A stretch of DNA of 64,000 nt, taken from NCBI GenBank assembly GCA_025916675.1, contig CP098402.1, forward strand, positions 1,793,205-1,857,204, written 5' to 3'. Position numbers and translations under genes: made by a program. This stretch comes from Phycisphaera sp. (lineage in GTDB: Bacteria > Planctomycetota > Phycisphaerae > Phycisphaerales > UBA1924). Below, piece by piece: positions 1 to 64,000 of this stretch. The notes beneath the pieces were generated by a model. That model ran no database searches and was not told the origin of the DNA. It was given only the letters and a program-made list of their open reading frames with translations. The first letter of the stretch is position 1, and each line of letters opens with the position of its first letter.

Positions 1-132
1 CACCCAGATATAGCGATGGAAGATCGCCAGCCCGGTTGTGGCCAACCCATCCGCGGCTTCGACGGCTTCCTCGATGGGAGCATCGCCGAGTGGTGGCATC
101 CCATGCATCGCCATGGCCAGGAGTTCGCTCAT
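1..132 (-). CDS. Partial unknown protein, N-terminal 44 residues (runs off left edge)
   Basis: The frame opens with ATG at 132 and stays open to base 1, giving 44 residues that begin MSELLAMAMHGMPPLG. Its ATG overlaps the TGA of the upstream epimerase gene in a 4-base ATGA junction (129-132), the usual sign of translational coupling, so it is probably the next gene of the polysaccharide operon. The fragment is short, mixed hydrophobic and acidic, and shows no motif I recognise. I cannot assign a function. Confidence 0.6.
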   Translation of the reverse strand, partial: MSELLAMAMHGMPPLGDAPIEEAVEAADGLATTGLAIFHRYIWV

Positions 133-1145
133 CGCGACACCCCCGCCGAGCCCATGGCTTCGGCCACGGCAAGGATGGTCGAATTCAGTTCATGCTCGGG
201 CTCGAAGTCGATGGCCTGCCGCAAGCGTGCCAGGTGGGGCTCGCGACGCCGCAGATCCTCGAACCCAGGGCCGTAGGCCTTGTCGTAGGGCACCAGTTCG
301 ATATCCGATGCCGATCCGAGCACTTCCACGACCGTGCGTGCCAGCTCAAAGATGCTGATGGCCTGTTCGCTGCCCACGTTGTAGATGCGGCCGTGGGCTT
401 TGGCCGTTCCGACCAGATCAACGAGCGCCCGTGACACGTCACGAACATCGCAGAAGCATCGGACCTGCTCACCGTCGCCGAAGACGCGGAGGGGCTCGCC
501 CGACAGAGCCGCGCTCACGAACCTCGGGAGCACCATCCCGTACCGACCAACCTGACGGGGGCCCACGGTGTTGAACAACCGTGCCACAACCACGCCCAGC
601 CCGCTGTTGCGATGGTGCGCGAGCGCGAGGTACTCGTCGAGCGCCTTCGAGCACGCGTACGACCAGCGGGTCGCGGTCGTGGGCCCATACACCACGTCGT
701 CGTCCTCGTGGAATGGCACCCGCTCGCTCTTGCCATACACCTCAGAACTGCTGGCAATGAGCACGGCTGGCGCACCAGCCTTGCCACGTGCAGCGTATCG
801 CAGCAAGGCGCTCGTCTGCTCGGTATTGGTCTCGATGCTACCGATCGGGTCGGCAATCACCAGTTCGACGCCCACCGCGGCGGCCATGTGGTAGATCTCG
901 TCGAACTCGCCCGAGTCGCCAGCCGGCCCGTGCAGCCAATCCCGGAGATCGGCATGCCTAAAGGCCAGGCGGCTATGGGATTCGGGCAGATTCGTGCGGA
1001 TACCGGTGGACAGATCGTCGACCACGACCACAGAATCACCGCGCGACAGCAGCCGTTCCACCAAGTGCGAGCCGATGAAGCCCGCGCCGCCGGTGACCAG
1101 CACCCGGCGAGTTCGTCCCGTCGGGTTGGCAGCACCTTCACGCAA
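129..1145 (-). CDS. NAD-dependent nucleotide-sugar epimerase/dehydratase (extended SDR)
   Basis: The 338-residue protein has the extended short-chain dehydrogenase layout. A Rossmann GGAGFIG motif lies at residues 19-25, an acidic NAD-specific end of strand 2 at VVDDLSTG, an SSSEVYG motif near 132-138 and the catalytic pair Y163xxxK167 (YACSK). Family members reshape UDP-, dTDP- or GDP-sugars by 4-epimerisation, dehydration or decarboxylation; the exact substrate cannot be read here. The start is TTG at 1145, chosen because AGGAGAGG lies about 7 bases upstream and no in-frame ATG precedes the Rossmann strand. It lies 50 bases after the Wzz/BY-kinase-like gene and overlaps the next gene by 4 bases. 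It likely supplies a sugar precursor to the envelope polysaccharide of this locus. Confidence 0.88.
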   Translation of the reverse strand: MREGAANPTGRTRRVLVTGGAGFIGSHLVERLLSRGDSVVVVDDLSTGIRTNLPESHSRLAFRHADLRDWLHGPAGDSGEFDEIYHMAAAVGVELVIADPIGSIETNTEQTSALLRYAARGKAGAPAVLIASSSEVYGKSERVPFHEDDDVVYGPTTATRWSYACSKALDEYLALAHHRNSGLGVVVARLFNTVGPRQVGRYGMVLPRFVSAALSGEPLRVFGDGEQVRCFCDVRDVSRALVDLVGTAKAHGRIYNVGSEQAISIFELARTVVEVLGSASDIELVPYDKAYGPGFEDLRRREPHLARLRQAIDFEPEHELNSTILAVAEAMGSAGVSR

Positions 1146-1195
1146 GGCCGGACCTCTCCTCCACCACCCGAGCCTACGCGGCCGGGCGACCGAAC

Positions 1196-3409
1196 TCAGC
1201 CCTTGGCCTTCGCCTTGGCGGTGTAGCTGTGGCCAGCCCGGAGGTTGTCACGAAGGTATCCACCGCTCGCGCTGCGAGCGGCGTTGACCAGCACCCCCAG
1301 GTAGCGGGCGGGCTGCTCGTCGAGCTCACGCGAGAGGCGGCCGATCTGGCCCCGGGTCTCGCCGAAGGCCTTGGCCACCAGCATCGACGCGTCGACCACC
1401 TGGGCCAGCGACTGGGCATCGCCCGACACCGTGGCTGGGGCAACGTCGAGGATGACGAAGTCGGCCTCGGTCGCGGCCTGATTGATGAGCTTGGCGATCG
1501 CGCCCGTGGCGAGCGCTTCGAGCTTGCGGTCGCTGGGCTCTCCCGAGGTGATCACGCGCAGGTTGGGGTTGCCCGTCGCTTGAGCGACCTCGGACAGTGG
1601 TGCGCCCGCGAGGACCTCACCCACGCCCGGCCCCATGGGCAACCCGAACACCTCGTGCAGGCGGGGCCGGCGGATGTTCGCATCGATCAGGATCACGCGG
1701 TTCTCTGCGGCCGCCAGCGACTCGGCCACATTACTGGCCACCGCCGTCGCGCCCGAACCGGGCATGGCGGGTACCACCAGAAGGGTCTTGAACCCGCCCG
1801 CCTTCATGCGCTTGAGGACCGCGCCACGCACGTGCCGGTAGCTCTCGCTCATGGCCGTGAGTGGCTGCTCTGCGAACACACGCTCAGGCGTATCGATGCG
1901 AGCGGGATCCTCACTCGCGTGCGGCACCATGCCGAGAATGCGAACACTGGGCAGCGCGGCAATGTCGGCCGGGCTCTTCACACGCTGGTCGATCATCTCA
2001 AGGAGATAAGCGCCACCGGCCACGAGGCCGACCACGGCGATCACGCCCGCGGGCACAAGGATGATGAGCTTCGGGAAGCTCATCACGGTTGGCACGCGAG
2101 GCGGCTGGATCACGTCGACGCGCGACGCGGTCGCGAGCTGGCTGGTCGCTTCGATCATTCGGAGGTCAGTCTCGAACTCTTGCTGCAGTTCGAGGATCTG
2201 GGTCATTCGCATCGCGATGTCGTTCAGCTCGGTCTCGGCGTACACGAGTTCCTGCAAGCGCAGGCCAAGCGTGCCGCGACGCTCCACCAGGCTCGCCATC
2301 TGGGCACGCAACTGCTGCTCGCCAAGACGGAGTTGGTCGAGCTGGGTCTGGAACACCTCACCCAGCAGCTTCTGGCGCTCTTGCTCGAGGCCACGCTCGA
2401 GTGCGGCGATCTGGTCGTCGATGCGGCGGATCACCGGGTTGTCCTCGGCCAGACGCTCGCGCTCGGTCGAACGCTGGGCCTGGAGGAACACCACCTGCGA
2501 GCGCAGGTTTTGGATGAGCGGCTGGAGCTCGACCTGGGCCCGCAGCGTGTCGTTGAACTGCAGCCCACCGGGGTTGCGGAGCTGGGCCTCCATCTCGGCT
2601 TTCTGGGCAAGAATGGCCTCGAGCTGGAGCCCGATTTCCTGCATCGAACCCAGCACGATCATCATCTCAGCCCGTTCCTGGCTCTGGTTAATGTCCAGCT
2701 GGTCCATCTTGCGCGAGGTCACGATCTCGGCCCGCCGCCGGTCGGCCTGAGAGAAGTCGGCTTCCAACCCGCGGATGGCCTGCTCGATCGCCTCGCGACG
2801 CTCGGTGGTCGACCGCGAACCGCGCCGGCGGAGGTCCTGGATGTAGGCCTCCTTGAGCACCTCGGCGATCGCGGCCACCTCGTTGCGGTCGCGCCAGTTC
2901 ACCGTCATGCGGATCAGATCCGTGCCGGCCATCACGCGGGCGCCAACCTGTTCTTCGAGTTCGATGACGGCCTGGCCAACATCAATGACACCGCCGGTGG
3001 TGTGCCGATCGATCCACTTCGGCGCTTCGTTCATGAGACGGGGATTCTCGACGGCCTGGCGCAGCACGTTCTCGGACACCATCATCGCCGATTCGGTCGC
3101 CATGAACCGCTCAAACTCGTCGCTGTCGATGTTTGTCTGCTCTGGGTTCGGCCGCGTCTGGGGCGGATAGCACTTGTAGATGACCGGAGTGCTCCACTTG
3201 GGCAAGAACTCGGCCAGCGCGAAGTGCGCTCCCGCGCCAAGCACACCGCCGATAATGGCCGCGATCACGAACGCGAACTTGTACTTGCGGAGCACGCGCA
3301 GCGGGTCGACGCTCGAGGCCGCCTTCGTCCCGACTTGGGATCCTCCACTCGGAGGCGAGCCGTGCGAGCCGTTCAGGGAGCCATTGGTGGATGTAGATGC
3401 GATCGTCAT
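1196..3409 (-). CDS. Wzz/BY-kinase-like polysaccharide co-polymerase with degenerate ATP-binding loop
   Basis: The protein has 737 residues. A first membrane helix lies near 44-66 and a long periplasmic region with coiled coil spans about 150-430. A second helix lies near 445-468, followed by a cytoplasmic MinD/BY-kinase-like domain. Such proteins set polysaccharide chain length together with the outer-membrane exporter. The kinase domain keeps the fold's landmarks: VILIDANIRRP near 572 (Walker A'-like) and FVILDVAPA near 651 (Walker B-like). The Walker A loop reads MPGSGATA (about 549-556) where the family has PGEGKS/T, so the ATP-binding lysine is missing, and the A' motif has DAN instead of DAD. 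The C-terminal tyrosine cluster is reduced to Y718 and Y729. It is probably a structural co-polymerase without kinase activity. Start is ATG 3409, with a weak ribosome site. Confidence 0.88.
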   Translation of the reverse strand: MTIASTSTNGSLNGSHGSPPSGGSQVGTKAASSVDPLRVLRKYKFAFVIAAIIGGVLGAGAHFALAEFLPKWSTPVIYKCYPPQTRPNPEQTNIDSDEFERFMATESAMMVSENVLRQAVENPRLMNEAPKWIDRHTTGGVIDVGQAVIELEEQVGARVMAGTDLIRMTVNWRDRNEVAAIAEVLKEAYIQDLRRRGSRSTTERREAIEQAIRGLEADFSQADRRRAEIVTSRKMDQLDINQSQERAEMMIVLGSMQEIGLQLEAILAQKAEMEAQLRNPGGLQFNDTLRAQVELQPLIQNLRSQVVFLQAQRSTERERLAEDNPVIRRIDDQIAALERGLEQERQKLLGEVFQTQLDQLRLGEQQLRAQMASLVERRGTLGLRLQELVYAETELNDIAMRMTQILELQQEFETDLRMIEATSQLATASRVDVIQPPRVPTVMSFPKLIILVPAGVIAVVGLVAGGAYLLEMIDQRVKSPADIAALPSVRILGMVPHASEDPARIDTPERVFAEQPLTAMSESYRHVRGAVLKRMKAGGFKTLLVVPAMPGSGATAVASNVAESLAAAENRVILIDANIRRPRLHEVFGLPMGPGVGEVLAGAPLSEVAQATGNPNLRVITSGEPSDRKLEALATGAIAKLINQAATEADFVILDVAPATVSGDAQSLAQVVDASMLVAKAFGETRGQIGRLSRELDEQPARYLGVLVNAARSASGGYLRDNLRAGHSYTAKAKAKG

Positions 3410-3565
3410 GCTGTTCTCACGTCATAGGGATCCGGAAAAAGTCCGAGCCCATGCTTACGTCGGCCGTCTGCGCTCCCGTGTTCGCCTTGGGAGCCGAACT
3501 CGGGCCATTCCCTCTCTCAACCGGGCCCCGTCCTTCTCATCCGAGGTCCGAGAATCCGAACCGAA

Positions 3566-6500
3566 TCACCGGCCGTCCAAGGCGGCCCCAAACTCTTCCA
3601 GGATCGATCGATACGCCTCGGCCCGCCCACCCCAAGACTCGAGGAGCTTGCGGGCTTCGTTGAGCCGGCCGCGGGCCTGCTCGATGCGCCCCAGGGCGAG
3701 GTCGACCTCGCCCTGCCGGAGGACGGCGAGGGTCTCTTCGGGCGTGCCACGAGCCGCACTGCTCAGGTCTTCGGCGGCTTGTTGTGCCGAGTCGAGCTGG
3801 TTGCACTCGATGTACGCAACCGTGAGTGTGCTGTAGGCGATCGCTGGGGCCACACCGCCCACCTCGATCGCCTTGAGCGCCATCGGGATGGCCTGCTCGC
3901 ACTGGCCCATCTCGGTCGCCAGCACGTAGGCCAGATTGTTCAGGCTCTGGGCCGCCTCGGGGTCGATGTCGATCACCCCGCTCCACGCCTCGACCGCGCC
4001 AGAATAATCCTGGTTCGAGTACAACGTGTCACCCAGCAACTGTCCCGCCCGGAAGGCCACGACGCGATCGCTATCGGCCGCCAGACGGCGGAGCTCGCTG
4101 AGCCCCTGCGGCTCGGTCGAGGGGTCCTGGAGCATCAGCGACGCGAGCATGATCTCGCCCACGCGCTGCGGAGTGCGCTCGGCACCCAATTGGAGCACGA
4201 TGTCCATACGTGTCTTGTGGTCATCGATCAGCGGTGGCAGAGCGTTGAACCATCGCACAACACCCGATGTGTCATTACGCACCATCTCGAAAGACTGTCG
4301 CGCCTGCGCGATGGCACGAGCACGATTATTCTCGGCCATCGACAAGCCCGCGGACATCAACTGGAGCTGCCACGTATCGGCGACGTTCAGGTTCGGGTCG
4401 CTGAGCACCTGCCGCGCCTTCGCGCGCGACTCGGCCGTGCCGAGGCCGAGCAGGAACTCGACGAACTGGGCCGCGATCTCGGGATTGCGGCGCTGGGCCA
4501 GCGCCGCTTCGAACATGCGGATCGACTCGGTCGATCGGCCCTTGTCGGCCAGAAGCCGGGCCATATGGACTCGCAGGTCCACATCGGCCGGGTTCGCTTC
4601 GATTGCGGAGTCGATGATGGTCATGGCCCGGGGCGTGTCGCCCTCATCGATGAGCTTGCGAACCAATCGATCACGAAGGCTCGACTGCGCTGGGTTCAAC
4701 TCGATAGTCTTGGCGATCGCGGCAACCGCGTCGTCATACCGACCGGCATCCATTGCCATGATCCCTTGGAGCCGGAAGGCCTCCCAGTTGCCCGGAGTCT
4801 GCCGGATGGCTTCCTTGAGGTCCTCGCTCGCATCTCGCCTCAATTGGGCTCGTTCGGCGGCGCTGATATCATCGCTTTGCTGCAGTTGGGTCCAGATGAT
4901 CTCGGCGCGGCGCACGTACGCACGCGCCGAATTCGGGTGGGCGGCCAGCGTATCGCTCAAGGCATCCAATGCCGCCGTGCGATCGTCGCGGCGCAACGCC
5001 AGGTCACAACGCAAGATGCCCGCCGCTTCGGAGGCCTTGGCGGTAGCGTCAAGCGCGTCGAGAGCTTCCTGAGCGTTGTCCAGCTCACCCCCGCGGATAT
5101 ACGCCTCGACACGAGCCAATTGCAACATGCCATCGGTATCGAGCCCCGATGCGATCAACGCATCGATCTCCGCGACGGCCTCATCGGCACGGCCGGCCGA
5201 GAGCAGCAACAACGCGAGGCGGCGGCGTATGGGTTGCCGCTCGGCGTCATCCAGCGGGAGCGACTCGCGGAGCATCGCGATGGAACCCTTGGACTGCCCC
5301 CGGCTTTGCAGGAAGTTGGCATAACTCAGCACATCGCGAACGTCGAGCGTGCCGGCGGCCTGCCGCTGGGCACGATATTGCTCGAACGTCGCGATCGCAC
5401 GCCCCATTTCACCCTGCTCGGCATGCCAACTCGCGTCGAGCATAACAAGTTGGATGTCATCCCCTTGAGCGCGCAGCTCGTCGATCACCGCCCGAGCCTT
5501 GGGCCATTCGCCCAAGCGGACGTACACGCTCGCGAGCGCGAGGTTGTTCTGCCGGTTATCGGGCTGGTTCGCCCGGACATCTTCACGCCGGAGCATCGCC
5601 GCTGTTGAATCACCCAACCGGGCCTCGAGCGAGAGCCACAGGTCGAGGAAGGCAGGATCGGCACCGGCAATCCGCTGCGAGCGGCGGGCGATTTCAAGGG
5701 CCAGATTGTCACGCCGCAATGCAATCAGGGCGGCGATCACCTCGCGGATGTTGTTCAGGCTGTCGGGCTGACGACGCAGGATCTCCTGGTAGTCGGCAAC
5801 GGCATCCTCGGCACGCCCCAGGCCACGATAGATCCTGGCCCGCCGGTATAACACCGGGACGCTCGTCAGGCCATCGGAGATGACCGCGTTGATCATCGCC
5901 AGCGCCTCGTCGGGGCGACCCTCGGCCTCGAGTAGATCGGTTCGCAGGATGCGTCCGCCGGCTTGATCGCTGTTGAGCTCGGTCGCGCGATCAACCAGGC
6001 GACGCGCTCGATCGAAGTCCTCTGCTTCGATGGCGCGCGTGATCTGGACCTGGATGACCTGCGAGTAATCTGGATCGATGCGGATGGCCTCGTCGAGCGC
6101 ACGCTGCGCGGCCTCGGTATCACCGCCGCGCATCGCCTGGCGATACAGCAACATCTGTCGCTGGATCGGGGGCGTGCCCTCAGGGATCTCGCCGTCGGCC
6201 ATAAATCGAATCCGCGTGCGGAGCGTTTGGAGCAACTGGCTGTCGGGGAATTTTGCCAGCCCCTCATCGATGGTCTCGGTCGCCTCATCGAACTTTTGCT
6301 GCAAACCCAAGAGCGTGCCGAGGGCGTTGTACAACCGGACATCATCGCCGTGGCGTGCCATGGCCAGACGCACGATACCGATCGCCTGCTCGTACTTCGG
6401 CGAGACGCCGCCGGTCGTGTCGAGCAAGCGGTCGACCTGGATCAGGATCTGACGAATGGGGTCCTCGGCCTGGATCGTGCCGTCCCTCTCCGAGAAGCGA

Positions 6501-8173
6501 CGGTGTTGTCGCTGGATTTCCTCATTGTCTGGCGCAAGCTGGAGGGCTCGATCGATGGACGTGCGGGCCTCGTCCTGATCACCGATGCGATCCTGGAGGG
6601 CGCTCAGCTGCAACCATGCTCTGGGCACATTGGGGTTGATCTCGACAAACTTCTTGAGCTCCTCGACGGCCTCACCGATCTGGTTGCGATCCATATAGAT
6701 CGCGCTGAGCAGGAAGTGGACCTGCTCGTCTTCGGTGTTCGCTTCACGCTGGTACGTCACGGCCAGCCGCTGAGCTTCGGCCAATTCGCCCTTCATGTAC
6801 GCGATGCGTGCGTCGAGCAGCATCACCGAAGGCGTGCCCTCCGGCCAATACTCGTCGACATCCGCGCGATACTCGGCCACGCGCTGCCGCGCCGCTTCTT
6901 TCTGGTCGTCCTCGGCCTGATTGGCCAGGTCAATGGCGCTCTGCACCCGGCGCAAGACGGCCTGCCCACGCAATAAGGTCAGGATGATGCCGTCGAGGCT
7001 CACGGCAACCTGCGGCGAATCCATCACGGCCTCAAAAGCAGGAATCGCGCGCTCGTGATCGTTGCTCTCCGCCGAGAACACTGCATCGAAGAATTCGAGC
7101 TGCGCGAGACGCCCCGGGTTACCCTCGCTCGCCCGGCGTGTTGCCTCGATCATGCGATCGGTGAGCGGGATGTCCGACGCCGGAGACGTCAGCCGTTCGA
7201 GGCGATTGACAAGCTGGACTACCTCGACGTTGAACTGTTCGGGCGGGCTCTGCTGGAGTACGCGATCGACGATGGCGCTCACGCGCGGCGCGAACGCTTC
7301 CGCTAACGCGATGTTGGCTCGGACACGATCCGACTGCGAACGCAGCTCGCGTATCGGCCGGGCCTCCACCTGCAGGTCGTAGTAGAGCCTGGCGATCAGC
7401 GCCCGCGGATGGTTGGGATTGTCGGCCAGGAATCCATCCAGCACGTCGCGAGCCTGCTCGAGGTAGACCTGCGGATCTGTCCGACCGCCCTCGGCCTCGT
7501 TGGCCTCGGCCATCAGCCACTCGTACAAGCCAACGGCCGATTCGGCATCGCTCGGGTCCACGCGCATGGCGGCTTCGAAGTCGAGCACCGTCTTCTCGCG
7601 GAAGTCCTGGTCGGCCTGCCCACTGCCGAGCCTCATGTTGAGGTTGCTCAGGGCGCGATATCGACGCAAGCGGTGCCACTGGGCCTGGTCGTTGTCCGCC
7701 TCGGGAGAAGCCAGGAAGTACTCCAACGCCGAGTTGGTATCCGACAACATCTGCTGCCAGCCCGAACGCCCCGAAGCGCCGAACACGTTGCGCTGCTCGT
7801 ATTGGGTCTGGAGGTACTTCTCCCACGCCTCGACATCGGTGCGCTTGGCCACGGCGAGCTGCCGCAGGGCCGGGACATAGTTCTTCCAATACATGTCCGA
7901 GTACTTCGTCCGCGTCTCGGGCGTCAACTCTTCGATGGAATCGATCCAAGCCGCGAGATAGATGACGTTGGTGCGTTCCTTGTTGACGGCCTTGGCAAAG
8001 GACTTTTCTGCTTCCTCTTGGTTGCCGGCCTGCGCATAGGCCAGAGCGGCGTCGTAATGGTCCGAAGCCGACTTCTTGACGATGAAGTACGCCGCACCGG
8101 CCATGCCGACGAACACGACACCCACGACGGTGCACAAGATCGCAACGAACCGGACATTCACACGAGCCGCCAT
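3566..8173 (-). CDS. Giant membrane-anchored TPR protein of the exosortase/polysaccharide locus
   Basis: The protein has 1535 residues. A single N-terminal membrane helix (about residues 10-32, FVAILCTVVGVVFVGMAGAA) precedes an almost continuous helical-repeat region. Repeats show the TPR spacing of small residues (A at 8 and 20, P at 32), for example NPNVPRAWLQLSALQDRIGD and LNNLAYVLATEMGQ. The topology suggests a periplasmic solenoid scaffold. Large TPR proteins accompany exosortase and exopolysaccharide systems in other phyla, where they probably organise assembly. The frame is open further upstream, but ATG 8173 is preferred because GGAGG stands 7 bases before it. It follows the EpsI-like gene by 68 bases on the same strand. 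No frameshift is visible over the 4.6 kb. Confidence 0.85.
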   Translation of the reverse strand: MAARVNVRFVAILCTVVGVVFVGMAGAAYFIVKKSASDHYDAALAYAQAGNQEEAEKSFAKAVNKERTNVIYLAAWIDSIEELTPETRTKYSDMYWKNYVPALRQLAVAKRTDVEAWEKYLQTQYEQRNVFGASGRSGWQQMLSDTNSALEYFLASPEADNDQAQWHRLRRYRALSNLNMRLGSGQADQDFREKTVLDFEAAMRVDPSDAESAVGLYEWLMAEANEAEGGRTDPQVYLEQARDVLDGFLADNPNHPRALIARLYYDLQVEARPIRELRSQSDRVRANIALAEAFAPRVSAIVDRVLQQSPPEQFNVEVVQLVNRLERLTSPASDIPLTDRMIEATRRASEGNPGRLAQLEFFDAVFSAESNDHERAIPAFEAVMDSPQVAVSLDGIILTLLRGQAVLRRVQSAIDLANQAEDDQKEAARQRVAEYRADVDEYWPEGTPSVMLLDARIAYMKGELAEAQRLAVTYQREANTEDEQVHFLLSAIYMDRNQIGEAVEELKKFVEINPNVPRAWLQLSALQDRIGDQDEARTSIDRALQLAPDNEEIQRQHRRFSERDGTIQAEDPIRQILIQVDRLLDTTGGVSPKYEQAIGIVRLAMARHGDDVRLYNALGTLLGLQQKFDEATETIDEGLAKFPDSQLLQTLRTRIRFMADGEIPEGTPPIQRQMLLYRQAMRGGDTEAAQRALDEAIRIDPDYSQVIQVQITRAIEAEDFDRARRLVDRATELNSDQAGGRILRTDLLEAEGRPDEALAMINAVISDGLTSVPVLYRRARIYRGLGRAEDAVADYQEILRRQPDSLNNIREVIAALIALRRDNLALEIARRSQRIAGADPAFLDLWLSLEARLGDSTAAMLRREDVRANQPDNRQNNLALASVYVRLGEWPKARAVIDELRAQGDDIQLVMLDASWHAEQGEMGRAIATFEQYRAQRQAAGTLDVRDVLSYANFLQSRGQSKGSIAMLRESLPLDDAERQPIRRRLALLLLSAGRADEAVAEIDALIASGLDTDGMLQLARVEAYIRGGELDNAQEALDALDATAKASEAAGILRCDLALRRDDRTAALDALSDTLAAHPNSARAYVRRAEIIWTQLQQSDDISAAERAQLRRDASEDLKEAIRQTPGNWEAFRLQGIMAMDAGRYDDAVAAIAKTIELNPAQSSLRDRLVRKLIDEGDTPRAMTIIDSAIEANPADVDLRVHMARLLADKGRSTESIRMFEAALAQRRNPEIAAQFVEFLLGLGTAESRAKARQVLSDPNLNVADTWQLQLMSAGLSMAENNRARAIAQARQSFEMVRNDTSGVVRWFNALPPLIDDHKTRMDIVLQLGAERTPQRVGEIMLASLMLQDPSTEPQGLSELRRLAADSDRVVAFRAGQLLGDTLYSNQDYSGAVEAWSGVIDIDPEAAQSLNNLAYVLATEMGQCEQAIPMALKAIEVGGVAPAIAYSTLTVAYIECNQLDSAQQAAEDLSSAARGTPEETLAVLRQGEVDLALGRIEQARGRLNEARKLLESWGGRAEAYRSILEEFGAALDGR

Positions 8174-8241
8174 ATCTGCCTCCGTATCGTCGTACCCAAA
8201 GGGGCACTCCCACGACCAACCCCGCGCCGCGGGTTCACTCG

Positions 8242-9120
8242 TTACCCTTCTTCGGGCCAGTTCCCGGTACTCACCTCGGCCCAATCCGGAACGCACAGCA
8301 TGAGCTCACCGAGCAAGTCGTCGAGCAGGGCCGAAGCGATCTCGGCAAGCTCTTCGGGCGACTCGACGCGCTGGCTGTTGAATTGCACTTTCAAGTAGTA
8401 CGCGTAATCGGTCTTCAGATCGAACGCGAGCAAACGAACACCCTCGGCGCTCGAGCGGTGCTCGCCATTCACGATGAAGAAGTAGCCCGCGTACAGGCTC
8501 GGCCGACCCGGCACGGAAAACTCCGTCACGCGGACTTGCATGTCCCGCGGATCCAGGGGCAGCAAAACCCTCTGGCCGGGGCGATTGGAGTAGCTGCCGC
8601 GTGCCAGCGTAACGGTGTGCGCACGGCCCTCCATCACCTCGGGAGCGTCTCGCATGGGAAGCCACCGGCTGTCATCCAGCGGCAGGTCGACCACGCGTGT
8701 GCCGGCACCGATCTGCATGCCCCCGCCCACGAAGCATCGCTCGGGGATGTGGGGAACAGTGTCGATCGAGCCGGTGTAATACGCCAAGTGGATGTCGATG
8801 CTGCGCGGCACCCCACCATCGGCAGGATTCTTCTCCTGGTAGGTGCGGGTGACGTAGTTGGTGGTGCCCAGGGTCTTCTCGGTGTCGCTGTCCTCGAAGC
8901 GATCGGGCCCGACCTGGATCCAATCCTCCGACTCGGAAGGCACGTCTCGCATGACCAAGCCCGTGCTCGGATAGATCGGGCTCTTCTGGAGATAGAGATC
9001 GAGCGCACGGATCGAGATGCCCAGCACCGCGCCGGAGGTTGCCAACAACACAACAGCGACCGCCGCGGCGATCACCATGCCGCGGGGCAGCCCCATGATC
9101 TTGGTATCCTGTCCACTCAT
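8242..9120 (-). CDS. EpsI-like exosortase-associated protein (DUF3485 type)
   Basis: The 292-residue protein has one N-terminal membrane helix (about 14-37) and an extracytoplasmic domain. It contains the HxPxxC signature of EpsI-type partners: H124-I-P-E-R-C129 followed by FVGGG. In proteobacterial exosortase systems this domain is encoded next to, or fused with, the exosortase. Its role is not firmly established, and it may act in processing or in polysaccharide assembly. The ATG at 9120 overlaps the stop of the exosortase gene by 4 bases (ATGA), so the pair is translationally coupled. Confidence 0.82.
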   Translation of the reverse strand: MSGQDTKIMGLPRGMVIAAAVAVVLLATSGAVLGISIRALDLYLQKSPIYPSTGLVMRDVPSESEDWIQVGPDRFEDSDTEKTLGTTNYVTRTYQEKNPADGGVPRSIDIHLAYYTGSIDTVPHIPERCFVGGGMQIGAGTRVVDLPLDDSRWLPMRDAPEVMEGRAHTVTLARGSYSNRPGQRVLLPLDPRDMQVRVTEFSVPGRPSLYAGYFFIVNGEHRSSAEGVRLLAFDLKTDYAYYLKVQFNSQRVESPEELAEIASALLDDLLGELMLCVPDWAEVSTGNWPEEG

Positions 9121-10079
9121 GCCGATACCGCCTTGGCCGTGTCCTTGGTTGGCTCGTCGCTCACGACACGGTTGAGGATCCAGACCAGCAACAGGAAGAT
9201 CGCCAGCCCCGGCACCAGCAGCAGGGTGCCAATCAGCATGTGGGCCTCACCCGACGCGAGATCGGGATCGACCAACGCGGTCAGGAAGCCTAATACCGCC
9301 ACTCGCACGACGTTCAGACCGATCGCGACCGGCAGCGAGAGCAGGAGCACCGCGACGCGCTGCCACCAGTGGCGGCACTGCGTGAGCGCGACGGCCGCTC
9401 CCAACGCGATGAACGCCACGACCATGCGCATCCCGCTGCACGCCTCGGCTACGTTGAGCTGGTTCGTGTTGCCGGCATCGTCCATCACGCTGATGATGTT
9501 GCCCTCGACCATCGACTCGACGCCGAAGGGATAGCCGAAGATCGTCAGCAGCACGTAACCGCCCTGCGAGGCGATCAGTTGGAGCTGGAAGGTGATCGCG
9601 ATCATCACCCGCTCGGAGATCGTGACGGCAAACAGCAGGAACGCGATGGGCATGATCGCCACGCGGATGACCTGCGGCCCGAAGACGAGCAGCACGAAGC
9701 CGAAGACCGCCAGCACCAGCGCGAAGCCCTGGAGCATGTGCGTGGGCACACCCACGATAAAGAACACATAACACGCGATGCCAAGCAGCAGCGGCAACAG
9801 CCCGGGCCAGAACGGCTTGATCTGAGCATTGAGCAGCCGCTCACGCCGCTGGTAGAGCAGGTAGCCGGCGATGAGGGGGACGGCAAAGGCGTGGCCCCAG
9901 TCATCCAAGTTCTTGGAACTGATGACACTCTGGACGACGAACCACTCGCGGAACAACCACGCGAAGGCCGCAAGCGCGACGACACCCAGCAGGGCAACCC
10001 CCTGCCAGCGCAACGACCCGACCGCGTCCGAAGCGGCGTTGCCATGGGCCATGCTCTGCGATGCCGACGCCACGCTCAC
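9117..10079 (-). CDS. Exosortase (EpsH/XrtA-like membrane cysteine transpeptidase)
   Basis: The 320-residue protein has about eight hydrophobic helices. All three signature residues of exosortases are present: Cys in AEACSGMR (C214), Arg in LNVVRVAVLG (R259) and His in GEAHMLIG (H280). Exosortases are thought to recognise C-terminal sorting tags (PEP-CTERM and relatives) and transfer the protein to an envelope acceptor. No PEP-CTERM tag is visible in this window, so its substrates are encoded elsewhere or carry another tag. Start is GTG 10079 with AGGGGAG about 9 bases upstream. It sits between the SLBB exporter gene and the EpsI partner, matching the common link between exosortases and exopolysaccharide genes. 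Confidence 0.92.
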   Translation of the reverse strand: MSVASASQSMAHGNAASDAVGSLRWQGVALLGVVALAAFAWLFREWFVVQSVISSKNLDDWGHAFAVPLIAGYLLYQRRERLLNAQIKPFWPGLLPLLLGIACYVFFIVGVPTHMLQGFALVLAVFGFVLLVFGPQVIRVAIMPIAFLLFAVTISERVMIAITFQLQLIASQGGYVLLTIFGYPFGVESMVEGNIISVMDDAGNTNQLNVAEACSGMRMVVAFIALGAAVALTQCRHWWQRVAVLLLSLPVAIGLNVVRVAVLGFLTALVDPDLASGEAHMLIGTLLLVPGLAIFLLLVWILNRVVSDEPTKDTAKAVSA

Positions 10080-10179
10080 GCGACAAAACTCCCCTCTGGG
10101 GCCATCGGGCCCGCCGTGCTGCTACGCCCGGGCCCGGGGCGAGTTCTGCGAATTTCCCCCGAACACGAGGGAGAAAAGT

Positions 10180-11697
10180 CTAGAAGCGGCGATCCGTGGG
10201 CGGCGGGCCGAACACGTCGTTACCGAAGTTCCGATCGAGCAGGAACCCGAAGCCGTAGGTCGCCCGGAAGCCATTTCGGATAATCGTCAGTGGGTACGTC
10301 CAGACGGACGATCCCACGTTGATGCGGTCGTTAGCCTTCAGATAAATGTCCGGCTCAAGGCCGCGGTTGATGGCCCGCAGGTCGAGCTGGATGATGGCCT
10401 GGCGGTCGTCGTCGAGCATCCGGACGAGTTCGATCCGTTCGGGCACACCCAACTGGTTCACGCCGCCAGCCTGGTCGATGGCTCGCATGAGCGTCAGCCG
10501 GTTGGCCAGCGAGAAGCCACCCGGGCGGTTGACGAATCCGGCTACGAAGTACAAGCCGTCGGTACGGGCCGGCACTCGGATGATGTCGCCGGGCTCGATA
10601 ACCACGTTGTAGCGCATGTCCCCCTTGATGAGCTTCTGTGCTGGCACGCGGATAATGCGCTGGGTCACGAGCTGGCCGGTGGACAGGTCGCCGGCGAGCA
10701 CGCCACGGCCCGGCTGGGCCTGCTGCCGACGGGTTGGAGCCATTCCGGGATTCACCCGGACCCACTCGCCGTCGAGGTACATCCAGGTGGCGTCGTCGCC
10801 GAGCCCCTGCGTGTCTTGCGAGGGCTGGACGCGATCCGATGACTCATCGATGAGGTCGATGGCCGGATCCTGGGGTTGTTCCTGCGAACCGTCCTGAGTG
10901 ACCTCGAACGCGCCTGGGCGAGCGCCTTCGTCGCCCTCGAGCAGCCAATCGATGTCCCCGATGAGTTCTTCGCCCGTTGGTGGGGGTTGTGTGCCGCCGT
11001 CTTGTCCGCGGGGCTGGCCCCCGCTCAGGTCCGGGCGACGCCGGTCGGACAACGGGATCTGCCGGATGATGTAGATGTCCTCCACGCTCTCGCGGATCCA
11101 GCCGCCGCCGGCCAGGGCGTCGAGTAGGAACCAGTCGGCCTTGGGGATCGGGTACGAGCCCGGGGCGATGCCGCCGACCATGGTGTACGTGGCCTGGCGG
11201 CGGTCGAGCACACGCACCAGCACGTTCGGACGGGTGACCAGCGAGAGCACCGCGTCCGAAACCGCCTCGCGGATGCCGTCGGCGGTCAAGCCCGCCACCT
11301 GGACCTCGCCCACCTCTTCGAGGTAGACCATACCACGTGTGTCGACCACGGTCTGGAACTCGCCCGGCTGCCCGCCGGGTCGCAGGTCAAACACGATGAT
11401 CTGGAGGAAGTCGCCCGGCCCGACGCGGTACTCCCACGGGCGGGGCACCAGGTCGTCGGGCGTGACCTCGCTGTACTGGACGAATTCGTCGTCGGGCCCC
11501 TCGATGGCCGAGATGCGGTCGAGGATGGGCGCGGTGGTCGGCGTGACCTCCCAGCGGCCCACCACGCTCTGGTTGAACCAGCTGTGCATGCCACACCCGC
11601 CCAGCAGGGTCGCACCCAGCAGCAGGGCGGGGGTCAGCAGGCGGCGGCTTACCGATCCGTAGGAGCCGCTGGTTGTCGATCGTGTCGTGTCGGTCAT
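10180..11697 (-). CDS. Polysaccharide export lipoprotein (Wza-like, SLBB domains)
   Basis: The 505-residue protein begins MTDTTRSTTS. Its lipoprotein signal ends at LLGGC (C35), so it is predicted to be lipidated. The body starts with a polysaccharide export domain (PWEYRVGPGDFLQIIVFDLR) and continues with SLBB-type segments (YTMVGGIAPGSYPIPKADW, then LYFVAGFVNRPGGFSLANR). An acidic, Gln- and Pro-rich insertion of about 100 residues separates them; it is unusual compared with short Wza proteins. Wza-like proteins form the outer-membrane pore for exported polysaccharide, working with a Wzz partner such as the one encoded 7 kb downstream. ATG 11697 is preferred over the longer open frame because the lipoprotein signal begins there and AAGGGG lies about 11 bases upstream. 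Confidence 0.88.
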   Translation of the reverse strand: MTDTTRSTTSGSYGSVSRRLLTPALLLGATLLGGCGMHSWFNQSVVGRWEVTPTTAPILDRISAIEGPDDEFVQYSEVTPDDLVPRPWEYRVGPGDFLQIIVFDLRPGGQPGEFQTVVDTRGMVYLEEVGEVQVAGLTADGIREAVSDAVLSLVTRPNVLVRVLDRRQATYTMVGGIAPGSYPIPKADWFLLDALAGGGWIRESVEDIYIIRQIPLSDRRRPDLSGGQPRGQDGGTQPPPTGEELIGDIDWLLEGDEGARPGAFEVTQDGSQEQPQDPAIDLIDESSDRVQPSQDTQGLGDDATWMYLDGEWVRVNPGMAPTRRQQAQPGRGVLAGDLSTGQLVTQRIIRVPAQKLIKGDMRYNVVIEPGDIIRVPARTDGLYFVAGFVNRPGGFSLANRLTLMRAIDQAGGVNQLGVPERIELVRMLDDDRQAIIQLDLRAINRGLEPDIYLKANDRINVGSSVWTYPLTIIRNGFRATYGFGFLLDRNFGNDVFGPPPTDRRF

Positions 11698-11968
11698 CGG
11701 GAACGCACCCCTTGCCCTTTGCGAGAACGATGTCTCAAAATCTGGCCTGAGCCAACCCTGGCTCGGCCGAAGGTCTCGATTGTTATCAGGCCAGCACTCA
11801 AAAGCGGCCCGAAGGCCCAAAAGCCCGGTCTGATGCCATACTCCACCGCCCATCGGGTGTTCGCCCGGGGTCGGCATCATTCCTGCATCGTCACGTCGGG
11901 GCGACTGTCTGAGTCGGAACACCCGAGAACCGCTAAATTCGTCCCCCGCATTTACCTATCCTTTGGGA
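11698..11968. promoter_or_regulatory. Divergent intergenic region between the polysaccharide locus and lipA
   Basis: This 271-base gap separates the outward-facing SLBB exporter gene (minus) and lipA (plus), so it must hold promoters for both. It is slightly less GC-rich than its surroundings. I see no sharp operator or hairpin. Confidence 0.5.
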
Positions 11969-13057
11969 ATGTCGCTCGCTCCAAACATCGATGCCCAGCC
12001 CAAGACCACCGCGACCACGCCCCGGCACGCCCGCCCGGCAGGGGGTAATCCTTTACGTCGTGTCGACAAGCCGCTGCTCAGCCTGACCGCTCAGGTCCTC
12101 AACAACGAGGGGCCCCAGCACCTGGCCAACAAGCGCAAGCCCAGCTGGCTCAAGGCCAAGCTGCCCGGCGGACCGGGCTACGAGAAGGTCAAGGCCATCA
12201 TGGACGAGCATGGCCTCTTCACGGTGTGCCAGGAGGCCGGCTGCCCCAACATGGGCGAGTGCTGGGCCCGGGGCGTGGCCACCATCATGATCTTGGGCGA
12301 CACCTGCACCCGGGCCTGCGGCTTCTGCAACGTCAAGACCGGACGCCCCCCCACCCTCGACAAGGACGAGCCCAGGCGCGTGGCCGAGAGCCTGCGGCTA
12401 ATGCACGAGCAGGCCAAGCTGAAGCACGTGGTCATCACCAGCGTGAACCGCGACGAGCTGCCCGACGGCGGCGCGGGCATCTGGGCCGAGACCATCATGC
12501 GCGGCCGCGAAGCCTGCCCGGGCATGAGCCTGGAAGTGCTGATCCCCGACTTCGAGGGCAACTGGGGGGCGCTCCAGATGGTCATCGATGCCAGGCCCCA
12601 CATCATCAACCACAACCTCGAGTGCGTCCGCCGGATGTACCCGGCCGTGCGGCCCAGCGCCAAGTTCGACCGCTCGCTCGAGTTGCTCCGCCGCGTGAAG
12701 GAGCAGGGCGGCGTCGCCAAGACCGGCATCATGGTGGGCATCGGCGAGAAGGACGAGGAAGTGCTCGCCCTGATGGATGAGGTCCAGGCGGGCAGCACGG
12801 CCAGGGGCCCCGACGGCACCGAGGACGCCTGCGACATCCTGACCATCGGCCAGTACCTCCAGCCCACCCGCAACCACCTGCCCATTGACCGCTGGGTCCA
12901 CCCGGACACCTTCGCGATGTACAAGGAGGAGGGCCTCAAGCGCGGCTTCAAGGTCATCGAGAGCGGCCCGCTGGTGCGCTCGAGCTACCACGCGGACCAT
13001 CAGGCGGACGTGCTGAGCACGATTGAGGCGGAGCGGGCGCGGCGGGTCGGTTCGTAG
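11969..13057 (+). CDS. lipA: Lipoyl synthase
   Basis: The 362-residue protein carries both iron-sulfur cluster motifs of lipoyl synthase. The auxiliary cluster uses CxxxxCxxxxxC (C87, C92, C98 in VCQEAGCPNMGEC) and the radical-SAM cluster CxxxCxxC (C113, C117, C120 in CTRACGFC). The conserved C-terminal Arg-Ser-Ser (GPLVRSSYHADH) is also present. The enzyme inserts two sulfur atoms into the octanoyl group bound to lipoyl domains. Its likely clients include the E2 subunit encoded at 47.8-49.4 kb. ATG 11969 is taken as start; a TTG two codons upstream (11963) is in frame. The N-terminus is about 50 residues longer than in E. coli LipA. Confidence 0.96.
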   Translation: MSLAPNIDAQPKTTATTPRHARPAGGNPLRRVDKPLLSLTAQVLNNEGPQHLANKRKPSWLKAKLPGGPGYEKVKAIMDEHGLFTVCQEAGCPNMGECWARGVATIMILGDTCTRACGFCNVKTGRPPTLDKDEPRRVAESLRLMHEQAKLKHVVITSVNRDELPDGGAGIWAETIMRGREACPGMSLEVLIPDFEGNWGALQMVIDARPHIINHNLECVRRMYPAVRPSAKFDRSLELLRRVKEQGGVAKTGIMVGIGEKDEEVLALMDEVQAGSTARGPDGTEDACDILTIGQYLQPTRNHLPIDRWVHPDTFAMYKEEGLKRGFKVIESGPLVRSSYHADHQADVLSTIEAERARRVGS

Positions 13058-13066
13058 CAGCCAATC

Positions 13067-13489
13067 ATGGACAGCAACGATTTTCCTGAAGTGAAGCTCC
13101 GCCGTAGTGCGAAACGCAAAACGAAAGAGATTTTCGCTGAGCACTTTGGCGAGCGAGCGGAACTGCTTGACTTCCGAACAGCCGACAGCGACGAATCGGT
13201 TCGAGAACCACTCAAGCGTGCCCTTGCCAAACGGCTTGGCGACCAAGCCGCCTGGGCAACAGCGTTCCATTTGGTAGATTGGCGAGAAGATGCGGCATTC
13301 CTGATCGCAGTGATGCTATTCCCCGAACGTTTTACCAATGAAGAGATCGAAGCCACGACCAATTCGGTTCTCGTGCATGCCCCGCATCACGTTATGGCAG
13401 CCGCTCATTGGATGGGGCATGAACTCAGGGATGTGTTTGATCTTGGAATAAAGGTTGAGTCGGCCGAGGGGGACGGGCCAGATATTTAG
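13067..13489 (+). CDS. Hypothetical cytoplasmic protein (140 aa)
   Basis: The frame encodes 140 residues beginning MDSNDFPEVKLRRSAKRK, with a basic N-terminus, a mostly helical middle and an acidic end. It has no signal peptide or membrane helix. The DNA is visibly less GC-rich and uses more A/T-ending codons than neighbouring genes, which may mean recent transfer. A cluster HAPHHVMAAAHWMGHE near residues 104-119 is rich in histidine and could bind metal, but no family is recognised. It starts 10 bases after the lipA stop. Confidence 0.55.
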   Translation: MDSNDFPEVKLRRSAKRKTKEIFAEHFGERAELLDFRTADSDESVREPLKRALAKRLGDQAAWATAFHLVDWREDAAFLIAVMLFPERFTNEEIEATTNSVLVHAPHHVMAAAHWMGHELRDVFDLGIKVESAEGDGPDI

Positions 13490-13564
13490 TTCCACTCCCC
13501 GATTCTGGCGCGTTAGACTCTCGAAATAGCCGACTTGGCAGGCCCTCGCCCCTACCCTCCCTCC

Positions 13565-14095
13565 ATGTACAAAGCCGTCGCCATCCTCATGCTCTACGCC
13601 GTTCTCGTGGTCGCCCTGGGCGTGCTGGCCTACACCGACGCCCCGGAGGGTGCCAGCGCCAAGACGGCCCTGATCGTGCCGATCATCATCGCGGCCGCCA
13701 GCCTGGCGTGCGTGGTGATGAGCCTGATGATCTACAAGAAGCGGACCATCGGGATGATCGGCATCCACCTGGGCATCGTGATCCCGCTGCTGGTGGCCAT
13801 CGGCGTCGGCCAGCGGGCCTATGTCACCCACGAGTCGAGCAAGGCCTACCGCGCGGGCCAGGAAGCCTGGGCGCTGCACGTCGAGGCCGGGGCTGTCGGC
13901 ACGCCCGAGGCAAAGGAAAAATACTTCGAGGAGCACCCTGAGTACCCCGACCACGACAAGGGCTACCTCAGCGGCACGCTCGTGGCGATCGCGGCGGTCA
14001 GCCTCCAGACCTTCGTGGCGATGATCCTGGCCCGTCCCAAGCCGCCGGCACGCAAGCCGAAGCCCAAGCCCGTTGAGCCCGACGATGCGTCCTGA
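13565..14095 (+). CDS. Small integral membrane protein of unknown function (176 aa)
   Basis: The 176-residue protein has three clustered hydrophobic helices near residues 3-24, 36-58 and 63-83, then a soluble loop and a fourth helix near 140-160. The tail is basic and proline-rich (KPPARKPKPKPVEP). ATG 13565 is chosen because the hydrophobic core begins there; the frame is open 30 bases further to a TTG. The stop is immediately followed by the transporter start, so the two genes are probably cotranscribed. I do not recognise a family. Confidence 0.7.
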   Translation: MYKAVAILMLYAVLVVALGVLAYTDAPEGASAKTALIVPIIIAAASLACVVMSLMIYKKRTIGMIGIHLGIVIPLLVAIGVGQRAYVTHESSKAYRAGQEAWALHVEAGAVGTPEAKEKYFEEHPEYPDHDKGYLSGTLVAIAAVSLQTFVAMILARPKPPARKPKPKPVEPDDAS

Positions 14096-15229
14096 GTGCC
14101 GCGCGTGAGCGGTGTTCCAACGAGTTCTGAAGCCCCGCCGAGCCAGCTTGGCGGGGTCATTCTGGTCGTCTTCACCCTGCTGGGGTGGTCGAGCGTGCCG
14201 CTGTTCCTGCGGTACTTCGCCGAGGACATCGACGGCTGGACCAGCAACGGCTGGCGGTACGGCTTCGCGGCACTCATCTGGCTGCCGGTGCTGCTGGTGG
14301 CCGCGGCGCGGCGCAAGCTACCCAAGGGCTTGTTCGTCGCGGCGCTGGTGCCAACGGCCTTCAACATCGTGGGCCAGGTGTGCTTCACCTGGGCGCACTA
14401 CATGCTCGACCCGGGCATGCTGACGTTCGCGCTGCGGGCCCACATCGTGTTCGTAACCATCGGGGCCGCGCTGCTGTTCGCCAGCGAGCGGGTCGTGATT
14501 CGCCGGCCGCTGTTCCTGTTGGGCGTGGTGCTGGTGATCGTCGGAACGAGCGCGACGATCCTGTTCGCCCCTGAAATACCCTCAACCGCGAGCGAGGCTA
14601 GCGGCGTGCTGGCCGACGACCCCGCTTTGGCGCGCACGCTTGGTGTTGCACTGTCCATCGCGGCGGGTGCGCTCTTCGCGTGTTATGCCCTGAGCGTGCG
14701 CAAGTTCATGGTCGGGGTAAACTCGATCCTGGCGTTCGCGGCCATCAGCCAGTACACCGCCCTGGCGATGGTGGGCCTGATGCTCGGGCTCGGTACTTCG
14801 TATGGCCTGACCGCGCTGCCCACCGCGTGGCACGAGGGGGCGGGCAACCTGACCGTGCTAGGCTTCTGGCTGCTGCTGGCCAGCAGCGTCATCGGCATCG
14901 CGTTGGGGCACGTGGCGTACTACATGTCGATCAACCGCCTGGGCGTCGCGGTCGCCAGCGGGGTGATCCAGCTCCAGCCGTTCGTGGTGAGCATCGCGAG
15001 CCTGATGCTGTTCAAGGAGTTGCTCACCGGCGGGCAGTGGGTCGCCGGCGCGATCGCCGTATGCGGTGCGGGCTCGATGCTGTGGAGCCAGCATCGGGCG
15101 CAGCGTGGCAAGCCGCCGCTGTTCGCCGCCTGGCGCAAGACCACGACCACCGAACCCCGCCCGGAAGAACTGCCGGCCGATCACGTCGCCGCGGCGTCGA
15201 TGGCGAGTGAGGATCGCGCCGAGCGATAG
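14096..15229 (+). CDS. EamA/DMT-superfamily transporter
   Basis: The 377-residue protein has about ten hydrophobic helices arranged as two EamA-type halves. The first starts at GGVILVVFTLLGWSSVPLFL and the second at ALSIAAGALFACYALSVRKF. The end shows the usual pattern SVIGIALGHVAYYMSINRLG followed by the final helices. The family exports small metabolites such as amino acids or nucleotide precursors; the substrate cannot be inferred. The first possible start is GTG 14096, directly after the preceding stop; a GTG at 14105 is also possible. A soluble C-terminal tail of about 50 residues is longer than usual. Confidence 0.85.
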   Translation: MPRVSGVPTSSEAPPSQLGGVILVVFTLLGWSSVPLFLRYFAEDIDGWTSNGWRYGFAALIWLPVLLVAAARRKLPKGLFVAALVPTAFNIVGQVCFTWAHYMLDPGMLTFALRAHIVFVTIGAALLFASERVVIRRPLFLLGVVLVIVGTSATILFAPEIPSTASEASGVLADDPALARTLGVALSIAAGALFACYALSVRKFMVGVNSILAFAAISQYTALAMVGLMLGLGTSYGLTALPTAWHEGAGNLTVLGFWLLLASSVIGIALGHVAYYMSINRLGVAVASGVIQLQPFVVSIASLMLFKELLTGGQWVAGAIAVCGAGSMLWSQHRAQRGKPPLFAAWRKTTTTEPRPEELPADHVAAASMASEDRAER

Positions 15230-15264
15230 CCGGCCGCACCCTGTCATGTCGATCTGCGAAATCC

Positions 15265-15756
15265 TCAGGGATTGGCCATTGCGAAGACAACGGCGATCAA
15301 GACCACCCCGAAGTAGACCAGCGCCAGCCCGAGGTGCAGGTAGCTGGCGATGAGGCCGATGATGGCCAGCACCTTCGCCGACGAGTTGGTGTTGCCGGTG
15401 CGCTTCATCTTGCCGAGCGCCATGTGGCCCAGGATCACTCCGGGGATCGCGGCCAGAACGCTCAGGCAGAACCAGGACGCCAACCCCAAACCAAAGGCCC
15501 AACCGGCGAGCGGCTCGAACTCGTCTTCGGGCCGGCCAATGTTGCCAGTGGGCACCACTGGCGGGGTCGAGTAGCCCACACCACCCGTGGCGGGCTGGCC
15601 GAACATCGCTGCGACGGGCTCCCACTCGGTCGCCCCGACCTCGGCTGCCAGAGCCCCATTGGCGAGTTCGCCCTTCTCGAACATGCCCTTGAGTTGCTCG
15701 AGGGGCACGGGGCCCGCGGGCTGGCGGCTGGCATCGGTGTAGTAGTAGTCGGCCAT
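15265..15756 (-). CDS. GYF-domain membrane protein (GYF_2 plus DUF4190-like)
   Basis: The 163-residue protein starts with a GYF_2-type domain (MADYYYTDASRQPAGPV; later WEPVAAMF), a tyrosine-rich module thought to bind proline-rich peptides. Two membrane helices of the DUF4190 kind follow: GWAFGLGLASWFCLSVLAAI, then IPGVILGHMALGKMKRTG, then a last helix to the end. This combination is common in planctomycetes and of unknown role. ATG 15756 is supported by AGGGGGA about 10 bases upstream. It converges with the transporter gene. Confidence 0.8.
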   Translation of the reverse strand: MADYYYTDASRQPAGPVPLEQLKGMFEKGELANGALAAEVGATEWEPVAAMFGQPATGGVGYSTPPVVPTGNIGRPEDEFEPLAGWAFGLGLASWFCLSVLAAIPGVILGHMALGKMKRTGNTNSSAKVLAIIGLIASYLHLGLALVYFGVVLIAVVFAMANP

Positions 15757-15856
15757 GGAGTCGGTCCCCCTGCTGGTTCGTGGCAATCCTTGGGGGCAAC
15801 CCCCGCCCAGGGTATTCGGAAACCGGCGGTGACAATGTCAGTGGGCCGGATGTTGG

Positions 15857-16909
15857 TTACTCGCAGCCAGCGGCGAAGGCGTTCTGGAAGCACAGGAAGT
15901 CGAACAGGCTCAGCGAGCCGTCGCCGTCGCAGTCGGCCAGCGGATCGCCCGCCGCGAACAGGTTCTGGAAGCAGAGGAAGTCGAACAAGCTCAACGACCC
16001 ATCGCCGTCGCAGTCGGCCGGGCAGCCCGATTCGGGCCCCTCAGCGACAAGCGTCAGGTCGGCCATCACGTCGAGCGCAATCGACTCGAGCGTGAGATTG
16101 AGCACGACGTTCGCTGTCGACCCGGGCGGCAAGATGGTGGGCAAGGGGAGCGGGATGCCGGGCAATTCGGTCATTGGCTCCTGGAGCGTTTCCTGATCGA
16201 GCATGGCTGCGGAGATCAGCGTTGCGGCACCAGCGTCGACGGTGATCGTGCCGGTGAGCGGCAGTGCGAACGGCGTGGGCGGCAAGGCGACGGGGGCGCC
16301 CATGGCGTCAACCTCACCGGTCAGCGTGCCGGGGATGGCGATCATGAACGTGAACTCGCCGGGTGCGGTGGCCATCAGTACTCCGTCGGCCAGGTCGGTC
16401 TGGGCAAACACCAGTTCGGTCAGGGCCAACTCGCCCAGCGGGAACGTCAACGGAAAACCACCGATGAACGTGGAATCGGGTGCCCGGGTCCGGAAGGTGT
16501 CGAACTGGAGGCTGATCTCGGCGGGCAGGGAGAGGGGCGACCCACCCAGCAGATCGATCATCGCACCAGCAATCGACATCGCGTCCGCGTCGGGGTCGAG
16601 GCTCAGCGAGAAGGCGCCGCCGCTCACGGCCGAGAGGTCGTCGCCGATCGACAGCCCCGCCGTCGCCGGCACGGGCACGTTCTCGGTTGGCCCGAAGCTG
16701 CCGAACAGGCCGGGCTTGGTGCGGGTGCCGTCGGGGTTGGTGTCGGGATCCCAATCGCCGATCAGCGAGCCGTCGGTCTCGACGCCGACGGCGATGGTGC
16801 CATCCAGCCCGCTGGCGTCGGTCAGGACGAGGTCGTAGCTCTGGGCGGCCGCGAGAGCGGGAGCGAAGAGACATGCGATGGCGGGAGCGAAACGGTACGT
16901 GGGGGTCAT
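15857..16909 (-). CDS. Secreted protein with paired GC-type dockerin tail
   Basis: The 350-residue protein has a signal peptide (MTPTYRFAPAIACLFAPALA, then AAQ) and a beta-rich body without a recognised domain. The last 55 residues hold two dockerin-like EF-hand repeats, each with DCDGDGSLSLFDFLCFQN. They are preceded by SGCPA and end in AAGCE. The Asp/Gly pattern fits calcium-binding loops. Unusually, each repeat has extra cysteines (DCDGDG and FLCFQN), giving six Cys in the tail, whereas the other copies in this window have only the outer pair. ATG 16909 has GGAAG upstream. Confidence 0.85.
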   Translation of the reverse strand: MTPTYRFAPAIACLFAPALAAAQSYDLVLTDASGLDGTIAVGVETDGSLIGDWDPDTNPDGTRTKPGLFGSFGPTENVPVPATAGLSIGDDLSAVSGGAFSLSLDPDADAMSIAGAMIDLLGGSPLSLPAEISLQFDTFRTRAPDSTFIGGFPLTFPLGELALTELVFAQTDLADGVLMATAPGEFTFMIAIPGTLTGEVDAMGAPVALPPTPFALPLTGTITVDAGAATLISAAMLDQETLQEPMTELPGIPLPLPTILPPGSTANVVLNLTLESIALDVMADLTLVAEGPESGCPADCDGDGSLSLFDFLCFQNLFAAGDPLADCDGDGSLSLFDFLCFQNAFAAGCE

Positions 16910-17229
16910 GCGAGGCTTCCTGGGTGTGTTTGGGCCCCGACAATGTACCAGCGCTGGGCTCGATTGCGAGGCCCAGACCCAATTGGAAGTGGCCCTGGAA
17001 CGCGGAAAAAGCGTAACAAGGAGGGCTGGGGAAGGGCCCGGAGGCGGCCCGGGCTTGACCGGGACCCTATGCTGGCCCACACTTGGCACCCAGGTTCGGG
17101 CAACAGGTAGGCCCGAGCGGGCGTATGAGACCTTCGTATGGTTTTCCCGGCTGGGCAGATTCGCCCGAGAGTCGGTTTCGGTTTGGTTCCGTACCAGTAA
17201 CCCTTGGATAGTGCAGAAGGGGGCCCCCG
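16910..17229. other. 320-base divergent intergenic region
   Basis: It lies between the GC-dockerin gene (minus) and the coiled-coil gene (plus), and must carry both promoters. I see short A-rich patches (GGAAAAAGCG near 17005) but no clear hairpin, array or RNA gene. Confidence 0.4.
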
Positions 17230-18603
17230 ATGGCCGGACGTGGTGGAGGAATGGCGATCTTCGCCGCGGTTTCGAGCATCCTCGTGGTGGTGCTGTTCGT
17301 GCTCACCGTGGTGTTCTACTTCCAGGCCGAGGCGGCCAAGCGGGACGTGAACAACATGGAGCAGGCGACCGCCGAGTTCATCGAGCCCGCCGAGCGGTCG
17401 CAGGACCAAGTCCGCCAGTTGGTGGCCCAGGCCAGCGCCGAGCGTAAGAGCCTGGTGGGCTATCTGGTTGACAGCCGCCGCGAAATCATGCAACGCGTGA
17501 CCGGCGTTGGCCAGGATTCGCTCGCCCAGCTCAACACGAAGCTCGACAGCGTTCCCGGTGCCGACGGCGGCGCCCTGCTCCAGGTGGCCCGCGACGCGGT
17601 CCGCGAAAAGGAGAACCTCGAAGCGCAACTGGCCCAGGCCAACGCCGCGAGGGCTCGCGCCCAGGAAGACGCCGCCAACGAGACCGCCCGCGTGGCCTCG
17701 ATCGAGGAGGGCTTCCGCGACACCGTCGCCAGCCTGAGCGCCGAGGTCGCCAACTATCAGGACGAGGTCGAGAGCCTCCGCAGCGAGTACGGCCAGGCCC
17801 GCCTGAGCATGGACAGCCGCGTGTCGGACATCCGCGACCGCGCCGACGACCGCGTCTCGATCCTGGGCAACCAGCTTGACCAGGCGCGCACCGACCTGCG
17901 AACCGCCGAGGATCAGGTCCGCGAGCTCCGCGGCCAGGGCCGCTCCACCGGCGTGCGTCCCCGTCCCGAGGAATCGCTCGTCGACGGCGTGATCGTGCAG
18001 GTCAACGAGAGCGACCGCCAGGTCACCATCAACCGCGGCGCCCAGCACAAGGTGCGGCGGGGCATGACCTTCGCGGTCTACAGCGATGAGGGCGAGATCC
18101 GCCCCGACGCGAGCGGCGCCTACCCCCGCGGCAAGGCCAACCTCGAGGTCATCCGTGTGTTCGACGATCGCTCGATCGCCCGGATCAACGGCTCGGTCTC
18201 GGGCCGCCCGCTGCTCCAGGGCGACGTCGTCGCCAACGCCGTGTACGACCCCAACAAGGTGTACAAGTTCGTGGTCTACGGCTTCTTTGATGCCGATGGC
18301 GATGGCGTGGAGAGCTTCGGCGAGACCCGCGCCATCGAGTCGTCCATCCGCGGCTGGAACGGCACCATCGTCGACACGCTCTCGGGCGATGTTGACTTCC
18401 TCGTGCTGGGCACCCGCCCCACGCTCCCGCCCGAGCCGGATATCACGGCCACCGAGCAGATGATCCTCCAGTACCAGGAAGCCCTGACACGCGTGGAACG
18501 CTACGACGAGCTGTTCGATAGCGCCGTTGCGGCCGGCGTGCCCGTGCTGAACCAGAACCGGTTCTACACGCTCATCGGTAAGCCCTACGGCGACATCCGC
18601 TAA
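17230..18603 (+). CDS. Membrane-anchored coiled-coil protein with BRCT-like C-terminal domain
   Basis: The 457-residue protein has one N-terminal membrane helix (about 8-31). A long coiled coil spans about 35-240 and a small beta domain about 245-345 (VDGVIVQVNESDRQVTINRG). The last ~110 residues look like a BRCT fold: KFVVYGFF, IESSIRGWNGTIVDTLS, DVDFLVLG and AAGVPVLNQNRF match the order of BRCT strands and helices. An EF-hand-like DADGDG lies between the first strand and first helix. BRCT modules normally act in cytoplasmic DNA repair or ligase proteins, so finding one on a membrane stalk is odd. The match is by eye only. The gene stands alone. Confidence 0.8.
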   Translation: MAGRGGGMAIFAAVSSILVVVLFVLTVVFYFQAEAAKRDVNNMEQATAEFIEPAERSQDQVRQLVAQASAERKSLVGYLVDSRREIMQRVTGVGQDSLAQLNTKLDSVPGADGGALLQVARDAVREKENLEAQLAQANAARARAQEDAANETARVASIEEGFRDTVASLSAEVANYQDEVESLRSEYGQARLSMDSRVSDIRDRADDRVSILGNQLDQARTDLRTAEDQVRELRGQGRSTGVRPRPEESLVDGVIVQVNESDRQVTINRGAQHKVRRGMTFAVYSDEGEIRPDASGAYPRGKANLEVIRVFDDRSIARINGSVSGRPLLQGDVVANAVYDPNKVYKFVVYGFFDADGDGVESFGETRAIESSIRGWNGTIVDTLSGDVDFLVLGTRPTLPPEPDITATEQMILQYQEALTRVERYDELFDSAVAAGVPVLNQNRFYTLIGKPYGDIR

Positions 18604-18643
18604 CGCCCCTCCAACGGCCCACCCGGGCGCGCTATAACCAGCC

Positions 18644-19723
18644 GTGCCCGGCAAGAAACACAAGCCCAATCGAGGCCTGCCAACCCCCATCGTGCTCGGT
18701 GGGATGGCAGGCGTTCGCATTGGTGTGGGGGCGCTCGCCGCACCAACATGGCCCATCACGCAGTCCTTCGTTCGCGCGGCGGGGTGCTATTACGCCACCC
18801 GTTCCAAGAACAGCAAGCGGCTGGAACGGGCCCGCGGGCACCTGCGGGTGGCCTTCCCGGAGGCCGGTCCGGAGCGGGTCGACCAGCTGGCCATCGAGGC
18901 ATACCAGCACCTGCTCCTGCTCGGGGCCGAGATCGCCCGCAGCCCGCGCACGATGAGCACCGATAGCGTGCTGAGGCACGTGGAGTTCCGCGGCGTCGAG
19001 AAGGGGCTCAATGCGATCGTCTCGGGGCGCCCCTGCATCCTGATGACCGGCCACTGCGGCAACTGGGAGGTGCTGGCCACCACCGCCGCCCTGCTCGGCA
19101 TCCCGATGCACGCGATCTACCGGCCCATGGAGTTCGAGCCGCTGGACAACTGGATCCGCCGCGAGCGCAGCCGCCCGGGCGTGATCATGGTCGACAAGTT
19201 CGGGGCCATGCACCAGCTGCCCAAGCTGATGGAGCAGGGGGCGTGCCCGGGCTTCGTGGCCGACCAGAACGCGGGCGACCGCGGCGTGTTCGTGCCCTAC
19301 TTCGGCCGCCTGGCCAGCAGCTATAAGTCCATCGGCCTGCTGGCCCTGAAGTTCAACGCGACGATCATCTGCGGGGCCGCCCACCGCGTGCCGAGCCCCG
19401 ACGGCGACACGCACTACCGCTTCGCCATCCACGACACGTTCGGCCCCGAGGAGTGGTCGCAGCACCCCGACCCGGTGTTCTACCTCACCGCCCGATACCG
19501 CCGCGCGCTCGAGACGGCGGTGCGCGAGGTGCCCGAGCAGTACCTCTGGATGTACCGCATCTGGAAGAGCCGCCCCCGCCACGAGCGCCTGGACAAGCCA
19601 TTCCCCGACAAGCTCCGCGAGCACCTGCGGCTGCTGCCGTGGATGACCGAGGACGAGGCGGCGAGGATCGAGGACCGCAGCGAGCGGGACCGGGCGATAT
19701 TGAGGGAAGGCGGCATGATCTGA
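18644..19723 (+). CDS. LpxL/HtrB-like lysophospholipid (lipid A) acyltransferase
   Basis: The 359-residue protein has the acyltransferase catalytic motif GHCGNWE (H137 to E142) and the later segment CPGFVADQNAGDRGVFVPYFG typical of the family. In Gram-negative bacteria these membrane-associated enzymes add secondary acyl chains to lipid A. A planctomycete with an outer membrane could use it in the same way. The annotated start is GTG 18644; ATG 18704-18706 region (MAGVRIG) is an alternative. The stop overlaps the gatC ATG by one base (TGATG), so the two are translationally coupled. Confidence 0.85.
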   Translation: MPGKKHKPNRGLPTPIVLGGMAGVRIGVGALAAPTWPITQSFVRAAGCYYATRSKNSKRLERARGHLRVAFPEAGPERVDQLAIEAYQHLLLLGAEIARSPRTMSTDSVLRHVEFRGVEKGLNAIVSGRPCILMTGHCGNWEVLATTAALLGIPMHAIYRPMEFEPLDNWIRRERSRPGVIMVDKFGAMHQLPKLMEQGACPGFVADQNAGDRGVFVPYFGRLASSYKSIGLLALKFNATIICGAAHRVPSPDGDTHYRFAIHDTFGPEEWSQHPDPVFYLTARYRRALETAVREVPEQYLWMYRIWKSRPRHERLDKPFPDKLREHLRLLPWMTEDEAARIEDRSERDRAILREGGMI

Positions 19724-20043
19724 TGAGCCCCGACGCACCACCACCCGTCGACGTCCGCAAGATTGCCCGCCTGGCCCGCCTCGGGGTGGCCCAGAGCGAC
19801 CTCGCGCCGCTGGCCGCCGAGCTGGCGTCGATCCTCGACCACGCGAAGGGGCTCGAGCAACTCGACCTCACCAACGTCGAGCCGCTCTCCCATGCGGCGG
19901 ACCTGGAGGCGACGCTGGCCGAGGATGTTCCCGGCGGCGAGCTGCCGCGCGAGGCGCTCGAAGGCATCGCGCCCTCGATGGACGGGCCGTTCATCCGCGT
20001 GCCGAAGGTGCTCGGTGGGGGTGGCGGGCAGAGCGATTCCTGA
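19723..20043 (+). CDS. gatC: Asp/Glu-tRNA amidotransferase subunit C
   Basis: The 106-residue protein matches GatC in length and pattern. The N-terminal helix VRKIARLARLGV is followed by ELASILDHAKGLEQLDLTNV and the end FIRVPKVLG. GatC bridges GatA and GatB in the enzyme that converts Glu-tRNA(Gln) or Asp-tRNA(Asn) into the amide form. Here it is separated from gatA and gatB, which are not in the window. ATG 19723 is supported by GGAAGG 12 bases upstream and by the TGATG junction with the acyltransferase gene. The larger open frame upstream is a shadow of that gene. Confidence 0.9.
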   Translation: MSPDAPPPVDVRKIARLARLGVAQSDLAPLAAELASILDHAKGLEQLDLTNVEPLSHAADLEATLAEDVPGGELPREALEGIAPSMDGPFIRVPKVLGGGGGQSDS

Positions 20044-20067
20044 GCCGGCCGCTACACTGCCAGCGTC

Positions 20068-20709
20068 ATGGCTGATTCCAACCCGAACACCAAGCACCGC
20101 CTGCCGACCGACACCGACGACGGGCTCCTCGTCGTCATGAGCGGGCCTAGCGGCGTGGGCAAGACCACCATCGCGCGGGCCGTCGACCGCGCCATCCCCG
20201 ACGCGCTCTTCAGCGTCTCGGCCACCACGCGGGCCCAGACGGGCGCCGACGTCGAGGGCGTGGACTACCACTTCGTCGATGAGCCGGGGTTCCGCGCGAT
20301 GATCGAACGCGACGAGTTCCTCGAGTGGGCCGAGGTCTTCGGCCGGCTCTACGGGACGCCACAAGCCTGGGTCGACGAGCAGCTCCGGCGCGGCCGCGTG
20401 GTCATCTGCGACATCGACGTCGAGGGCGCCCGGCAGATCAAGGCGAAGATGCCCGAGGCCCTCACCCTGTTCGTGCTGCCGCCCAGCGAGGACGAGCTGC
20501 TCGACCGCCTGCGCTCCCGCAAGCGTGAGGGCGAGTCGGCCATCCAGAAACGCTTCGCCGAGGCCAAGCGCGAGATCGCCGCCGCTCGGGCCAGCGGGGT
20601 GTACGAGCACTTCCTGGTGAACAAGGACCTGGAAGCGTCGATCGCGCAGGCGATCGCGTTGGTGACCAATGCCAGGGCGGCGACGAGGCGGGAAGGCAAT
20701 GGGGATTAG
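20068..20709 (+). CDS. gmk: Guanylate kinase
   Basis: The 213-residue protein has the P-loop GPSGVGKT (residues 26-33), then SVSATTRAQTGADVEGVDYHF, which binds GMP, and the lid segment RLRSRKREGES. It phosphorylates GMP to GDP with ATP in the cytoplasm. Length is normal for the family, with about 18 extra N-terminal residues. It follows gatC by 24 bases on the same strand and is likely cotranscribed. Confidence 0.96.
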   Translation: MADSNPNTKHRLPTDTDDGLLVVMSGPSGVGKTTIARAVDRAIPDALFSVSATTRAQTGADVEGVDYHFVDEPGFRAMIERDEFLEWAEVFGRLYGTPQAWVDEQLRRGRVVICDIDVEGARQIKAKMPEALTLFVLPPSEDELLDRLRSRKREGESAIQKRFAEAKREIAAARASGVYEHFLVNKDLEASIAQAIALVTNARAATRREGNGD

Positions 20710-21018
20710 GCATTGGGCATTGGGAAGACGGGGAGGGATGTCTCCTTCCGAGCCGCGTGCGTGAGCACGCGGACCAACGCCCGGAGCAAGAGCGTTGAAC
20801 GCGAAGGCCGCGAAGGGCTCGAAGCAAGACCCAACGAGCCCCTCGCGCGAGCGAGGGGAATGGACGCAAGAAGAGAATTGAACGCGGAGGTCGCAGAGGA
20901 CGCGGAGGTTTCCTTCAACGAGCCGCTGGCGTGCGCCAGCGGACAAGGCAGCACGGCAGCCGTCCGCGCGTCCTGTCCGCCGGCGCACGCCAGCGGCTCG
21001 TTTGGGATGTGCGATCGC
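20710..21018. repeat. Mosaic of short dispersed hairpin repeats downstream of gmk
   Basis: This 309-base gap holds four 20-base hairpins with 8-bp stems and 4-base loops, at 20753-20772, 20839-20858, 20923-20942 and 20977-20996 (the last inverted). Their stems are CCGCGTGC, CCCCTCGC, CCGCTGGC and CCGCCGGC. Between them are degenerate AACGCGGAGGTCGCAGAGG-type stretches (20797-20816, 20880-20910). An ATTGGGCATTGGG tract opens the region. It reads as accumulated REP-like repeats, not a gene. Confidence 0.75.
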
Positions 21019-22176
21019 CTACGCGCAGCCCGCGTCGAACGCGTTCTGGAACGCCAGGAAGTCGAGGATCGTGAACGCGCCGTCGCCGTCGAAGTCGACG
21101 GCGGGGTCCATGGCGTCGAAGAGGGTCTGGAAGGCGAGGAAGTCGAAGATGGTCAGCTCGCCGTCGCCGTCCAGGTCAGGCGGGCACGGCGCCGTCACGA
21201 CCGATGCGACACGAAATCCTCTTGCCAGACCTGGCAGCGAGACGCTGCCAAAGCTGTCCAGTCGATCAGCAACCTGGTATGTAGGGTCCGGAACTGTTCC
21301 TGAACCCGCCAAGAGGCGACGCATGGCGGATGTGCTGGGATTGACAGCGGTCTCAAGCATCTCCTCGACGCCCCCCGATGCATCGAGCAACCCCCACGGT
21401 GTTGTGGTATCGGGGTACGAGCCCACCGGATACCACAAGAGCCCTGGCGGCCCCGACTCGCCGCCGCTTGTCTCGGCCCCGGGCGTGCCCGGCGGGCCGC
21501 TGACGAGGAAATCATCGCTGCCGCCCGGATGGTACCAGTAGCCCTCCTGCCCATCGCCGTAGCGGTCCGGGTCGTAGTGCACCGCCTTGGTCCACTCGTC
21601 GAGGGTGGGCAGGAAGTACTTGGCGTCTGGCGAACGCTCCGGTTGATCGAGGAAGGCCCCGGTCACGGGATCGGTGCGGAACGTGCTCGCGTCGTACACG
21701 CCGCTGTTGAAGTCTTCGAGGTCCGTGCCCTGCCCGTTGTGCAACCAGTTGGTGTAGCGGGCCGCGTACCGCCACGACATGATGGCCGGGGCGTGCTGCG
21801 ACCCGGGGGACAGAAAATCGAGGATGGCGACGCCATCCGGATCGAACCCGACGACCCTGATGCCATGGCCGATGAGGGTGCCCCCCGTCGTAGCGCCGCC
21901 GGCCCGAAGGTACGACTGTGCGAACCTGATGTACTGGTCGTTGGTCACCTCGGTCCGCGTGATGCGGTACTCGTAGTCGACGCCGCCATAGGTGCCGAAG
22001 CGATCAAAGTTCCAGTCGGGTGCCTCAGACGGCAGCACCCCCCGGTTGCCCGGGGCCCCGATGGTCACGAAGTCGTGGCCGTAGTCGGGGGGAATGGTTT
22101 GGGAAAGGGCGGGGGCGGCCGCGAGGGCCAGGGCGAGCGTGCGGGTGGTGAACGCGGAACGGGTCGTTGACGGCAT
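21019..22176 (-). CDS. Secreted SUMF1/FGE-sulfatase-like protein with GC-type dockerin tail
   Basis: The 385-residue protein starts with a signal peptide (MPSTTRSAFTTRTLALALAA) and continues with a formylglycine-generating-enzyme-like fold. Landmarks are ITRTEVTNDQYIRFAQSY, SWRYAARYTNWLHNGQG, YFLPTLDEWTKAVHYDP, WGLLDASGGVEEMLE and GFRVA. Many planctomycete relatives are not sulfatase activators, and the active-site Cys pair of true FGE is not obvious here, so it is probably a structural or binding version. The tail has two dockerin-like EF-hands (DLDGDGELTIFDFLAFQT, DFDGDGAFTILDFLAFQN). It is bracketed by APCPP and DAGCA. ATG 22176 has GGGAGG 5 bases upstream. Confidence 0.88.
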   Translation of the reverse strand: MPSTTRSAFTTRTLALALAAAPALSQTIPPDYGHDFVTIGAPGNRGVLPSEAPDWNFDRFGTYGGVDYEYRITRTEVTNDQYIRFAQSYLRAGGATTGGTLIGHGIRVVGFDPDGVAILDFLSPGSQHAPAIMSWRYAARYTNWLHNGQGTDLEDFNSGVYDASTFRTDPVTGAFLDQPERSPDAKYFLPTLDEWTKAVHYDPDRYGDGQEGYWYHPGGSDDFLVSGPPGTPGAETSGGESGPPGLLWYPVGSYPDTTTPWGLLDASGGVEEMLETAVNPSTSAMRRLLAGSGTVPDPTYQVADRLDSFGSVSLPGLARGFRVASVVTAPCPPDLDGDGELTIFDFLAFQTLFDAMDPAVDFDGDGAFTILDFLAFQNAFDAGCA

Positions 22177-22265
22177 GTAGCCTCCCTGTCGGATTGCGTG
22201 TGCCCGAGCATCGGCCAATGTGACCCGGATTGCCCGGAATCCCGGGTTCGTCCGCCCTTGCCGCC

Positions 22266-22477
22266 CAGCTCGGCATTGGAACTCAGCGGGGCCCCGAGGC
22301 CAACCGAGCGGGCCGTGGATTGATCCCAGCGGGCATCGGATTGATTTCAGTGGGCACCGACATCGTTTCGGCAGGCCCTGAGATGATCTCGGCAGGCACC
22401 GAGTCCAACTCAGCGGGCACCGAGATCGTTTCCGCAGGCACGGACATTGTTTCAGCGGGCACCGACATTGTTTCCGC
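22266..22477. repeat. 21-bp tandem array 1
   Basis: About ten units lie head to tail; the eight from 22310 to 22477 are exactly 21 bases each. The best-kept unit is GGGCACCGACATTGTTTCCGC, whose first half (GGGCACCGA) varies less than its second. It sits between two divergent genes, the SUMF1-dockerin gene and family member A. There are no spacers. Open frames across it on both strands arise because 21 is divisible by three. Confidence 0.9.
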
Positions 22478-22849
22478 GGCGCAATTGCTGCGCTCCGGTC
22501 GGCCCTGACGAGCTCTGGGGCAGGTTTTGCCTCGCAGACGCCAAACAGAACTTCTGTTCGTGGCCCAGCCCTTTGAGCCCCCGGTTCCGAGGGGGGCAAT
22601 CAGGGCAGTACGACTTTTTTTGTGTGGTGACCGAATCGGACCAAAGTAAGGTTTCAGGACGCTCGATGGAAGATTCGGCTCGGCCGGTTGTCGGCCGCGG
22701 CCGATCACAACGTGGGGCGCGGCCCGCGCGCGACCCGGCTTGGAGAGCATTGTTATGTTCGCAGGTTTTCTTTCATCGTTGGCCGCGCCCGGAGCATCGG
22801 GCTGCGGCCTTTGCCCGTCCATCATAACTTCGTGCAACGGGGGTGCGTC
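22478..22849. other. Leader region before family member A
   Basis: This 372-base segment lies between the 21-bp array and the ATG at 22850. It is less GC-rich than coding DNA around 22600-22640 (GACTTTTTTTGTGTGGTGAC), as expected of a promoter region. No gene or strong hairpin is seen. Confidence 0.4.
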
Positions 22850-23530
22850 ATGAGCACCGTGCCCGACAAGTATCCCCAGACCATCGACTGGCTCACCGAC
22901 CGCATCGACGCCTGGACCGCCCAGGGTGGGTCCATCGGGTTAGACGAGCCGACCACCACCGCGCTGTCGACCCAGCTCGCCATCGCCCAGGGATCCATGG
23001 ATTCGGCGTTCCAGGCGAGGCTGGACTCCAAGGACGCGACGGTGGTCTACCACGACCAGGCCCGGTCGCTGCTCGAGCTGACCCGCCAGGCCGTCTCGAC
23101 CATCCGCGCCTTCGCCAAGGCCAGCGACACGCCCGGCACGGTGTACAGCGCCGCGAGCATCCCGCCCCCGGCCGACCCCGCGCCGTCGCCCGCGCCCGGC
23201 ACGCCCACGCAGTTCCGCACCGAGCTCCTGTTCAGCGGCGAGCTGCGCGTGCGCTTCGACTGCGAGAACCCAAGCGGCGTGAGCGGGGTGACCTACAAGG
23301 TCGAGCGGCAGGACGGGCCGCAGACGCCCTTCAACTTCGTGACCACCGCCAAGGGCCGCGAATTCACCGACGCGGGCATCCCCGCCGGCACGGCCGAGGT
23401 GACCTACCGCGTCACCGCCCAGACGTCCACCAAGGACGGCGACGCGGGCGGGGCGACGATCCGCTTCGGCGCGGGCAACCAGTCGATCGTGTTCGGCGAG
23501 GACACGATCGGCACGAAGCTCGCGGGGTGA
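22850..23530 (+). CDS. Unknown two-domain protein, family member A (helical domain plus FN3-like)
   Basis: The 226-residue protein has no signal peptide. Residues 1-105 look helical (TIDWLTDRIDAWTAQGGSIG ... STIRAFAKASDTPGTVYSA). A proline-rich linker PPPADPAPSPAPGTP follows, then a beta domain resembling fibronectin type III (ELRVRFDCENPSGVSGVTYK, VTYRVTAQTS). The end is glycine-rich (IRFGAGNQ). Two other genes in this window, at 28.5 kb and 51.3 kb, share length, layout and scattered residues. It is a single-gene unit with its own strong terminator 28 bases after the stop. ATG 22850 is preceded by GGGGGTG. Function unknown. Confidence 0.8.
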   Translation: MSTVPDKYPQTIDWLTDRIDAWTAQGGSIGLDEPTTTALSTQLAIAQGSMDSAFQARLDSKDATVVYHDQARSLLELTRQAVSTIRAFAKASDTPGTVYSAASIPPPADPAPSPAPGTPTQFRTELLFSGELRVRFDCENPSGVSGVTYKVERQDGPQTPFNFVTTAKGREFTDAGIPAGTAEVTYRVTAQTSTKDGDAGGATIRFGAGNQSIVFGEDTIGTKLAG

Positions 23531-23553
23531 GCGATCGCGATCGGCACCCGAAT

Positions 23554-23590
23554 GGGGCCCGGGCGCATGCCCGGGTCTTCTTTTTTGTGG
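23554..23590 (+). terminator. Rho-independent terminator after family member A
   Basis: CCCGGGC (23558-23564), loop GCAT, GCCCGGG (23569-23575), then TCTTCTTTTTTG. Nearly the same stem follows the OmpA-like gene at 40.3 kb. Confidence 0.85.
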
Positions 23591-23655
23591 TAGGGGCTGG
23601 CGCTGCGACCGTGCGGTCGCGGGGGTTTGGGGTTGTGCTTTTGGGAGTGTCCATT

Positions 23656-24033
23656 CGTTCGACGCTCTGGCGGAGCGGAAGACCGCTGCGCCAGAGCTGC
23701 GTGAAGTTGGTTGTTCTTGGGCGCTCGCGTTGCTCGCTTGCGGGCTAACGCCCGGGCGGCCGAGGGCCGCCGCGCCGGGACATGCGCCCTGCGCCGGAAG
23801 ACCGGCTGGTGCGGATGCCCCGTCGCCAAGTGCCTTGTGCTTTACTTGCTCAATGGGCTCTTAACGCCGAAGCATCCGCCGAGCGAGTCTTCGAGCGAAG
23901 AGCGCATGCGAGAGGCGCGGCCGCTGAGCGGCCCGGCCGTTAGGCCGCAAGCGACCGAAGGGAGCGCTCAAGAACAACCCAACAGAATCGAGCGGAGGCG
24001 CAGCCGTCTTCGGCTCCGCCGAGCGGCCAAACG
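23656..24033. repeat. Long dispersed palindromic element, copy 1 (378 bp)
   Basis: The two halves are imperfect inverted copies of each other around a centre near 23845. For example GTTGTTCTTGGGCGCTCGC near 23711 is mirrored by GCGCTCAAGAACAAC near 23964, and CGGGCTAACGCCCGG by CCGGCCGTTAGGCCG. The outer ends are CGTTCGACGC and a diverged mirror ending at 24033. A second copy lies at 49469-49843. It sits between the 3' ends of two convergent genes. No transposase or credible protein is inside. Confidence 0.85.
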
Positions 24034-24058
24034 CCAAGCACGCCCGATCCCCACAACC

Positions 24059-26035
24059 TCACGGCCCAATATTCACCAACGCCGCCTCGATCGTGTTGCG
24101 TTCCTTGTCGTTGCGGGCCCGGCTGAGGGCGTTGCGCAGCAAGGTCCGCGCCTCGTTCGTCTCGCCGACGCTCGCGAGCGCCTCGGCCAGCTCCCCTGAA
24201 TCCTCGGCGAGCTTTTGCGGGCGGACGTGGGGGCTGAGCAGGCGGGCCATGGTGGCGGCGGTCTCGGGGTCTCGGAGCAAGGGACGCAGGGCGTGCCAGG
24301 CGAGGTCCTCCACGCGCACGTCGCTCTGCCGAGAGTCGGGAAGCCGAGCGAACATGGCCGCGACGGCGCGGCGCTCGCCGGCCTCGAACAGGGCGTGCAG
24401 CGCCGCCTCGGCCATCGGGGCATCGACCTTGCCCGGCTCGTCGCGCAGCGTGGCCATCGCGAGGTCGACTACTGTTTCGTTACGGCCGGCCATGCGCAGC
24501 AGCCACGCGGCCTTGCCAAGATCACCCGCCTCGATCGCGTCCTGCGCGAGCGCTTCCAGCGGCGGGGCGCCCTCGAACGGCGGCGGCGTGCCGGCGCGTT
24601 GGCGCGGCTGGGGATCGAGCATCCAGAGCGGGTCGCCGAAAGTCGCGAGCTTGCGGTTCTCGAGCAGGCCGTCCTCGCGCCCGGCGGCGCCCCAGGGGAA
24701 CAGCGAGCCCAGCCGCACGGCGAAGGTCGGCTGGGGCACGAAGCTCTGCAGCCCCGGCTCGTCGACCGAGCCCAGGTACGCGAACGCCCCGCGCGCGAGC
24801 CACTCGCCGGCGACGCTGGTGCGCACGCCGGGCCGCTGGGCGCTGAAGGAGTGGACGATGGCCACGACCGCGGGCGCGCTCAGGATGGGCACGTCGCGCC
24901 CGGCGGCCATGCCAGGGGCCAGGGCGAACTCGGACATGCGGCCCTTGGTGTTCATCGCGAGCAGGCCGGCGTCGACGGGCTCGCTCGCGAGGGACAGGAA
25001 GTTCGTCAGGCCCCGCGCGTGGGGCTCGTTGATCTCGACGTCGAGGCCGATCTGGCGGTAGATGTCCGCGGCGGGGGCCAACGCGTAGCTCGACCACGGG
25101 GGATCGTTCGGATAGGTCTCGAACAGCCACGCGCTCCGGCCGGTCAGGAAGACCGAGGCCATGGCGTTGGTGGCGGTGATCGAAGGGGTGCCAAAGAGGT
25201 GCCCGGCCCACGCCCATCGCGGGGCGGCCCTGGACGCCGAACCCGAGCGGCCGACGCGTGCGGTGAACGCGGTGGTGCCGTGCTGCTCGCTCGTGTGCCG
25301 CGCGGGGGCGTTCATGCACAGGGTGACCGCGTCGATCTCGTCGCCGAGCGCGTTCCACTCGAGGCCGAGCGCCGTGAGGGAACTCTCGAGGGTGGAACAG
25401 AACGCGTCGGCGTCGGCGCTGGAGATGGTCTGGTTGATGTTGCCCGGTGCGCTGAGCCAGACGATGGGTTGCATGCGCGCGGTGGCCAGCGTCAGCGCGG
25501 CGGGCCAGGCGCTGTCGCCCTCGCCAACAACGACCACGCCCGGGGGTGGCGCGCCGAGCCCGCGCCAGTGCGCGATCAGGGCGGGCATGGGTTGCTGCTC
25601 TTCGGCCAGCTCCACGCCCCATGCGCTGAGCATGGCGGCCTCGACCGCCTCGCGCCGCTGGCGGCCGTTCCAGGGCTCGTCGCCGTCTTCGCTCTGCCAT
25701 TGCACGACACGCTGGGGCTCGAAGGCGCGCACGAAGCGGGCGATCGCCTCGCGGGACTCCGGCGAGCCGTCGTCGAGCAGTACGGGGAAGCGGACGGTGG
25801 TGGTCCAGCGGGCGATGGCACCCACGAACGAACGCTCGTCGGGCACGATCACGACCACCGGGGACACCCCCACCGCCCGGTCGACCGCTCGCACGCGGGC
25901 CCCGAGCTTCTGGGCGGGCAGCAACTCCTCGAACCGCTGGCGCTGGGTTTGGGCGTCGTCCCGGGCATCGTCCTGGGCGAACGAGGACGCGGCCAGGCCG
26001 AGCCAGAGCAGCACGATAGTCGTCAGGCGTGGCAT
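24059..26035 (-). CDS. Secreted protein of unknown function with C-terminal helical repeats (658 aa)
   Basis: The protein has a clear signal peptide (MPRLTTIVLLWLGLAASSFA-QDD). The first ~480 residues are alpha/beta, with PVVVIVPDERSFVGAIARWT, VVVVGEGDSAWPAAL and a run AFAYLGSVDEPGLQSF ... KLATFGDPLWMLDP. That run recalls the end of caspase-like C25-type domains, but I cannot point to a catalytic His/Cys pair, so this is only a guess. The last ~150 residues are TPR-like helices (AIEAGDLGKAAWLLRMAGRN ... VGETNEARTLLRNALSRARN). It faces the tRNA-Leu gene head to head. Confidence 0.75.
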   Translation of the reverse strand: MPRLTTIVLLWLGLAASSFAQDDARDDAQTQRQRFEELLPAQKLGARVRAVDRAVGVSPVVVIVPDERSFVGAIARWTTTVRFPVLLDDGSPESREAIARFVRAFEPQRVVQWQSEDGDEPWNGRQRREAVEAAMLSAWGVELAEEQQPMPALIAHWRGLGAPPPGVVVVGEGDSAWPAALTLATARMQPIVWLSAPGNINQTISSADADAFCSTLESSLTALGLEWNALGDEIDAVTLCMNAPARHTSEQHGTTAFTARVGRSGSASRAAPRWAWAGHLFGTPSITATNAMASVFLTGRSAWLFETYPNDPPWSSYALAPAADIYRQIGLDVEINEPHARGLTNFLSLASEPVDAGLLAMNTKGRMSEFALAPGMAAGRDVPILSAPAVVAIVHSFSAQRPGVRTSVAGEWLARGAFAYLGSVDEPGLQSFVPQPTFAVRLGSLFPWGAAGREDGLLENRKLATFGDPLWMLDPQPRQRAGTPPPFEGAPPLEALAQDAIEAGDLGKAAWLLRMAGRNETVVDLAMATLRDEPGKVDAPMAEAALHALFEAGERRAVAAMFARLPDSRQSDVRVEDLAWHALRPLLRDPETAATMARLLSPHVRPQKLAEDSGELAEALASVGETNEARTLLRNALSRARNDKERNTIEAALVNIGP

Positions 26036-26087
26036 CGAACAACACTACGCGCCGGGCCCGTATCATCGGGCTCGGATCCCAGAACCC

Positions 26088-26171
26088 GCGGGCGTGGCGG
26101 AACTGGCAGACGCGCGGGATTTAGGTTCCCGTGGCCGAAAGGCCGTGCAGGTTCGATTCCTGTCGCCCGCA
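26088..26171 (+). tRNA. tRNA-Leu, anticodon UAG
   Basis: Acceptor stem GCGGGCG (26088-26094) pairs with CGCCCGC (26164-26170), followed by discriminator A. The anticodon stem CGGGA/TTCCCG holds loop TTTAGGT, giving anticodon TAG at 26122-26124. A long variable arm (TGGCCGAAAGGCCG) and T-loop GGTTCGATTCC mark a class II leucine tRNA. CCA is not encoded. It reads codons CUN, mainly CUA. Confidence 0.95.
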
Positions 26172-26251
26172 TTGGCGAGCCGATCGTGTCCCTACGAGGG
26201 GCCGATCGGCCCGCCGCAGAACGTCCGCCCCTATCCCGCGAGGATCGCATC

Positions 26252-27370
26252 GTGAGCCCAAACACCTCCTCAACCCGCATCGACGCCGCCCGAGATGCCG
26301 CCGCCGCCTTGGACAAGGGCGAGCTGGCCGCCCTGCGCACCGAGACGGTCTACGGCGTGTTCGCCCGGGGCGACATGCAGGACGCGGTCGATCGCGTGCG
26401 TGCGTTGCCCCGGCGCTCGGGCGACTGGGGCACGCTGGCCTGGCACGCGCCGAGCGTGGAGGCCGTGCTCGAGGCCCACGAGAACGCGCACATCGAGATC
26501 ACGCCCGCGCTGCGCCGGGCCATGCGGCGCGTGTGGCCCGGGCCGATCACGCTGCGTCTGCATGGAGGCGGGCTCGAAGAACTCATCAAGGCTATCGGCG
26601 TGCTGCCCGGCGTCGCCGACTCGAAAGGCGACGATGCGCACGCCCTCTCGGTGCGCGTGCCCGACGACACCTGGACCGCCATGGCGCTGCAGCGCGCGGG
26701 CGGGCCGGTCGTCGGCGCATCAGCCGAAACGGTCGACACCGGCGAGGGAACGCCGACTCCGGGTGCATGCCCAAAGGGTCTGGAGAAGGCCGGGTTCGCT
26801 GTCGTACAGGACGAGGGCCCAACGCGCTACGAGACGCACAGCACCGTGTTGGACATCTTCCCCGACGGCGATTGGTCTATTCGATCGGAGGGCGCATTGA
26901 CCGCAGAGCAAGTCACCGAGCGGCTGGCAACCCTGATCGTGTTCGTGTGCACGGGCAACACCTGCCGCAGCCCGATGGCCGAGGCCATCGCCACCAGCCT
27001 GCTCGAGCGTCGCGGGCATTCCCACCGGGCCATCGCCGTCTCGGCGGGCGTGGCGGCTATGGACGGGGCCCGGGCGACCCCCGAGGCCGTGCTGGCCAGC
27101 GAGGCCGTGGGTGCCCACCTTGTCGAGCACCGCAGCCAGCCGGCGAGCCCCGAATTGCTCGACAAGGCGGATGTGATTTTTGCCATGACCTCCAGTCACG
27201 CCGAGGCGGCCCGGGCCATGCTGCCGGCCAGCCAGAAGAGCAAGGTCCGCACCCTCGATCCGGACGGCGACGTCGACGATCCGATCGGCGGCCCGCAGAC
27301 CCTCTATGATGAACTGGCCCGCCGCTTCGTGGGGACGATCGAGCGGCGCCTTGAGGAACTCGGACTATGA
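26252..27370 (+). CDS. Fusion of a TsaC/Sua5/YrdC-like domain and a YwlE-like low-molecular-weight phosphatase
   Basis: Residues 1-225 resemble the Sua5/YrdC fold, which makes threonylcarbamoyl-AMP for tRNA t6A. Landmarks are LRTETVYGVFARGD, RRVWPGPITLRL and HALSVRVPDD. The usual KxR motif reads PRR (ALPRRSGDWG) and the segment is short, so activity is uncertain. Residues 228-372 are a low-molecular-weight phosphatase: CTGNTCRSPMAEA (catalytic C233, R239) with the general acid in DDPIGG near 342. Threonine at position 237, in place of Ile/Leu, is the mark of YwlE-type protein-arginine phosphatases. Start is GTG 26252 with GAGG 10 bases upstream. It overlaps rpiB by 4 bases. Bacillus subtilis has ywlC, ywlE and rpiB (ywlF) in the same order as separate genes. 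Confidence 0.87.
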   Translation: MSPNTSSTRIDAARDAAAALDKGELAALRTETVYGVFARGDMQDAVDRVRALPRRSGDWGTLAWHAPSVEAVLEAHENAHIEITPALRRAMRRVWPGPITLRLHGGGLEELIKAIGVLPGVADSKGDDAHALSVRVPDDTWTAMALQRAGGPVVGASAETVDTGEGTPTPGACPKGLEKAGFAVVQDEGPTRYETHSTVLDIFPDGDWSIRSEGALTAEQVTERLATLIVFVCTGNTCRSPMAEAIATSLLERRGHSHRAIAVSAGVAAMDGARATPEAVLASEAVGAHLVEHRSQPASPELLDKADVIFAMTSSHAEAARAMLPASQKSKVRTLDPDGDVDDPIGGPQTLYDELARRFVGTIERRLEELGL

Positions 27371-27858
27371 AGATATCTATTGGAGCCGACCACCGCGGCC
27401 ACGACGCCGCACGCAGCCTGGGACGGGCCCTGGAGGCCATGGGGCACGAAGTAACCGTGCTCAATGGGGGAGAACCCTCGGATGCTCCCCAATCGTGCGA
27501 CTATCCCGAGCGGGCCCACCAGGTGGGCTCCTCGGTCGCCAGCGGCAAGGCCGACAAGGGCGTGCTGCTCTGCGGCTCGGGCATCGGCATGTGCATCGCC
27601 GCCAACAAGGTCCACGGCGTGCGGGCGGCCCTCGTCCATGACGAGTTCACCGCCCAGATGGCCAAGAGCCACAACGACGCCAATGTGCTGTGCCTCTCGG
27701 CCGACATGCTGGGACAGCGGCTGATCGAGCGCGTGGTCGAGGCCTGGATGACCGCCGAGTTCGAGGGCGGCCGCCACGCGCGGCGGGTCGCCAAGATCCA
27801 CGCGATCGAGCGGGGCGAGGACCCGGCATCGGTGAGCGGAGAATCGGTGACGGCGTAG
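27367..27858 (+). CDS. rpiB: Ribose-5-phosphate isomerase B
   Basis: The 163-residue protein has the RpiB/LacAB hallmarks. MKISIGADHRGHDAARSL supplies the phosphate-binding start, and LLCGSGIGMCIAANKVHGVR holds the catalytic Cys region. NDANVLCLSADMLG lies further on. It interconverts ribose-5-phosphate and ribulose-5-phosphate in the pentose phosphate pathway. Its ATG overlaps the fusion gene's stop (ATGA), so the two are translationally coupled. Confidence 0.95.
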   Translation: MKISIGADHRGHDAARSLGRALEAMGHEVTVLNGGEPSDAPQSCDYPERAHQVGSSVASGKADKGVLLCGSGIGMCIAANKVHGVRAALVHDEFTAQMAKSHNDANVLCLSADMLGQRLIERVVEAWMTAEFEGGRHARRVAKIHAIERGEDPASVSGESVTA

Positions 27859-27979
27859 GAAACCTGGCCCGAGAACAACGCGTCGTCCCGATGCGCCGAA
27901 CCCGGCTTGGGCTCTCCCGTATTACAAGTCGATAACTCGTAGTACTCGCCCATCGCACGGGCGACAGGGGGGCCACACC

Positions 27980-28375
27980 ATGACTTTCAAGCAGACCACG
28001 TCGAGCGATACAGCACCCATCGCATCACCGCGCAGTTGGCACCGCCGTCTCAAACGCACCGGCATCGGTCTTGCCGCCGCGGTGTTACTCACCATCGGCG
28101 TGCGCACCACGGTGGCCGAGGTGTTCGTCGTGCCGGTGGCCTCGATGGAGCCGGAGATCCCACAGGACGGACGCGTGCTGGTGTACAAGCTGGCCGGCGA
28201 CTTCCAACCCGGCCAGATCATCGCCTATCGCCACACAACCGGTGCGGCCTGGCTCGGCCGCGTCGACGCGTTTGACACGGCGACCGGCGAACTCACCATC
28301 AACCGTAACGGCACCGGTCAGATCATGATCGACGAATCTGCTGTCATTGGCCGCGTCGTCCTCAGCACTCGCTAG
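27980..28375 (+). CDS. Signal peptidase I-like protein lacking the usual catalytic base
   Basis: The 131-residue protein has one membrane helix (about 26-44). It carries the S26 box around the catalytic serine (VASMEPEIPQDG, S55), followed by VLVYKLAGDFQPGQIIAYRH. In signal peptidase I the next box supplies Lys (vKRv) and in the ER/SipW type His (iHRV). Here the aligned stretch reads WLGRVDAF, with Gly at that place. The protein is also short and lacks the substrate-domain insert. It may be an inactive relative or use another base. ATG 27980 has AGGGGGG upstream. It is 121 bases after rpiB. Confidence 0.75.
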   Translation: MTFKQTTSSDTAPIASPRSWHRRLKRTGIGLAAAVLLTIGVRTTVAEVFVVPVASMEPEIPQDGRVLVYKLAGDFQPGQIIAYRHTTGAAWLGRVDAFDTATGELTINRNGTGQIMIDESAVIGRVVLSTR

Positions 28376-28484
28376 TCGTTGCGCTTTGTCAGCTGGCCTC
28401 GCGTCATTCTCAAACGAGCAACCGGGGCAGGGCTCGCGTCCCACCCCGGCATTGCCCGGATCCCAACCGATCGTGTATGCGGCG

Positions 28485-29159
28485 TCAGGCCGCCACGCTC
28501 ACCGGCCCGCCCTGGCTGCCGGCGCTGCCGAAGTCGAAGGGCGCGGGCGTGCTCCAGTCGCCCTTGACGTTGTTGCTCAGCACGACCCGGGCGCGGTACT
28601 CGACGCGGCGTTGACCGATCGGCACGGCCAGGTCGAGGTACTTCTTCTCGCCTGTCGTGGTCAGCGGCTGCCAGCCGCCGTCGATGCCGTCGAGGGGCGT
28701 GATGCGGCGCTGGACCTCGAAGCTCGCGCCCGAGCCGGCGGCAACCTTGAAGCTGAACTCGACCGAGCCGTCGGGCAGGCCATCGGCCAGCGCCTCGGTG
28801 GGCGTAGCCGCCTCGCTGCGCGGGCTGGCGGGCTTGGGCGCGGGGATCAGGGCGCGGTTGTACACGTCGGGGTCGCCGGTGCTCTTGGCATAGCCCTCGA
28901 TGATGCCGATGAGCCCGCCCAGGTTGGTGCGCAGGTCGGCGGCGGCGTTGTCCTTGGTGCTCGTGGCCGCGGTCGACAGGGCGCGGATATTGACCACCTC
29001 GTCCATGGCCGCCTCGAGCGATGCCAGCTTTCCGGCCGCTTCGGCGACCTGGGCGGCATCGACGCCGATGTCCGGCGGCGAGCCCTGGCCGGCCCAGGCG
29101 GTGATGCGTTCGGAGGCCCAGGTGATGAGTTCGCTGTCCTTTTCGGGGACTCGTGGCAT
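28485..29159 (-). CDS. Unknown two-domain protein, family member B (helical domain plus FN3-like)
   Basis: The 224-residue protein has the same plan as members A and C. A helical N-terminal half (LITWASERITAWAGQGSPPD ... IEGYAKSTGDPDVYNRALIP) is followed by a short Pro/Ala linker and a beta domain (SVEFSFKVAAGSGASFEVQR ... VEYRARVVLS). A Gly-rich end closes it (FDFGSAGSQGG). Shared positions with A include W-x(n)-I-x-AW-x-x-QG, the D-P-x-VY near residue 98 and the IP-x-P linker start. There is no signal peptide. ATG 29159 has GGAGTGG upstream. Function unknown. Confidence 0.78.
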   Translation of the reverse strand: MPRVPEKDSELITWASERITAWAGQGSPPDIGVDAAQVAEAAGKLASLEAAMDEVVNIRALSTAATSTKDNAAADLRTNLGGLIGIIEGYAKSTGDPDVYNRALIPAPKPASPRSEAATPTEALADGLPDGSVEFSFKVAAGSGASFEVQRRITPLDGIDGGWQPLTTTGEKKYLDLAVPIGQRRVEYRARVVLSNNVKGDWSTPAPFDFGSAGSQGGPVSVAA

Positions 29160-29499
29160 TGTGACCACTCCATGTCTGGCGGGCCGTCCCTGCGAGAGGC
29201 ATGGCACGCGTTCGCGTTTCGCCGCGAGGGTCCGGACCATCCGGACTCGCGGCGTTCTGGAGGGTTCATCGGGGTTGTGTGGGGGCGGCTTGAGCGGGTA
29301 TCGAGGGAATCGGGAAGATTTCCTGGAACGCGGCCTCGCAGGCCGGAAAGAGGGGATCACCACAGAGGCACGGAGGCACAGAGGGAAGATGAGCAGGAAG
29401 TGGGGTGCTCCGACCGAGCCGCGTGGGTGACCACGCGGACCTCTTTCTTATCTTCTTCTTCCCAATTGCCTATTGCCCAATGCCAATTGCCCTCTTCTC
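29160..29499. repeat. Repeat-rich gap between family member B and an FG-GAP dockerin gene
   Basis: The 340 bases contain a degenerate ACAGAGGCACGGAGGCACAG tract (29352-29372) and a 20-base hairpin CCGCGTGG-GTGA-CCACGCGG (29419-29438). Near the right end, and running 30 bases to 29491, is an AATTGCC-type arm with three ATTGCC-like motifs (29461-29491). The part adjacent to 29160 should contain the promoter of member B. No gene is seen. Confidence 0.65.
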
Positions 29500-30864
29500 T
29501 TACGAGCACCCCGCATCGAACGCCGTCTGGAACGCCAGGAAGTCGAAGATGGTCAGCTCGCCGTCGCCGTCGAAGTCGGCGATGGGGTCGCCGTCCTGGA
29601 AGAGGTTCAGGAAGGTCAGGAAGTCGAAGATGGTGAGGGTGCCGTCGGCGTCGAGGTCGGGAGCGCACAGCAGGCAGCCGAGGTCATAGATGTGGGCCGC
29701 GCCCACGGGGTCGGTCTCCGAGCCGCGTGGCTCGTCGTCAGCACCAAACACCGCGTAGCGGCCGTCGGTGCCCGAGCCGAAGCCGAAGCCAGAGGACGGA
29801 AACGGTGGCTTGGCCACATATATCTCACGCCACACGTCGCCGCCGCCTCGTCGGTACACATGGCCGGCACCGCCGGAGAGTGGAGTACCTTCTTCGGTTG
29901 CGCCAGCGACAAGGGTGTCACCCGAAAGGTCGACGCTCCAGCCGAGGTTAGTCAGAGTATCCGCACCCTCGAAAGCTAGACGCGTTGCCAGCTCCCACCT
30001 GCCGCCAACGAGATTATAGATATGGACCGCTCCACGAGCATCCGCTGGCGCACCTACGGCGAGCGTGCCACCCTCGATAGCTAATGCTTGACCGAAGTGG
30101 TACTGGATGCGATCCGGAGTGACCGGCCGTAGCGTCTGGTATGGGGTGACTAGGCCATCCGGTCCGAGGCGGTAGACGTACACAGCACCGCCCTGGATTA
30201 CCTCGCCGCGATCCTGGGCGGCCCCGATCATAAGCCACTCGCCATCCATGGCCACCACGGTGCCGAAGTCCAGGGCGACGCCGGGCTCCTCGGGCACAAT
30301 CGTCTGGCGGTGGACCCAGGATCCCCCGGCCAACTCGTACAGCTCGACCAAGTTGAACTGCTCGACCATCGCCCAGTCGCCGCTCAGGGCGACGAACTGA
30401 CCGAACCCTTGCACGTCGCGCACCGGCAGCAGCGTGCCGGTCTCGACCCAGCGGTCGCCGTCGAAGTCGAACACGAAGGCCGCGCCAAGATTGGCACCCG
30501 CTAGGTCACTCCCGATGGCACCCACCAGCAGGCGGTCGCCGTCAAGATCCATGTCGAAGCCAAAGAAGTCGCCCGGCTCGATGCTGGCGAGGGTGATGGT
30601 CTGGCGGTGGATCCACAGTCCTGTAAACGAGTCACGCTCGTACGCGTTCACCTCGCCATGCACGCACGACCCGGGCGGCACGCAGGCAGCCCCGCCCCGC
30701 CAGTCGGCGATCAGCAGATGCCGCTGGTTCATTTCCACGCGGTAGCCGAACTCTCCATATCGAGCGAAGGCCGGCGGCTGGAGTCGCTGGGGCTCGCAGG
30801 GTGATTGTCCGACCGCGGGCAAGACGAGGATCGAGAGAGCGAGTAAGGCAGGGACGGATCGCAT
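29500..30864 (-). CDS. Secreted FG-GAP/beta-propeller-like protein with GC-type dockerin tail
   Basis: The 454-residue protein has a signal peptide (MRSVPALLALSILVLPAVG) and about six or seven repeated blades with FG-GAP-like pattern, such as FGFDMDLDGDRLLVGA, FGQVALSGDW-like and FGTVVAMDGEWLMIGAA. Such repeats form an integrin-alpha-type propeller. Two dockerin-like EF-hands end the protein: DLDADGTLTIFDFLTFLN and DFDGDGELTIFDFLAFQT. They start after CLLCAPD and finish at DAGCS. ATG 30864 has AGGAG about 9 bases upstream. Confidence 0.86.
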   Translation of the reverse strand: MRSVPALLALSILVLPAVGQSPCEPQRLQPPAFARYGEFGYRVEMNQRHLLIADWRGGAACVPPGSCVHGEVNAYERDSFTGLWIHRQTITLASIEPGDFFGFDMDLDGDRLLVGAIGSDLAGANLGAAFVFDFDGDRWVETGTLLPVRDVQGFGQFVALSGDWAMVEQFNLVELYELAGGSWVHRQTIVPEEPGVALDFGTVVAMDGEWLMIGAAQDRGEVIQGGAVYVYRLGPDGLVTPYQTLRPVTPDRIQYHFGQALAIEGGTLAVGAPADARGAVHIYNLVGGRWELATRLAFEGADTLTNLGWSVDLSGDTLVAGATEEGTPLSGGAGHVYRRGGGDVWREIYVAKPPFPSSGFGFGSGTDGRYAVFGADDEPRGSETDPVGAAHIYDLGCLLCAPDLDADGTLTIFDFLTFLNLFQDGDPIADFDGDGELTIFDFLAFQTAFDAGCS

Positions 30865-31130
30865 CGGAAGGGCTCCTTGGAAGTGTGTCGTCACCCATAA
30901 GTATGGCGATTCTGTTGACCGATTGCAAGAGAATTTTGGTTATCGCGTGGCCGACTCAACACAAATTTCTCTGTACTCCCACACGGACTCCGCACGGGGG
31001 GCGTACGTCCGCCGTGCGCCGGGTGAGATCAGACACCATCTCGTGTTCCGGGTTCGTTTCCCGCTTGACTCTGCCCGGCCATCGAGGATATTAGTTGTGG
31101 TCGTTCGCACCCCATACCAGGAGCACACCA

Positions 31131-32963
31131 GTGCACACACGCCTTGCGGTTTCTTGCCTCGCCCTCACCGCCGGCTTGGCAATCGCCCAGCAGCAGGTGA
31201 AGCAGCCCGCCTTCAGCACCCAGAGCATCGACCCCAGCGATCCGCGGGACCTGGGCTCGCGCCCGGTCGACGGCGGCGTGGGCGTCAACGCCGAGGCGGT
31301 CGTCGTTACCAGCAACATGCGGCTGCGGCTCTTCGCCCGCACGGGCGGCCAGCCGCTGGCCGACTTCGGCGTCGAGGACGCCACCTTCCCGTTCAAGAAG
31401 GTAGACGTGCCCTTCGGCCGCTTCTTCGACCCGCGCGTGGAGTACGACAAGGCGAACGATCGCCTGTGGATGATGTACGTCGAGGACAACATCCGCTTCC
31501 CAGGAGGCAGCGGCGAGTTGGCCCGGATCCACCTGGCGGTCTCCCAAGCCATTCCTGCAGGTGGACTTAACTCTTTCAACAGCGATGACTGGCACTTCTT
31601 CACCGGTATTGGCGCATCCGGCACTGACGGCGACGCGCTCAATCTTGGCACTCCGATCGATCCGCAAACGGATCCGCGGGTCACCCCGTTCCGCATTAAT
31701 CAGGGTCATAATCCCTTGGCAACGCTGGCTGACCTCCCCGCCATGGCCATCGACGAACGGGCAATCTACCTCACGCCTTACAGCCGACCCGAAATCCTAT
31801 TTGGCCAGACTTTTGGCACGGTTGCCATTATCCCGCTGGAACACTCCAACGGCTCACTCTTAAACGGCGATCGACCAGACGAGAGTGACATCATCATGCT
31901 GTGGCGAAGCCGGCTAGCGAGTACGGCTACAGAGACGTTCGTACCTGACAACTCCATCGAGTCCTACGCCGTGCAGGAGCCATTCGAGCAGTTCGCCAAC
32001 GCCCAGTTCTTTGCGAGTCATCCCGTGGAGAGCGGGCTGAACACTGGGATCCGGCTCGCCGGGCTCTGGTACGACGACGCGCCCGGCACCACGCCCGAGA
32101 ACGAGCGATGGAAGTTCGAGCAGCGGTTGAACGTCGGCCAGACGGCCCTGGACGACATGGCCCTGAACCCCAACCCCGTGACGGCCAACGCGCTGCGATT
32201 CTTTGACAGTGGCAGCTACAACCCGCAGTTGCCGATGATGAACGAACTTGATGGCGTCACCAGCGCCTTCTATACCTCGGCGGTGCTCGTGCGTGATGCG
32301 AACAACAACCCCCGCATCTTTGCCGCCCACCACGCTACCCCGAGCGACACGTCGCTGATGACCGATGCGCCTGCCAATCGTTACGTGGTCCAGTGGTACG
32401 TGATCGACCCGGACCTGACAAACTTCCGCACCACGACGCCGTGGAACCCGGTCGTTGTCGCCAGCGGACGGCTGGACGCGGGCACCGGTGACCGCTATCA
32501 CCCGACGATCGGCGTGACGCCCCAGGGCCAGGCGCACATCCAGTACACGTATTCGGACACCAGCACCTACCCGCAGATCCGCCAGGTGGTGCTCAACAAC
32601 ACTTACACGGCCCCGGGCGTGGAGATCACCGTGCAGGCCGGCCCGGCGGCCCCCTTCACGGGAACCAACTTCTGGGCCGACTACGCCGACATGCAGGCCG
32701 ACCCGCTGTTCTGCGGCTTCTGGTCGGTCCACACGCTGGTGAAGGACGCCGACGAGCGCAACGCCTGGCTGTTCTTCCTCCCGCTGAACTGCCAGAGCCC
32801 CGAGCTCAACGGTGAGGGCGGCACCGACCTCTACGACCTGGCGATGTTCAACAACTACTACTCCACCGGTGCCCGCCGGGTGGACATGAACACCGACGGT
32901 ACGACGGACGCGACCGACGCGGCGATCTATCTCAACGAGTACGACAAGGCGACCGGGCCGTAA
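31131..32963 (+). CDS. Secreted protein with single dockerin-like C-terminus, unknown body (610 aa)
   Basis: The protein starts at GTG 31131 (AGGAG nine bases upstream) with the signal peptide VHTRLAVSCLALTAGLAIAQ. The long body has no domain I can name; it reads like an exported beta-rich protein (FFDPRVEYDKANDRLWMMYV). The last ~45 residues are dockerin-like: DLYDLAMFNNYYSTGA then DMNTDGTTDATDAAIYLNEY, which contains a full Asp/Asn/Gly calcium loop. Unlike the GC-type tails here it has no C-terminal Cys. The middle part (31.6-32.0 kb) is noticeably richer in A/T than its ends. A strong hairpin follows the stop. Confidence 0.82.
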   Translation: MHTRLAVSCLALTAGLAIAQQQVKQPAFSTQSIDPSDPRDLGSRPVDGGVGVNAEAVVVTSNMRLRLFARTGGQPLADFGVEDATFPFKKVDVPFGRFFDPRVEYDKANDRLWMMYVEDNIRFPGGSGELARIHLAVSQAIPAGGLNSFNSDDWHFFTGIGASGTDGDALNLGTPIDPQTDPRVTPFRINQGHNPLATLADLPAMAIDERAIYLTPYSRPEILFGQTFGTVAIIPLEHSNGSLLNGDRPDESDIIMLWRSRLASTATETFVPDNSIESYAVQEPFEQFANAQFFASHPVESGLNTGIRLAGLWYDDAPGTTPENERWKFEQRLNVGQTALDDMALNPNPVTANALRFFDSGSYNPQLPMMNELDGVTSAFYTSAVLVRDANNNPRIFAAHHATPSDTSLMTDAPANRYVVQWYVIDPDLTNFRTTTPWNPVVVASGRLDAGTGDRYHPTIGVTPQGQAHIQYTYSDTSTYPQIRQVVLNNTYTAPGVEITVQAGPAAPFTGTNFWADYADMQADPLFCGFWSVHTLVKDADERNAWLFFLPLNCQSPELNGEGGTDLYDLAMFNNYYSTGARRVDMNTDGTTDATDAAIYLNEYDKATGP

Positions 32964-32989
32964 GCGGTTCGGATATCTTGATTCACCCC

Positions 32990-33018
32990 ACGGGCCCGCT
33001 ACAGCGGGCCCGTTCTCA
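32990..33018 (+). terminator. Hairpin terminator after the 610-aa secreted protein
   Basis: ACGGGCCCGC (32990-32999), loop TACA, GCGGGCCCGT (33004-33013): a perfect 10-bp stem followed by the weak T-tract TCTCAT. It stands 27 bases after the stop. Confidence 0.75.
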
Positions 33019-33240
33019 TGCCCCTCCGAGCCCTCCGCGACCTCCGCGTTCACCATGCCGCGAAGGGGCATCCGCTCGTCTTCGAGCGCCTGTCCCGGCG
33101 CAGGGCCCCGCCGGCGAGGCGACCAAGAAGAAGGCCGCGTACACACGCAGCGCGGAAGGAGGGAGGCACCCCGCCCACGCCCCGCGGAGCGGGACCGGTA
33201 ACGAAAATCGCTCTCACGGCGTCTGGCGGCCGATCCGGCC

Positions 33241-33471
33241 CCTCGGAAACGATTTTCCATCGATGGGAAATCGTTTCCGATCGATGGGAAACCATTCCGG
33301 ATCGAGGGGAAATCGTTTCCGGGCGATGGGGAATCGATCCGGATCGAGGGGGAATCGTTTCCGATCGAGCGGATGGCATTTCGGATCGATGGAAGATGAT
33401 TCTCGGGCGATGGGAAACCGGGTCCGATCGATCCGATCTGATGGTTGGACGATGGGAAGCCCCCCTCCGAC
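33241..33471. repeat. 21-bp tandem array 2
   Basis: Eleven consecutive 21-base units, for example GATGGGAAATCGTTTCCGATC at 33262-33282. Units start GA[TG]GGG and end CGATC, with a variable middle. It lies in the 663-base gap between the convergent ends of the 610-aa secreted protein gene and ccsA. The rest of the gap holds the terminator at 32990, a CCGCGACCTCCGCG repeat stretch (33025-33050) and no gene. Confidence 0.9.
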
Positions 33472-33626
33472 CTCGGAAGACCTCGGCCACCTCCCCCGCT
33501 GGGAGCGGGGGAGGGCGTAGGACGAACCCCTCTTCCTTCTCCAACTACGAACACTTCACCCTACCCCTACTTCCAACCCCTACACACTCGCGCCGGGAGG
33601 GCTCCGCCCGACCAAGCGAAGCGCCT

Positions 33627-35405
33627 TCATGCGTAGGCGTGCAGCCCCGCCAGAAGTAAGTTCACCCCGAAGTACGTCCACAGCATGATCACGAACCCCG
33701 CGACGCTGAGCCAGGCGGTGAGCAGGGCCTTGCCGCGGCCCATGATGAGCCGCACGTGGATGACGATGAGGTAGACGATCCAGGTGATGAGGGCCCAGGT
33801 TTCCTTGGGGTCCCACGCCCACCAGCGGCCCCACGAGTGGTCGGCCCACCAGGCGCCCAGCAGGATGCCCACGCCGAGCGTCCAGAAGGCGAGCTGGAGG
33901 ACGGTCATCTGGGCCTTGTCGAGGTCGTCGAGTGTTCGCGCGAGCGTGCGCGGCTGGCCGGTTTCGCTTGGATCACGCAGCGCAACCGAAGCGGCCTCGC
34001 GCGCCCCCTGGCGTTTGCTCATTAATGAAACTAACAAGTAGAACACGCTGCACAGGAAGCCGACGGTGATGAGGCCGTAGCTAACCAGCACGGTCGTCAC
34101 GTGGTATTTTAATAGAACACTCGTGTTCAGGATCGCCGCCTCGCGGCCGATGGTCTGGCCGGGCATGGCCGTCTGCGTCGCGGCGATGAGCACGAGAAAC
34201 CCAACGCCCGCGGCGGCGGCGCCGAAGAGCCACTGGCGCTTCAGCAGCATGAGCCCGGTCGCGACGACGGCGGCGAAGAGGCTCAGGCCCACCATCGACT
34301 CGAACTGGTTCTGGATCGCGAAGCGCTCCGAGATCACGCACCGCAGCACGAAGCCACTGGCGTGGAGCATCAGCGCGCCCGCGAGCAGGCCGACGCCCAA
34401 GCCGATCAGCCACTTGCGGCCCGTGCCGAACGCCAGGATGAGCGCCAGGAAGCTCAGGCCGTAGGCCCACATGCCCAGATCGAAGAAGCGGCCGTTGTTG
34501 TACATCAGCTCGACGCGGGCCCGGCCGGCGGGGTGGGTCTCTGGGTTGATCGCCGCGAGCTGCTGGGCAAAGGTCGCGATCGAGGCGTTGGCGGCGTCGG
34601 CGTCGAGGGCGCGCCAGGCGCGGCCGAGCTCGACCGCCGCGGCGCGGGCGGGATGCCCATCTGGAAGATCCTCGACGTGGACCCACTGCTGGGCGTTCGT
34701 TTCGGGGGCGACAACACGCAGCGTGGCCCCCGCGCCAGCAGCCACGCGCAGGGCGTTGTCGACCCGGCCGATCGATCGACGAACGGGCTCGAGGTGGCCG
34801 TAGCGGTCGAAGATCGGCTGGCTGAGCGTCTCGACCATGATCGGGCTGACGCGAGTCATGCGCAGCCAGAGGTCTTGCCGGTCCTGATCGCCCTGGAACG
34901 CCGCTTCGAGGTAATACTCGCGCACCGGCAGGTAGTCGATGGCGATCAGCGGGCGATCGGCGTAGTGGGCCGGGTCGATCGAGAGGTCGAGCAGCACGAA
35001 GAGGGCGTCGAACTTCTCTTTGTCGAAGCGTTCGGGGTCGGCGGCGGCGTAGCGCTCGGCCTCGCTGCTCAGCGTGGCACCGTCGGCGAGCACGAGGTCC
35101 TCGAACCGCTCGCGGCCGGTGATCGTGCGCAGCATCTCGCGTGCGAGCGTGTCGAGGATCTTGACACGGCCGTTGTGGAAGACGGCGGTGGCGCGGAGCG
35201 GAGAGAGGTCGATCGCGGCGGCGAAGGCGGCCTTCTGCTCGGGCGTCTGGCTCAGCAGCCGCGGCTCACCAAAGGGCGCGCTGTGGCCGTGGTCGTCGAC
35301 GGCGACCTGCGCCTCGGGGTGCTGGTTGCCCGCGGGTTCGAGCTGGGCGAGGGCCGATGTGGCCAGCAACAACACGGCCGCGATCGTGAACCATGAACGC
35401 ATCAT
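33627..35405 (-). CDS. ccsA: Cytochrome c biogenesis protein CcsA (system II haem handling)
   Basis: The 592-residue protein has a signal-like N-terminus (MMRSWFTIAAVLLLATSALA) and a periplasmic domain of ~290 residues. At least eight membrane helices follow. The tryptophan-rich haem motif WGRWWAWDPKETW (about 525-537) is intact. CcsA and ResB together carry haem outward and attach it to CXXCH motifs of c-type cytochromes. The N-terminal domain is longer than in plain CcsA. The first ATG (35405) overlaps the resB stop (ATGA) and has GGAGG 4 bases upstream; a second ATG at 35402 is an equally possible start. Confidence 0.92.
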   Translation of the reverse strand: MMRSWFTIAAVLLLATSALAQLEPAGNQHPEAQVAVDDHGHSAPFGEPRLLSQTPEQKAAFAAAIDLSPLRATAVFHNGRVKILDTLAREMLRTITGRERFEDLVLADGATLSSEAERYAAADPERFDKEKFDALFVLLDLSIDPAHYADRPLIAIDYLPVREYYLEAAFQGDQDRQDLWLRMTRVSPIMVETLSQPIFDRYGHLEPVRRSIGRVDNALRVAAGAGATLRVVAPETNAQQWVHVEDLPDGHPARAAAVELGRAWRALDADAANASIATFAQQLAAINPETHPAGRARVELMYNNGRFFDLGMWAYGLSFLALILAFGTGRKWLIGLGVGLLAGALMLHASGFVLRCVISERFAIQNQFESMVGLSLFAAVVATGLMLLKRQWLFGAAAAGVGFLVLIAATQTAMPGQTIGREAAILNTSVLLKYHVTTVLVSYGLITVGFLCSVFYLLVSLMSKRQGAREAASVALRDPSETGQPRTLARTLDDLDKAQMTVLQLAFWTLGVGILLGAWWADHSWGRWWAWDPKETWALITWIVYLIVIHVRLIMGRGKALLTAWLSVAGFVIMLWTYFGVNLLLAGLHAYA

Positions 35406-37879
35406 GCCGCCTCCAACTTCTTTGAACCGGGCGAGTGCCGGGCCGCGAGCTTCTCCTTGCGACGCTTGAGCATCCAAGGCTTCACGTAGAACGCCCACGG
35501 CGTGCCGATGCCCATGAGCACGCCACCGAGCGCGATGACGTGGATGCCCGGGTTGTTGCCCACGTGCAGGATCGTGAACTGGGCGTACGGCCCGGGGACG
35601 AGCCCCTGGTCGGCCATCGCCTGTGTGCGCTCCCAGCCCTGGGCGTCCCAGCCGGCCTGGGCGAACTTGAACTGGGCGGGGTCGAGACGCGAACCCACGA
35701 AGCCGGCGACGTTGGCCGGCAGCGATCGCTCGTCGCTCCACACGAATGGAGCACGGAGCGGTGCGTTGAGCTGCGTCTTGCGGGTGTAGGGCTCGAACCA
35801 CAGCTCCTGGCCACTCGGCTCGACGCGGATGGTCGAGCGGTAGTCGCGCGGGGCACCGCGGTGGTCGTAGGCGACCATCTCGAAGTCGGTCATGCGGATC
35901 TGGAACCCAGGCAGCGCCCGGCGGGCCCGCGCGAACGCGAGACGCACGCTGCGGCCGTCGGGCAGTTCGACGCGCGTCGCGTCGGCCTGGCCGATGTTCA
36001 GGTACTTCATGAAGGGCAGCCAGACGGTGCGCTTCCAGTCGCCCTGGCTCACCTCGACCGCGAGCATCGCGCGGTCGTGCGTGCCGATGAACTCGCCCTC
36101 ACGGTCGGCCGGCGGCACGGGGACGGGGCGTTTGGTCTCGACGGCGTGGGCCCACGAGCCGCTGCGTTTGAGGTCGAGCCCTTGCACGATCTCGAAGCGG
36201 TCGCCCACGCCAGCGTCGTCGATCGTGCGAACAACATTGCCCGGCTGGCGGATGGCCACGCGTGTGCGGTCGCCGCGATCGTCGAACACCACGTGCATGC
36301 GCGTCAGGTCGAGGTATCGCACGCGCACCAGCGATTCGTCGGCGGCCTCGCGGTTCGGCCGGCCGTCGGCCTGCTCGCCGTCCCTCAGGTCCTGGCTGAT
36401 CTCGGGGAACGCGTTGTACACCCATCGCGTGATGGCGTTGTCACCGCTGGTGATGTTCACGATCGCCACGCTGCTGGTCGCGTCCTCGTAGCCCTCGGTG
36501 ATGATAGGGAACGGCGGCTCGGGCAGCAACTGCTCAACCTCGAACGACAACCCACCCCACTCGAAGCTCTGGCCCGCGGCCACGGGAACCACCGTCGGCA
36601 CGTTTTCTCCCGGCAGGGTGATCGCGAGTGCGTGCCTCGCATCGCTGGGTGCCGGCGCGGTCGCCTCACGCCAGCTCGCCTCGTCGATGTTCTGGCGGTA
36701 CTCGATGGTCATAAACGGCAACTGCGACACGCGCAGCCGCGGGCGACTTGGCACGAAGTAGAACCGCAGCATCGGTCGATCGCTGGGCACCATCTCGCCC
36801 TGCGGCGTCACGGCGCTGAAGAACTCGACGAAGTGCAATGGCGTTGGTTGCTCAACGATTGGCGGCGTCGCGGGCGTCCAGTCGGCGCGCTGCTCGGCGT
36901 AGGGCGCGTAGCCCACGATGCGGTAGCTGATATCGACATCACCAATCGTCGACACCGCAGGCGGGACAGGGCGATCAAGCGTGCGTTCAACGTCTTTGAG
37001 TGGGCGGATGATCTCGGCCGTCTCGAGCGCGCTCTCGTCCAGGCCAGCACGCAGGTTGTACGCGTTGTAGCGTGGCACGCCGTCGAGCAGGCGTTGGTCC
37101 CAGCCGCGTCCCTGGCTGACCCAGAGCGCGACCTGGCCGCGGTCATAGAAGCCCGCTTGCGGCGGGCCCTCGCCCGGCATGCCGCTCGCGCCCGTCGGGC
37201 CGGCCAGCAGCAGCACGTCGCCCTCGAGCTTCATCGAGCCGTAGTAGATGCTGCCTAGCCCGAGCGTGATGATGCCGGTATGCACTGTCAGCACGCCCAG
37301 GTTGGGCAGGTTGAAGGCGATCCGCCGCACGGTGCTGACGATCATGGTCAGCACAAACAGCACGAGCACGACACGCAGCGGCCACCAGGAGTAGAACTCG
37401 AGCTCGGTCATCTCGAACGCGGGCAGGCGGCGGACGGTGACATCGGCGTACTCGTCGGCGATCGAGCCCAGCAGGCGGAAGCCCTCGCCGGTCGCGGGCT
37501 CGTACCGCAGCGCGGGCCAAGCAAGCTCATACCAACCCAGCGTTGCAACCGTCGCGCCGACTAAGAGCGATGCGAACACGAAGAAGAACCGCCAACCGCG
37601 CTCGCTGCCGCGCGTGAGCTTGCCGACGACCACAACCGCCGGTGCTGCGACGAGCGCGATAGCCGCGATGAGCGAGAGGCCGTACACGCCCCACGTCAGG
37701 CCAGTGACGAGCAGCCCAACCGGCAGGCTCGCCAGTGCGCCGTAGAGGGCCACGACCACAAGCATCCCGACCCCAAAGAGCACGCTGCTGAGCAAACGCA
37801 GCACCCACTTCAGGGGCAGCAGCGGCCCGGTCAGGTGCTCGTCGTCCCATCGTTTGGCCTGCTGCCACTTTCGGCTCAT
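35402..37879 (-). CDS. resB: ResB/Ccs1-like cytochrome c biogenesis protein
   Basis: The 825-residue protein has four membrane helices in its first ~230 residues. The third precedes a conserved MKLEGDVLLLAGPTG region, and a large periplasmic domain follows, with a last helix near 785-805 (GIHVIALGGVLMGIGTPWAF). This matches ResB, the partner of CcsA, though it is longer than the ~550 residues typical of Gram-positive ResB. It is encoded directly before ccsA with a 4-base overlap. The product should act in the inner membrane with its main domain outside. Confidence 0.88.
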   Translation of the reverse strand: MSRKWQQAKRWDDEHLTGPLLPLKWVLRLLSSVLFGVGMLVVVALYGALASLPVGLLVTGLTWGVYGLSLIAAIALVAAPAVVVVGKLTRGSERGWRFFFVFASLLVGATVATLGWYELAWPALRYEPATGEGFRLLGSIADEYADVTVRRLPAFEMTELEFYSWWPLRVVLVLFVLTMIVSTVRRIAFNLPNLGVLTVHTGIITLGLGSIYYGSMKLEGDVLLLAGPTGASGMPGEGPPQAGFYDRGQVALWVSQGRGWDQRLLDGVPRYNAYNLRAGLDESALETAEIIRPLKDVERTLDRPVPPAVSTIGDVDISYRIVGYAPYAEQRADWTPATPPIVEQPTPLHFVEFFSAVTPQGEMVPSDRPMLRFYFVPSRPRLRVSQLPFMTIEYRQNIDEASWREATAPAPSDARHALAITLPGENVPTVVPVAAGQSFEWGGLSFEVEQLLPEPPFPIITEGYEDATSSVAIVNITSGDNAITRWVYNAFPEISQDLRDGEQADGRPNREAADESLVRVRYLDLTRMHVVFDDRGDRTRVAIRQPGNVVRTIDDAGVGDRFEIVQGLDLKRSGSWAHAVETKRPVPVPPADREGEFIGTHDRAMLAVEVSQGDWKRTVWLPFMKYLNIGQADATRVELPDGRSVRLAFARARRALPGFQIRMTDFEMVAYDHRGAPRDYRSTIRVEPSGQELWFEPYTRKTQLNAPLRAPFVWSDERSLPANVAGFVGSRLDPAQFKFAQAGWDAQGWERTQAMADQGLVPGPYAQFTILHVGNNPGIHVIALGGVLMGIGTPWAFYVKPWMLKRRKEKLAARHSPGSKKLEAA

Positions 37880-37954
37880 CGCGTCTCCGGCGGTTGGGCA
37901 AGTGTAGCGATCCGCCGCCGGATTGGTTCTTGCACAACCGGAAAATATCTACCA

Positions 37955-39298
37955 TTACAGGAACGAAATGGGCCCCACCGAGGCCAGCAGGCCCAGAGCC
38001 GGGTCGGCGTCGCCCGCCTCGACCGCGATCAGGCCGGCAAGTTCGGTGCCGGCCCCAATCCGGAACGCCCCCACCGGCAGCCCCACCGCCGCCGGGCCGT
38101 GGGTGTAGAGCATCTCCAGCAGCAAGTCGGGGTCGGTGCCGTCGCGCTCCAGCAGCAGCCGGGCCTCGTCGAGCACGCAGATGCCGCGAGTCTCGACGCT
38201 CTCGGTCGGCAGGTTGATGACCGAGTCGGTCCCCAGGGCCACCGGCACACCGGCGACCAGCAGGTCGCGGTAGCGGTGCGGGCCAAAAACCCTGTCCGCA
38301 CCAAAATACGCCGAGGATCGCGGGCAATACGCCACGCGGGATCCCGCCTTGGCCAGCAACTCGATGTCGGGGTCGCCCAGGTCGTTCAGGTGGACGACCA
38401 GCATCTGCTCCAGGTAGTCGATCAGGTGCCGCACGGGGGAGTACCCCTGCCCGAACAGGCCCGCCACGCCGTCGGTCCACAACCCCCAGCCGGCCAGCAT
38501 GTCCCGCATTGGCCCGGCACCGTCGGCTACCACCTGCCGCTCGGCCATGCTCTCGGCCAGGTGGGTGCAGACCGGCAAACCCCGCTCGCGGGCCCGCTGA
38601 TAGGCGCGTGGCGAGGCCGAGTATGGCGCGTGGGGCTGGAGGCCCAGGCCGATGGTCTCGGGCTGGAACTCACTCGCCCGCGCGAGCGCCCGATCGACGC
38701 CCGGCGAGCCATCTTCTGAGAGTGCGAAAAACTCGAGGAACGCCGTGCCGAGCACGCCCGCCTCGTCGAGCACCCGGACCGGGGCGAGTGAGGGCGCACC
38801 GTTGACCGTGCCCACGATGTCCCCCACCGCCACGGTTCCGCCTTTGTGCAGCATGGCCACGCCCTGGCGCGTGCTCTTTGCGATAGCGTCATCCTCAATC
38901 AACCGCCCCGATCGCACCATGTCGATCCACGCCGAGAAGCCGCCCTCACCAAACGGCTGGGGGCCGATGTGCGTCAGGTCCAGGTGGGTGTGGGCGTTGA
39001 CGAGGGCCGGGGCGACGACGTAGCCCGGCAGGTCGTGGTGGGTGGCGTGGGCCCAGGCCGGGTGCGTTCGCACTTCGTCCGCCGAACCGATGGCCAGCAC
39101 GCGCCGTGATCGCGAGCCTGTCGTTTGCACCAGCAGGCTGTCGCTTGTCGGGAGCGAGCCGCGGGCATCGGCAAAACCTGCGCATCGCACCGAGAAAACT
39201 CGGCTGGGAGCGCCCAGCGCGGCATATTCTGACGCTCTAGTCTCGGCGGGGCCGGCGGAGGAATCCGGCTCTCCAGTTGTGTGATGGGGTGTGTCCAC
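37955..39298 (-). CDS. Amidohydrolase-family deaminase (MtaD/SsnA-like)
   Basis: The 447-residue protein has the metal site of the amidohydrolase superfamily: HTH in ALVNAHTHLDLTHIG, His in LGLQPHAPYS, His in CTHLAES and Asp in ALGTDSVINL. Relatives deaminate S-adenosylhomocysteine, methylthioadenosine, guanine or aminodeoxyfutalosine; the substrate is open. GTG 39298 is chosen because GGAG lies 5 bases upstream and the conserved beta-sandwich starts soon after. It ends 76 bases before resB on the same strand, so it may belong to that transcript. Confidence 0.85.
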   Translation of the reverse strand: MDTPHHTTGEPDSSAGPAETRASEYAALGAPSRVFSVRCAGFADARGSLPTSDSLLVQTTGSRSRRVLAIGSADEVRTHPAWAHATHHDLPGYVVAPALVNAHTHLDLTHIGPQPFGEGGFSAWIDMVRSGRLIEDDAIAKSTRQGVAMLHKGGTVAVGDIVGTVNGAPSLAPVRVLDEAGVLGTAFLEFFALSEDGSPGVDRALARASEFQPETIGLGLQPHAPYSASPRAYQRARERGLPVCTHLAESMAERQVVADGAGPMRDMLAGWGLWTDGVAGLFGQGYSPVRHLIDYLEQMLVVHLNDLGDPDIELLAKAGSRVAYCPRSSAYFGADRVFGPHRYRDLLVAGVPVALGTDSVINLPTESVETRGICVLDEARLLLERDGTDPDLLLEMLYTHGPAAVGLPVGAFRIGAGTELAGLIAVEAGDADPALGLLASVGPISFL

Positions 39299-39413
39299 GC
39301 ACTCCGATAGTACGAGGGGCGCCGGGCGCCCACCGAATGAATTCGCCCAGGAAGGACCGGGCCCCACTCCCCCTAACACCGGGCAGAGACACGGGCCAGC
39401 ACGGAGGATCCAG

Positions 39414-40295
39414 ATGACCCGCAGCTTATTGAAGAACACCCGTCCGCTCATGCTCTTTGCCCTGGGCGGCCTGATCACCACCACCCTCGGCGGCTGCGTC
39501 AGCCAGAGCCGCTTCGACGCGGCCGAACGCGACAACCGCATGCTGCGCGACCAGCTCGCCCAGTTCGAGCAGGAGCACGGCAGCTACGCCGGCCAGCTCG
39601 AGAACGAACGCCGCCTGCGTCAGCAGGCCGAGGCCGCCGCCCAGCAGGCCAATGCCGCACTCGCTGGCGCGCAGGGCGACCTGAGCGAGATGGAACGCCG
39701 CCTGCTCGCCCTGGGCGACCAGGTCAGCGAGGTCTCACTGATGGGCCTCGACCGCCGCACCGACCAGGCCCTACGCGAGCTGGCCCGCAAGTACGCCGGC
39801 CGCATCGTGTACGACCCCGACCGCGGCATGCTGCGGTTCAGCAGCGACCTGACCTTCGCCAGCGGCCAGGACGCCGTGACGGCCGACGGCCGCCAGAGCC
39901 TGACCGACCTCGCGGAGATCCTGAAAGCCCCCGAGGCCCGCGGCTACGAGCTGGACATCGTCGGCCATACCGACAGCCAGCCCATCAGCTCGCGCACCCG
40001 CGAGCGTCACCCCACCAACATGCACCTGGCCGCCCACCGCGCCATCTCGGTGCGGCGTGAGCTGGTGACGATGGGCCTGCCGGCCAACCAGATCCAGGCC
40101 AGCGGTTGGGGCGAGCACCGCCCGATGGTGCCCAACACCAGCAACGGCAACACGCCGCAGAACCGCCGCGTGGAGATCTTTATCCGCCCGAGCACGGCCC
40201 CCGGCACCACCGGCTTCACGTCCGTCCCCAGCACAGGCATCGAGGCCGACATCGACGACGCCCGCGGCAGCCGTGGCCCGATCATCGATAAGTAA
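39414..40295 (+). CDS. OmpA-family peptidoglycan-binding lipoprotein
   Basis: The 293-residue protein has a lipoprotein signal ending LGGC (C28) and a coiled coil (about 35-110, rich in Gln/Ala/Glu). The C-terminal OmpA domain shows FASGQDAVTADGRQSL, the ELDIVGHTDSQPI motif and NRRVEIFIRP. This fold binds diaminopimelate in peptidoglycan and ties the outer membrane to the wall. ATG 39414 has GGAGG 7 bases upstream. A strong terminator follows. It is transcribed away from the amidohydrolase gene. Confidence 0.92.
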   Translation: MTRSLLKNTRPLMLFALGGLITTTLGGCVSQSRFDAAERDNRMLRDQLAQFEQEHGSYAGQLENERRLRQQAEAAAQQANAALAGAQGDLSEMERRLLALGDQVSEVSLMGLDRRTDQALRELARKYAGRIVYDPDRGMLRFSSDLTFASGQDAVTADGRQSLTDLAEILKAPEARGYELDIVGHTDSQPISSRTRERHPTNMHLAAHRAISVRRELVTMGLPANQIQASGWGEHRPMVPNTSNGNTPQNRRVEIFIRPSTAPGTTGFTSVPSTGIEADIDDARGSRGPIIDK

Positions 40296-40319
40296 GCGGC
40301 GAGCGATCCGATCCGAACG

Positions 40320-40347
40320 AGGCCCGGGCGCAAGCCCGGGCTTTTTC
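40320..40347 (+). terminator. Rho-independent terminator after the OmpA-like gene
   Basis: GCCCGGGC (40322-40329), GNRA loop GCAA, GCCCGGGC (40334-40341), then TTTTT. The sequence is almost the same as the terminator at 23.56 kb, including GAGCGATC just upstream. Confidence 0.93.
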
Positions 40348-40418
40348 GTGCGATGAGCGGTGGTGGTGATTCGCAGACAGATCACGGTCTATGCAGCGCA
40401 TATGGACAAGAATGACGC

Positions 40419-40865
40419 ATGCCAACCGACGAAAACTTCTGGAACATCTGGGAGCCAATCCCATACAACGCCGCCCGTGACATCAAGGCCGAACAGCGAA
40501 GAGGGTTTGAGGAACGAGCACGAAAAACACTCGTATGGCGCAGCGTTCGTGACGAGTGGCCTAGCGGAGAGTCGCTCTTCGGGATGCAACGAAGCAAGTT
40601 TTCAGACTTTGACGCCGAGTGCTATTGCTCCTTCGAGGGCGAAGATCTCGTGCTCACGTATGGACTCTGGGCTTGGTTCCCCGACCCTCCGCCGTGGGGT
40701 CTGCTTTCTCGACCTTCGGACCAGCGAGATACGAGTTGGCAAGTATGGGGCTTCTTTGGCCGGCTTCCGCGAGCGTGGAGTGTTCCCAGGCTCGGCGAAT
40801 GGGTTCGCGCCAGCGATCTACAGCGAGTGGAGATGCCAGGCGTAGACTCGGCCAACGACACCTAG
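40419..40865 (+). CDS. Hypothetical tryptophan-rich protein (148 aa)
   Basis: The frame encodes 148 residues starting MPTDENFWNIWEPIPY, with 11 or so tryptophans and no signal peptide or membrane helix. Codon use is less GC-biased than neighbours, as in the gene at 13.07 kb, suggesting transferred DNA. There is no clear ribosome site before ATG 40419. It ends 12 bases before the enoyl-CoA hydratase start. I recognise no family; it may be real but is one of the weaker gene calls. Confidence 0.45.
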   Translation: MPTDENFWNIWEPIPYNAARDIKAEQRRGFEERARKTLVWRSVRDEWPSGESLFGMQRSKFSDFDAECYCSFEGEDLVLTYGLWAWFPDPPPWGLLSRPSDQRDTSWQVWGFFGRLPRAWSVPRLGEWVRASDLQRVEMPGVDSANDT

Positions 40866-40877
40866 GAGACCCTACCC

Positions 40878-41747
40878 ATGACCACCCCACTCCCCGTCCA
40901 CACCGACGACCGCGGCACCCCCGTCCTCATCGTCGAGCTCAAGCAGGACTCTCCCGTCGTCGTGCTCGACCGCCCGCTGCTGGAGGCCCTGGGCGCCACG
41001 CTGGCCAGCCTCGACCTCGACGGCGTCGCCGGCGTGGTCCTCGCCAGCGCTTCGGAGAAGGTGTTCGTGGCCGGGGCCGACCTCAAGGCCGTCCGCGACC
41101 TGAGCGACGCCGACCTGCACGCGTACCTCGAGTTCGGGGCCTCGGTCTTCGCCCGCCTGCACCAGATGCCCGTGTGGACGGCCGCGGCGATCAACGGGGC
41201 CGCGCTGGGCGGCGGGCTGGAACTGGCCATGCACTGCGACGGGCTCATCGGCGCGCCTGGCGCGAAGCCGTATCCCGTGGGCCTGCCAGAGGCCGGCCTG
41301 AGCATCTGCCCCGGCTGGGGCGGCACCAACCTGCTGCCCGCCCGCATCACCCCCGGCGTGGCCATCGAGAAGACGGCGTCGGGCACGCCCCTGCCCTACC
41401 CCGAGGCCGCCGACGCGGGGCTGTTCGACCTGATCGCCCAGGACGCTTCCGGGCTCAGGCAACTCGCCGCCGACTGGATCCGCGGCCAGGGCCCCGCGCC
41501 AACGCGAAACGGGGCGCCGCACAAGTGGATCGGCCGCGACGCCCAGCCGGTCCGTGAGGCGCTGGACGCCGTATCCCCAGAACTCGGCGACACCGGCCCG
41601 GCGAAGGCGGTTGCCGACGCGGTGGGTGTTGGATTGGAGAAGGGCTGGCAAGCCGCGCTGCAATGCGAACGGGACCACCTTGTGCGGTTGCGACACGAGG
41701 ACGCGGGCAGGGCGGCGATCGAGGCGTTCTTCGCCCGGTCGAAGTGA
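40878..41747 (+). CDS. Enoyl-CoA hydratase/isomerase family protein
   Basis: The 289-residue crotonase-fold protein has the CoA/oxyanion segment VFVAGADLKAV and INGAALGGGLELAMHCD, plus GLPEAGLSICPGWGGTNLLP. Both glutamates that act as acid and base in true hydratases are present (Glu of GGGLEL and Glu of LPEAG). It probably hydrates trans-2-enoyl-CoA in fatty acid breakdown, in line with the acyl-CoA dehydrogenase 1.7 kb downstream. AGGAG lies 13 bases before ATG 40878. Confidence 0.9.
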   Translation: MTTPLPVHTDDRGTPVLIVELKQDSPVVVLDRPLLEALGATLASLDLDGVAGVVLASASEKVFVAGADLKAVRDLSDADLHAYLEFGASVFARLHQMPVWTAAAINGAALGGGLELAMHCDGLIGAPGAKPYPVGLPEAGLSICPGWGGTNLLPARITPGVAIEKTASGTPLPYPEAADAGLFDLIAQDASGLRQLAADWIRGQGPAPTRNGAPHKWIGRDAQPVREALDAVSPELGDTGPAKAVADAVGVGLEKGWQAALQCERDHLVRLRHEDAGRAAIEAFFARSK

Positions 41748-41867
41748 GCATCACGCCCGCCCCAACCCCGCCCGCCGCCTGATCGCATCTTGATCGGGCT
41801 TTCGGTCCTGGCGGGCTCTCAGCGGGGGTGATGAACCCGATAAGACAGCGCCGATTTCATATTTGTG

Positions 41868-42077
41868 CCCACAGATCTCGGATTTGAGGGCACAAATCTC
41901 GGATCCGAGGGCACAAATCTCGGATCTCAGGGCACAAATCTCGAATCCGAGGGCACAGATCTCGGATCTCAGGGCACAAATCCCGGATCTCAGGGCACAG
42001 ATCACGGATCCCGGCCCTCGGATCTCCGATCTTTGCTCCCAGATCCCCGATCCCGGCACCGCGATCGGGGCTCGGGG
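41868..42077. repeat. 21-bp tandem array 3
   Basis: Ten consecutive 21-base units. The first six after 41889 are nearly identical (GGCACAAATCTCGGATCCGAG), and the last three drift (from 42015). It fills half of the 426-base gap between the enoyl-CoA hydratase gene and the NHL-dockerin gene, ending about 100 bases before the latter's ATG. The remainder of that gap shows no gene. Confidence 0.92.
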
Positions 42078-42173
42078 CACCCGGTGCGTGATCGCGCCCC
42101 CGCCGCCGCCGCCCGAGATCGCCTTGCACGCCGGGGCGGCTTCGGGTATGCTGGCCGCCGGAGGACCATCGCC

Positions 42174-43172
42174 ATGCCCCGGACTCTGACCATCCCAGTC
42201 CTGACCGCCGCCCTCGGCCTGGCCGCCGCCGGCGCCCCGGCCCACGGCCAAACCCAGCACCTCTTGGTGGGCGACTACGCGGGCGACCGCATCGTCCGCT
42301 TCGGCTGGCCCGATGGCCGGGTGATCGACCACTTCGTGGCGGCGGGCCTCAGCCCGCTGGCCAACACGCGCACGATGGTGCTGGGCCCCGACGGCCTGCT
42401 CTACGTCGCCTCGCAGATCACCGACAGCGTGCTGCGCTACGACGCGGGCACCGGCGAGTATCTTGGCGAGTTCGTCGCGCCGGGCTTCGGCGGACTGGAG
42501 GGCCCCATCGGCATTGTGTTCACGCCCGATGGCGACCTGCTGGTCAGCAGCCGCGCCAACGACCGCGTCCTGCGCTTCGAGGGCGGCACCGGCGCGGCGA
42601 TGGGCGCCTTCGTCGCGCCGCGCTCGGGCGGGCTGGACGTGCCGCACAAGGGCCTGGTGTTCGCCGCCAACGGATCGCTGCTGGTCTCCAGCTTCCAGAA
42701 CGACTCGGTGCTGCGCTACGACGGCCAGACGGGCGCGTTCCTCGAGGTCGCCGTCGAGAGCGGCGAGTTGGGGCTGGACCAGCCGACCGACCTCGCGCTG
42801 CTGCCCGATGGTCGCGTGCTGGTGTGCTCGTACGCGAGCGACGCCATCCTGGAGATCGATCCCGAGGGCGAGGTGTCCGTGTTCGTGGCCGCGAGCACGA
42901 CGCCGCTGGACCAGCCGCAAGACATCGAGCTGGCCCCCGACGGCACGGTATTCGTGTCCTACAACGGCAGGGACGGCGGCGTCCTGCGGTTCGCGCAGGA
43001 CGGAGCCTACCTGGGCGTTTTCCTCACCGGTACGGCCGGTGGCATAGACGGCTTCCCCGCGTCGCTGCTGTTCGTGCCAGAGCCCTGCGAGGCCGACTTC
43101 GACGGCGACGGCTCGCTGACAATCTTCGACTTCCTGGCGTTCCAGAACGCGTTCGACGCGGGGTGCCCGTAG
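42174..43172 (+). CDS. Secreted NHL/SMP-30-type beta-propeller protein with one GC-type dockerin repeat
   Basis: The 332-residue protein has a signal peptide (MPRTLTIPVLTAALGLAAAG) and six NHL-like blades with the recurring pattern GPDGLLYVAS...VLRYD.GTG: VLGPDGLLYVAS, FTPDGDLLVSS, FAANGSLLVSS, LLPDGRVLVCS, LAPDGTVFVSY. It ends with a single EF-hand, DFDGDGSLTIFDFLAFQN, enclosed by PEPCEAD and DAGCP. This is the shortest GC-type tail in the window and suggests one repeat is enough. ATG 42174 has GGAGG 11 bases upstream. Confidence 0.88.
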   Translation: MPRTLTIPVLTAALGLAAAGAPAHGQTQHLLVGDYAGDRIVRFGWPDGRVIDHFVAAGLSPLANTRTMVLGPDGLLYVASQITDSVLRYDAGTGEYLGEFVAPGFGGLEGPIGIVFTPDGDLLVSSRANDRVLRFEGGTGAAMGAFVAPRSGGLDVPHKGLVFAANGSLLVSSFQNDSVLRYDGQTGAFLEVAVESGELGLDQPTDLALLPDGRVLVCSYASDAILEIDPEGEVSVFVAASTTPLDQPQDIELAPDGTVFVSYNGRDGGVLRFAQDGAYLGVFLTGTAGGIDGFPASLLFVPEPCEADFDGDGSLTIFDFLAFQNAFDAGCP

Positions 43173-43261
43173 GACCGGTGCCCCGGGCTTCCCCCCGCCG
43201 CACGGCCACCTTCCGAAACAACACCCCGGACGCTCGCCCGGGGGCCCTTTGGCTTCAATAA

Positions 43262-43372
43262 TGCGGTTGGAAGAGTGGCAATTGGCCATATGGGAATTTG
43301 GCAATTGTCCGGAAGGGGGACGCTTCCCCGCTCCGCTCCTTCCAATTGCCCATTGCCAATTGCCACGCCCGC
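43262..43372. repeat. AATTGCC-type inverted repeat, copy upstream of acyl-CoA dehydrogenase
   Basis: Left arm GTGGCAATTGGCCATATGGG (from 43275) through TTGGCAATTG faces right arm CCAATTGCCCATTGCCAATT (43342-43361). Between them is a second inverted pair, GGAAGGGGG/CTTCCCCG. The whole can fold into a long hairpin. It lies 60 bases before the dehydrogenase start. Confidence 0.75.
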
Positions 43373-43429
43373 CGCTCGGGCCGACGACCCCACGCGACTC
43401 ACCACCCCACCCCGGAGGATCTCAACGCC

Positions 43430-45421
43430 ATGGCCGACCTGAAGAACATGAAGGGCGTCTCCGAAGCCGACCGCAAGATGCTGGAGGAGGCCGAGGAGTT
43501 GCTTGGTGCCGAACCCGAATCGATGGGCGTGGCCAAGAACCTCTTCTGGGGCCGCTTCCGCGAAGACCTCATGCTGCCCTATCCGCAGCAGCCCGGGGGC
43601 GAGAAGGCCGAGTGCGACGCGCTGGTGGCCAAGGTCGAGGACTACCTCAAGAACGAGCACCCCAGCATCCAGATCGACCAGGAGCAGGAGATCCCACGCG
43701 AGACCATCGACCGGCTGTTCGAGCTGGGCGTCCTGGGCATGACCATCCCCAAGGAGTTTGGCGGGCTGGGCATGGGCATCACCAGCTACAACCGCATCCT
43801 CGAGACCATCGGCAAGTACTGCGGCAGCACCGCCGTGCTCGTGAGCGCGCACCAGAGCATCGGGTGCAAGGCCGTGATGCTGTTTGGCACCGACGAACAA
43901 AAACAACGCTGGCTGCCCAAGCTGGCACAGGAGTGGCTCAGCGCCTTCTGCCTGAGCGAACCCAACGTCGGTTGCGACGCGGGCGGCCAGGAGACGCGCT
44001 GCGAGCTGAGCGAGGACGGTGAGCACTACATCCTGAACGGCGAGAAGAAGTGGGCCACGTCCGGTGCCATTTCCGGTCTGTTCACCGTCATGTGCAAGCA
44101 GAACATCGACGGCAAGGACAAGGTCACCGCCCTGGTGTGCCACCCCGACATGCCGGGCATCGACATCTTCCAGAAGAACCGCAGCAAGTGCGGCATCCGC
44201 GGCACCTGGCAGGCCCGCATCCGCTTTAAGGACGTGAAGGTGCCCAAAGAGAACCTCCTCCATAAGGAGGGCCGCGGCCTGAACGTGGCGTTGACGTGTC
44301 TGAACTACGGACGCTGCACGCTCAGCGCGGGCATGCTCGGTGGCGCGAAGCGAGCCATGGACCAGGGCATCCGGTGGGCGCAGACGCGCTACCAGTTCAA
44401 CGCGCCGCTGGCCGACAAGGATCTGGTCAAGCAGCACATCGCCCACATGAGCGCGCTGACGTACGCCATGGACTCGATGCTGTACATGACCACCGGCATG
44501 CTCGACCGCCACGACGAGGACATCATGGTCGAGACGGCCATGTGCAAGGTCTTCTGCTCGGAGATGGGCTGGCGCACGGTCAACAGCGCCGTCCAGATCA
44601 TGGGCGGCGAGAGCTACATGACCGAGAACGAGGTCGAGCGCATCTTCCGCGACAGCCGCATCAACATCATCGTCGAGGGTTCTAACGACCTCATGTGGTC
44701 GTTCATCTTCGGCTACGGCGGCAAGCAGTTGGGCGAGGCCATGCTGGGCATCAAGCTCAAGGTCGACTGGGACAAGGAAGAGGGCTTCGGCCAGAATCTC
44801 GGCCGCATCATCCCCAACCTCATGCAGCCCAAGACCCTGAAGGCCGCCGTGCCGCTGGGCGCGCAGGTCTTCCTGGGCATCCGCCCCAAGGCCCCGAGCA
44901 TCACGAAGGTCCACGCGAGCCTGAAGCCCCAGGCCGACCGCCTGGCCAAGCTCATCCGCGAGCACAGCCACCAGTTCAAGATGACCAGCAAGCGGTACGA
45001 CGCCGAACTGGTCAGCCGCCAGGTGCCCCAGAGCCGCCTGGCCCTCAACGCCATCTACCTGCACGCCTTCGGCTGCACGCTGAGCCGGCTCGACCAAGAC
45101 ATCCGCGACGGCAAGACCGGCCCAGAGATGGACCGCAACAAGGCCGCGGCGATGCACTTCTTCGATCTGGCCGAGCAGTGGATCCAGGCCAACTGGCGCG
45201 AGCTGTACGAGAACGCGGACGACACGCTGTTCGCGGCGGCCGACGCGGCGATGGCCCACAACTCGACCCTGCCGGCCGACCTGTTCATCATCCCCGAACG
45301 CACCCCGACCGACCAGAAGGGCGACGGCCGCACGCCGAATCAGGACGCTATCAAGCAGTTCCCTGGCGACAACGCCGCCCAGAAGATCGGCCTCGAGGCC
45401 CACGCTGGGGCGTCTCACTAA
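43430..45421 (+). CDS. Acyl-CoA dehydrogenase (VLCAD/ACAD9-like, with C-terminal extension)
   Basis: The 663-residue flavoenzyme has the family signatures CLSEPNVGCDAGG (FAD/substrate), KKWATSGAISGLF, and LNYGRCTLSAGMLGGAKRAM. The segment INIIVEGSNDLM carries the catalytic glutamate at the place used in VLCAD (EGTND). About 200 residues beyond the core dehydrogenase form a C-terminal helical extension as in VLCAD/ACAD9. It oxidises long-chain acyl-CoA to enoyl-CoA, passing electrons to ETF. ATG 43430 is preceded by GGAGG 12 bases upstream. Confidence 0.93.
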   Translation: MADLKNMKGVSEADRKMLEEAEELLGAEPESMGVAKNLFWGRFREDLMLPYPQQPGGEKAECDALVAKVEDYLKNEHPSIQIDQEQEIPRETIDRLFELGVLGMTIPKEFGGLGMGITSYNRILETIGKYCGSTAVLVSAHQSIGCKAVMLFGTDEQKQRWLPKLAQEWLSAFCLSEPNVGCDAGGQETRCELSEDGEHYILNGEKKWATSGAISGLFTVMCKQNIDGKDKVTALVCHPDMPGIDIFQKNRSKCGIRGTWQARIRFKDVKVPKENLLHKEGRGLNVALTCLNYGRCTLSAGMLGGAKRAMDQGIRWAQTRYQFNAPLADKDLVKQHIAHMSALTYAMDSMLYMTTGMLDRHDEDIMVETAMCKVFCSEMGWRTVNSAVQIMGGESYMTENEVERIFRDSRINIIVEGSNDLMWSFIFGYGGKQLGEAMLGIKLKVDWDKEEGFGQNLGRIIPNLMQPKTLKAAVPLGAQVFLGIRPKAPSITKVHASLKPQADRLAKLIREHSHQFKMTSKRYDAELVSRQVPQSRLALNAIYLHAFGCTLSRLDQDIRDGKTGPEMDRNKAAAMHFFDLAEQWIQANWRELYENADDTLFAAADAAMAHNSTLPADLFIIPERTPTDQKGDGRTPNQDAIKQFPGDNAAQKIGLEAHAGASH

Positions 45422-45468
45422 CCCGTCGCACCGTCCGCGTCCCTATGATGCTCCCCCGGGGGCTCCCC

Positions 45469-45542
45469 CGATAGCCAGCGGCCGAGTCGAGACTCGTGCC
45501 GACCCCTTTGGTCCAGTCAAACCAAGGGGCCGACGGCTATCG
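45469..45542 (+). promoter_or_regulatory. Three-way-junction-like structured leader before pdhA
   Basis: An outer 8-bp stem CGATAGCC/GGCTATCG (45469-45476 with 45535-45542) encloses two hairpins. Hairpin 1 is CGAGT-CGAG-ACTCG (45483-45496). Hairpin 2 is CCCCTT(T)GGT with ACCAAGGGG (45503-45512 with 45521-45529), loop CCAGTCAA. There is no T-tract, so it is not a classical terminator. It ends 64 bases before the pdhA ATG and could be a cis-regulatory RNA. Confidence 0.5.
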
Positions 45543-45606
45543 TGCGCCCCAGTCAGTCATGAATCCCTCGCGCCCGGCGTGAGCCAATGAGAACAGGAGC
45601 CGACCC

Positions 45607-46728
45607 ATGCCCCGCAAGGTCGCCTACAAGACCCAGATCGAGCACCTGAGCATCCTCGATGAGAACGGGAAGCTCGATAGCAAGCTCGGCAAGGACCTGC
45701 TCAGCGACGAGCAGGTGCAGCAGTCGTACGAGCACATGACCATCTGCCGTCAGTACGACGAGGTGGCCTTCAAGCTCCAGCGGTCGGGTCGCATGGGCAC
45801 GTTCCCCCAGAACAAGGGCCAGGAGGCCGCGGCGATTGGCTCGGCACTCGCTGCACGAAAGGGCCAAGATTGGCTCGTCTCGGCCTATCGCGAGAACGCC
45901 GCCCTGTTCATGCACGGCCTGCCCATGCACTACGTGCTCAACTACTGGATGGGCGACGAGCGCGGCAGCAAGATCCCCGAGGGCGTGAAGATCACGCCGC
46001 TGAGCGTGCCCATCGGCACGCACATGCTGCACGCGGTGGGCATCGCCTGGGCCGCCAAGATCCGCAAGGAGGACAGCGTCGCGCTGACCTACTTCGGCGA
46101 CGGGGCGACCAGCGAGGGCGACTTCCACGAGGCGGCCAACTTTGCCGGCGTGCTGGGCGTGCCGTGCATCTTCATCTGCCAGAACAATTCCTGGGCCATC
46201 AGCGTGCCGCGCGAGAAGCAGACCGCGTCGGAGACCTTCGCGCAGAAGGCGCTCGGCTACGGCATCCCGACCATCCAGGTCGACGGCAACGACCTCTTCG
46301 CGATGTATCTGGCGACCAAGGAAGCCCACGATCGCGCCCGCAAGGGCGAGGGTCCATCGTTCATCGAGGCGGTGACCTACCGCCTAGCCGATCACACCAC
46401 CGCCGACGACGCCAGCCGCTACCGCGACAGCGCCGAACTCGACGCGTGGAAGGCCAAGGACCCCCTCATCCGCCTGCGGAAGTACCTCGAGAACAAGGAC
46501 CTGTGGAGCGACGAGCAGCAGGAAGCGCTGGAAGCCAAGGCCAAGGCCATAGTGCAAGAGGTCGTTAAGACCGCCGAGGAGATGCCCAAGCCCGACGTGG
46601 ACGACATCTTCGACTACACGTTCGAGGAGTTGCCCGAGAGCATCCGCGTGCAGCGTGACACGATGCGGACGACGTCGCTGGGCCAGAACCCCGAGCAGGC
46701 CGGGCTAAACGCTCGCATGGCGCACTAA
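45607..46728 (+). CDS. pdhA: Pyruvate dehydrogenase (2-oxoacid dehydrogenase) E1 alpha subunit
   Basis: The 373-residue protein has the thiamine diphosphate motif GDGATSEGDFHEAANFA... QNNSW (GDG at 164-166, NN at 193-194). The conserved VSAYRENAALFMHG and RLADHTTADDASRYR segments match PdhA. E1 decarboxylates pyruvate and passes the acetyl group to lipoyl-E2. Branched-chain oxoacid use cannot be excluded. AGGAG lies 9 bases before ATG 45607. It is followed 24 bases later by the beta subunit. Confidence 0.93.
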   Translation: MPRKVAYKTQIEHLSILDENGKLDSKLGKDLLSDEQVQQSYEHMTICRQYDEVAFKLQRSGRMGTFPQNKGQEAAAIGSALAARKGQDWLVSAYRENAALFMHGLPMHYVLNYWMGDERGSKIPEGVKITPLSVPIGTHMLHAVGIAWAAKIRKEDSVALTYFGDGATSEGDFHEAANFAGVLGVPCIFICQNNSWAISVPREKQTASETFAQKALGYGIPTIQVDGNDLFAMYLATKEAHDRARKGEGPSFIEAVTYRLADHTTADDASRYRDSAELDAWKAKDPLIRLRKYLENKDLWSDEQQEALEAKAKAIVQEVVKTAEEMPKPDVDDIFDYTFEELPESIRVQRDTMRTTSLGQNPEQAGLNARMAH

Positions 46729-46752
46729 GAGACTACGAAGGAACTCACGACC

Positions 46753-47727
46753 ATGGCTGAACTCAACCTCGTCCAAGCCATCAACCTCGCCCTCGCCCAG
46801 GAAATGGAGCGCGACGATCGCGTCATGGTCCTGGGCGAAGACGTCGGCCTCAACGGCGGCGTCTTCCGCGTGACCGACGGCCTCCAGAAGCGCTTCGGCG
46901 AGGACCGCGTCGTCGACACGCCCCTCGCGGAATCGGGCATCCTGGGCACCTCCATCGGCCTTGCGATCAACGGCATGCGGCCAGTGCCCGAGATCCAGTT
47001 CGAGGGTTTTCTCGGGCCGGCGTACGACCAGATCGTCCACCATGCCGGGCGCATGCGCACCCGCACGCGTGGAGCCGTGACCGTGCCGTTGACGGTTCGT
47101 GTGCCCGTGGGCGGCGGCATCCACGCGCCCGAGTTGCACAGCGACAGCCCCGAGGCGATCTACAGCCACCACGTCGGCCTCAAGGTCGTCATGCCAAGCA
47201 CGCCCTACGACGCCAAGGGGCTGCTGCTGGCCGCCATCCGCGACCCCGATCCGGTGATGTTCTTCGAGCCCAAGCGCGTGTACCGCAGCTACAAAGAACA
47301 AGTGCCCGAGGACGACTACACCGTCGAGATCGGCAAGGCCAAGATCGTCAGCGAGGGCGACGACGTCACCGTCATCACCTGGGGTGCCACCGTGTTCCAG
47401 GCGCTCGCCGCCCTCGACGAGCTGCCCGAGGACGTCAGCGTCGAACTGATCGACATGCGGACCATCTACCCGATGGACGAGGACACGATCGTCGAGAGCG
47501 TCATGAAGACCGGCCGCTGCGTCATCGCCCACGAGGCACCGCGCACGGCCGGCATGGGCGCCGAGATCGCGACCATCCTGCAGGAGAAGTGCTTCCTGCA
47601 CCTGGAGGCCCCCGTCCAACGCGTGACCGGCTTCGACACCGTCATGCCGTATTACAAGCTCGAAAACCACTACCTGCCCGAGGCGCCCCGCATCAAGGAG
47701 GCGATCGAGCAGGTGCTGGCGTACTGA
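46753..47727 (+). CDS. pdhB: Pyruvate dehydrogenase (2-oxoacid dehydrogenase) E1 beta subunit
   Basis: The 324-residue protein shows the usual E1 beta pattern. MVLGEDVGLNGGVFRVT and DTPLAESGILGTSIGLAING lie in the N-terminal half. VIAHEAPRTAGMGAEIATIL and VTGFDTVMPYYKLENHYLP close the protein. It forms the alpha2beta2 E1 with the preceding gene's product and supplies the general-acid/base glutamate for TPP. Length is normal for the family. Confidence 0.94.
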   Translation: MAELNLVQAINLALAQEMERDDRVMVLGEDVGLNGGVFRVTDGLQKRFGEDRVVDTPLAESGILGTSIGLAINGMRPVPEIQFEGFLGPAYDQIVHHAGRMRTRTRGAVTVPLTVRVPVGGGIHAPELHSDSPEAIYSHHVGLKVVMPSTPYDAKGLLLAAIRDPDPVMFFEPKRVYRSYKEQVPEDDYTVEIGKAKIVSEGDDVTVITWGATVFQALAALDELPEDVSVELIDMRTIYPMDEDTIVESVMKTGRCVIAHEAPRTAGMGAEIATILQEKCFLHLEAPVQRVTGFDTVMPYYKLENHYLPEAPRIKEAIEQVLAY

Positions 47728-47829
47728 AGAGTGGCAATTGGGGGTTGGCAGTTGGCAATTGCCTGAAGCCCGATTTGCTCAAACCCAATTGCCCATTGCC
47801 CATCGCCAATTGCCAATTCCCATCTTCCG
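47728..47829. repeat. AATTGCC-type inverted repeat inside the pdh operon
   Basis: It occupies almost the whole pdhB-pdhC gap. Left arm GAGTGGCAATTGGGGGTTGG and GTTGGCAATTGCC (47730-47763) face right arm CAATTGCCCATTGCCCATCG and CCAATTGCCAATTCCCATC (47787-47825). In mRNA this would fold into a hairpin of about 35 bp with mismatches, just before the pdhC ribosome site (CCGAGGACCACC). Confidence 0.8.
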
Positions 47830-47838
47830 AGGACCACC

Positions 47839-49407
47839 ATGGCCGGCAAAGTTTCAAGCGATCCCAACATCTTCCTCCTGCCCGACATCGGCGAGGGCCT
47901 CCAGGAGGCCGAGGTCATCAAGTGGCTGGTCAAGGAAGGCGACACCGTCGAGGAGCAGCAGTCGCTCGCCGAGGTCGAGACCGACAAGGCCCTCACCGAG
48001 ATCCCCTCGCCACGCGCCGGGACCATCAAGACCCTGCACGGCAAGGACGGCGACGTGATGAAAGTGGGCGAGCCCTTCGTGAGCTACGAGGGCGGGAGCG
48101 CCGCCGGCGCTAAGTCGTCCAACGACAAGCCCAGCCGGACCGACCACGCCGCGGCTGCTCCCGATGCCCCGGCCGCGCGCGAGGATGATGGCACCGTCGT
48201 CGGCAAGATGAGCGCCGACACGCCCGGCCTGACACGCCAGGAGGGCAAGGCCCTGGCCACCCCGGCCGTGCGTCGCAAGGCACGCGAGGCGGGCATCGAC
48301 ATCAACGCCGTGCCGGGCACCGGCATCGGCGGCCGCGTGCTCGAGAAGGACCTCAAGGCCTTCACCGACTCGGGCGGTGCGACCAAGAAGCCCGCCGCCG
48401 CGCCGTCAAGCAACCAGAACGCCGGCACGACGCGCAAGCCCATGCCGCGCCCCCAGCAGCCGCAACAACAGCAGCCGCAGTACCAACAACAGCCGCAATA
48501 CCAGCAGCAACCGATGGGCTACGGCATGCCCCAGATGCAGGGCCAGATGCCGATGGGCATGCCCATGATGATGGTGCCCGTGCCCATGATGATGCCCTAC
48601 GGCATGATGGGCGGCATGGGCGGTGGCGGCGTGCCGATGGCTCCCGGTTACGTGCCCGCGAGCGCACGGCCGATTCCCGATCCGGCCCAGCAGAGCAAGG
48701 CCAGCAGCGGCGATTCCAGCACCGCCTTCCGCGGCGTGCGCCGGACCATCGCCAGCAAGCTGCGCGAGAGCGTCGACACCGCCGTGCACTTCACCGTGAT
48801 GGACGAGGCCGACGTGACCGACCTGGACGGCCTCCGCCGGCAGCTCGCCGAGCAAGGCACCAAGCTCAGCTTCCTCCCCTTCGTCGCCGCGGCGGTGTGC
48901 AAGGCGATCGCGCCGCGCGCCGGTGGCCGCTTCGGCGCGCTCAACGCCCGCGTCGAGGGCTCGGGCGATAGCCAGGAGATCGTCGAGCACCACGCCTGCC
49001 ACCTGGGCATCGCCACCGACACCGACGCGGGGCTCATGGTGCCAGTCATCAAGGGCGCCGACCAGCTCGACGTGCCCAGCATGAGCGATGCCATCGCCAA
49101 CGCCGCCAACGGCGCCCGCACCCGCAGCGCCGCCCGCGAAGACCTCTCCGGCTCCACCTTCACCATCAGCAACGTCGGCAGCCATGCGGGCATGTTCGCC
49201 ACGCCGGTGATCAATGCTCCTGAAGTGGGCATCCTCGCCGTCGGCAAGGTCTACGACGCCGTGGTCGTGCGTGACGGGCAGGCCGTCGTCGGCAAGAAGA
49301 TGCCCCTGAGCCTGGCTTGCGACCACCGCGTCGTCGACGGCGCGACGGCGGCGCTGTGTTTGGCGGAGATCGTGAAGCTGTTGCAGGAGCCGGGGTCGAT
49401 CGGCTGA
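47839..49407 (+). CDS. pdhC: Dihydrolipoamide acyltransferase (E2) with Met/Gln-rich linker
   Basis: The 522-residue protein has a lipoyl domain (VETDKALTEIPSPRAG, lipoyl-lysine K50). A peripheral-subunit-binding domain follows at about 139-175 (ATPAVRRKAREAGIDINAVP), then the acetyltransferase domain from about 295, with active-site DHRVVDG near the end. The linker between the last two (about 200-290) is exceptional. It is first Gln/Pro-rich, then holds 16 methionines within 42 residues (QGQMPMGMPMMMVPVPMMM), where other E2 proteins have Ala/Pro linkers. E3 (lpd) is not in the window. LipA at 12 kb would lipoylate K50. Confidence 0.94.
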   Translation: MAGKVSSDPNIFLLPDIGEGLQEAEVIKWLVKEGDTVEEQQSLAEVETDKALTEIPSPRAGTIKTLHGKDGDVMKVGEPFVSYEGGSAAGAKSSNDKPSRTDHAAAAPDAPAAREDDGTVVGKMSADTPGLTRQEGKALATPAVRRKAREAGIDINAVPGTGIGGRVLEKDLKAFTDSGGATKKPAAAPSSNQNAGTTRKPMPRPQQPQQQQPQYQQQPQYQQQPMGYGMPQMQGQMPMGMPMMMVPVPMMMPYGMMGGMGGGGVPMAPGYVPASARPIPDPAQQSKASSGDSSTAFRGVRRTIASKLRESVDTAVHFTVMDEADVTDLDGLRRQLAEQGTKLSFLPFVAAAVCKAIAPRAGGRFGALNARVEGSGDSQEIVEHHACHLGIATDTDAGLMVPVIKGADQLDVPSMSDAIANAANGARTRSAAREDLSGSTFTISNVGSHAGMFATPVINAPEVGILAVGKVYDAVVVRDGQAVVGKKMPLSLACDHRVVDGATAALCLAEIVKLLQEPGSIG

Positions 49408-49468
49408 CGCCGCGCGTGGTGCTTTGGTGGGTTTTGCACGCTCGTGTGGTGCTTTGGTGCGTGTTGCA

Positions 49469-49843
49469 CGTTCGACGCTCGGCGGAGCCGAAGACGGCTG
49501 CGCCAGCGCTCGACCAACGGGGGTGCTTTTGGGCGCTCGCTTTGCTCGCTTGCGGCCTACCGGCCGGGCCGCTCAGCGGCCGCGCCTCCCGCATGCGCCG
49601 GCGCCGGAAGACCGGCTTGGCGGATGCTTCGGCGTCAAGAGCCAACGGCGCATGTTCGCACAAGGCACTTCGCGCCGGGGCATCCGCCCCAGCCCGTCTT
49701 CGGGCGCAGGGCGCATGCCCCGGCGCGGCCGCTTCTGCGGCCCCGGCGGTAGCCCGTCAAGGGAGCGCAGCGACCGCTCCAAAACAATCTAACTTGGGGC
49801 AGCTCTGGCGCAGCCGTCTTCGGCTCCGCCAGAGCGTCGAACG
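49469..49843. repeat. Long dispersed palindromic element, copy 2 (375 bp)
   Basis: The ends are perfect mirrors: CGTTCGACGCTC at 49469 and GAGCGTCGAACG at 49832-49843. Next come GGCGGAGCCGAAGACGGCTG and its mirror CAGCCGTCTTCGGCTCCGCC. Pairing continues inward with mismatches to a centre near 49655. It resembles copy 1 at 23656-24033 in sequence, length and placement between convergent 3' ends. The remaining ~120 bases of this gap hold the CACGCTCGTGTGGTGCTTTG tandem pair (49436-49470) and nothing else I can name. Confidence 0.87.
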
Positions 49844-49881
49844 TTCGTGACCCGCCAGAGCACCCCCACGAACACCCGTGC

Positions 49882-49901
49882 CCCCTCGCTCGCGCGAGGG
49901 G
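49882..49901. repeat. 20-base hairpin repeat (CCCCTCGC type, inverted)
   Basis: CCCCTCGC-TCGC-GCGAGGGG, followed by CTCGTC, ends 5 bases before the stop codon (49906-49908) of the neighbouring minus-strand gene. Same family as the hairpins at 20.8 and 50.8 kb. Confidence 0.7.
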
Positions 49902-49905
49902 CTCG

Positions 49906-50601
49906 TCAGGACGCGCGTTTCGCCAGCCCGCACTCGGGGCACGCACCAATCCCCTCGCCCAGCTCGTACCCGCACGCCGCGCACAACCCACACTTCACGC
50001 GGCGGCGGAGCTTGCGCCAGCGCAGCAGGGCCAGGGGCGTCAGCACGAGCAACGCGTAGAACAGCGTGTTGCCCAGCAGGCCGGGCCAGAGGGGGAGGGT
50101 GGGAATGGTCCAGTCGCGGCCGAACGCGGTGACGGAGTAGCCGCCCTTCCACTGGCTCGCGTGTGAACCCGACGCATTCCTGCCGTTGTGGTGGGCCGCA
50201 CGCATCGGCCAGCCAAATCGATAGCTGATTGTCGAGCCTCTCCGTCCGTCGAGCGGGGTCCGGATGTCCCGTGGACGGGGGGCGGCGTCGACAGCCCTCG
50301 CACTCCCCATCTCAACAAAGTACCGCAGCGTCTCGTCATCCAGCCTTGGCGTGGTCGCAGTCGACCATGTGTTCACACCGACATAGTCGTGCCGCTGCAT
50401 GATGATGGCCTGCCCGTCGCACAGGAACACAGCGGAGAAGTCGGGGGATCGGACCGCAAGCGGAGAGGAATGCCAAACGACCGAAGCCACCACCGCGCTC
50501 CCCACTGCCAGCACCACCCCCACCATCAGCGCAACCACAACCAGGCGCACCGTGAGCATGCGTGGGGGTCGCGGCGGATTCGGGTCGCGGCGGGTGCGCA
50601 T
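49906..50601 (-). CDS. Membrane protein with C-terminal zinc ribbon (CxxCGYEL...CPECG)
   Basis: The 231-residue protein has an N-terminal helix (MLTVRLVVVALMVGVVLAVG) and an extracytoplasmic domain of ~120 residues. A second helix follows near 180-200 (LPLWPGLLGNTLFYALLVLT). The cytoplasmic tail carries CGLCAACGYELGEGIGACPECG, a rubredoxin-like zinc knuckle frequent in planctomycete membrane proteins. Start is ATG 50601; ATG 50559 just before the first helix is a plausible shorter start. Function unknown. Confidence 0.72.
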   Translation of the reverse strand: MRTRRDPNPPRPPRMLTVRLVVVALMVGVVLAVGSAVVASVVWHSSPLAVRSPDFSAVFLCDGQAIIMQRHDYVGVNTWSTATTPRLDDETLRYFVEMGSARAVDAAPRPRDIRTPLDGRRGSTISYRFGWPMRAAHHNGRNASGSHASQWKGGYSVTAFGRDWTIPTLPLWPGLLGNTLFYALLVLTPLALLRWRKLRRRVKCGLCAACGYELGEGIGACPECGLAKRAS

Positions 50602-50847
50602 GGGGGACGGTAGCGGGCCGCGAAGGCCGTGCGCCGCTCCGTCCGAGCCGCGGGCGTGCGCACGCGGCCTCAGGCCAAAGCGGTGCGATGCCAGCACGCG
50701 CCGGGGTGCTCGAAGAGATTGAACGCGAAGGTCGCGAAGAGCGCGAAGCACCGCCCCAACGAGCCCCTCGCGCGAGCGAGGGGAATGGGCGTGCGAGCAT
50801 CCATTCCCCTCGCTCGCGCGAGGGGCTCGTCAGAGTGTGGTCCTGGT
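50602..50847. repeat. Cluster of hairpin repeats upstream of 21-bp array 4
   Basis: It contains 20-base hairpins at 50648-50667 (CCGCGGGC-GTGC-GCACGCGG, one mismatch), 50764-50783 (CCCCTCGC-GCGA-GCGAGGGG) and 50806-50825 (same, inverted). A TTGAACGCGAAGGTCGCGAA stretch lies at 50717-50736. The two CCCCTCGC hairpins face each other 22 bases apart and could form one larger stem. No gene is seen. Confidence 0.7.
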
Positions 50848-51015
50848 GCGCGGATGGCCATTCCATGGGCGCAGAAACTCCTTCCAGGGACGCAGGAGCT
50901 CTTCCGAGAGGCGCAGGTGGAGCATCCAGGGGCGCAGGTGCTCCATCCAGGGGCGCAGGAACGCCGTCCATGGGCGCAGGTGGAGCATCCATGGGCGCAG
51001 GACTCGTTCTTGCGC
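50848..51015. repeat. 21-bp tandem array 4
   Basis: Eight consecutive 21-base units. Examples are GCGCAGGTGGAGCATCCAGGG (50911-50931) and GCGCAGGTGCTCCATCCAGGG (50932-50952). The constant part is GCGCAGG and CATCCA[GT]GG; the middle varies. It lies upstream of family member C. The 285 bases between array and ATG 51301 should hold its promoter. Confidence 0.92.
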
Positions 51016-51300
51016 ACGGGTATCGGACACTCGGGGCACGCCGGCGACCGCCCGGCCCCCCGGTTCGGGGGGTGGGCTTCGCGGCGTGGCGGACCGCGGC
51101 GCCGGAAGGATCTCGAATGGAACTTCCTGGCCGATCATACCTTGCGAAAAACTTTCAAAGAACTCCAAACTCGGACCAAAGTCACCGCGCCAGACCGTCG
51201 ATCCACTTCTCGGCCCCGGGCGCGTGACCGGGGGCCAATCAGACTCGCGGGCGTCGGCCGGGTTGGTCGGGCCCCGGACCAACCCAATCGGAGCATCGAC

Positions 51301-51975
51301 ATGGGTACGAACTTGCCCGCCGAACGCGGGCCCGCACTGGACTGGATCAACGCGCACCTGGAACCATGGGGCGACAACGCCGCGGCGATCGGGCTCGATC
51401 CGACGGAAGTCACGGCGCTGGTGACCCTGGCCGGATCGGCCGAGACCGCCCGCACGGAGGCGGACACCGCCCGCCAGGCCTCGAAAGCGAGCACGCTGAA
51501 CTGGTACGACAAGGCCGACGCGGCGATGAACTGGGCCCGCGACCTTATCTTGAAGGTCAAGACCCACGCGGCCATCAACAACGACCCGCAGGTGTACGTC
51601 CTCGCGCAGATGAGCCCCAAGGACCCGCCCGGGGAAACACCCGCCCCGGACGTGCCGAGCGACATCAAGGCCGAGCTGCTCGACCAGGGCCGCGTGCGGC
51701 TGACGTGGAAGGGCAAGGGGCCGCGCGGGACGTTCTACATCGTCAAGCGGCGCCTGACCAGCGAAACCAACTTCACGGTCGTCGCGACGGTCACCGACAA
51801 GGCGTTCACCGACGAGGCGCTGCCCTTCGGCACCGACCGGGTGACCTACGCCATCGACGCCCAGCAGACCGACAAGCTGGTCTTCGGCCCCGAGAAGAAC
51901 GTGCAGCTCGGCGTCGGCAACGGGCAGCAGGCCGCGGCCCAGATCGGCGGCGGCGCGCAGAGCGACGCGGCGTAA
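51301..51975 (+). CDS. Unknown two-domain protein, family member C (helical domain plus FN3-like)
   Basis: The 224-residue protein matches members A and B in plan. The helical half is LDWINAHLEPWGDNAAAIGL ... KVKTHAAINNDPQVYVLAQM. A short linker PKDPPGETPAPDVP leads to a beta domain (KAELLDQGRVRLTWKGKGPR ... RVTYAIDAQQT) and a Gly/Gln-rich end (LGVGNGQQAAAQ). Positions kept in all three include an early W, the IGLD/IGVD segment, SKA-T near 70, DPxVY near 100 and the VTYxxxA strand. There is no signal peptide. ATG 51301 has GGAG 9 bases upstream. Function unknown. Confidence 0.8.
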   Translation: MGTNLPAERGPALDWINAHLEPWGDNAAAIGLDPTEVTALVTLAGSAETARTEADTARQASKASTLNWYDKADAAMNWARDLILKVKTHAAINNDPQVYVLAQMSPKDPPGETPAPDVPSDIKAELLDQGRVRLTWKGKGPRGTFYIVKRRLTSETNFTVVATVTDKAFTDEALPFGTDRVTYAIDAQQTDKLVFGPEKNVQLGVGNGQQAAAQIGGGAQSDAA

Positions 51976-52260
51976 GCACATCGGCAGATCAGCACATGGG
52001 CAGATGGGCAGATGAAGAGGGGCGTGCCATCTCTTGGTCTGCCCATTTTCTTAATTGCCGATTTGCCCATTTCGACCCCCACCCCCCCCACGGAGTGGGT
52101 GGGGCAGCCGCCCTCGCGCCGGGTCCTGCCCGACCCGGCGCGGAGGGAGAGCCGCTTCCCAAGAGCATTCCTATATATCGATTTCTGCACGCCCGAAACG
52201 GGCACGGCGACGTCGCCGGTGGTGCTACCGGGTCTGGTTGCCGGGGTTGCGGATTGTGAC
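51976..52260. repeat. Repeat-bearing gap after family member C
   Basis: An imperfect inverted pair, ATGGGCAGATGGGCAGATGA (51998-52017) against TCTGCCCATTTTCTTAATTG (52038-52057), resembles the AATTGCC-type repeats in layout. It is followed by hairpin GCGCCGGGTC/GACCCGGCGC (52116-52125 with 52132-52141). A CCCACGGAGTGGG microhairpin occurs at 52088 and twice more near 52350-52375. No gene is seen. Confidence 0.55.
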
Positions 52261-52261
52261 A

Positions 52262-52302
52262 GAAAAAAACGCCGGCGTCCCCGATACGGAGGACGCCGGC
52301 GT
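52262..52302 (-). terminator. Rho-independent terminator for the thioredoxin gene
   Basis: Perfect 12-bp stem ACGCCGGCGTCC (52269-52280) with GGACGCCGGCGT (52291-52302). On the minus strand it is followed by TTTTTTTCT. It lies 74 bases beyond the stop of the thioredoxin-like gene. Confidence 0.93.
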
Positions 52303-52375
52303 GATCAATGTCCCGAGCGGTTACGAACCGCGACCATCCAAAACCCCTCCACGGAGTGGCCCCCCACGGAGTGGG

Positions 52376-52852
52376 CTAGCTGGCGGCGGCGATGGCGTCG
52401 TTCAGGCGTTCGCGGATCTCGCCGGCGCTCAGGCTGGCGCCGCGGATGTCGCCCAGGACGGCGCCCGTGTCGGCGTCGAGCAGGTAGATGACGGCGGTGG
52501 TTCCGCCATTGGACCGCTCGAGGCTGTCCAGGCCGGCGTCGCGCAGGGTGGCGCGGGCCTCGGGGTTGCCGCGGTCGGTGTAGTCGGCGCGGATGACGCG
52601 GACGCTGTTGTAGGGCAGCGAGGTCATGGCCTCGTTGAACTTGGGCTCGAGCGTCTTGCACGGGCCGCACCAGTCGGCGGTCATGGCCACGGCGACGACC
52701 GACGCGCCTCCGGCGGCGGCTTCCAACTGACGCTGGTCGGCGCTGGTCATCATCTCGGTGGTGCCCGTGGACGAGCACGCCCCGAGGCCAAGGGCGGCGG
52801 CGAGCAGGAGGGTGGCGGCGAGGGTGCGGGGGGTTGGGCGTGTGGGGGTCAT
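52376..52852 (-). CDS. Thioredoxin-like lipoprotein
   Basis: The 158-residue protein has a lipoprotein signal (LAATLLLAAALGLGAC, C26) and a thioredoxin fold. The active-site WCGPC (C62, C65) follows strand VVAVAMTAD, and later FNEAMTSL and TAVIYLLDADTG complete the fold. The cis-proline expected before the fourth strand reads Gly-Thr-Thr, which is atypical. It should be anchored outside the cytoplasm and reduce or exchange disulfides; cytochrome c maturation (ResB/CcsA here) is one process that needs such a protein. Its own terminator follows. Confidence 0.85.
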   Translation of the reverse strand: MTPTRPTPRTLAATLLLAAALGLGACSSTGTTEMMTSADQRQLEAAAGGASVVAVAMTADWCGPCKTLEPKFNEAMTSLPYNSVRVIRADYTDRGNPEARATLRDAGLDSLERSNGGTTAVIYLLDADTGAVLGDIRGASLSAGEIRERLNDAIAAAS

Positions 52853-52948
52853 GGTCGTTGCTCCTATTGATAGGTTATGAAAGCGGCCGGGCCGCGCGTC
52901 CCCAGGGTAGAGGGTGCGTGGCCCGGCCTTTATTCCCGGCGCGGGGTT

Positions 52949-53455
52949 TCACGAAGTCTTCGCGCCCGGCGGGGCGGGCCCCTGGCCCTCGCCGGCGTCC
53001 CCGCTCGATGGGCGGGGACGGCTGGCGGACGCGAACGCCCGGGCGTAGTCGCGGCCGACCTCGGCCAGCTCGACCTGACGCAGGTCGAGCGTCCGGGCCC
53101 GGCGGGGCGACGAGTCCTCGGCATCGGCGTCCGGCCGCTTCACGCCGATGGCCCGCGCAACCACGAACGGCAGGCTGACCGCCAGCACACGCATCGGCGC
53201 GCCGGCCCGGCCGCCGGCCTCCTGGTCGCCGTCGTCGTCCTGCTCGGGCAGGCTGGTGATGCCGTGGCTCACCGGCTCCTCGCGCTCGCAGTCGAAGCGC
53301 CAGAACCGCTGGTGCCGCACCAGCACGGTCACGTACTGACCCGGCTCGACGTCCTCGGGTGCCAGCCGCCGGCTGACGCCGGCACGCTGGTGGACGCTGG
53401 AGAAGGGGAGGACTCGGGTTCGCTGTTCTTGCACTTGGTCTTGCTCTCGGCTCAT
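52949..53455 (-). CDS. Hypothetical soluble protein (168 aa)
   Basis: The protein begins MSREQDQVQEQRTRVLPFSS. A compact segment PGQYVTVLVRHQRFWRFDCE (about 38-57) is followed by acidic DDDGDQEAGG, a hydrophobic PMRVLAVSLPFVVARAIGVK and a Pro/Gly-rich tail. ATG 53455 is supported by GGAG 12 bases upstream. No family is recognised. A plus-strand frame over the same DNA is less convincing because it lacks a ribosome site and has biased low-complexity composition. Confidence 0.55.
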   Translation of the reverse strand: MSREQDQVQEQRTRVLPFSSVHQRAGVSRRLAPEDVEPGQYVTVLVRHQRFWRFDCEREEPVSHGITSLPEQDDDGDQEAGGRAGAPMRVLAVSLPFVVARAIGVKRPDADAEDSSPRRARTLDLRQVELAEVGRDYARAFASASRPRPSSGDAGEGQGPAPPGAKTS

Positions 53456-53551
53456 AATGCACACTCCGGCCGCACGGCCTCGCTCGGGAGCTCGGCGCGC
53501 GGCATCACACGGATGAAAAGACGGACTGGTTTGAGGGAAGGGGGACCGAAC

Positions 53552-53677
53552 TCAGCCGGCGGCGAAATCGACGGCCAGGTAGGCCTTGATATCGGCAAAC
53601 ACGTGCCAACTCGCGGCGCGCACGATGGCCACCGGGCCGCGGCCCATGGCAAGTCGTGATGGATAGAGCGCCAGCAT
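53552..53677 (-). CDS. Possible 41-aa small protein
   Basis: ATG 53677, preceded by AAGGAAC about 8 bases upstream, opens a 41-codon frame beginning MLALYPSRLAMGRGPVAIVR and ending DFAAG. It is balanced in composition and lies in the otherwise empty 303-base gap between the 168-aa gene and coaE. The evidence is limited to a start, a ribosome site and sensible residues. Coding status is uncertain. Confidence 0.3.
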   Translation of the reverse strand: MLALYPSRLAMGRGPVAIVRAASWHVFADIKAYLAVDFAAG

Positions 53678-53758
53678 CGCACGGTTCCTTTCGGGCCCGC
53701 CACAAGAAAGGGCGGGGAAGAATCATCCCCAGCCACGCCGGCCGGTCAAGTATTCCCC

Positions 53759-54376
53759 ATGGCAAGCAGCTTTCTTATCCTCGGCTTGGCCGGCGGCGTC
53801 GGCAGCGGCAAGAGCGCCGTGGCGGCCATCCTGGGCGAGCTGGGCTTCGTTGTCAGCGACTCGGACGCCGGGGCGCGGGCCGTCCTCGAACGGCCCGATG
53901 TGATCAAGCAACTGGTGCAAGCCTTCGGCGAGAACATGCTCGACGCCGAAGGCAAACCCGATCGCAGGGCCATCGCCGACGCGGTCTTCGGCGATGACGC
54001 CAAACGCAAGGCGCTCGAAGGCATCGTCCACCCCCGGCTGCACGAGGAACGCGCCGAGTTGATCGGGGCTGCGCGAGCAAAGAACGCCGCGGGCGTGGTC
54101 ATCGACGCCCCGCTGCTGTTCGAGGCCGGCGTCGACGCCGAGTGCGACGCGGTGATCTTCGTGGACACGCCCCGAGACATCAGGCTGGGGCGGGTGGTCG
54201 AGGGCCGGGGCTGGAGCGAGGCCGAACTTGACCGCCGCGAGGCCGCCCAAATGCCCCTAAACCAGAAGCGGGAGCGCAGCGACGCCGTGGTCTCGAACGA
54301 CGGCGACCTGGCCGCCCTGCGGGCCCAGGTCATGTCGGCCCTGGAGGCCATCGAGCACGCCCAGAGCTGCGAATAG
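53759..54376 (+). CDS. coaE: Dephospho-CoA kinase
   Basis: The 205-residue protein has the P-loop GGVGSGKS (12-19), then VVSDSDAGARAVL near 31, HPRLHEE for the CoA site, and IDAPLLFEAGVDAECD. It adds the 3'-phosphate to dephospho-CoA, the last step of CoA synthesis. The family's length and motif order are normal. Rho follows 251 bases later on the same strand. Confidence 0.94.
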   Translation: MASSFLILGLAGGVGSGKSAVAAILGELGFVVSDSDAGARAVLERPDVIKQLVQAFGENMLDAEGKPDRRAIADAVFGDDAKRKALEGIVHPRLHEERAELIGAARAKNAAGVVIDAPLLFEAGVDAECDAVIFVDTPRDIRLGRVVEGRGWSEAELDRREAAQMPLNQKRERSDAVVSNDGDLAALRAQVMSALEAIEHAQSCE

Positions 54377-54627
54377 GGCCCTCAAATGCCCCAATTTGCC
54401 CGGGCCGTTGGCGGTGGCTATCGTCCCATCAGCCACGCGACTCGTGGCGACCTTTCCCCCGCCAATCCGGATGATCCTTCTGGCACGCGTCGCGTCCCGG
54501 ACCGTCCCCAAGCCCGGTGTTCGGGCCCATCGATTGGTTGATGATTCGGGCTGGAGGGTGGCATTCGCCGCCTGCTGCCAGCCCCGATCCGATCCCCGTC
54601 CCCACCCTTCAATCCTGCGAGGATGCC
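54377..54627 (+). promoter_or_regulatory. Leader region of rho
   Basis: This 251-base gap precedes the rho ATG. Rho genes often have long attenuated leaders, but I find no strong hairpin here. An in-frame extension upstream exists only as open frame without a ribosome site. Confidence 0.35.
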
Positions 54628-56193
54628 ATGGCGAAGACCCCGCCGGCCGAAAAGCGTGAAGACCGCGAGAAGAGCACGTCGACGGCGACCGCCGACACCC
54701 CCGACCGCCCCGAGCGCGAGAGCGGCGAGCGGCGGCGCCCCCGCGAGGGCGGCAGCCGCCGGGACAACAACGACGGTGGCGGCGGCGGCACCCGCCGCAA
54801 ACGCCGCAAACGCAAGGGGCCAGGCGGGAGCAGCAACTTCGAGCACGGCCTTCCCAGCGACGACGAGCTCGAACGCGAAGCCGCCGAGATCGAGAAGATC
54901 GCCGCCAAGGCCGACCCCAAGGCCCTCAAGGAAGCCCTGAGCATCAGCGACCTCCAGAAGATGGAGCTCGATAAGCTCAAGAAGCTCGCCAAGAAGGACG
55001 GCCTCGAGGACTACGACGGCCTTACGAAACAAGACCTCATCTTCAAGCTCCTCAAGCTCCGCGCCGCCAGCCAGGGCCTGCTCGTGGGCGACGGCACCCT
55101 CGAGATCATGTCCGACGGCTTCGGCTTCCTGCGGAGCGCCGAGCAGAGCTACCTGCCCGGTCCGGATGACATCTACGTGAGCCCGAGCCAGATCCGCCGC
55201 TTCGGCCTGCGCAAGGGCATGATCGTCCGCGGGCTGATCCGCCCGCCGCGCGAGAGCGAACGCTACTTCGCGCTGCTCCGCGTCGACGAGGTCAACGGCC
55301 GTGAGCCCGCCGCCGCCCACAAGCTCAAGCTCTACGAAGACCTCACGCCCCTGCACCCCGAGGAGCGATTCCACCTGGAGACCGACGCCAGCGTCATCGA
55401 GACGCGCATCATGGACCTGGTGGCCCCGCTGGGCAAGGGCCAGCGTGCCCTCATCGTCGCCCCGCCGCGCACGGGCAAGACGGTGCTGATGCAGAAGATG
55501 ACCCAGGCCATCACCGCCAACCACCCCAAGGTCAAGATCATCGTCCTGCTGGTCGACGAGCGGCCCGAGGAGGTCACCGACTTCCGCCGCAACACCAGCC
55601 CCGACGTCGAGGTGGTCGCCAGCACCTTCGACGAGCCGGCCACCCGCCACGTGCAGGTGTGCGACATGGTCATCGAGAAGGCCAAGCGCATGGTCGAGTT
55701 CGGCGACGACGTTGTCATCCTGCTCGACTCGATCACCCGCATGGCCCGCGCGTACAACGCCGAGCAGCCCCACAGCGGCAAGATCATGTCCGGCGGCATC
55801 GACGCCAACGCCCTGCAACGCCCCAAGAAGTTCTTCGGCGCCGCCCGTGCCATCGAGAACGGCGGCAGCCTGACCATCATCGGCACCGCGCTCGTCGACA
55901 CAGGCAGCCGCATGGACGAGGTCATCTTCGAGGAGTTCAAGGGCACGGGCAACAGCGAACTGCACCTCGACCGCAAGCTCGTCGAGAAGCGCGTCTGGCC
56001 CGCAATCGACGTCGGCGCCAGCGGCACCCGTCGCGAGGAACTCCTGCTCGACCCCAAGGAACTCGAGCTGACCTACAAGCTCCGCAAGGTCTTGAGCGAC
56101 ATGAACGTCGTCGAGGGCATGGAGCTGATCCTCAACCGGCTCAAGAAGACCAAGACGAACGCGGAATTCTTGATGACGATGCAGTTGGGTTAA
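54628..56193 (+). CDS. rho: Transcription termination factor Rho
   Basis: The 521-residue protein has a basic, low-complexity N-terminal insert ([10 protein letters not shown] and [12 protein letters not shown], about 30-75). It is followed by the Rho N-domain ([20 protein letters not shown]), the RNA-binding cold-shock fold ([15 protein letters not shown]) and the ATPase core. The P-loop is [10 protein letters not shown] and the later motifs [11 protein letters not shown] and [13 protein letters not shown] are intact. Such N-terminal inserts are typical of high-GC phyla. ATG 54628 has CGAGGA 6 bases upstream. Confidence 0.96.
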
Positions 56194-56228
56194 ACGTCTC
56201 CCGCCCGATCAGCGCCAAGGGCCACGTT

Positions 56229-56588
56229 ATGCCCGAACCCAACCACCCCAACCCCGTACTCAACAACACGCGTCTCAGCACCGCCGCGCTGGCCCTGGTG
56301 GCCACCGTGTGGGCGGGGGCGCTGGTCGTGGCCGGGCTCTGGTTGGTGTTCAGTGCGGGGCCCAGATGGCCGATGTTCTCGGTACCAGCCGCCCTGGGCG
56401 GCTGGACGGCCGTGGCCATGGGCACCTTCGTGTTCATGTTCCTCGTGGCCGACCGATTGTTCCCCAAGGCCGGGCGGACGATCGGCTGGGTACTCGAGGT
56501 CGCGCTGGTGGCCGTGTTCTGCATCGGTGGGCTGGCCACGGGGTTGGCCCTGTGGTTCGGGCCGGAGTGGTTTGGAGGTGGTTCTTGA
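56229..56588 (+). CDS. Small membrane protein (119 aa), four-gene envelope run
   Basis: The 119-residue protein has three hydrophobic helices (about 18-42, 50-75 and 85-110) and little else; RLFPKAGRTIG forms a basic loop. It starts 35 bases after rho, with AAGGG 7 bases upstream, and its TGA overlaps the TTG start of the next gene. Its position suggests cotranscription with rho and the following envelope genes. No family is recognised. Confidence 0.7.
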   Translation: MPEPNHPNPVLNNTRLSTAALALVATVWAGALVVAGLWLVFSAGPRWPMFSVPAALGGWTAVAMGTFVFMFLVADRLFPKAGRTIGWVLEVALVAVFCIGGLATGLALWFGPEWFGGGS

Positions 56589-59161
56589 CGCGTTCGTACC
56601 GGCTGGCTGTTTGTCTCGTGCTGGCCGCGTTGGCCGGCCTCGCCTCGCGCGCGCACGCGCAGCCCAAGCCCGAGCCGCTGGACGACTACGCCGCCTTCGG
56701 GCTGGGGCGCGTCGCCCTGCTCGACCTGCGCATGCAGAACGATCCCAGTGAGGACGACTACCGCATCGCGATGCTCGCCTTCGACCTGGCCCGCACCTAC
56801 GCGCCCGACGAACCCATCCTGCTCCGCCGCCAGATCGAGGCCGCGTGGTCGGCCGGCCTGGACGCCCGCGCCCTCGAACTCACGCGCGAGCTGATCAAGA
56901 TCGATCCGGCCGACGATGTCGCCCTGCTCCGCATCATCGCCGCGGGTATCGAAAAGATCCACACCGTCGAGGATCGCCTGTCGGCCTATGACCGGATGGT
57001 CGGGGCCCAGAGCATCTCCCCAGCGGTTCGCAGCCGCCTGGCCCTCGACGCATCGCTCCTCGCACGCGAGACCGGCGACGAGCGCCGCTTCGTCGATCTC
57101 CTCGCCACCGCGACCGAACTCGACTCGACCAATAAGCAAGCCGCCGCCCTCGCGCTGGCCTACTTCAGCCAGGCCGGCGGCGAGCCCATCGGCCGCATGG
57201 AGCTGCTCGCCAACCTCCTACTGGCCGACCCGGTCGATCCCAACGTGCACGGCCAGATCTCGGACCACCTGGCCAAGGGCGGCGCCTTTGAGCAGGCGTT
57301 GCGATTCCACGATCACTCGGCGTCGCTGCTCATCAGAGCGCGACAGGTCCCGCAGCAGGAATCCCTCCTCCGACGGGTGCGCTTGAACTGGCTGGTCGAG
57401 GGTCCGGGCGGCCTGGCCGATGAACTCGAGCTACCCGTGCTCCAGGAACGCGCCCGCCTCGAGCAGATGCTCAACCTCATGGCGCAGCGTGGGGAGAACA
57501 CCGAGGGCACGCAGCAGCCCAGCGACATCCTTCCGCCGCCCGAGGCGGCCCTGCTCCGCATGCTCCTGGCCGAAGCCGAGGGCAATCCCACCGCGGCCAG
57601 CCGGGCGTCCGAAGATCTACGAGGATCGACGGCCCAGCGCTTGCAGCAGATGATGCTCAACACCCAGGGCGATCGGGACCAAGCCCGGCAGGTAGCCCTG
57701 CTCGCCACCCGGGTGCGCGCCGAGACCGCGCTGGCGATGGTGCTGGCCGGGGTCCAACACGAACTCGTCCGCGCCGACGTCCGCCAAGCGAACGAGGCCA
57801 TGGAGCGAGCCATGGCCGACGAGGCCATACTGGGCGAAGTTGATATTGAGATCATCGACCCGGCGCGGGAGCAACTCGGCCTCGTCGTCGCGCTCCTCAG
57901 CACCATCGATGCCGTCGGCACGCCCGAAGCAGAAGAACGATTGGCCGACCTCAAACGCCGCGTGGATGAGCGGACCGCCCCCATGGCTCCGCTGGCGTAC
58001 GCCCACGCGTTGCTCGTCCACGGCCGCATCGCCGACGCCCTGCCACTGCTCCGCAGCTTCGCTCGCGAAGACCCCACCAGCATGTGGGGCGCCTGGGCCC
58101 ACCAGAGGCTGCTCGACCTCGGCGTAGGCTCGCCCTTCCCCGAGGCCAGCGGCCTCACCGCCACGGCGCGTGCGATCCCCGCCTGGCTCGATCGGATCGT
58201 CGAGAAGCCCGAGAACTTCATGGAGTTCTCCGTGCGTGCCGTCGGGCCGGAAGAGCATGTCACCACGATCACCCGCCTGCGATTGACCCTGCGCAACAAC
58301 TCGCCCATTCCCCTCGCTGTGGGCCCCAGCGCCCCCATCAACAGCCGCATCCTGCTCTCACCCGTGCTCGACGCCGACCTCGACCGCCTGACCCCGGTGG
58401 CCATCCCCGAGGTCAGCAGCGTCGACACCCGCCTGCGGCTCATGCCACGCGAGCGCCTGGAGATCGACGTGTGGGCCGGTGCCGGGCTCGCGGGCTGGTA
58501 CCTTGAAGCCGCCGGCACGCGCACCACCCGCACCCGCTGGCGTGCGTTGCAAGGGTTCATTTACACGCAGCGCGCTGGGTATCTGCCCGGCCCCATGTGC
58601 CTGAGCGCCGAGACCGGCCTGATCGTGCGCCGCCCGTTGCCCGAGATCCGTTTCGAAGGCGGGCGCATCATTACCCGCCTGCTGGCCGACGATCCCGCGG
58701 TCCTCACCACGATCGCCAGCGCGCTCAAGGCCGGCCTCATCGGCCCGGATGCCCCACCGCAAGGTCGCGATCCCGCGCCCTTCGTGCCGATCATGAACGC
58801 CGCGGGGCAGCGGCTGACCGAGTCGTCCGAGTTGGTCCAGGTGTGCCTCATGATCGCACTCCCAAACACGAGGGTCAGCCGAGCGGTAGAGCCGTTCGAT
58901 CGCATCGTGCTCGACACCGCAGCGGGCCCCGTGGCGCTGGGCACCGCCCTGTTTACCCGTGCTACCGACCCCGAAGATCCGGCCTTCGCTCGCGCCGCCG
59001 AGCACGACGACGCCCGCGTTCGCGAACTCGCTTCGCTCTTGCAAGCCCGGCTGCAACGCAACGGCAGAAGCTACGCAAACTTCCAGGGCTTCGGCCCGCC
59101 CCAGGCGCAGTCCGCGGGCCAGACGCCAGCCGTTGCTCCGGCGGGCCCGCCCACGCCATGA
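56585..59161 (+). CDS. Large secreted helical-repeat protein (858 aa)
   Basis: Translation starts at TTG 56585: GGAGG lies 7 bases upstream, TTGA overlaps the previous stop, and the sequence opens directly into a signal peptide (TRSYRLAVCLVLAALAGLAS-RAHAQ). The first ~600 residues are TPR-like helices (ALELTRELIKIDPADDVALL, VDLLATATELDSTNKQAAAL). The C-terminal third is beta-rich (VTTITRLRLTLRNNSPIPLA) and mixed. It is probably periplasmic. The stop overlaps the following gene by 4 bases. No close family is recognised. Confidence 0.78.
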   Translation: MTRSYRLAVCLVLAALAGLASRAHAQPKPEPLDDYAAFGLGRVALLDLRMQNDPSEDDYRIAMLAFDLARTYAPDEPILLRRQIEAAWSAGLDARALELTRELIKIDPADDVALLRIIAAGIEKIHTVEDRLSAYDRMVGAQSISPAVRSRLALDASLLARETGDERRFVDLLATATELDSTNKQAAALALAYFSQAGGEPIGRMELLANLLLADPVDPNVHGQISDHLAKGGAFEQALRFHDHSASLLIRARQVPQQESLLRRVRLNWLVEGPGGLADELELPVLQERARLEQMLNLMAQRGENTEGTQQPSDILPPPEAALLRMLLAEAEGNPTAASRASEDLRGSTAQRLQQMMLNTQGDRDQARQVALLATRVRAETALAMVLAGVQHELVRADVRQANEAMERAMADEAILGEVDIEIIDPAREQLGLVVALLSTIDAVGTPEAEERLADLKRRVDERTAPMAPLAYAHALLVHGRIADALPLLRSFAREDPTSMWGAWAHQRLLDLGVGSPFPEASGLTATARAIPAWLDRIVEKPENFMEFSVRAVGPEEHVTTITRLRLTLRNNSPIPLAVGPSAPINSRILLSPVLDADLDRLTPVAIPEVSSVDTRLRLMPRERLEIDVWAGAGLAGWYLEAAGTRTTRTRWRALQGFIYTQRAGYLPGPMCLSAETGLIVRRPLPEIRFEGGRIITRLLADDPAVLTTIASALKAGLIGPDAPPQGRDPAPFVPIMNAAGQRLTESSELVQVCLMIALPNTRVSRAVEPFDRIVLDTAAGPVALGTALFTRATDPEDPAFARAAEHDDARVRELASLLQARLQRNGRSYANFQGFGPPQAQSAGQTPAVAPAGPPTP

Positions 59162-60165
59162 CGCCCCAGGCGCGCCAGCGCAGACCGAGGCGGTCGAACG
59201 CCGGCCGCGTGCGCACGCTGGCCACCAAGGCCAACCGCTGGCGGCAGACCAGGTGGTTCCGGCTGGGCGGCTTCGTCGCCGGCACGGTACTCGTGTTCCT
59301 GGCCATCGCCGCCGCCCTGAAGCAAGACCCCGACGCCGTGCGCAAGTCGATCGACGCGCTGGGCACCCACCCCTGGTGGTTCGTCCTGCTGTTCCTCGTG
59401 ATGCCGTTGCTCAACTGGCTGAGCATCTCGGCGTCCATCTGGTTCCTGCTCTCGCGCTTCGGTCGGCTCGGGTTCGCCGAGACCCTCGGCCTCATCGGCA
59501 TGGCCTGGCTGCTGAACTACCTGCCCATGCGCCCAGGCATGGTTGGCCGTATCGCCTACCACAAGGCCGTCAACGGCATCACCATCCGCCACACCGGGCA
59601 GACGCTGATCGAGGGCACCGTCATCACCGCGATCTGCAGCGGCGTGCTCCTGCTCGGCGCGGTGCTCTTGCGGAGCGTCGATGCGGGCCTCGCGTGGGCC
59701 TTGCTCATCGCCATCCCGATGATCGCCGGCGCACTCGGCTCGGCGGTGCTCTGGAGCAGCCGCCCACTCACCGCTCGCTACTGCGCCGCCGGTGCCCTGC
59801 GCGTGCTCGACATGGCCGTCTGGGCCGGCCGCTACGCGCTGGCATTCGCGATCGTCGGCTCCTCGATCGAGCTCCCCGCCGCCCTTGTGCTGGCCGTCGC
59901 CAGCCAGATCGCCATGCTCATCCCCATCGCTGGCAATGGCTTGGGTATCCGCGAGTGGCTTATCGGAGCACTTGCCGCCGGCATGCCCGCCGCCATGCTG
60001 GGCGGTGCCGACGCCAACCTCTCGCAGGGCCTGACCGCCGACGTGCTCAACCGCTTCGTCGAGGTGCTGGTCGCCGTCCCGCTGGGCCTGCTGTGCCTTG
60101 GCATCATCCTCCGCCGCCTGCGACGCTTTCAGAGAACCCAGGCACCCCCTTCGGGAGTTACTTGA
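59158..60165 (+). CDS. Lysylphosphatidylglycerol synthase TM-region-like membrane protein
   Basis: The 335-residue protein has a basic N-terminus (RQRRPRRSNAGRVR) and about eight helices in the UPF0104/MprF-TM pattern. It includes LLNYLPMRPGMVGRIAYHKA and, near the end, AMLIPIAGNGLGIREWLIGA with its typical Gly-Asn-Gly-Leu-Gly-x-Arg-Glu. Members flip or synthesise modified lipids or act in glycan transfer; the substrate here is unknown. ATG 59158 overlaps the preceding stop (ATGA). Confidence 0.8.
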   Translation: MTPQARQRRPRRSNAGRVRTLATKANRWRQTRWFRLGGFVAGTVLVFLAIAAALKQDPDAVRKSIDALGTHPWWFVLLFLVMPLLNWLSISASIWFLLSRFGRLGFAETLGLIGMAWLLNYLPMRPGMVGRIAYHKAVNGITIRHTGQTLIEGTVITAICSGVLLLGAVLLRSVDAGLAWALLIAIPMIAGALGSAVLWSSRPLTARYCAAGALRVLDMAVWAGRYALAFAIVGSSIELPAALVLAVASQIAMLIPIAGNGLGIREWLIGALAAGMPAAMLGGADANLSQGLTADVLNRFVEVLVAVPLGLLCLGIILRRLRRFQRTQAPPSGVT

Positions 60166-60214
60166 GACCTTCCCTAGCCGCCCCCGGCACGCGCCACGCG
60201 CCGTTTATCATTGA

Positions 60215-60772
60215 ATGCTTATGCTGCTTTTCGTCTTCTATGCCGTCCTCGTCTGGTATGGTGCCATCCGCTGGCGCCACAACTGGCGTGCGTTCGCGTG
60301 GGTCGGGGGCGGGCTCGTCGGCGTGCTGGTGGTCATCCAGTTCCACACGCTGCTCGACGCCTGGACCCGCCAGGACATCTACCTGCCCGTGCTCCAGACC
60401 CTGCTGTGGAGCTACCTGCTGCTCGTCGGCTCGGTGGGCTTCTTCGTCGCGTGCATCCCGCAAGCCCGGGGGCCGTGGTGCTGCGAGAAGTGCGGCTACG
60501 ACCTCACGGGCGTGCCGGGCTTTGCCGACGTCTGCCCCGAGTGCGGTGTTCCCATGACCGCGGAAGTCGCCTACGCCGCCGAGCGTCGCGCTCGTTCACT
60601 GGTGTCCGCACCCATCCCCGCCGGCCCCGCTCGCGCCCCACGCGATATGGCCGACGTGCTGGGCCACACGAGTTTGTCGAAGGATCTCTCAGCGTCGGAG
60701 CACACGCCAGCCGCCGCCGATCAACAGGATCACGACCGGCACGCCCAGCACCAGGCCCCACCGCAAGGCTGA
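60215..60772 (+). CDS. Small membrane protein with zinc ribbon (CxxCGYDL...CPECG)
   Basis: The 185-residue protein has three hydrophobic helices (about 1-18, 26-45, 58-80). They are followed by WCCEKCGYDLTGVPG and DVCPECGVP, the same zinc-ribbon type as in the protein at 49.9-50.6 kb. A polar His/Gln-rich tail ends it. ATG 60215 is used; ATG 60221 is also possible. The last 84 bases overlap the 3' end of the converging gldG-like gene, an unusually long overlap, so the true stop region deserves attention. Confidence 0.72.
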   Translation: MLMLLFVFYAVLVWYGAIRWRHNWRAFAWVGGGLVGVLVVIQFHTLLDAWTRQDIYLPVLQTLLWSYLLLVGSVGFFVACIPQARGPWCCEKCGYDLTGVPGFADVCPECGVPMTAEVAYAAERRARSLVSAPIPAGPARAPRDMADVLGHTSLSKDLSASEHTPAAADQQDHDRHAQHQAPPQG

Positions 60773-62800
60773 CAACATACCGCTATCGATCTGCCCGATC
60801 ATCGCCACGCTCGACGAGCTGACCGTGGGCGCGATGAACTCGTCACGCCCCGAGAGCCACAGCACCGACGCGTCGAGCAGCGCCAGATTCCCGGGATAGC
60901 TGCCCACCATGCGCCCGTCGAGACTCTGGCCCGAGCTCACGATCTCGTCGGCCAGCCAGTCGTTGCTGCCCACCACCACCACGCGGCCCGCACCACCGCC
61001 AACCTCGCGCTGGGCGGCCCAGGCGATCGTCCAGGGCCCATCAGCGTCGTCACCCTCGGCATCGCGTACGGGCGGATTCGACACCAGCGGCCGCTCGGCA
61101 CGGGGCACGCGACGATACCCCGACCAACGCGTCTCGCCCCAAGCCTGCTCATCGTCCACCACCAGCAAGGGCCACGCTTGGGCATCGCCCGCGTGCTCGA
61201 TCGGCACCGCCCACGGCGCGTACATCAGCAAGCCGGTCAACGCGCCTTGCAACGCGTGCTCGCCCCCCGACCCACGCACGAGCATGTCATGCTCGACCAC
61301 CTCGCTCTGTGTCGGCTTGCTCACGAGTGACAAGCCCGATTTGGTCTCGAGCCCGAATACCGCCAGCGGCGCGGCCGTGGCATCAACACCACCGCCGACG
61401 ACCACCTCGCTCGGCGTCAAATTTACCATCAGCGGCTGGCCCGCGTCGACCAACCGCTGGACCAACTCACCCAGCTTCGCCACGCGCTCGTCGGGCCTGG
61501 GGGCCAGCGGGTCGGGCGAGCGCACGCTCGTGTTCGTATTCAGCACCAGGTGGATCACCGGCCTCGCCCCCGCCGGGTCGAGCCGGACCAGCCCGGGCGG
61601 GTCGGGTTCGAGCATCAAGGGCCACTCGATCACGTCGATACCTTGCTGCCGAAGGTGCCCAATGGCCACGCCCAGCGCACCCGGCCGCTCGATGAACCGG
61701 GCATCCTCGGCGTGGGCCACGATCACGATCGGCCGGCGTGGGTCGATCGCCGTCAGCATCGCCGTGGCGACCAGCCCCTCGACCCGCCCACGCAGCGAGG
61801 GCGCCGTCGCCGCTTCGGGCCGCAGCACGCCGGGCGGGGGCAACAGGGTTTGCGCGTCGATGGCCACCGCGTTGTCGGGCCCCACGAGCACCGCGGCGGC
61901 CGCATCCCCCACCGCCCGCAACACACGCACGACATCGAGGGTTTCCATTCGCTCGGCGGTATCCGCCGCGGATGCGCACAGGTCGCGCGCCGGGCCTGCG
62001 GCTTGGGCGAGTTCCATGATCGCTCGGCGGAGCGGCTCGGGATAGCTCGGATTCCGTGCGATCGCCTGCGCCTCGTCGGCGAGGATCGATAGCTCCCCCG
62101 CCGCGCCCCTCGCGGGCGCGGCAATCGCAGACCGAGCCCGATCGAGCGCAGGCACATTCACGCCCGGCATGATGGCCGATTGGAGCTGGCTCTGCACTTC
62201 GCCAGCCGCGCTACGCAGATCCTGGGCCAATCCCGGGGCGGTCTGTGCCCGCCGTTGCATGATCGCTCGGATCTGCTGCTGGCCATCACCAGCGGCCGCT
62301 GCCGTGGCGGTGAGGTTCGGCACCACCGCGTCGTCGATCACCTCGGCCGCGCGCGCCAGCTCGGCCGCCGCACGGAGCAAGGCCTGTGCTTGGGCCTGCA
62401 TCTCCCCCGCCTCGCGCGCCGCCAGCCGCTGGCCGAGGGCTTCCAGACCGCCGCGGGCAGATTCACCCTCCAAAGCCGTCACCGTCATCGCGCCGGCGGC
62501 TTCCAATTCGCTCCCGACATCGAGCAACGCCTGCCACGCCCGCGGATCAACGCGAGTGACATCCGCCGCCACGACCAATTCGAAGCCCGCCCCCGGCTCG
62601 ACCGCCTCGATCAACCGCCGCGTCTGGGGCGCGAGCCGGTGCTCGCCGGTGGCCGTCACGTCGAACCGCACGCTGTGCCGGTCGGCCAATGCGATCAGGA
62701 ACACCGCCGATACGGCGTTGGCCACCAGGAACGTGCCGGCCAGCCACGCGACCGACACGCGGCGCAGCCACGGGCCCTTCTGGGAAGGCTTGCGCTTCAC
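60689..62800 (-). CDS. gldG: GldG-like ABC-transport auxiliary protein
   Basis: The 703-residue protein has an N-terminal helix (WLAGTFLVANAVSAVFLIAL), a long Ala-rich helical insert (about 120-330) and an ABC_transp_aux-type alpha/beta domain. This domain runs from RPIVIVAHAEDARFI through GRVVVVGSNDWLADEIV. A C-terminal helix ends it. GldG partners GldF in Bacteroidetes gliding/secretion ABC systems, and homologues are frequent in planctomycetes. The start is GTG 62800, overlapping the permease stop by 4 bases (GTGA), with GGAGG 6 bases upstream; the open frame further upstream is ignored. Confidence 0.85.
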   Translation of the reverse strand: MKRKPSQKGPWLRRVSVAWLAGTFLVANAVSAVFLIALADRHSVRFDVTATGEHRLAPQTRRLIEAVEPGAGFELVVAADVTRVDPRAWQALLDVGSELEAAGAMTVTALEGESARGGLEALGQRLAAREAGEMQAQAQALLRAAAELARAAEVIDDAVVPNLTATAAAAGDGQQQIRAIMQRRAQTAPGLAQDLRSAAGEVQSQLQSAIMPGVNVPALDRARSAIAAPARGAAGELSILADEAQAIARNPSYPEPLRRAIMELAQAAGPARDLCASAADTAERMETLDVVRVLRAVGDAAAAVLVGPDNAVAIDAQTLLPPPGVLRPEAATAPSLRGRVEGLVATAMLTAIDPRRPIVIVAHAEDARFIERPGALGVAIGHLRQQGIDVIEWPLMLEPDPPGLVRLDPAGARPVIHLVLNTNTSVRSPDPLAPRPDERVAKLGELVQRLVDAGQPLMVNLTPSEVVVGGGVDATAAPLAVFGLETKSGLSLVSKPTQSEVVEHDMLVRGSGGEHALQGALTGLLMYAPWAVPIEHAGDAQAWPLLVVDDEQAWGETRWSGYRRVPRAERPLVSNPPVRDAEGDDADGPWTIAWAAQREVGGGAGRVVVVGSNDWLADEIVSSGQSLDGRMVGSYPGNLALLDASVLWLSGRDEFIAPTVSSSSVAMIGQIDSGMLSALRWGLVLGVPVVILLIGGGWRVLRR

Positions 62801-63528
62801 AGCCACCTCCGCACGCCCAGGCACATCGAGGCCGCCAGCACGAACCAGCCGGTGAGCACCACGAAGAAGCCCACGTCGCCCGTGTCGATCACGCCCTTGG
62901 CAAACCCCTCCAGCCGATCGGTAATCGCGAGGGCCGCCAGCACGTCGGCCACCGCCTCGGGTGCGCGCGAGCGGCCGGTGGTCGTCGCCAGCAGCCACAC
63001 GAACAGCGCGAGCATCGCGCCAAGAAAACTCAGCGTCTGGCTTGCCGTCAGGCTCGACGCCAGCAGCCCGACCGACAGGAACAGCAGCCCCAGCAGCGTG
63101 ACGCTCAGGTACCCCGCCAGCATGGGCCCGGGGTCGGGCATCGGATCGCTGAAGACCAGCAGCACCCCCACCAGCGGCAGGGTGCAGGCCAGCAGCGCCA
63201 GCAGGAAAAGCCCCGCGCCCACGAACTTGCCCAGCGCCAGCGACAACTCGCTCACCGGCGAGGTCGCCAGAAGCTCGTAGCTGCCCGTCCGCAGCTCATC
63301 GCTCACCAGCCGCATCGAGATCGCCGGTGCGATGGGCAGCATCAGCCAGGCCGCCGTGGCGAACAGCGGCCGCATCGTCGCGGGCGCCCCGGGCACCAGC
63401 ACGAACTGCACGAACATCCCGCCCCACAGCCCGGCGTACAGCGCGAGCACCAGCCAGCCCACCGGCACGCGGAAGAGCGCCACGAACTCGCGCATCGCGA
63501 TGGCCCAGGTCGTTTTTAGTACTCTCAC
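62797..63528 (-). CDS. gldF: ABC-2 type permease (GldF-like)
   Basis: The 243-residue protein has six hydrophobic helices and the pattern SDELRTGSYELLATSPVSEL after the second, characteristic of ABC-2/NosY/GldF permeases. It starts at ATG 63528, overlapping the ATPase gene's stop by 4 bases, and overlaps the gldG-like start by 4 bases. The three genes form one coupled operon. Confidence 0.9.
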   Translation of the reverse strand: MRVLKTTWAIAMREFVALFRVPVGWLVLALYAGLWGGMFVQFVLVPGAPATMRPLFATAAWLMLPIAPAISMRLVSDELRTGSYELLATSPVSELSLALGKFVGAGLFLLALLACTLPLVGVLLVFSDPMPDPGPMLAGYLSVTLLGLLFLSVGLLASSLTASQTLSFLGAMLALFVWLLATTTGRSRAPEAVADVLAALAITDRLEGFAKGVIDTGDVGFFVVLTGWFVLAASMCLGVRRWL

Positions 63529-64000
63529 GCCGCGCTCCCGGCCGGGGCCGCGTCAGGCCCGTGTTCCATGAGCTTGAGGAACAGCGTTTCCAGCGAGGCC
63601 TTCTCGCGCTCGAGCAACCGCACTTCGGCCCCCGCCGCCGCCAGCTTCGCACCGAGCACCCTTCGCAACTCAGCTTCACCGATGTCCGCCGGATCGAACC
63701 CCACGCGCCACCGCACCACACCGTCGTCCATCTCACGCGGCAGCACCGCACCGACACCCTCGACCGCCCCCACCGCGCGCGCCGCTTCGGTGGCCGATTG
63801 CTCGGTCGGGAACCTTGCCTCGCACACCAGCTCGTGCTCGCCCCGGGCCAGCAACTCGTCGAGCGGCCCCTGGGCGCACAGCCGCCCGCGCGCCAGGATC
63901 ACCACCCGGTCGCACGTCCGCTCGATCTCGGGCAGGATGTGGCTGCTCACCAGCACCGTCCGCCCCTCGGCCAATCGCCGGATGAGCGAGCGTGTCTCGG
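63525..64000 (-). CDS. ABC transporter ATP-binding protein, partial (GldA-like)
   Basis: Only the C-terminal ~157 residues are inside the window; the frame continues past base 64000. The visible part starts ETRSLIRRLAEGRTVLVSSH, which contains the region after Walker B and the switch histidine (SSHILPEIERTCDRVVIL). A C-terminal regulatory domain of ~90 residues follows. The N-terminal Walker A and signature motif lie outside. It is the ATPase of the GldF/GldG-like system. Confidence 0.9.
   Translation of the reverse strand, partial: ETRSLIRRLAEGRTVLVSSHILPEIERTCDRVVILARGRLCAQGPLDELLARGEHELVCEARFPTEQSATEAARAVGAVEGVGAVLPREMDDGVVRWRVGFDPADIGEAELRRVLGAKLAAAGAEVRLLEREKASLETLFLKLMEHGPDAAPAGSAA

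Follow-up and report, generated by a model that had tools for sequence, protein, structure and literature searches.

A stalked planctomycete protein that joins a FlgT_C-type barrel to a BRCT domain with replaced phosphate-pocket residues

The window analyzed here (64,000 nucleotides of Phycisphaera sp., contig CP098402.1, within a 3.6-Mb, single-contig host genome) encodes a 457-aa protein in which a membrane helix, a long helical stalk, a small β-barrel and a C-terminal BRCT domain follow one another, with a lipid A acyltransferase-family gene directly behind it in the same direction. Features are listed below by position in the window.

17230–18603, + strand: membrane-anchored stalk/FlgT_C/BRCT gene, an open reading frame of 457 aa
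17251–17325, + strand: single N-terminal transmembrane helix (residues ~8–32), from hydropathy and charge bias; predicted N-in/C-out
17326–17967, + strand: helical stalk (residues 33–246), from hydrophobic period and length
17968–18252, + strand: FlgT_C-type β-barrel (residues ~247–341, Pfam match 262–334), from PF16538 and fold
18253–18582, + strand: BRCT domain (residues ~342–451), from sequence profiles and fold
18289–18324, + strand: EF-hand-like acidic DxDxDG loop (residues 354–365) between BRCT β1 and α1, from alignment
18415–18504, + strand: proline-containing insert and longer helix α2 relative to LigA BRCT (residues ~396–425), from alignment; helix 68–94 of the model
18644–19723, + strand: lipid A acyltransferase-family gene, downstream and co-directional (PF03279, E 6.1e-30)

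We hold this architecture, and the BRCT identity of the last domain, to be close to certain. The first-pass annotation had proposed a BRCT-like domain on a membrane-anchored coiled coil from five short stretches (KFVVYGFF, AIESSIRGWNG, TIVDTLS, DVDFLVLG and FDSAVAAGVPVLNQNRFYTL), all of which are present in the order given. Its C-terminal placement of the domain is borne out, with the start moving from 18265 to about 18253 (residue 342); the annotation is also right about the membrane helix and the stalk of ~200 residues, and had overlooked the FlgT_C-type barrel lying between stalk and BRCT. An NCBIfam scan of the 457-aa protein gave weak matches of coiled-coil type, none above cut-off.

A Pfam scan of the window protein alone does not match BRCT (PF00533), and the assignment is therefore carried by its relatives. 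PF00533 is matched at E<=1 by 27 of the 40 family members in the alignment, which counts the window protein, with a best E of 1.3e-6; a scan of 41 whole genomes with the same profile places four matches above the curated cut-off, and a fifth just below it, at positions coinciding with family members. Searched against PDB sequences, the domain profile finds first the LigA BRCT 1l7b (E 0.0016) and then the RFC1 BRCT 2k6g (0.0024), both as partial matches (best stretches 33–38 of 112 positions), with unrelated proteins starting at E 0.12; the single C-terminal region of the window protein used as query in such a search gives no matches. Comparison of the family profile with a profile of 31 LigA BRCTs from the same clade yields a score of 35.0 (probability 83%, E 9.1e-6); the highest-scoring of 40 column shuffles reaches 20.9 (8%), and reversed alignments give 9.4 and 12.3. 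Relatives from other planctomycete classes, assigned to the family by the combined FlgT_C–BRCT profile, match more strongly: seven of ten scanned proteins lie above the BRCT cut-off, reaching 66.9 bits against a cut-off of 21.3 (E 4.3e-10 in L107, 1.2e-9 in L110, and 1.8e-18 for L109:1862-3277, which carries two BRCT stretches), and the remaining three (L112, L113 and L114) are not matched.

The residues that the family has in common with the LigA BRCT are those of the fold: the β1 glycine (40/40), the second glycine of the Gly–Gly turn between α1 and β2 (40/40) and the α2 alanine (39/40). The first glycine of that turn is kept in 32 members and is Asn in eight, including the window protein. 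Sequence profiles and fold both support the placement of the C-terminal domain among BRCTs, with the LigA domain (PF00533) among its best relatives by either measure and alike in fold and in strand and helix order.

The fold was examined on the BRCT domain predicted alone, since the Foldseek and VIA-align lists for a two-domain model were dominated by FlgT and F1-ATPase barrels and were uninformative on the BRCT. AlphaFold2 (16-sequence alignment) models the domain at pLDDT 92.7 and pTM 0.82, with strands and helices in the BRCT order β1-α1-β2-β3-α2-β4-α3. Foldseek against the PDB places an RFC1 BRCT (2ebu) first, only at E 3.8e-3, and lists no match for the domain at E 0.001 or better. VIA-align gives a best Z of 8.7 (RFC chains span 8.7 to 7.1) and names BRCT in the title of 17 of the first 31 rows; the other 14 (RFC, DNA ligase, Dbf4, ECT2 and Fcp1 chains) are presumably BRCT proteins too, the phage ligase at rank 8 being counted unchecked, and the first other fold appears at rank 32 (Z 6.2). 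The fold comparison proposed in the first-pass annotation therefore returns a BRCT-like domain. A FlgT- or LysM-like β-domain in its place, the outcome which that annotation had set against its own reading, is rejected: FlgT_C is present as a separate, adjoining domain.

The evidence for that adjoining domain combines a marginal profile match with a match in fold. The full window protein matches FlgT_C (PF16538) at E 5.5e-6 with 27.2 bits, barely above the cut-off of 27, and its C-terminal part at 28.4; 34 of the 40 family members match at E<=1, and the only match in the host genome is at the stalked BRCT gene. In the fold searches with the two-domain model, FlgT structures come first (3w1e and 8z5n, VIA-align Z 9.8 and 10.7), and N-terminal barrels of F1-type and related ATPases come next, with Z about 9. 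FlgT is described as forming part of a periplasmic ring, the H ring of the Vibrio flagellum (PMC7693769). The barrel beside the BRCT shares the FlgT_C family and fold; it corresponds only to the C-terminal domain of FlgT, and here it is borne on a membrane-anchored stalk and itself bears a BRCT.

The stalk is probably a coiled coil, through which the protein may oligomerize. Its averaged hydrophobicity has a 3.6-residue period in three overlapping segments, at values reached by 0, 4 and 0 of 500 shuffles. Over 40 rows, which represent 39 distinct proteins since the window's copy and the one from its own genome both count, the stalk spans 210–238 residues with a median of 214. Its mean pairwise identity is 26%, and that of each end domain about 50%; because length is nearly constant while sequence drifts, the stalk resembles a spacer for which length is important, with a reach of up to ~32 nm if it were one continuous helix. 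The plan of N-terminal helix, stalk and barrel recalls MreC, which has a membrane helix, a coiled coil and β-barrels outside the cytoplasm and is not known to carry a BRCT as the 457-aa protein does. A reading of the gene as an MreC paralog was considered; the host genome has a separate MreC, PF04085 being matched at one other place (785875–786357, E 5.9e-9) and not reported at 17230–18603, and a Pfam scan of the 457-aa protein does not list PF04085 either.

We consider it probable, from predicted topology, that the BRCT domain lies outside the cytoplasm. The N-terminal flank of the membrane helix is more positive than the C-terminal flank in 36/36 near members and in 30/33 further members (ranging from the order to other classes) in which the helix was detected, five proteins having been dropped where it was not (four near, one further); the differences are small, +1 was added for the amino terminus, and a few N-flanks lack a start codon near the helix. 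A second indication comes from three of ten further members scanned (L131, L132 and L133), in which a DUF3887 domain (E 1.8e-18 to 1.2e-19) is inserted between membrane helix and barrel, beginning in L131 about 115 residues past the helix; all three genomes belong to one family (f23), and the three members therefore count as one lineage. A search of 119 phylum genomes finds other DUF3887 proteins in ten (seven above the Pfam cut-off, three below), and by eye eight of the ten proteins start with a signal peptide or lipobox, while one has the domain after membrane helices and one is unreadable. Charge bias, DUF3887 and the periplasmic ring of FlgT jointly favor an outward orientation, short of proof; the suggestion in the first-pass annotation of a site outside the cytoplasm has thereby gained the flank charges and the DUF3887 of one lineage, and is still a prediction.

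A different picture emerges for the ligand. The first-pass annotation described BRCT domains as cytoplasmic readers of phosphopeptides or DNA ends, and a carry-over of that usual ligand is unsupported here because both pocket residues are replaced in 40/40 members. The two positions, which we take to be the β1 Ser/Thr before Gly and the α2 Lys, were placed by alignment to LigA: Thr and Lys are each found in 31/31 clade ligases and in 0/40 members, the first position being occupied by Phe (16), Tyr (15), Ala (5) or others (4) and the second mostly by Leu (36). Twenty further members (16 from other classes, four from the class) are mixed at the first position (Thr in two, Ser in two), with no Lys among the 18 residues listed at the second. 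The RFC1 BRCT (2k6g, 2ebu) binds 5'-phosphorylated DNA ends, and its pocket residues are likewise not conserved in the stalked family.

Adjoining the replaced pocket is the acidic loop, which carries D, D/N, D/N and E at positions 1, 3, 5 and 12 in 33/40 members; among the other seven, four fit more loosely and three fail (the position-12 acid is missing in three). A simple DxDxD-type pattern is found in 0/31 clade LigA BRCTs and, among the 20 further members, passes in nine and fails in 11. A canonical EF-hand is rejected: the PROSITE pattern for the 12-residue loop with its hydrophobic position 8, applied in what we take to be its published form, fits 0/40 members, and Pfam EF-hand_5 matches one of 40 (E 0.2). 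Since the loop departs from the canonical form, calcium binding is a putative property, to which we give about an even chance on the conserved acidic positions. Compared with the LigA BRCT, the family thus differs in being membrane-anchored on a stalk and probably outside the cytoplasm, in replacing the pocket Thr and Lys in all 40 aligned members, in carrying the acidic loop and in having an insert before helix α2.

The stalked protein was matched in 40 of 41 genomes (its own included), and the 15 named relatives come from Phycisphaeraceae, Phycisphaerales, Phycisphaerae or otherwise planctomycete genomes. In wider samples, the FlgT_C–BRCT profile matches 193/198 genomes of the class (154/155 of good quality), mostly as one copy per genome, and 251/294 genomes of the phylum (131/155 of good quality); outside the class many matches span only profile positions ~4–150, corresponding to the barrel plus the N-terminal half of the BRCT. 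A plasmid search returned no match to the family. Being near-universal in the class and mostly single-copy, the protein is a candidate core envelope protein. Five genomes of several other classes (L107, L109, L138, L139 and L140) have two adjacent, diverged stalked FlgT_C–BRCT copies, an arrangement that suggests a hetero-oligomer; one of the copies in L109 is the protein with two BRCT stretches.

An acyltransferase-like gene lies 3' of the family member and in the same direction at 13 of 15 loci (L008 and L011 do not have it there), and it also adjoins the family member in L121 and L124, two more genomes from the order, making 15 of 17 near loci; the stalked BRCT gene and the lipid A acyltransferase-family gene are likely to share an operon. 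The neighbor is absent from all 16 loci of other orders or classes, one of which (L108) shows only about 0.5 kb downstream. Neighbors in other classes are unrelated (polA/coaE, alaS or tatC, by Pfam scan of L116, L117, L111 and L120), and shared neighbors failed as a phylum-wide functional clue, varying as they do between classes. The gene immediately 3' of the family member is a tatC gene (PF00902) at L117:5481-6476 and, by clustering, a similar one at L119:5315-6136; the two genomes represent separate planctomycete families. On the other strand of the window, 15857–17089 (−) and 21019–22599 (−) encode proteins ending in paired D-x-DGDG-x-x-x-x-FDFLxFQ-type repeats, which we take to be dockerin-like, calcium-type repeats of a kind known from Phycisphaera; the product of 21019–22599 also looks to be of formylglycine-generating-enzyme type.

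Three other explanations bear on these observations. The domain could be a generic α/β fold that resembles BRCT by convergence, as might be argued from the missing Pfam match of the window protein itself, the modest best Foldseek E-value and the three of ten other-class relatives that go unmatched; set against this, Pfam BRCT matches reach 1.3e-6 in members and 1.8e-18 in relatives, the profile–profile score far exceeds its shuffles, and the fold list opens with BRCT chains, so that convergence is rejected on profiles and fold lists and is scarcely credible, being nearly refuted. Given a true BRCT, the membrane helix might be reversed, the head then being cytoplasmic and tethering the chromosome or a replication protein to the membrane. 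The nearest folds (RFC1 and LigA BRCT) lend themselves to such a role, the LigA BRCT being a cytoplasmic domain described as helping to bind DNA (PMC10504179), and cysteines, between one and three of them, occur in some members (in the barrel, according to the alignment). Charge bias, the DUF3887 insertion and the FlgT_C partner domain all oppose a cytoplasmic head, as does the replacement of the pocket Thr and Lys in every aligned member; the domain is moreover rather acidic (mean net charge −4.5 over 40 members, against −1.3 over 31 ligase segments, some of which include linker), and we judge a reversed helix to be rather unlikely.

Accepting an outward orientation, the head might have a ligand other than protein, namely carbohydrate, lipid A or extracellular DNA. 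The lipid A acyltransferase-family gene beside near relatives is what speaks for this; its absence from the loci of other orders and classes speaks against it, as does the loss of the residues that would hold a DNA phosphate, and we know of no BRCT that binds sugars or lipids. A non-protein ligand is in our estimation improbable.

We therefore return to an outward-facing envelope tether with a phosphate-blind, protein-docking BRCT head and a probable calcium loop, a reading that, taken whole, we consider evenly balanced. The protein would be anchored in the inner membrane and point out of the cytoplasm, its helical stalk of fixed length keeping the FlgT_C barrel and BRCT head a defined distance away from that membrane. 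The head would no longer read phosphates, whether of DNA ends or of phosphopeptides, and would most likely dock another envelope protein; protein docking, considered by itself, we place a little short of an even call. In Phycisphaerae the acidic loop between β1 and α1, beside the old pocket, would probably bind calcium, which may shape or gate the contact. The adjoining lipid A acyltransferase-family gene of near relatives hints at a role in envelope organization. More tentatively, and with the balance somewhat against it, the family could belong to the ancient core of the planctomycete envelope: a BRCT would have left the cytoplasm, lost its pocket and acquired an acidic calcium-type loop (in Phycisphaerae and certain other classes), and would now serve at the end of a fixed-length stalk as a protein-docking head gated by calcium. 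Computation supports the elements on which these proposals draw, namely the architecture, the BRCT and FlgT_C identities, wide conservation, loss of the pocket residues and conservation of the loop.

BRCT domains are normally known from DNA repair, as cytoplasmic or nuclear modules that read DNA ends and phosphopeptides. Prokaryotic BRCTs are described as conserving the phosphate pocket (PMC10504179, with reference to Sheng et al, 2011). In titles and abstract openings of the open-licence literature, searched for periplasmic, membrane-bound, extracytoplasmic, EF-hand-bearing or planctomycete BRCTs, the present family is undescribed; the nearest mention concerns a different family, YwqG-family proteins fused to BRCT and YwqG fused to transmembrane regions (PMC4275035). 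The parts are thus known families, and it is their combination, probable location and changed pocket that are undescribed in the open-licence literature searched. A phylum-wide family that keeps the BRCT fold, loses its pocket residues and probably lies outside the cytoplasm would widen the known uses of this fold, and would add a candidate to the core envelope proteins of bacteria whose cell plan is unusual.
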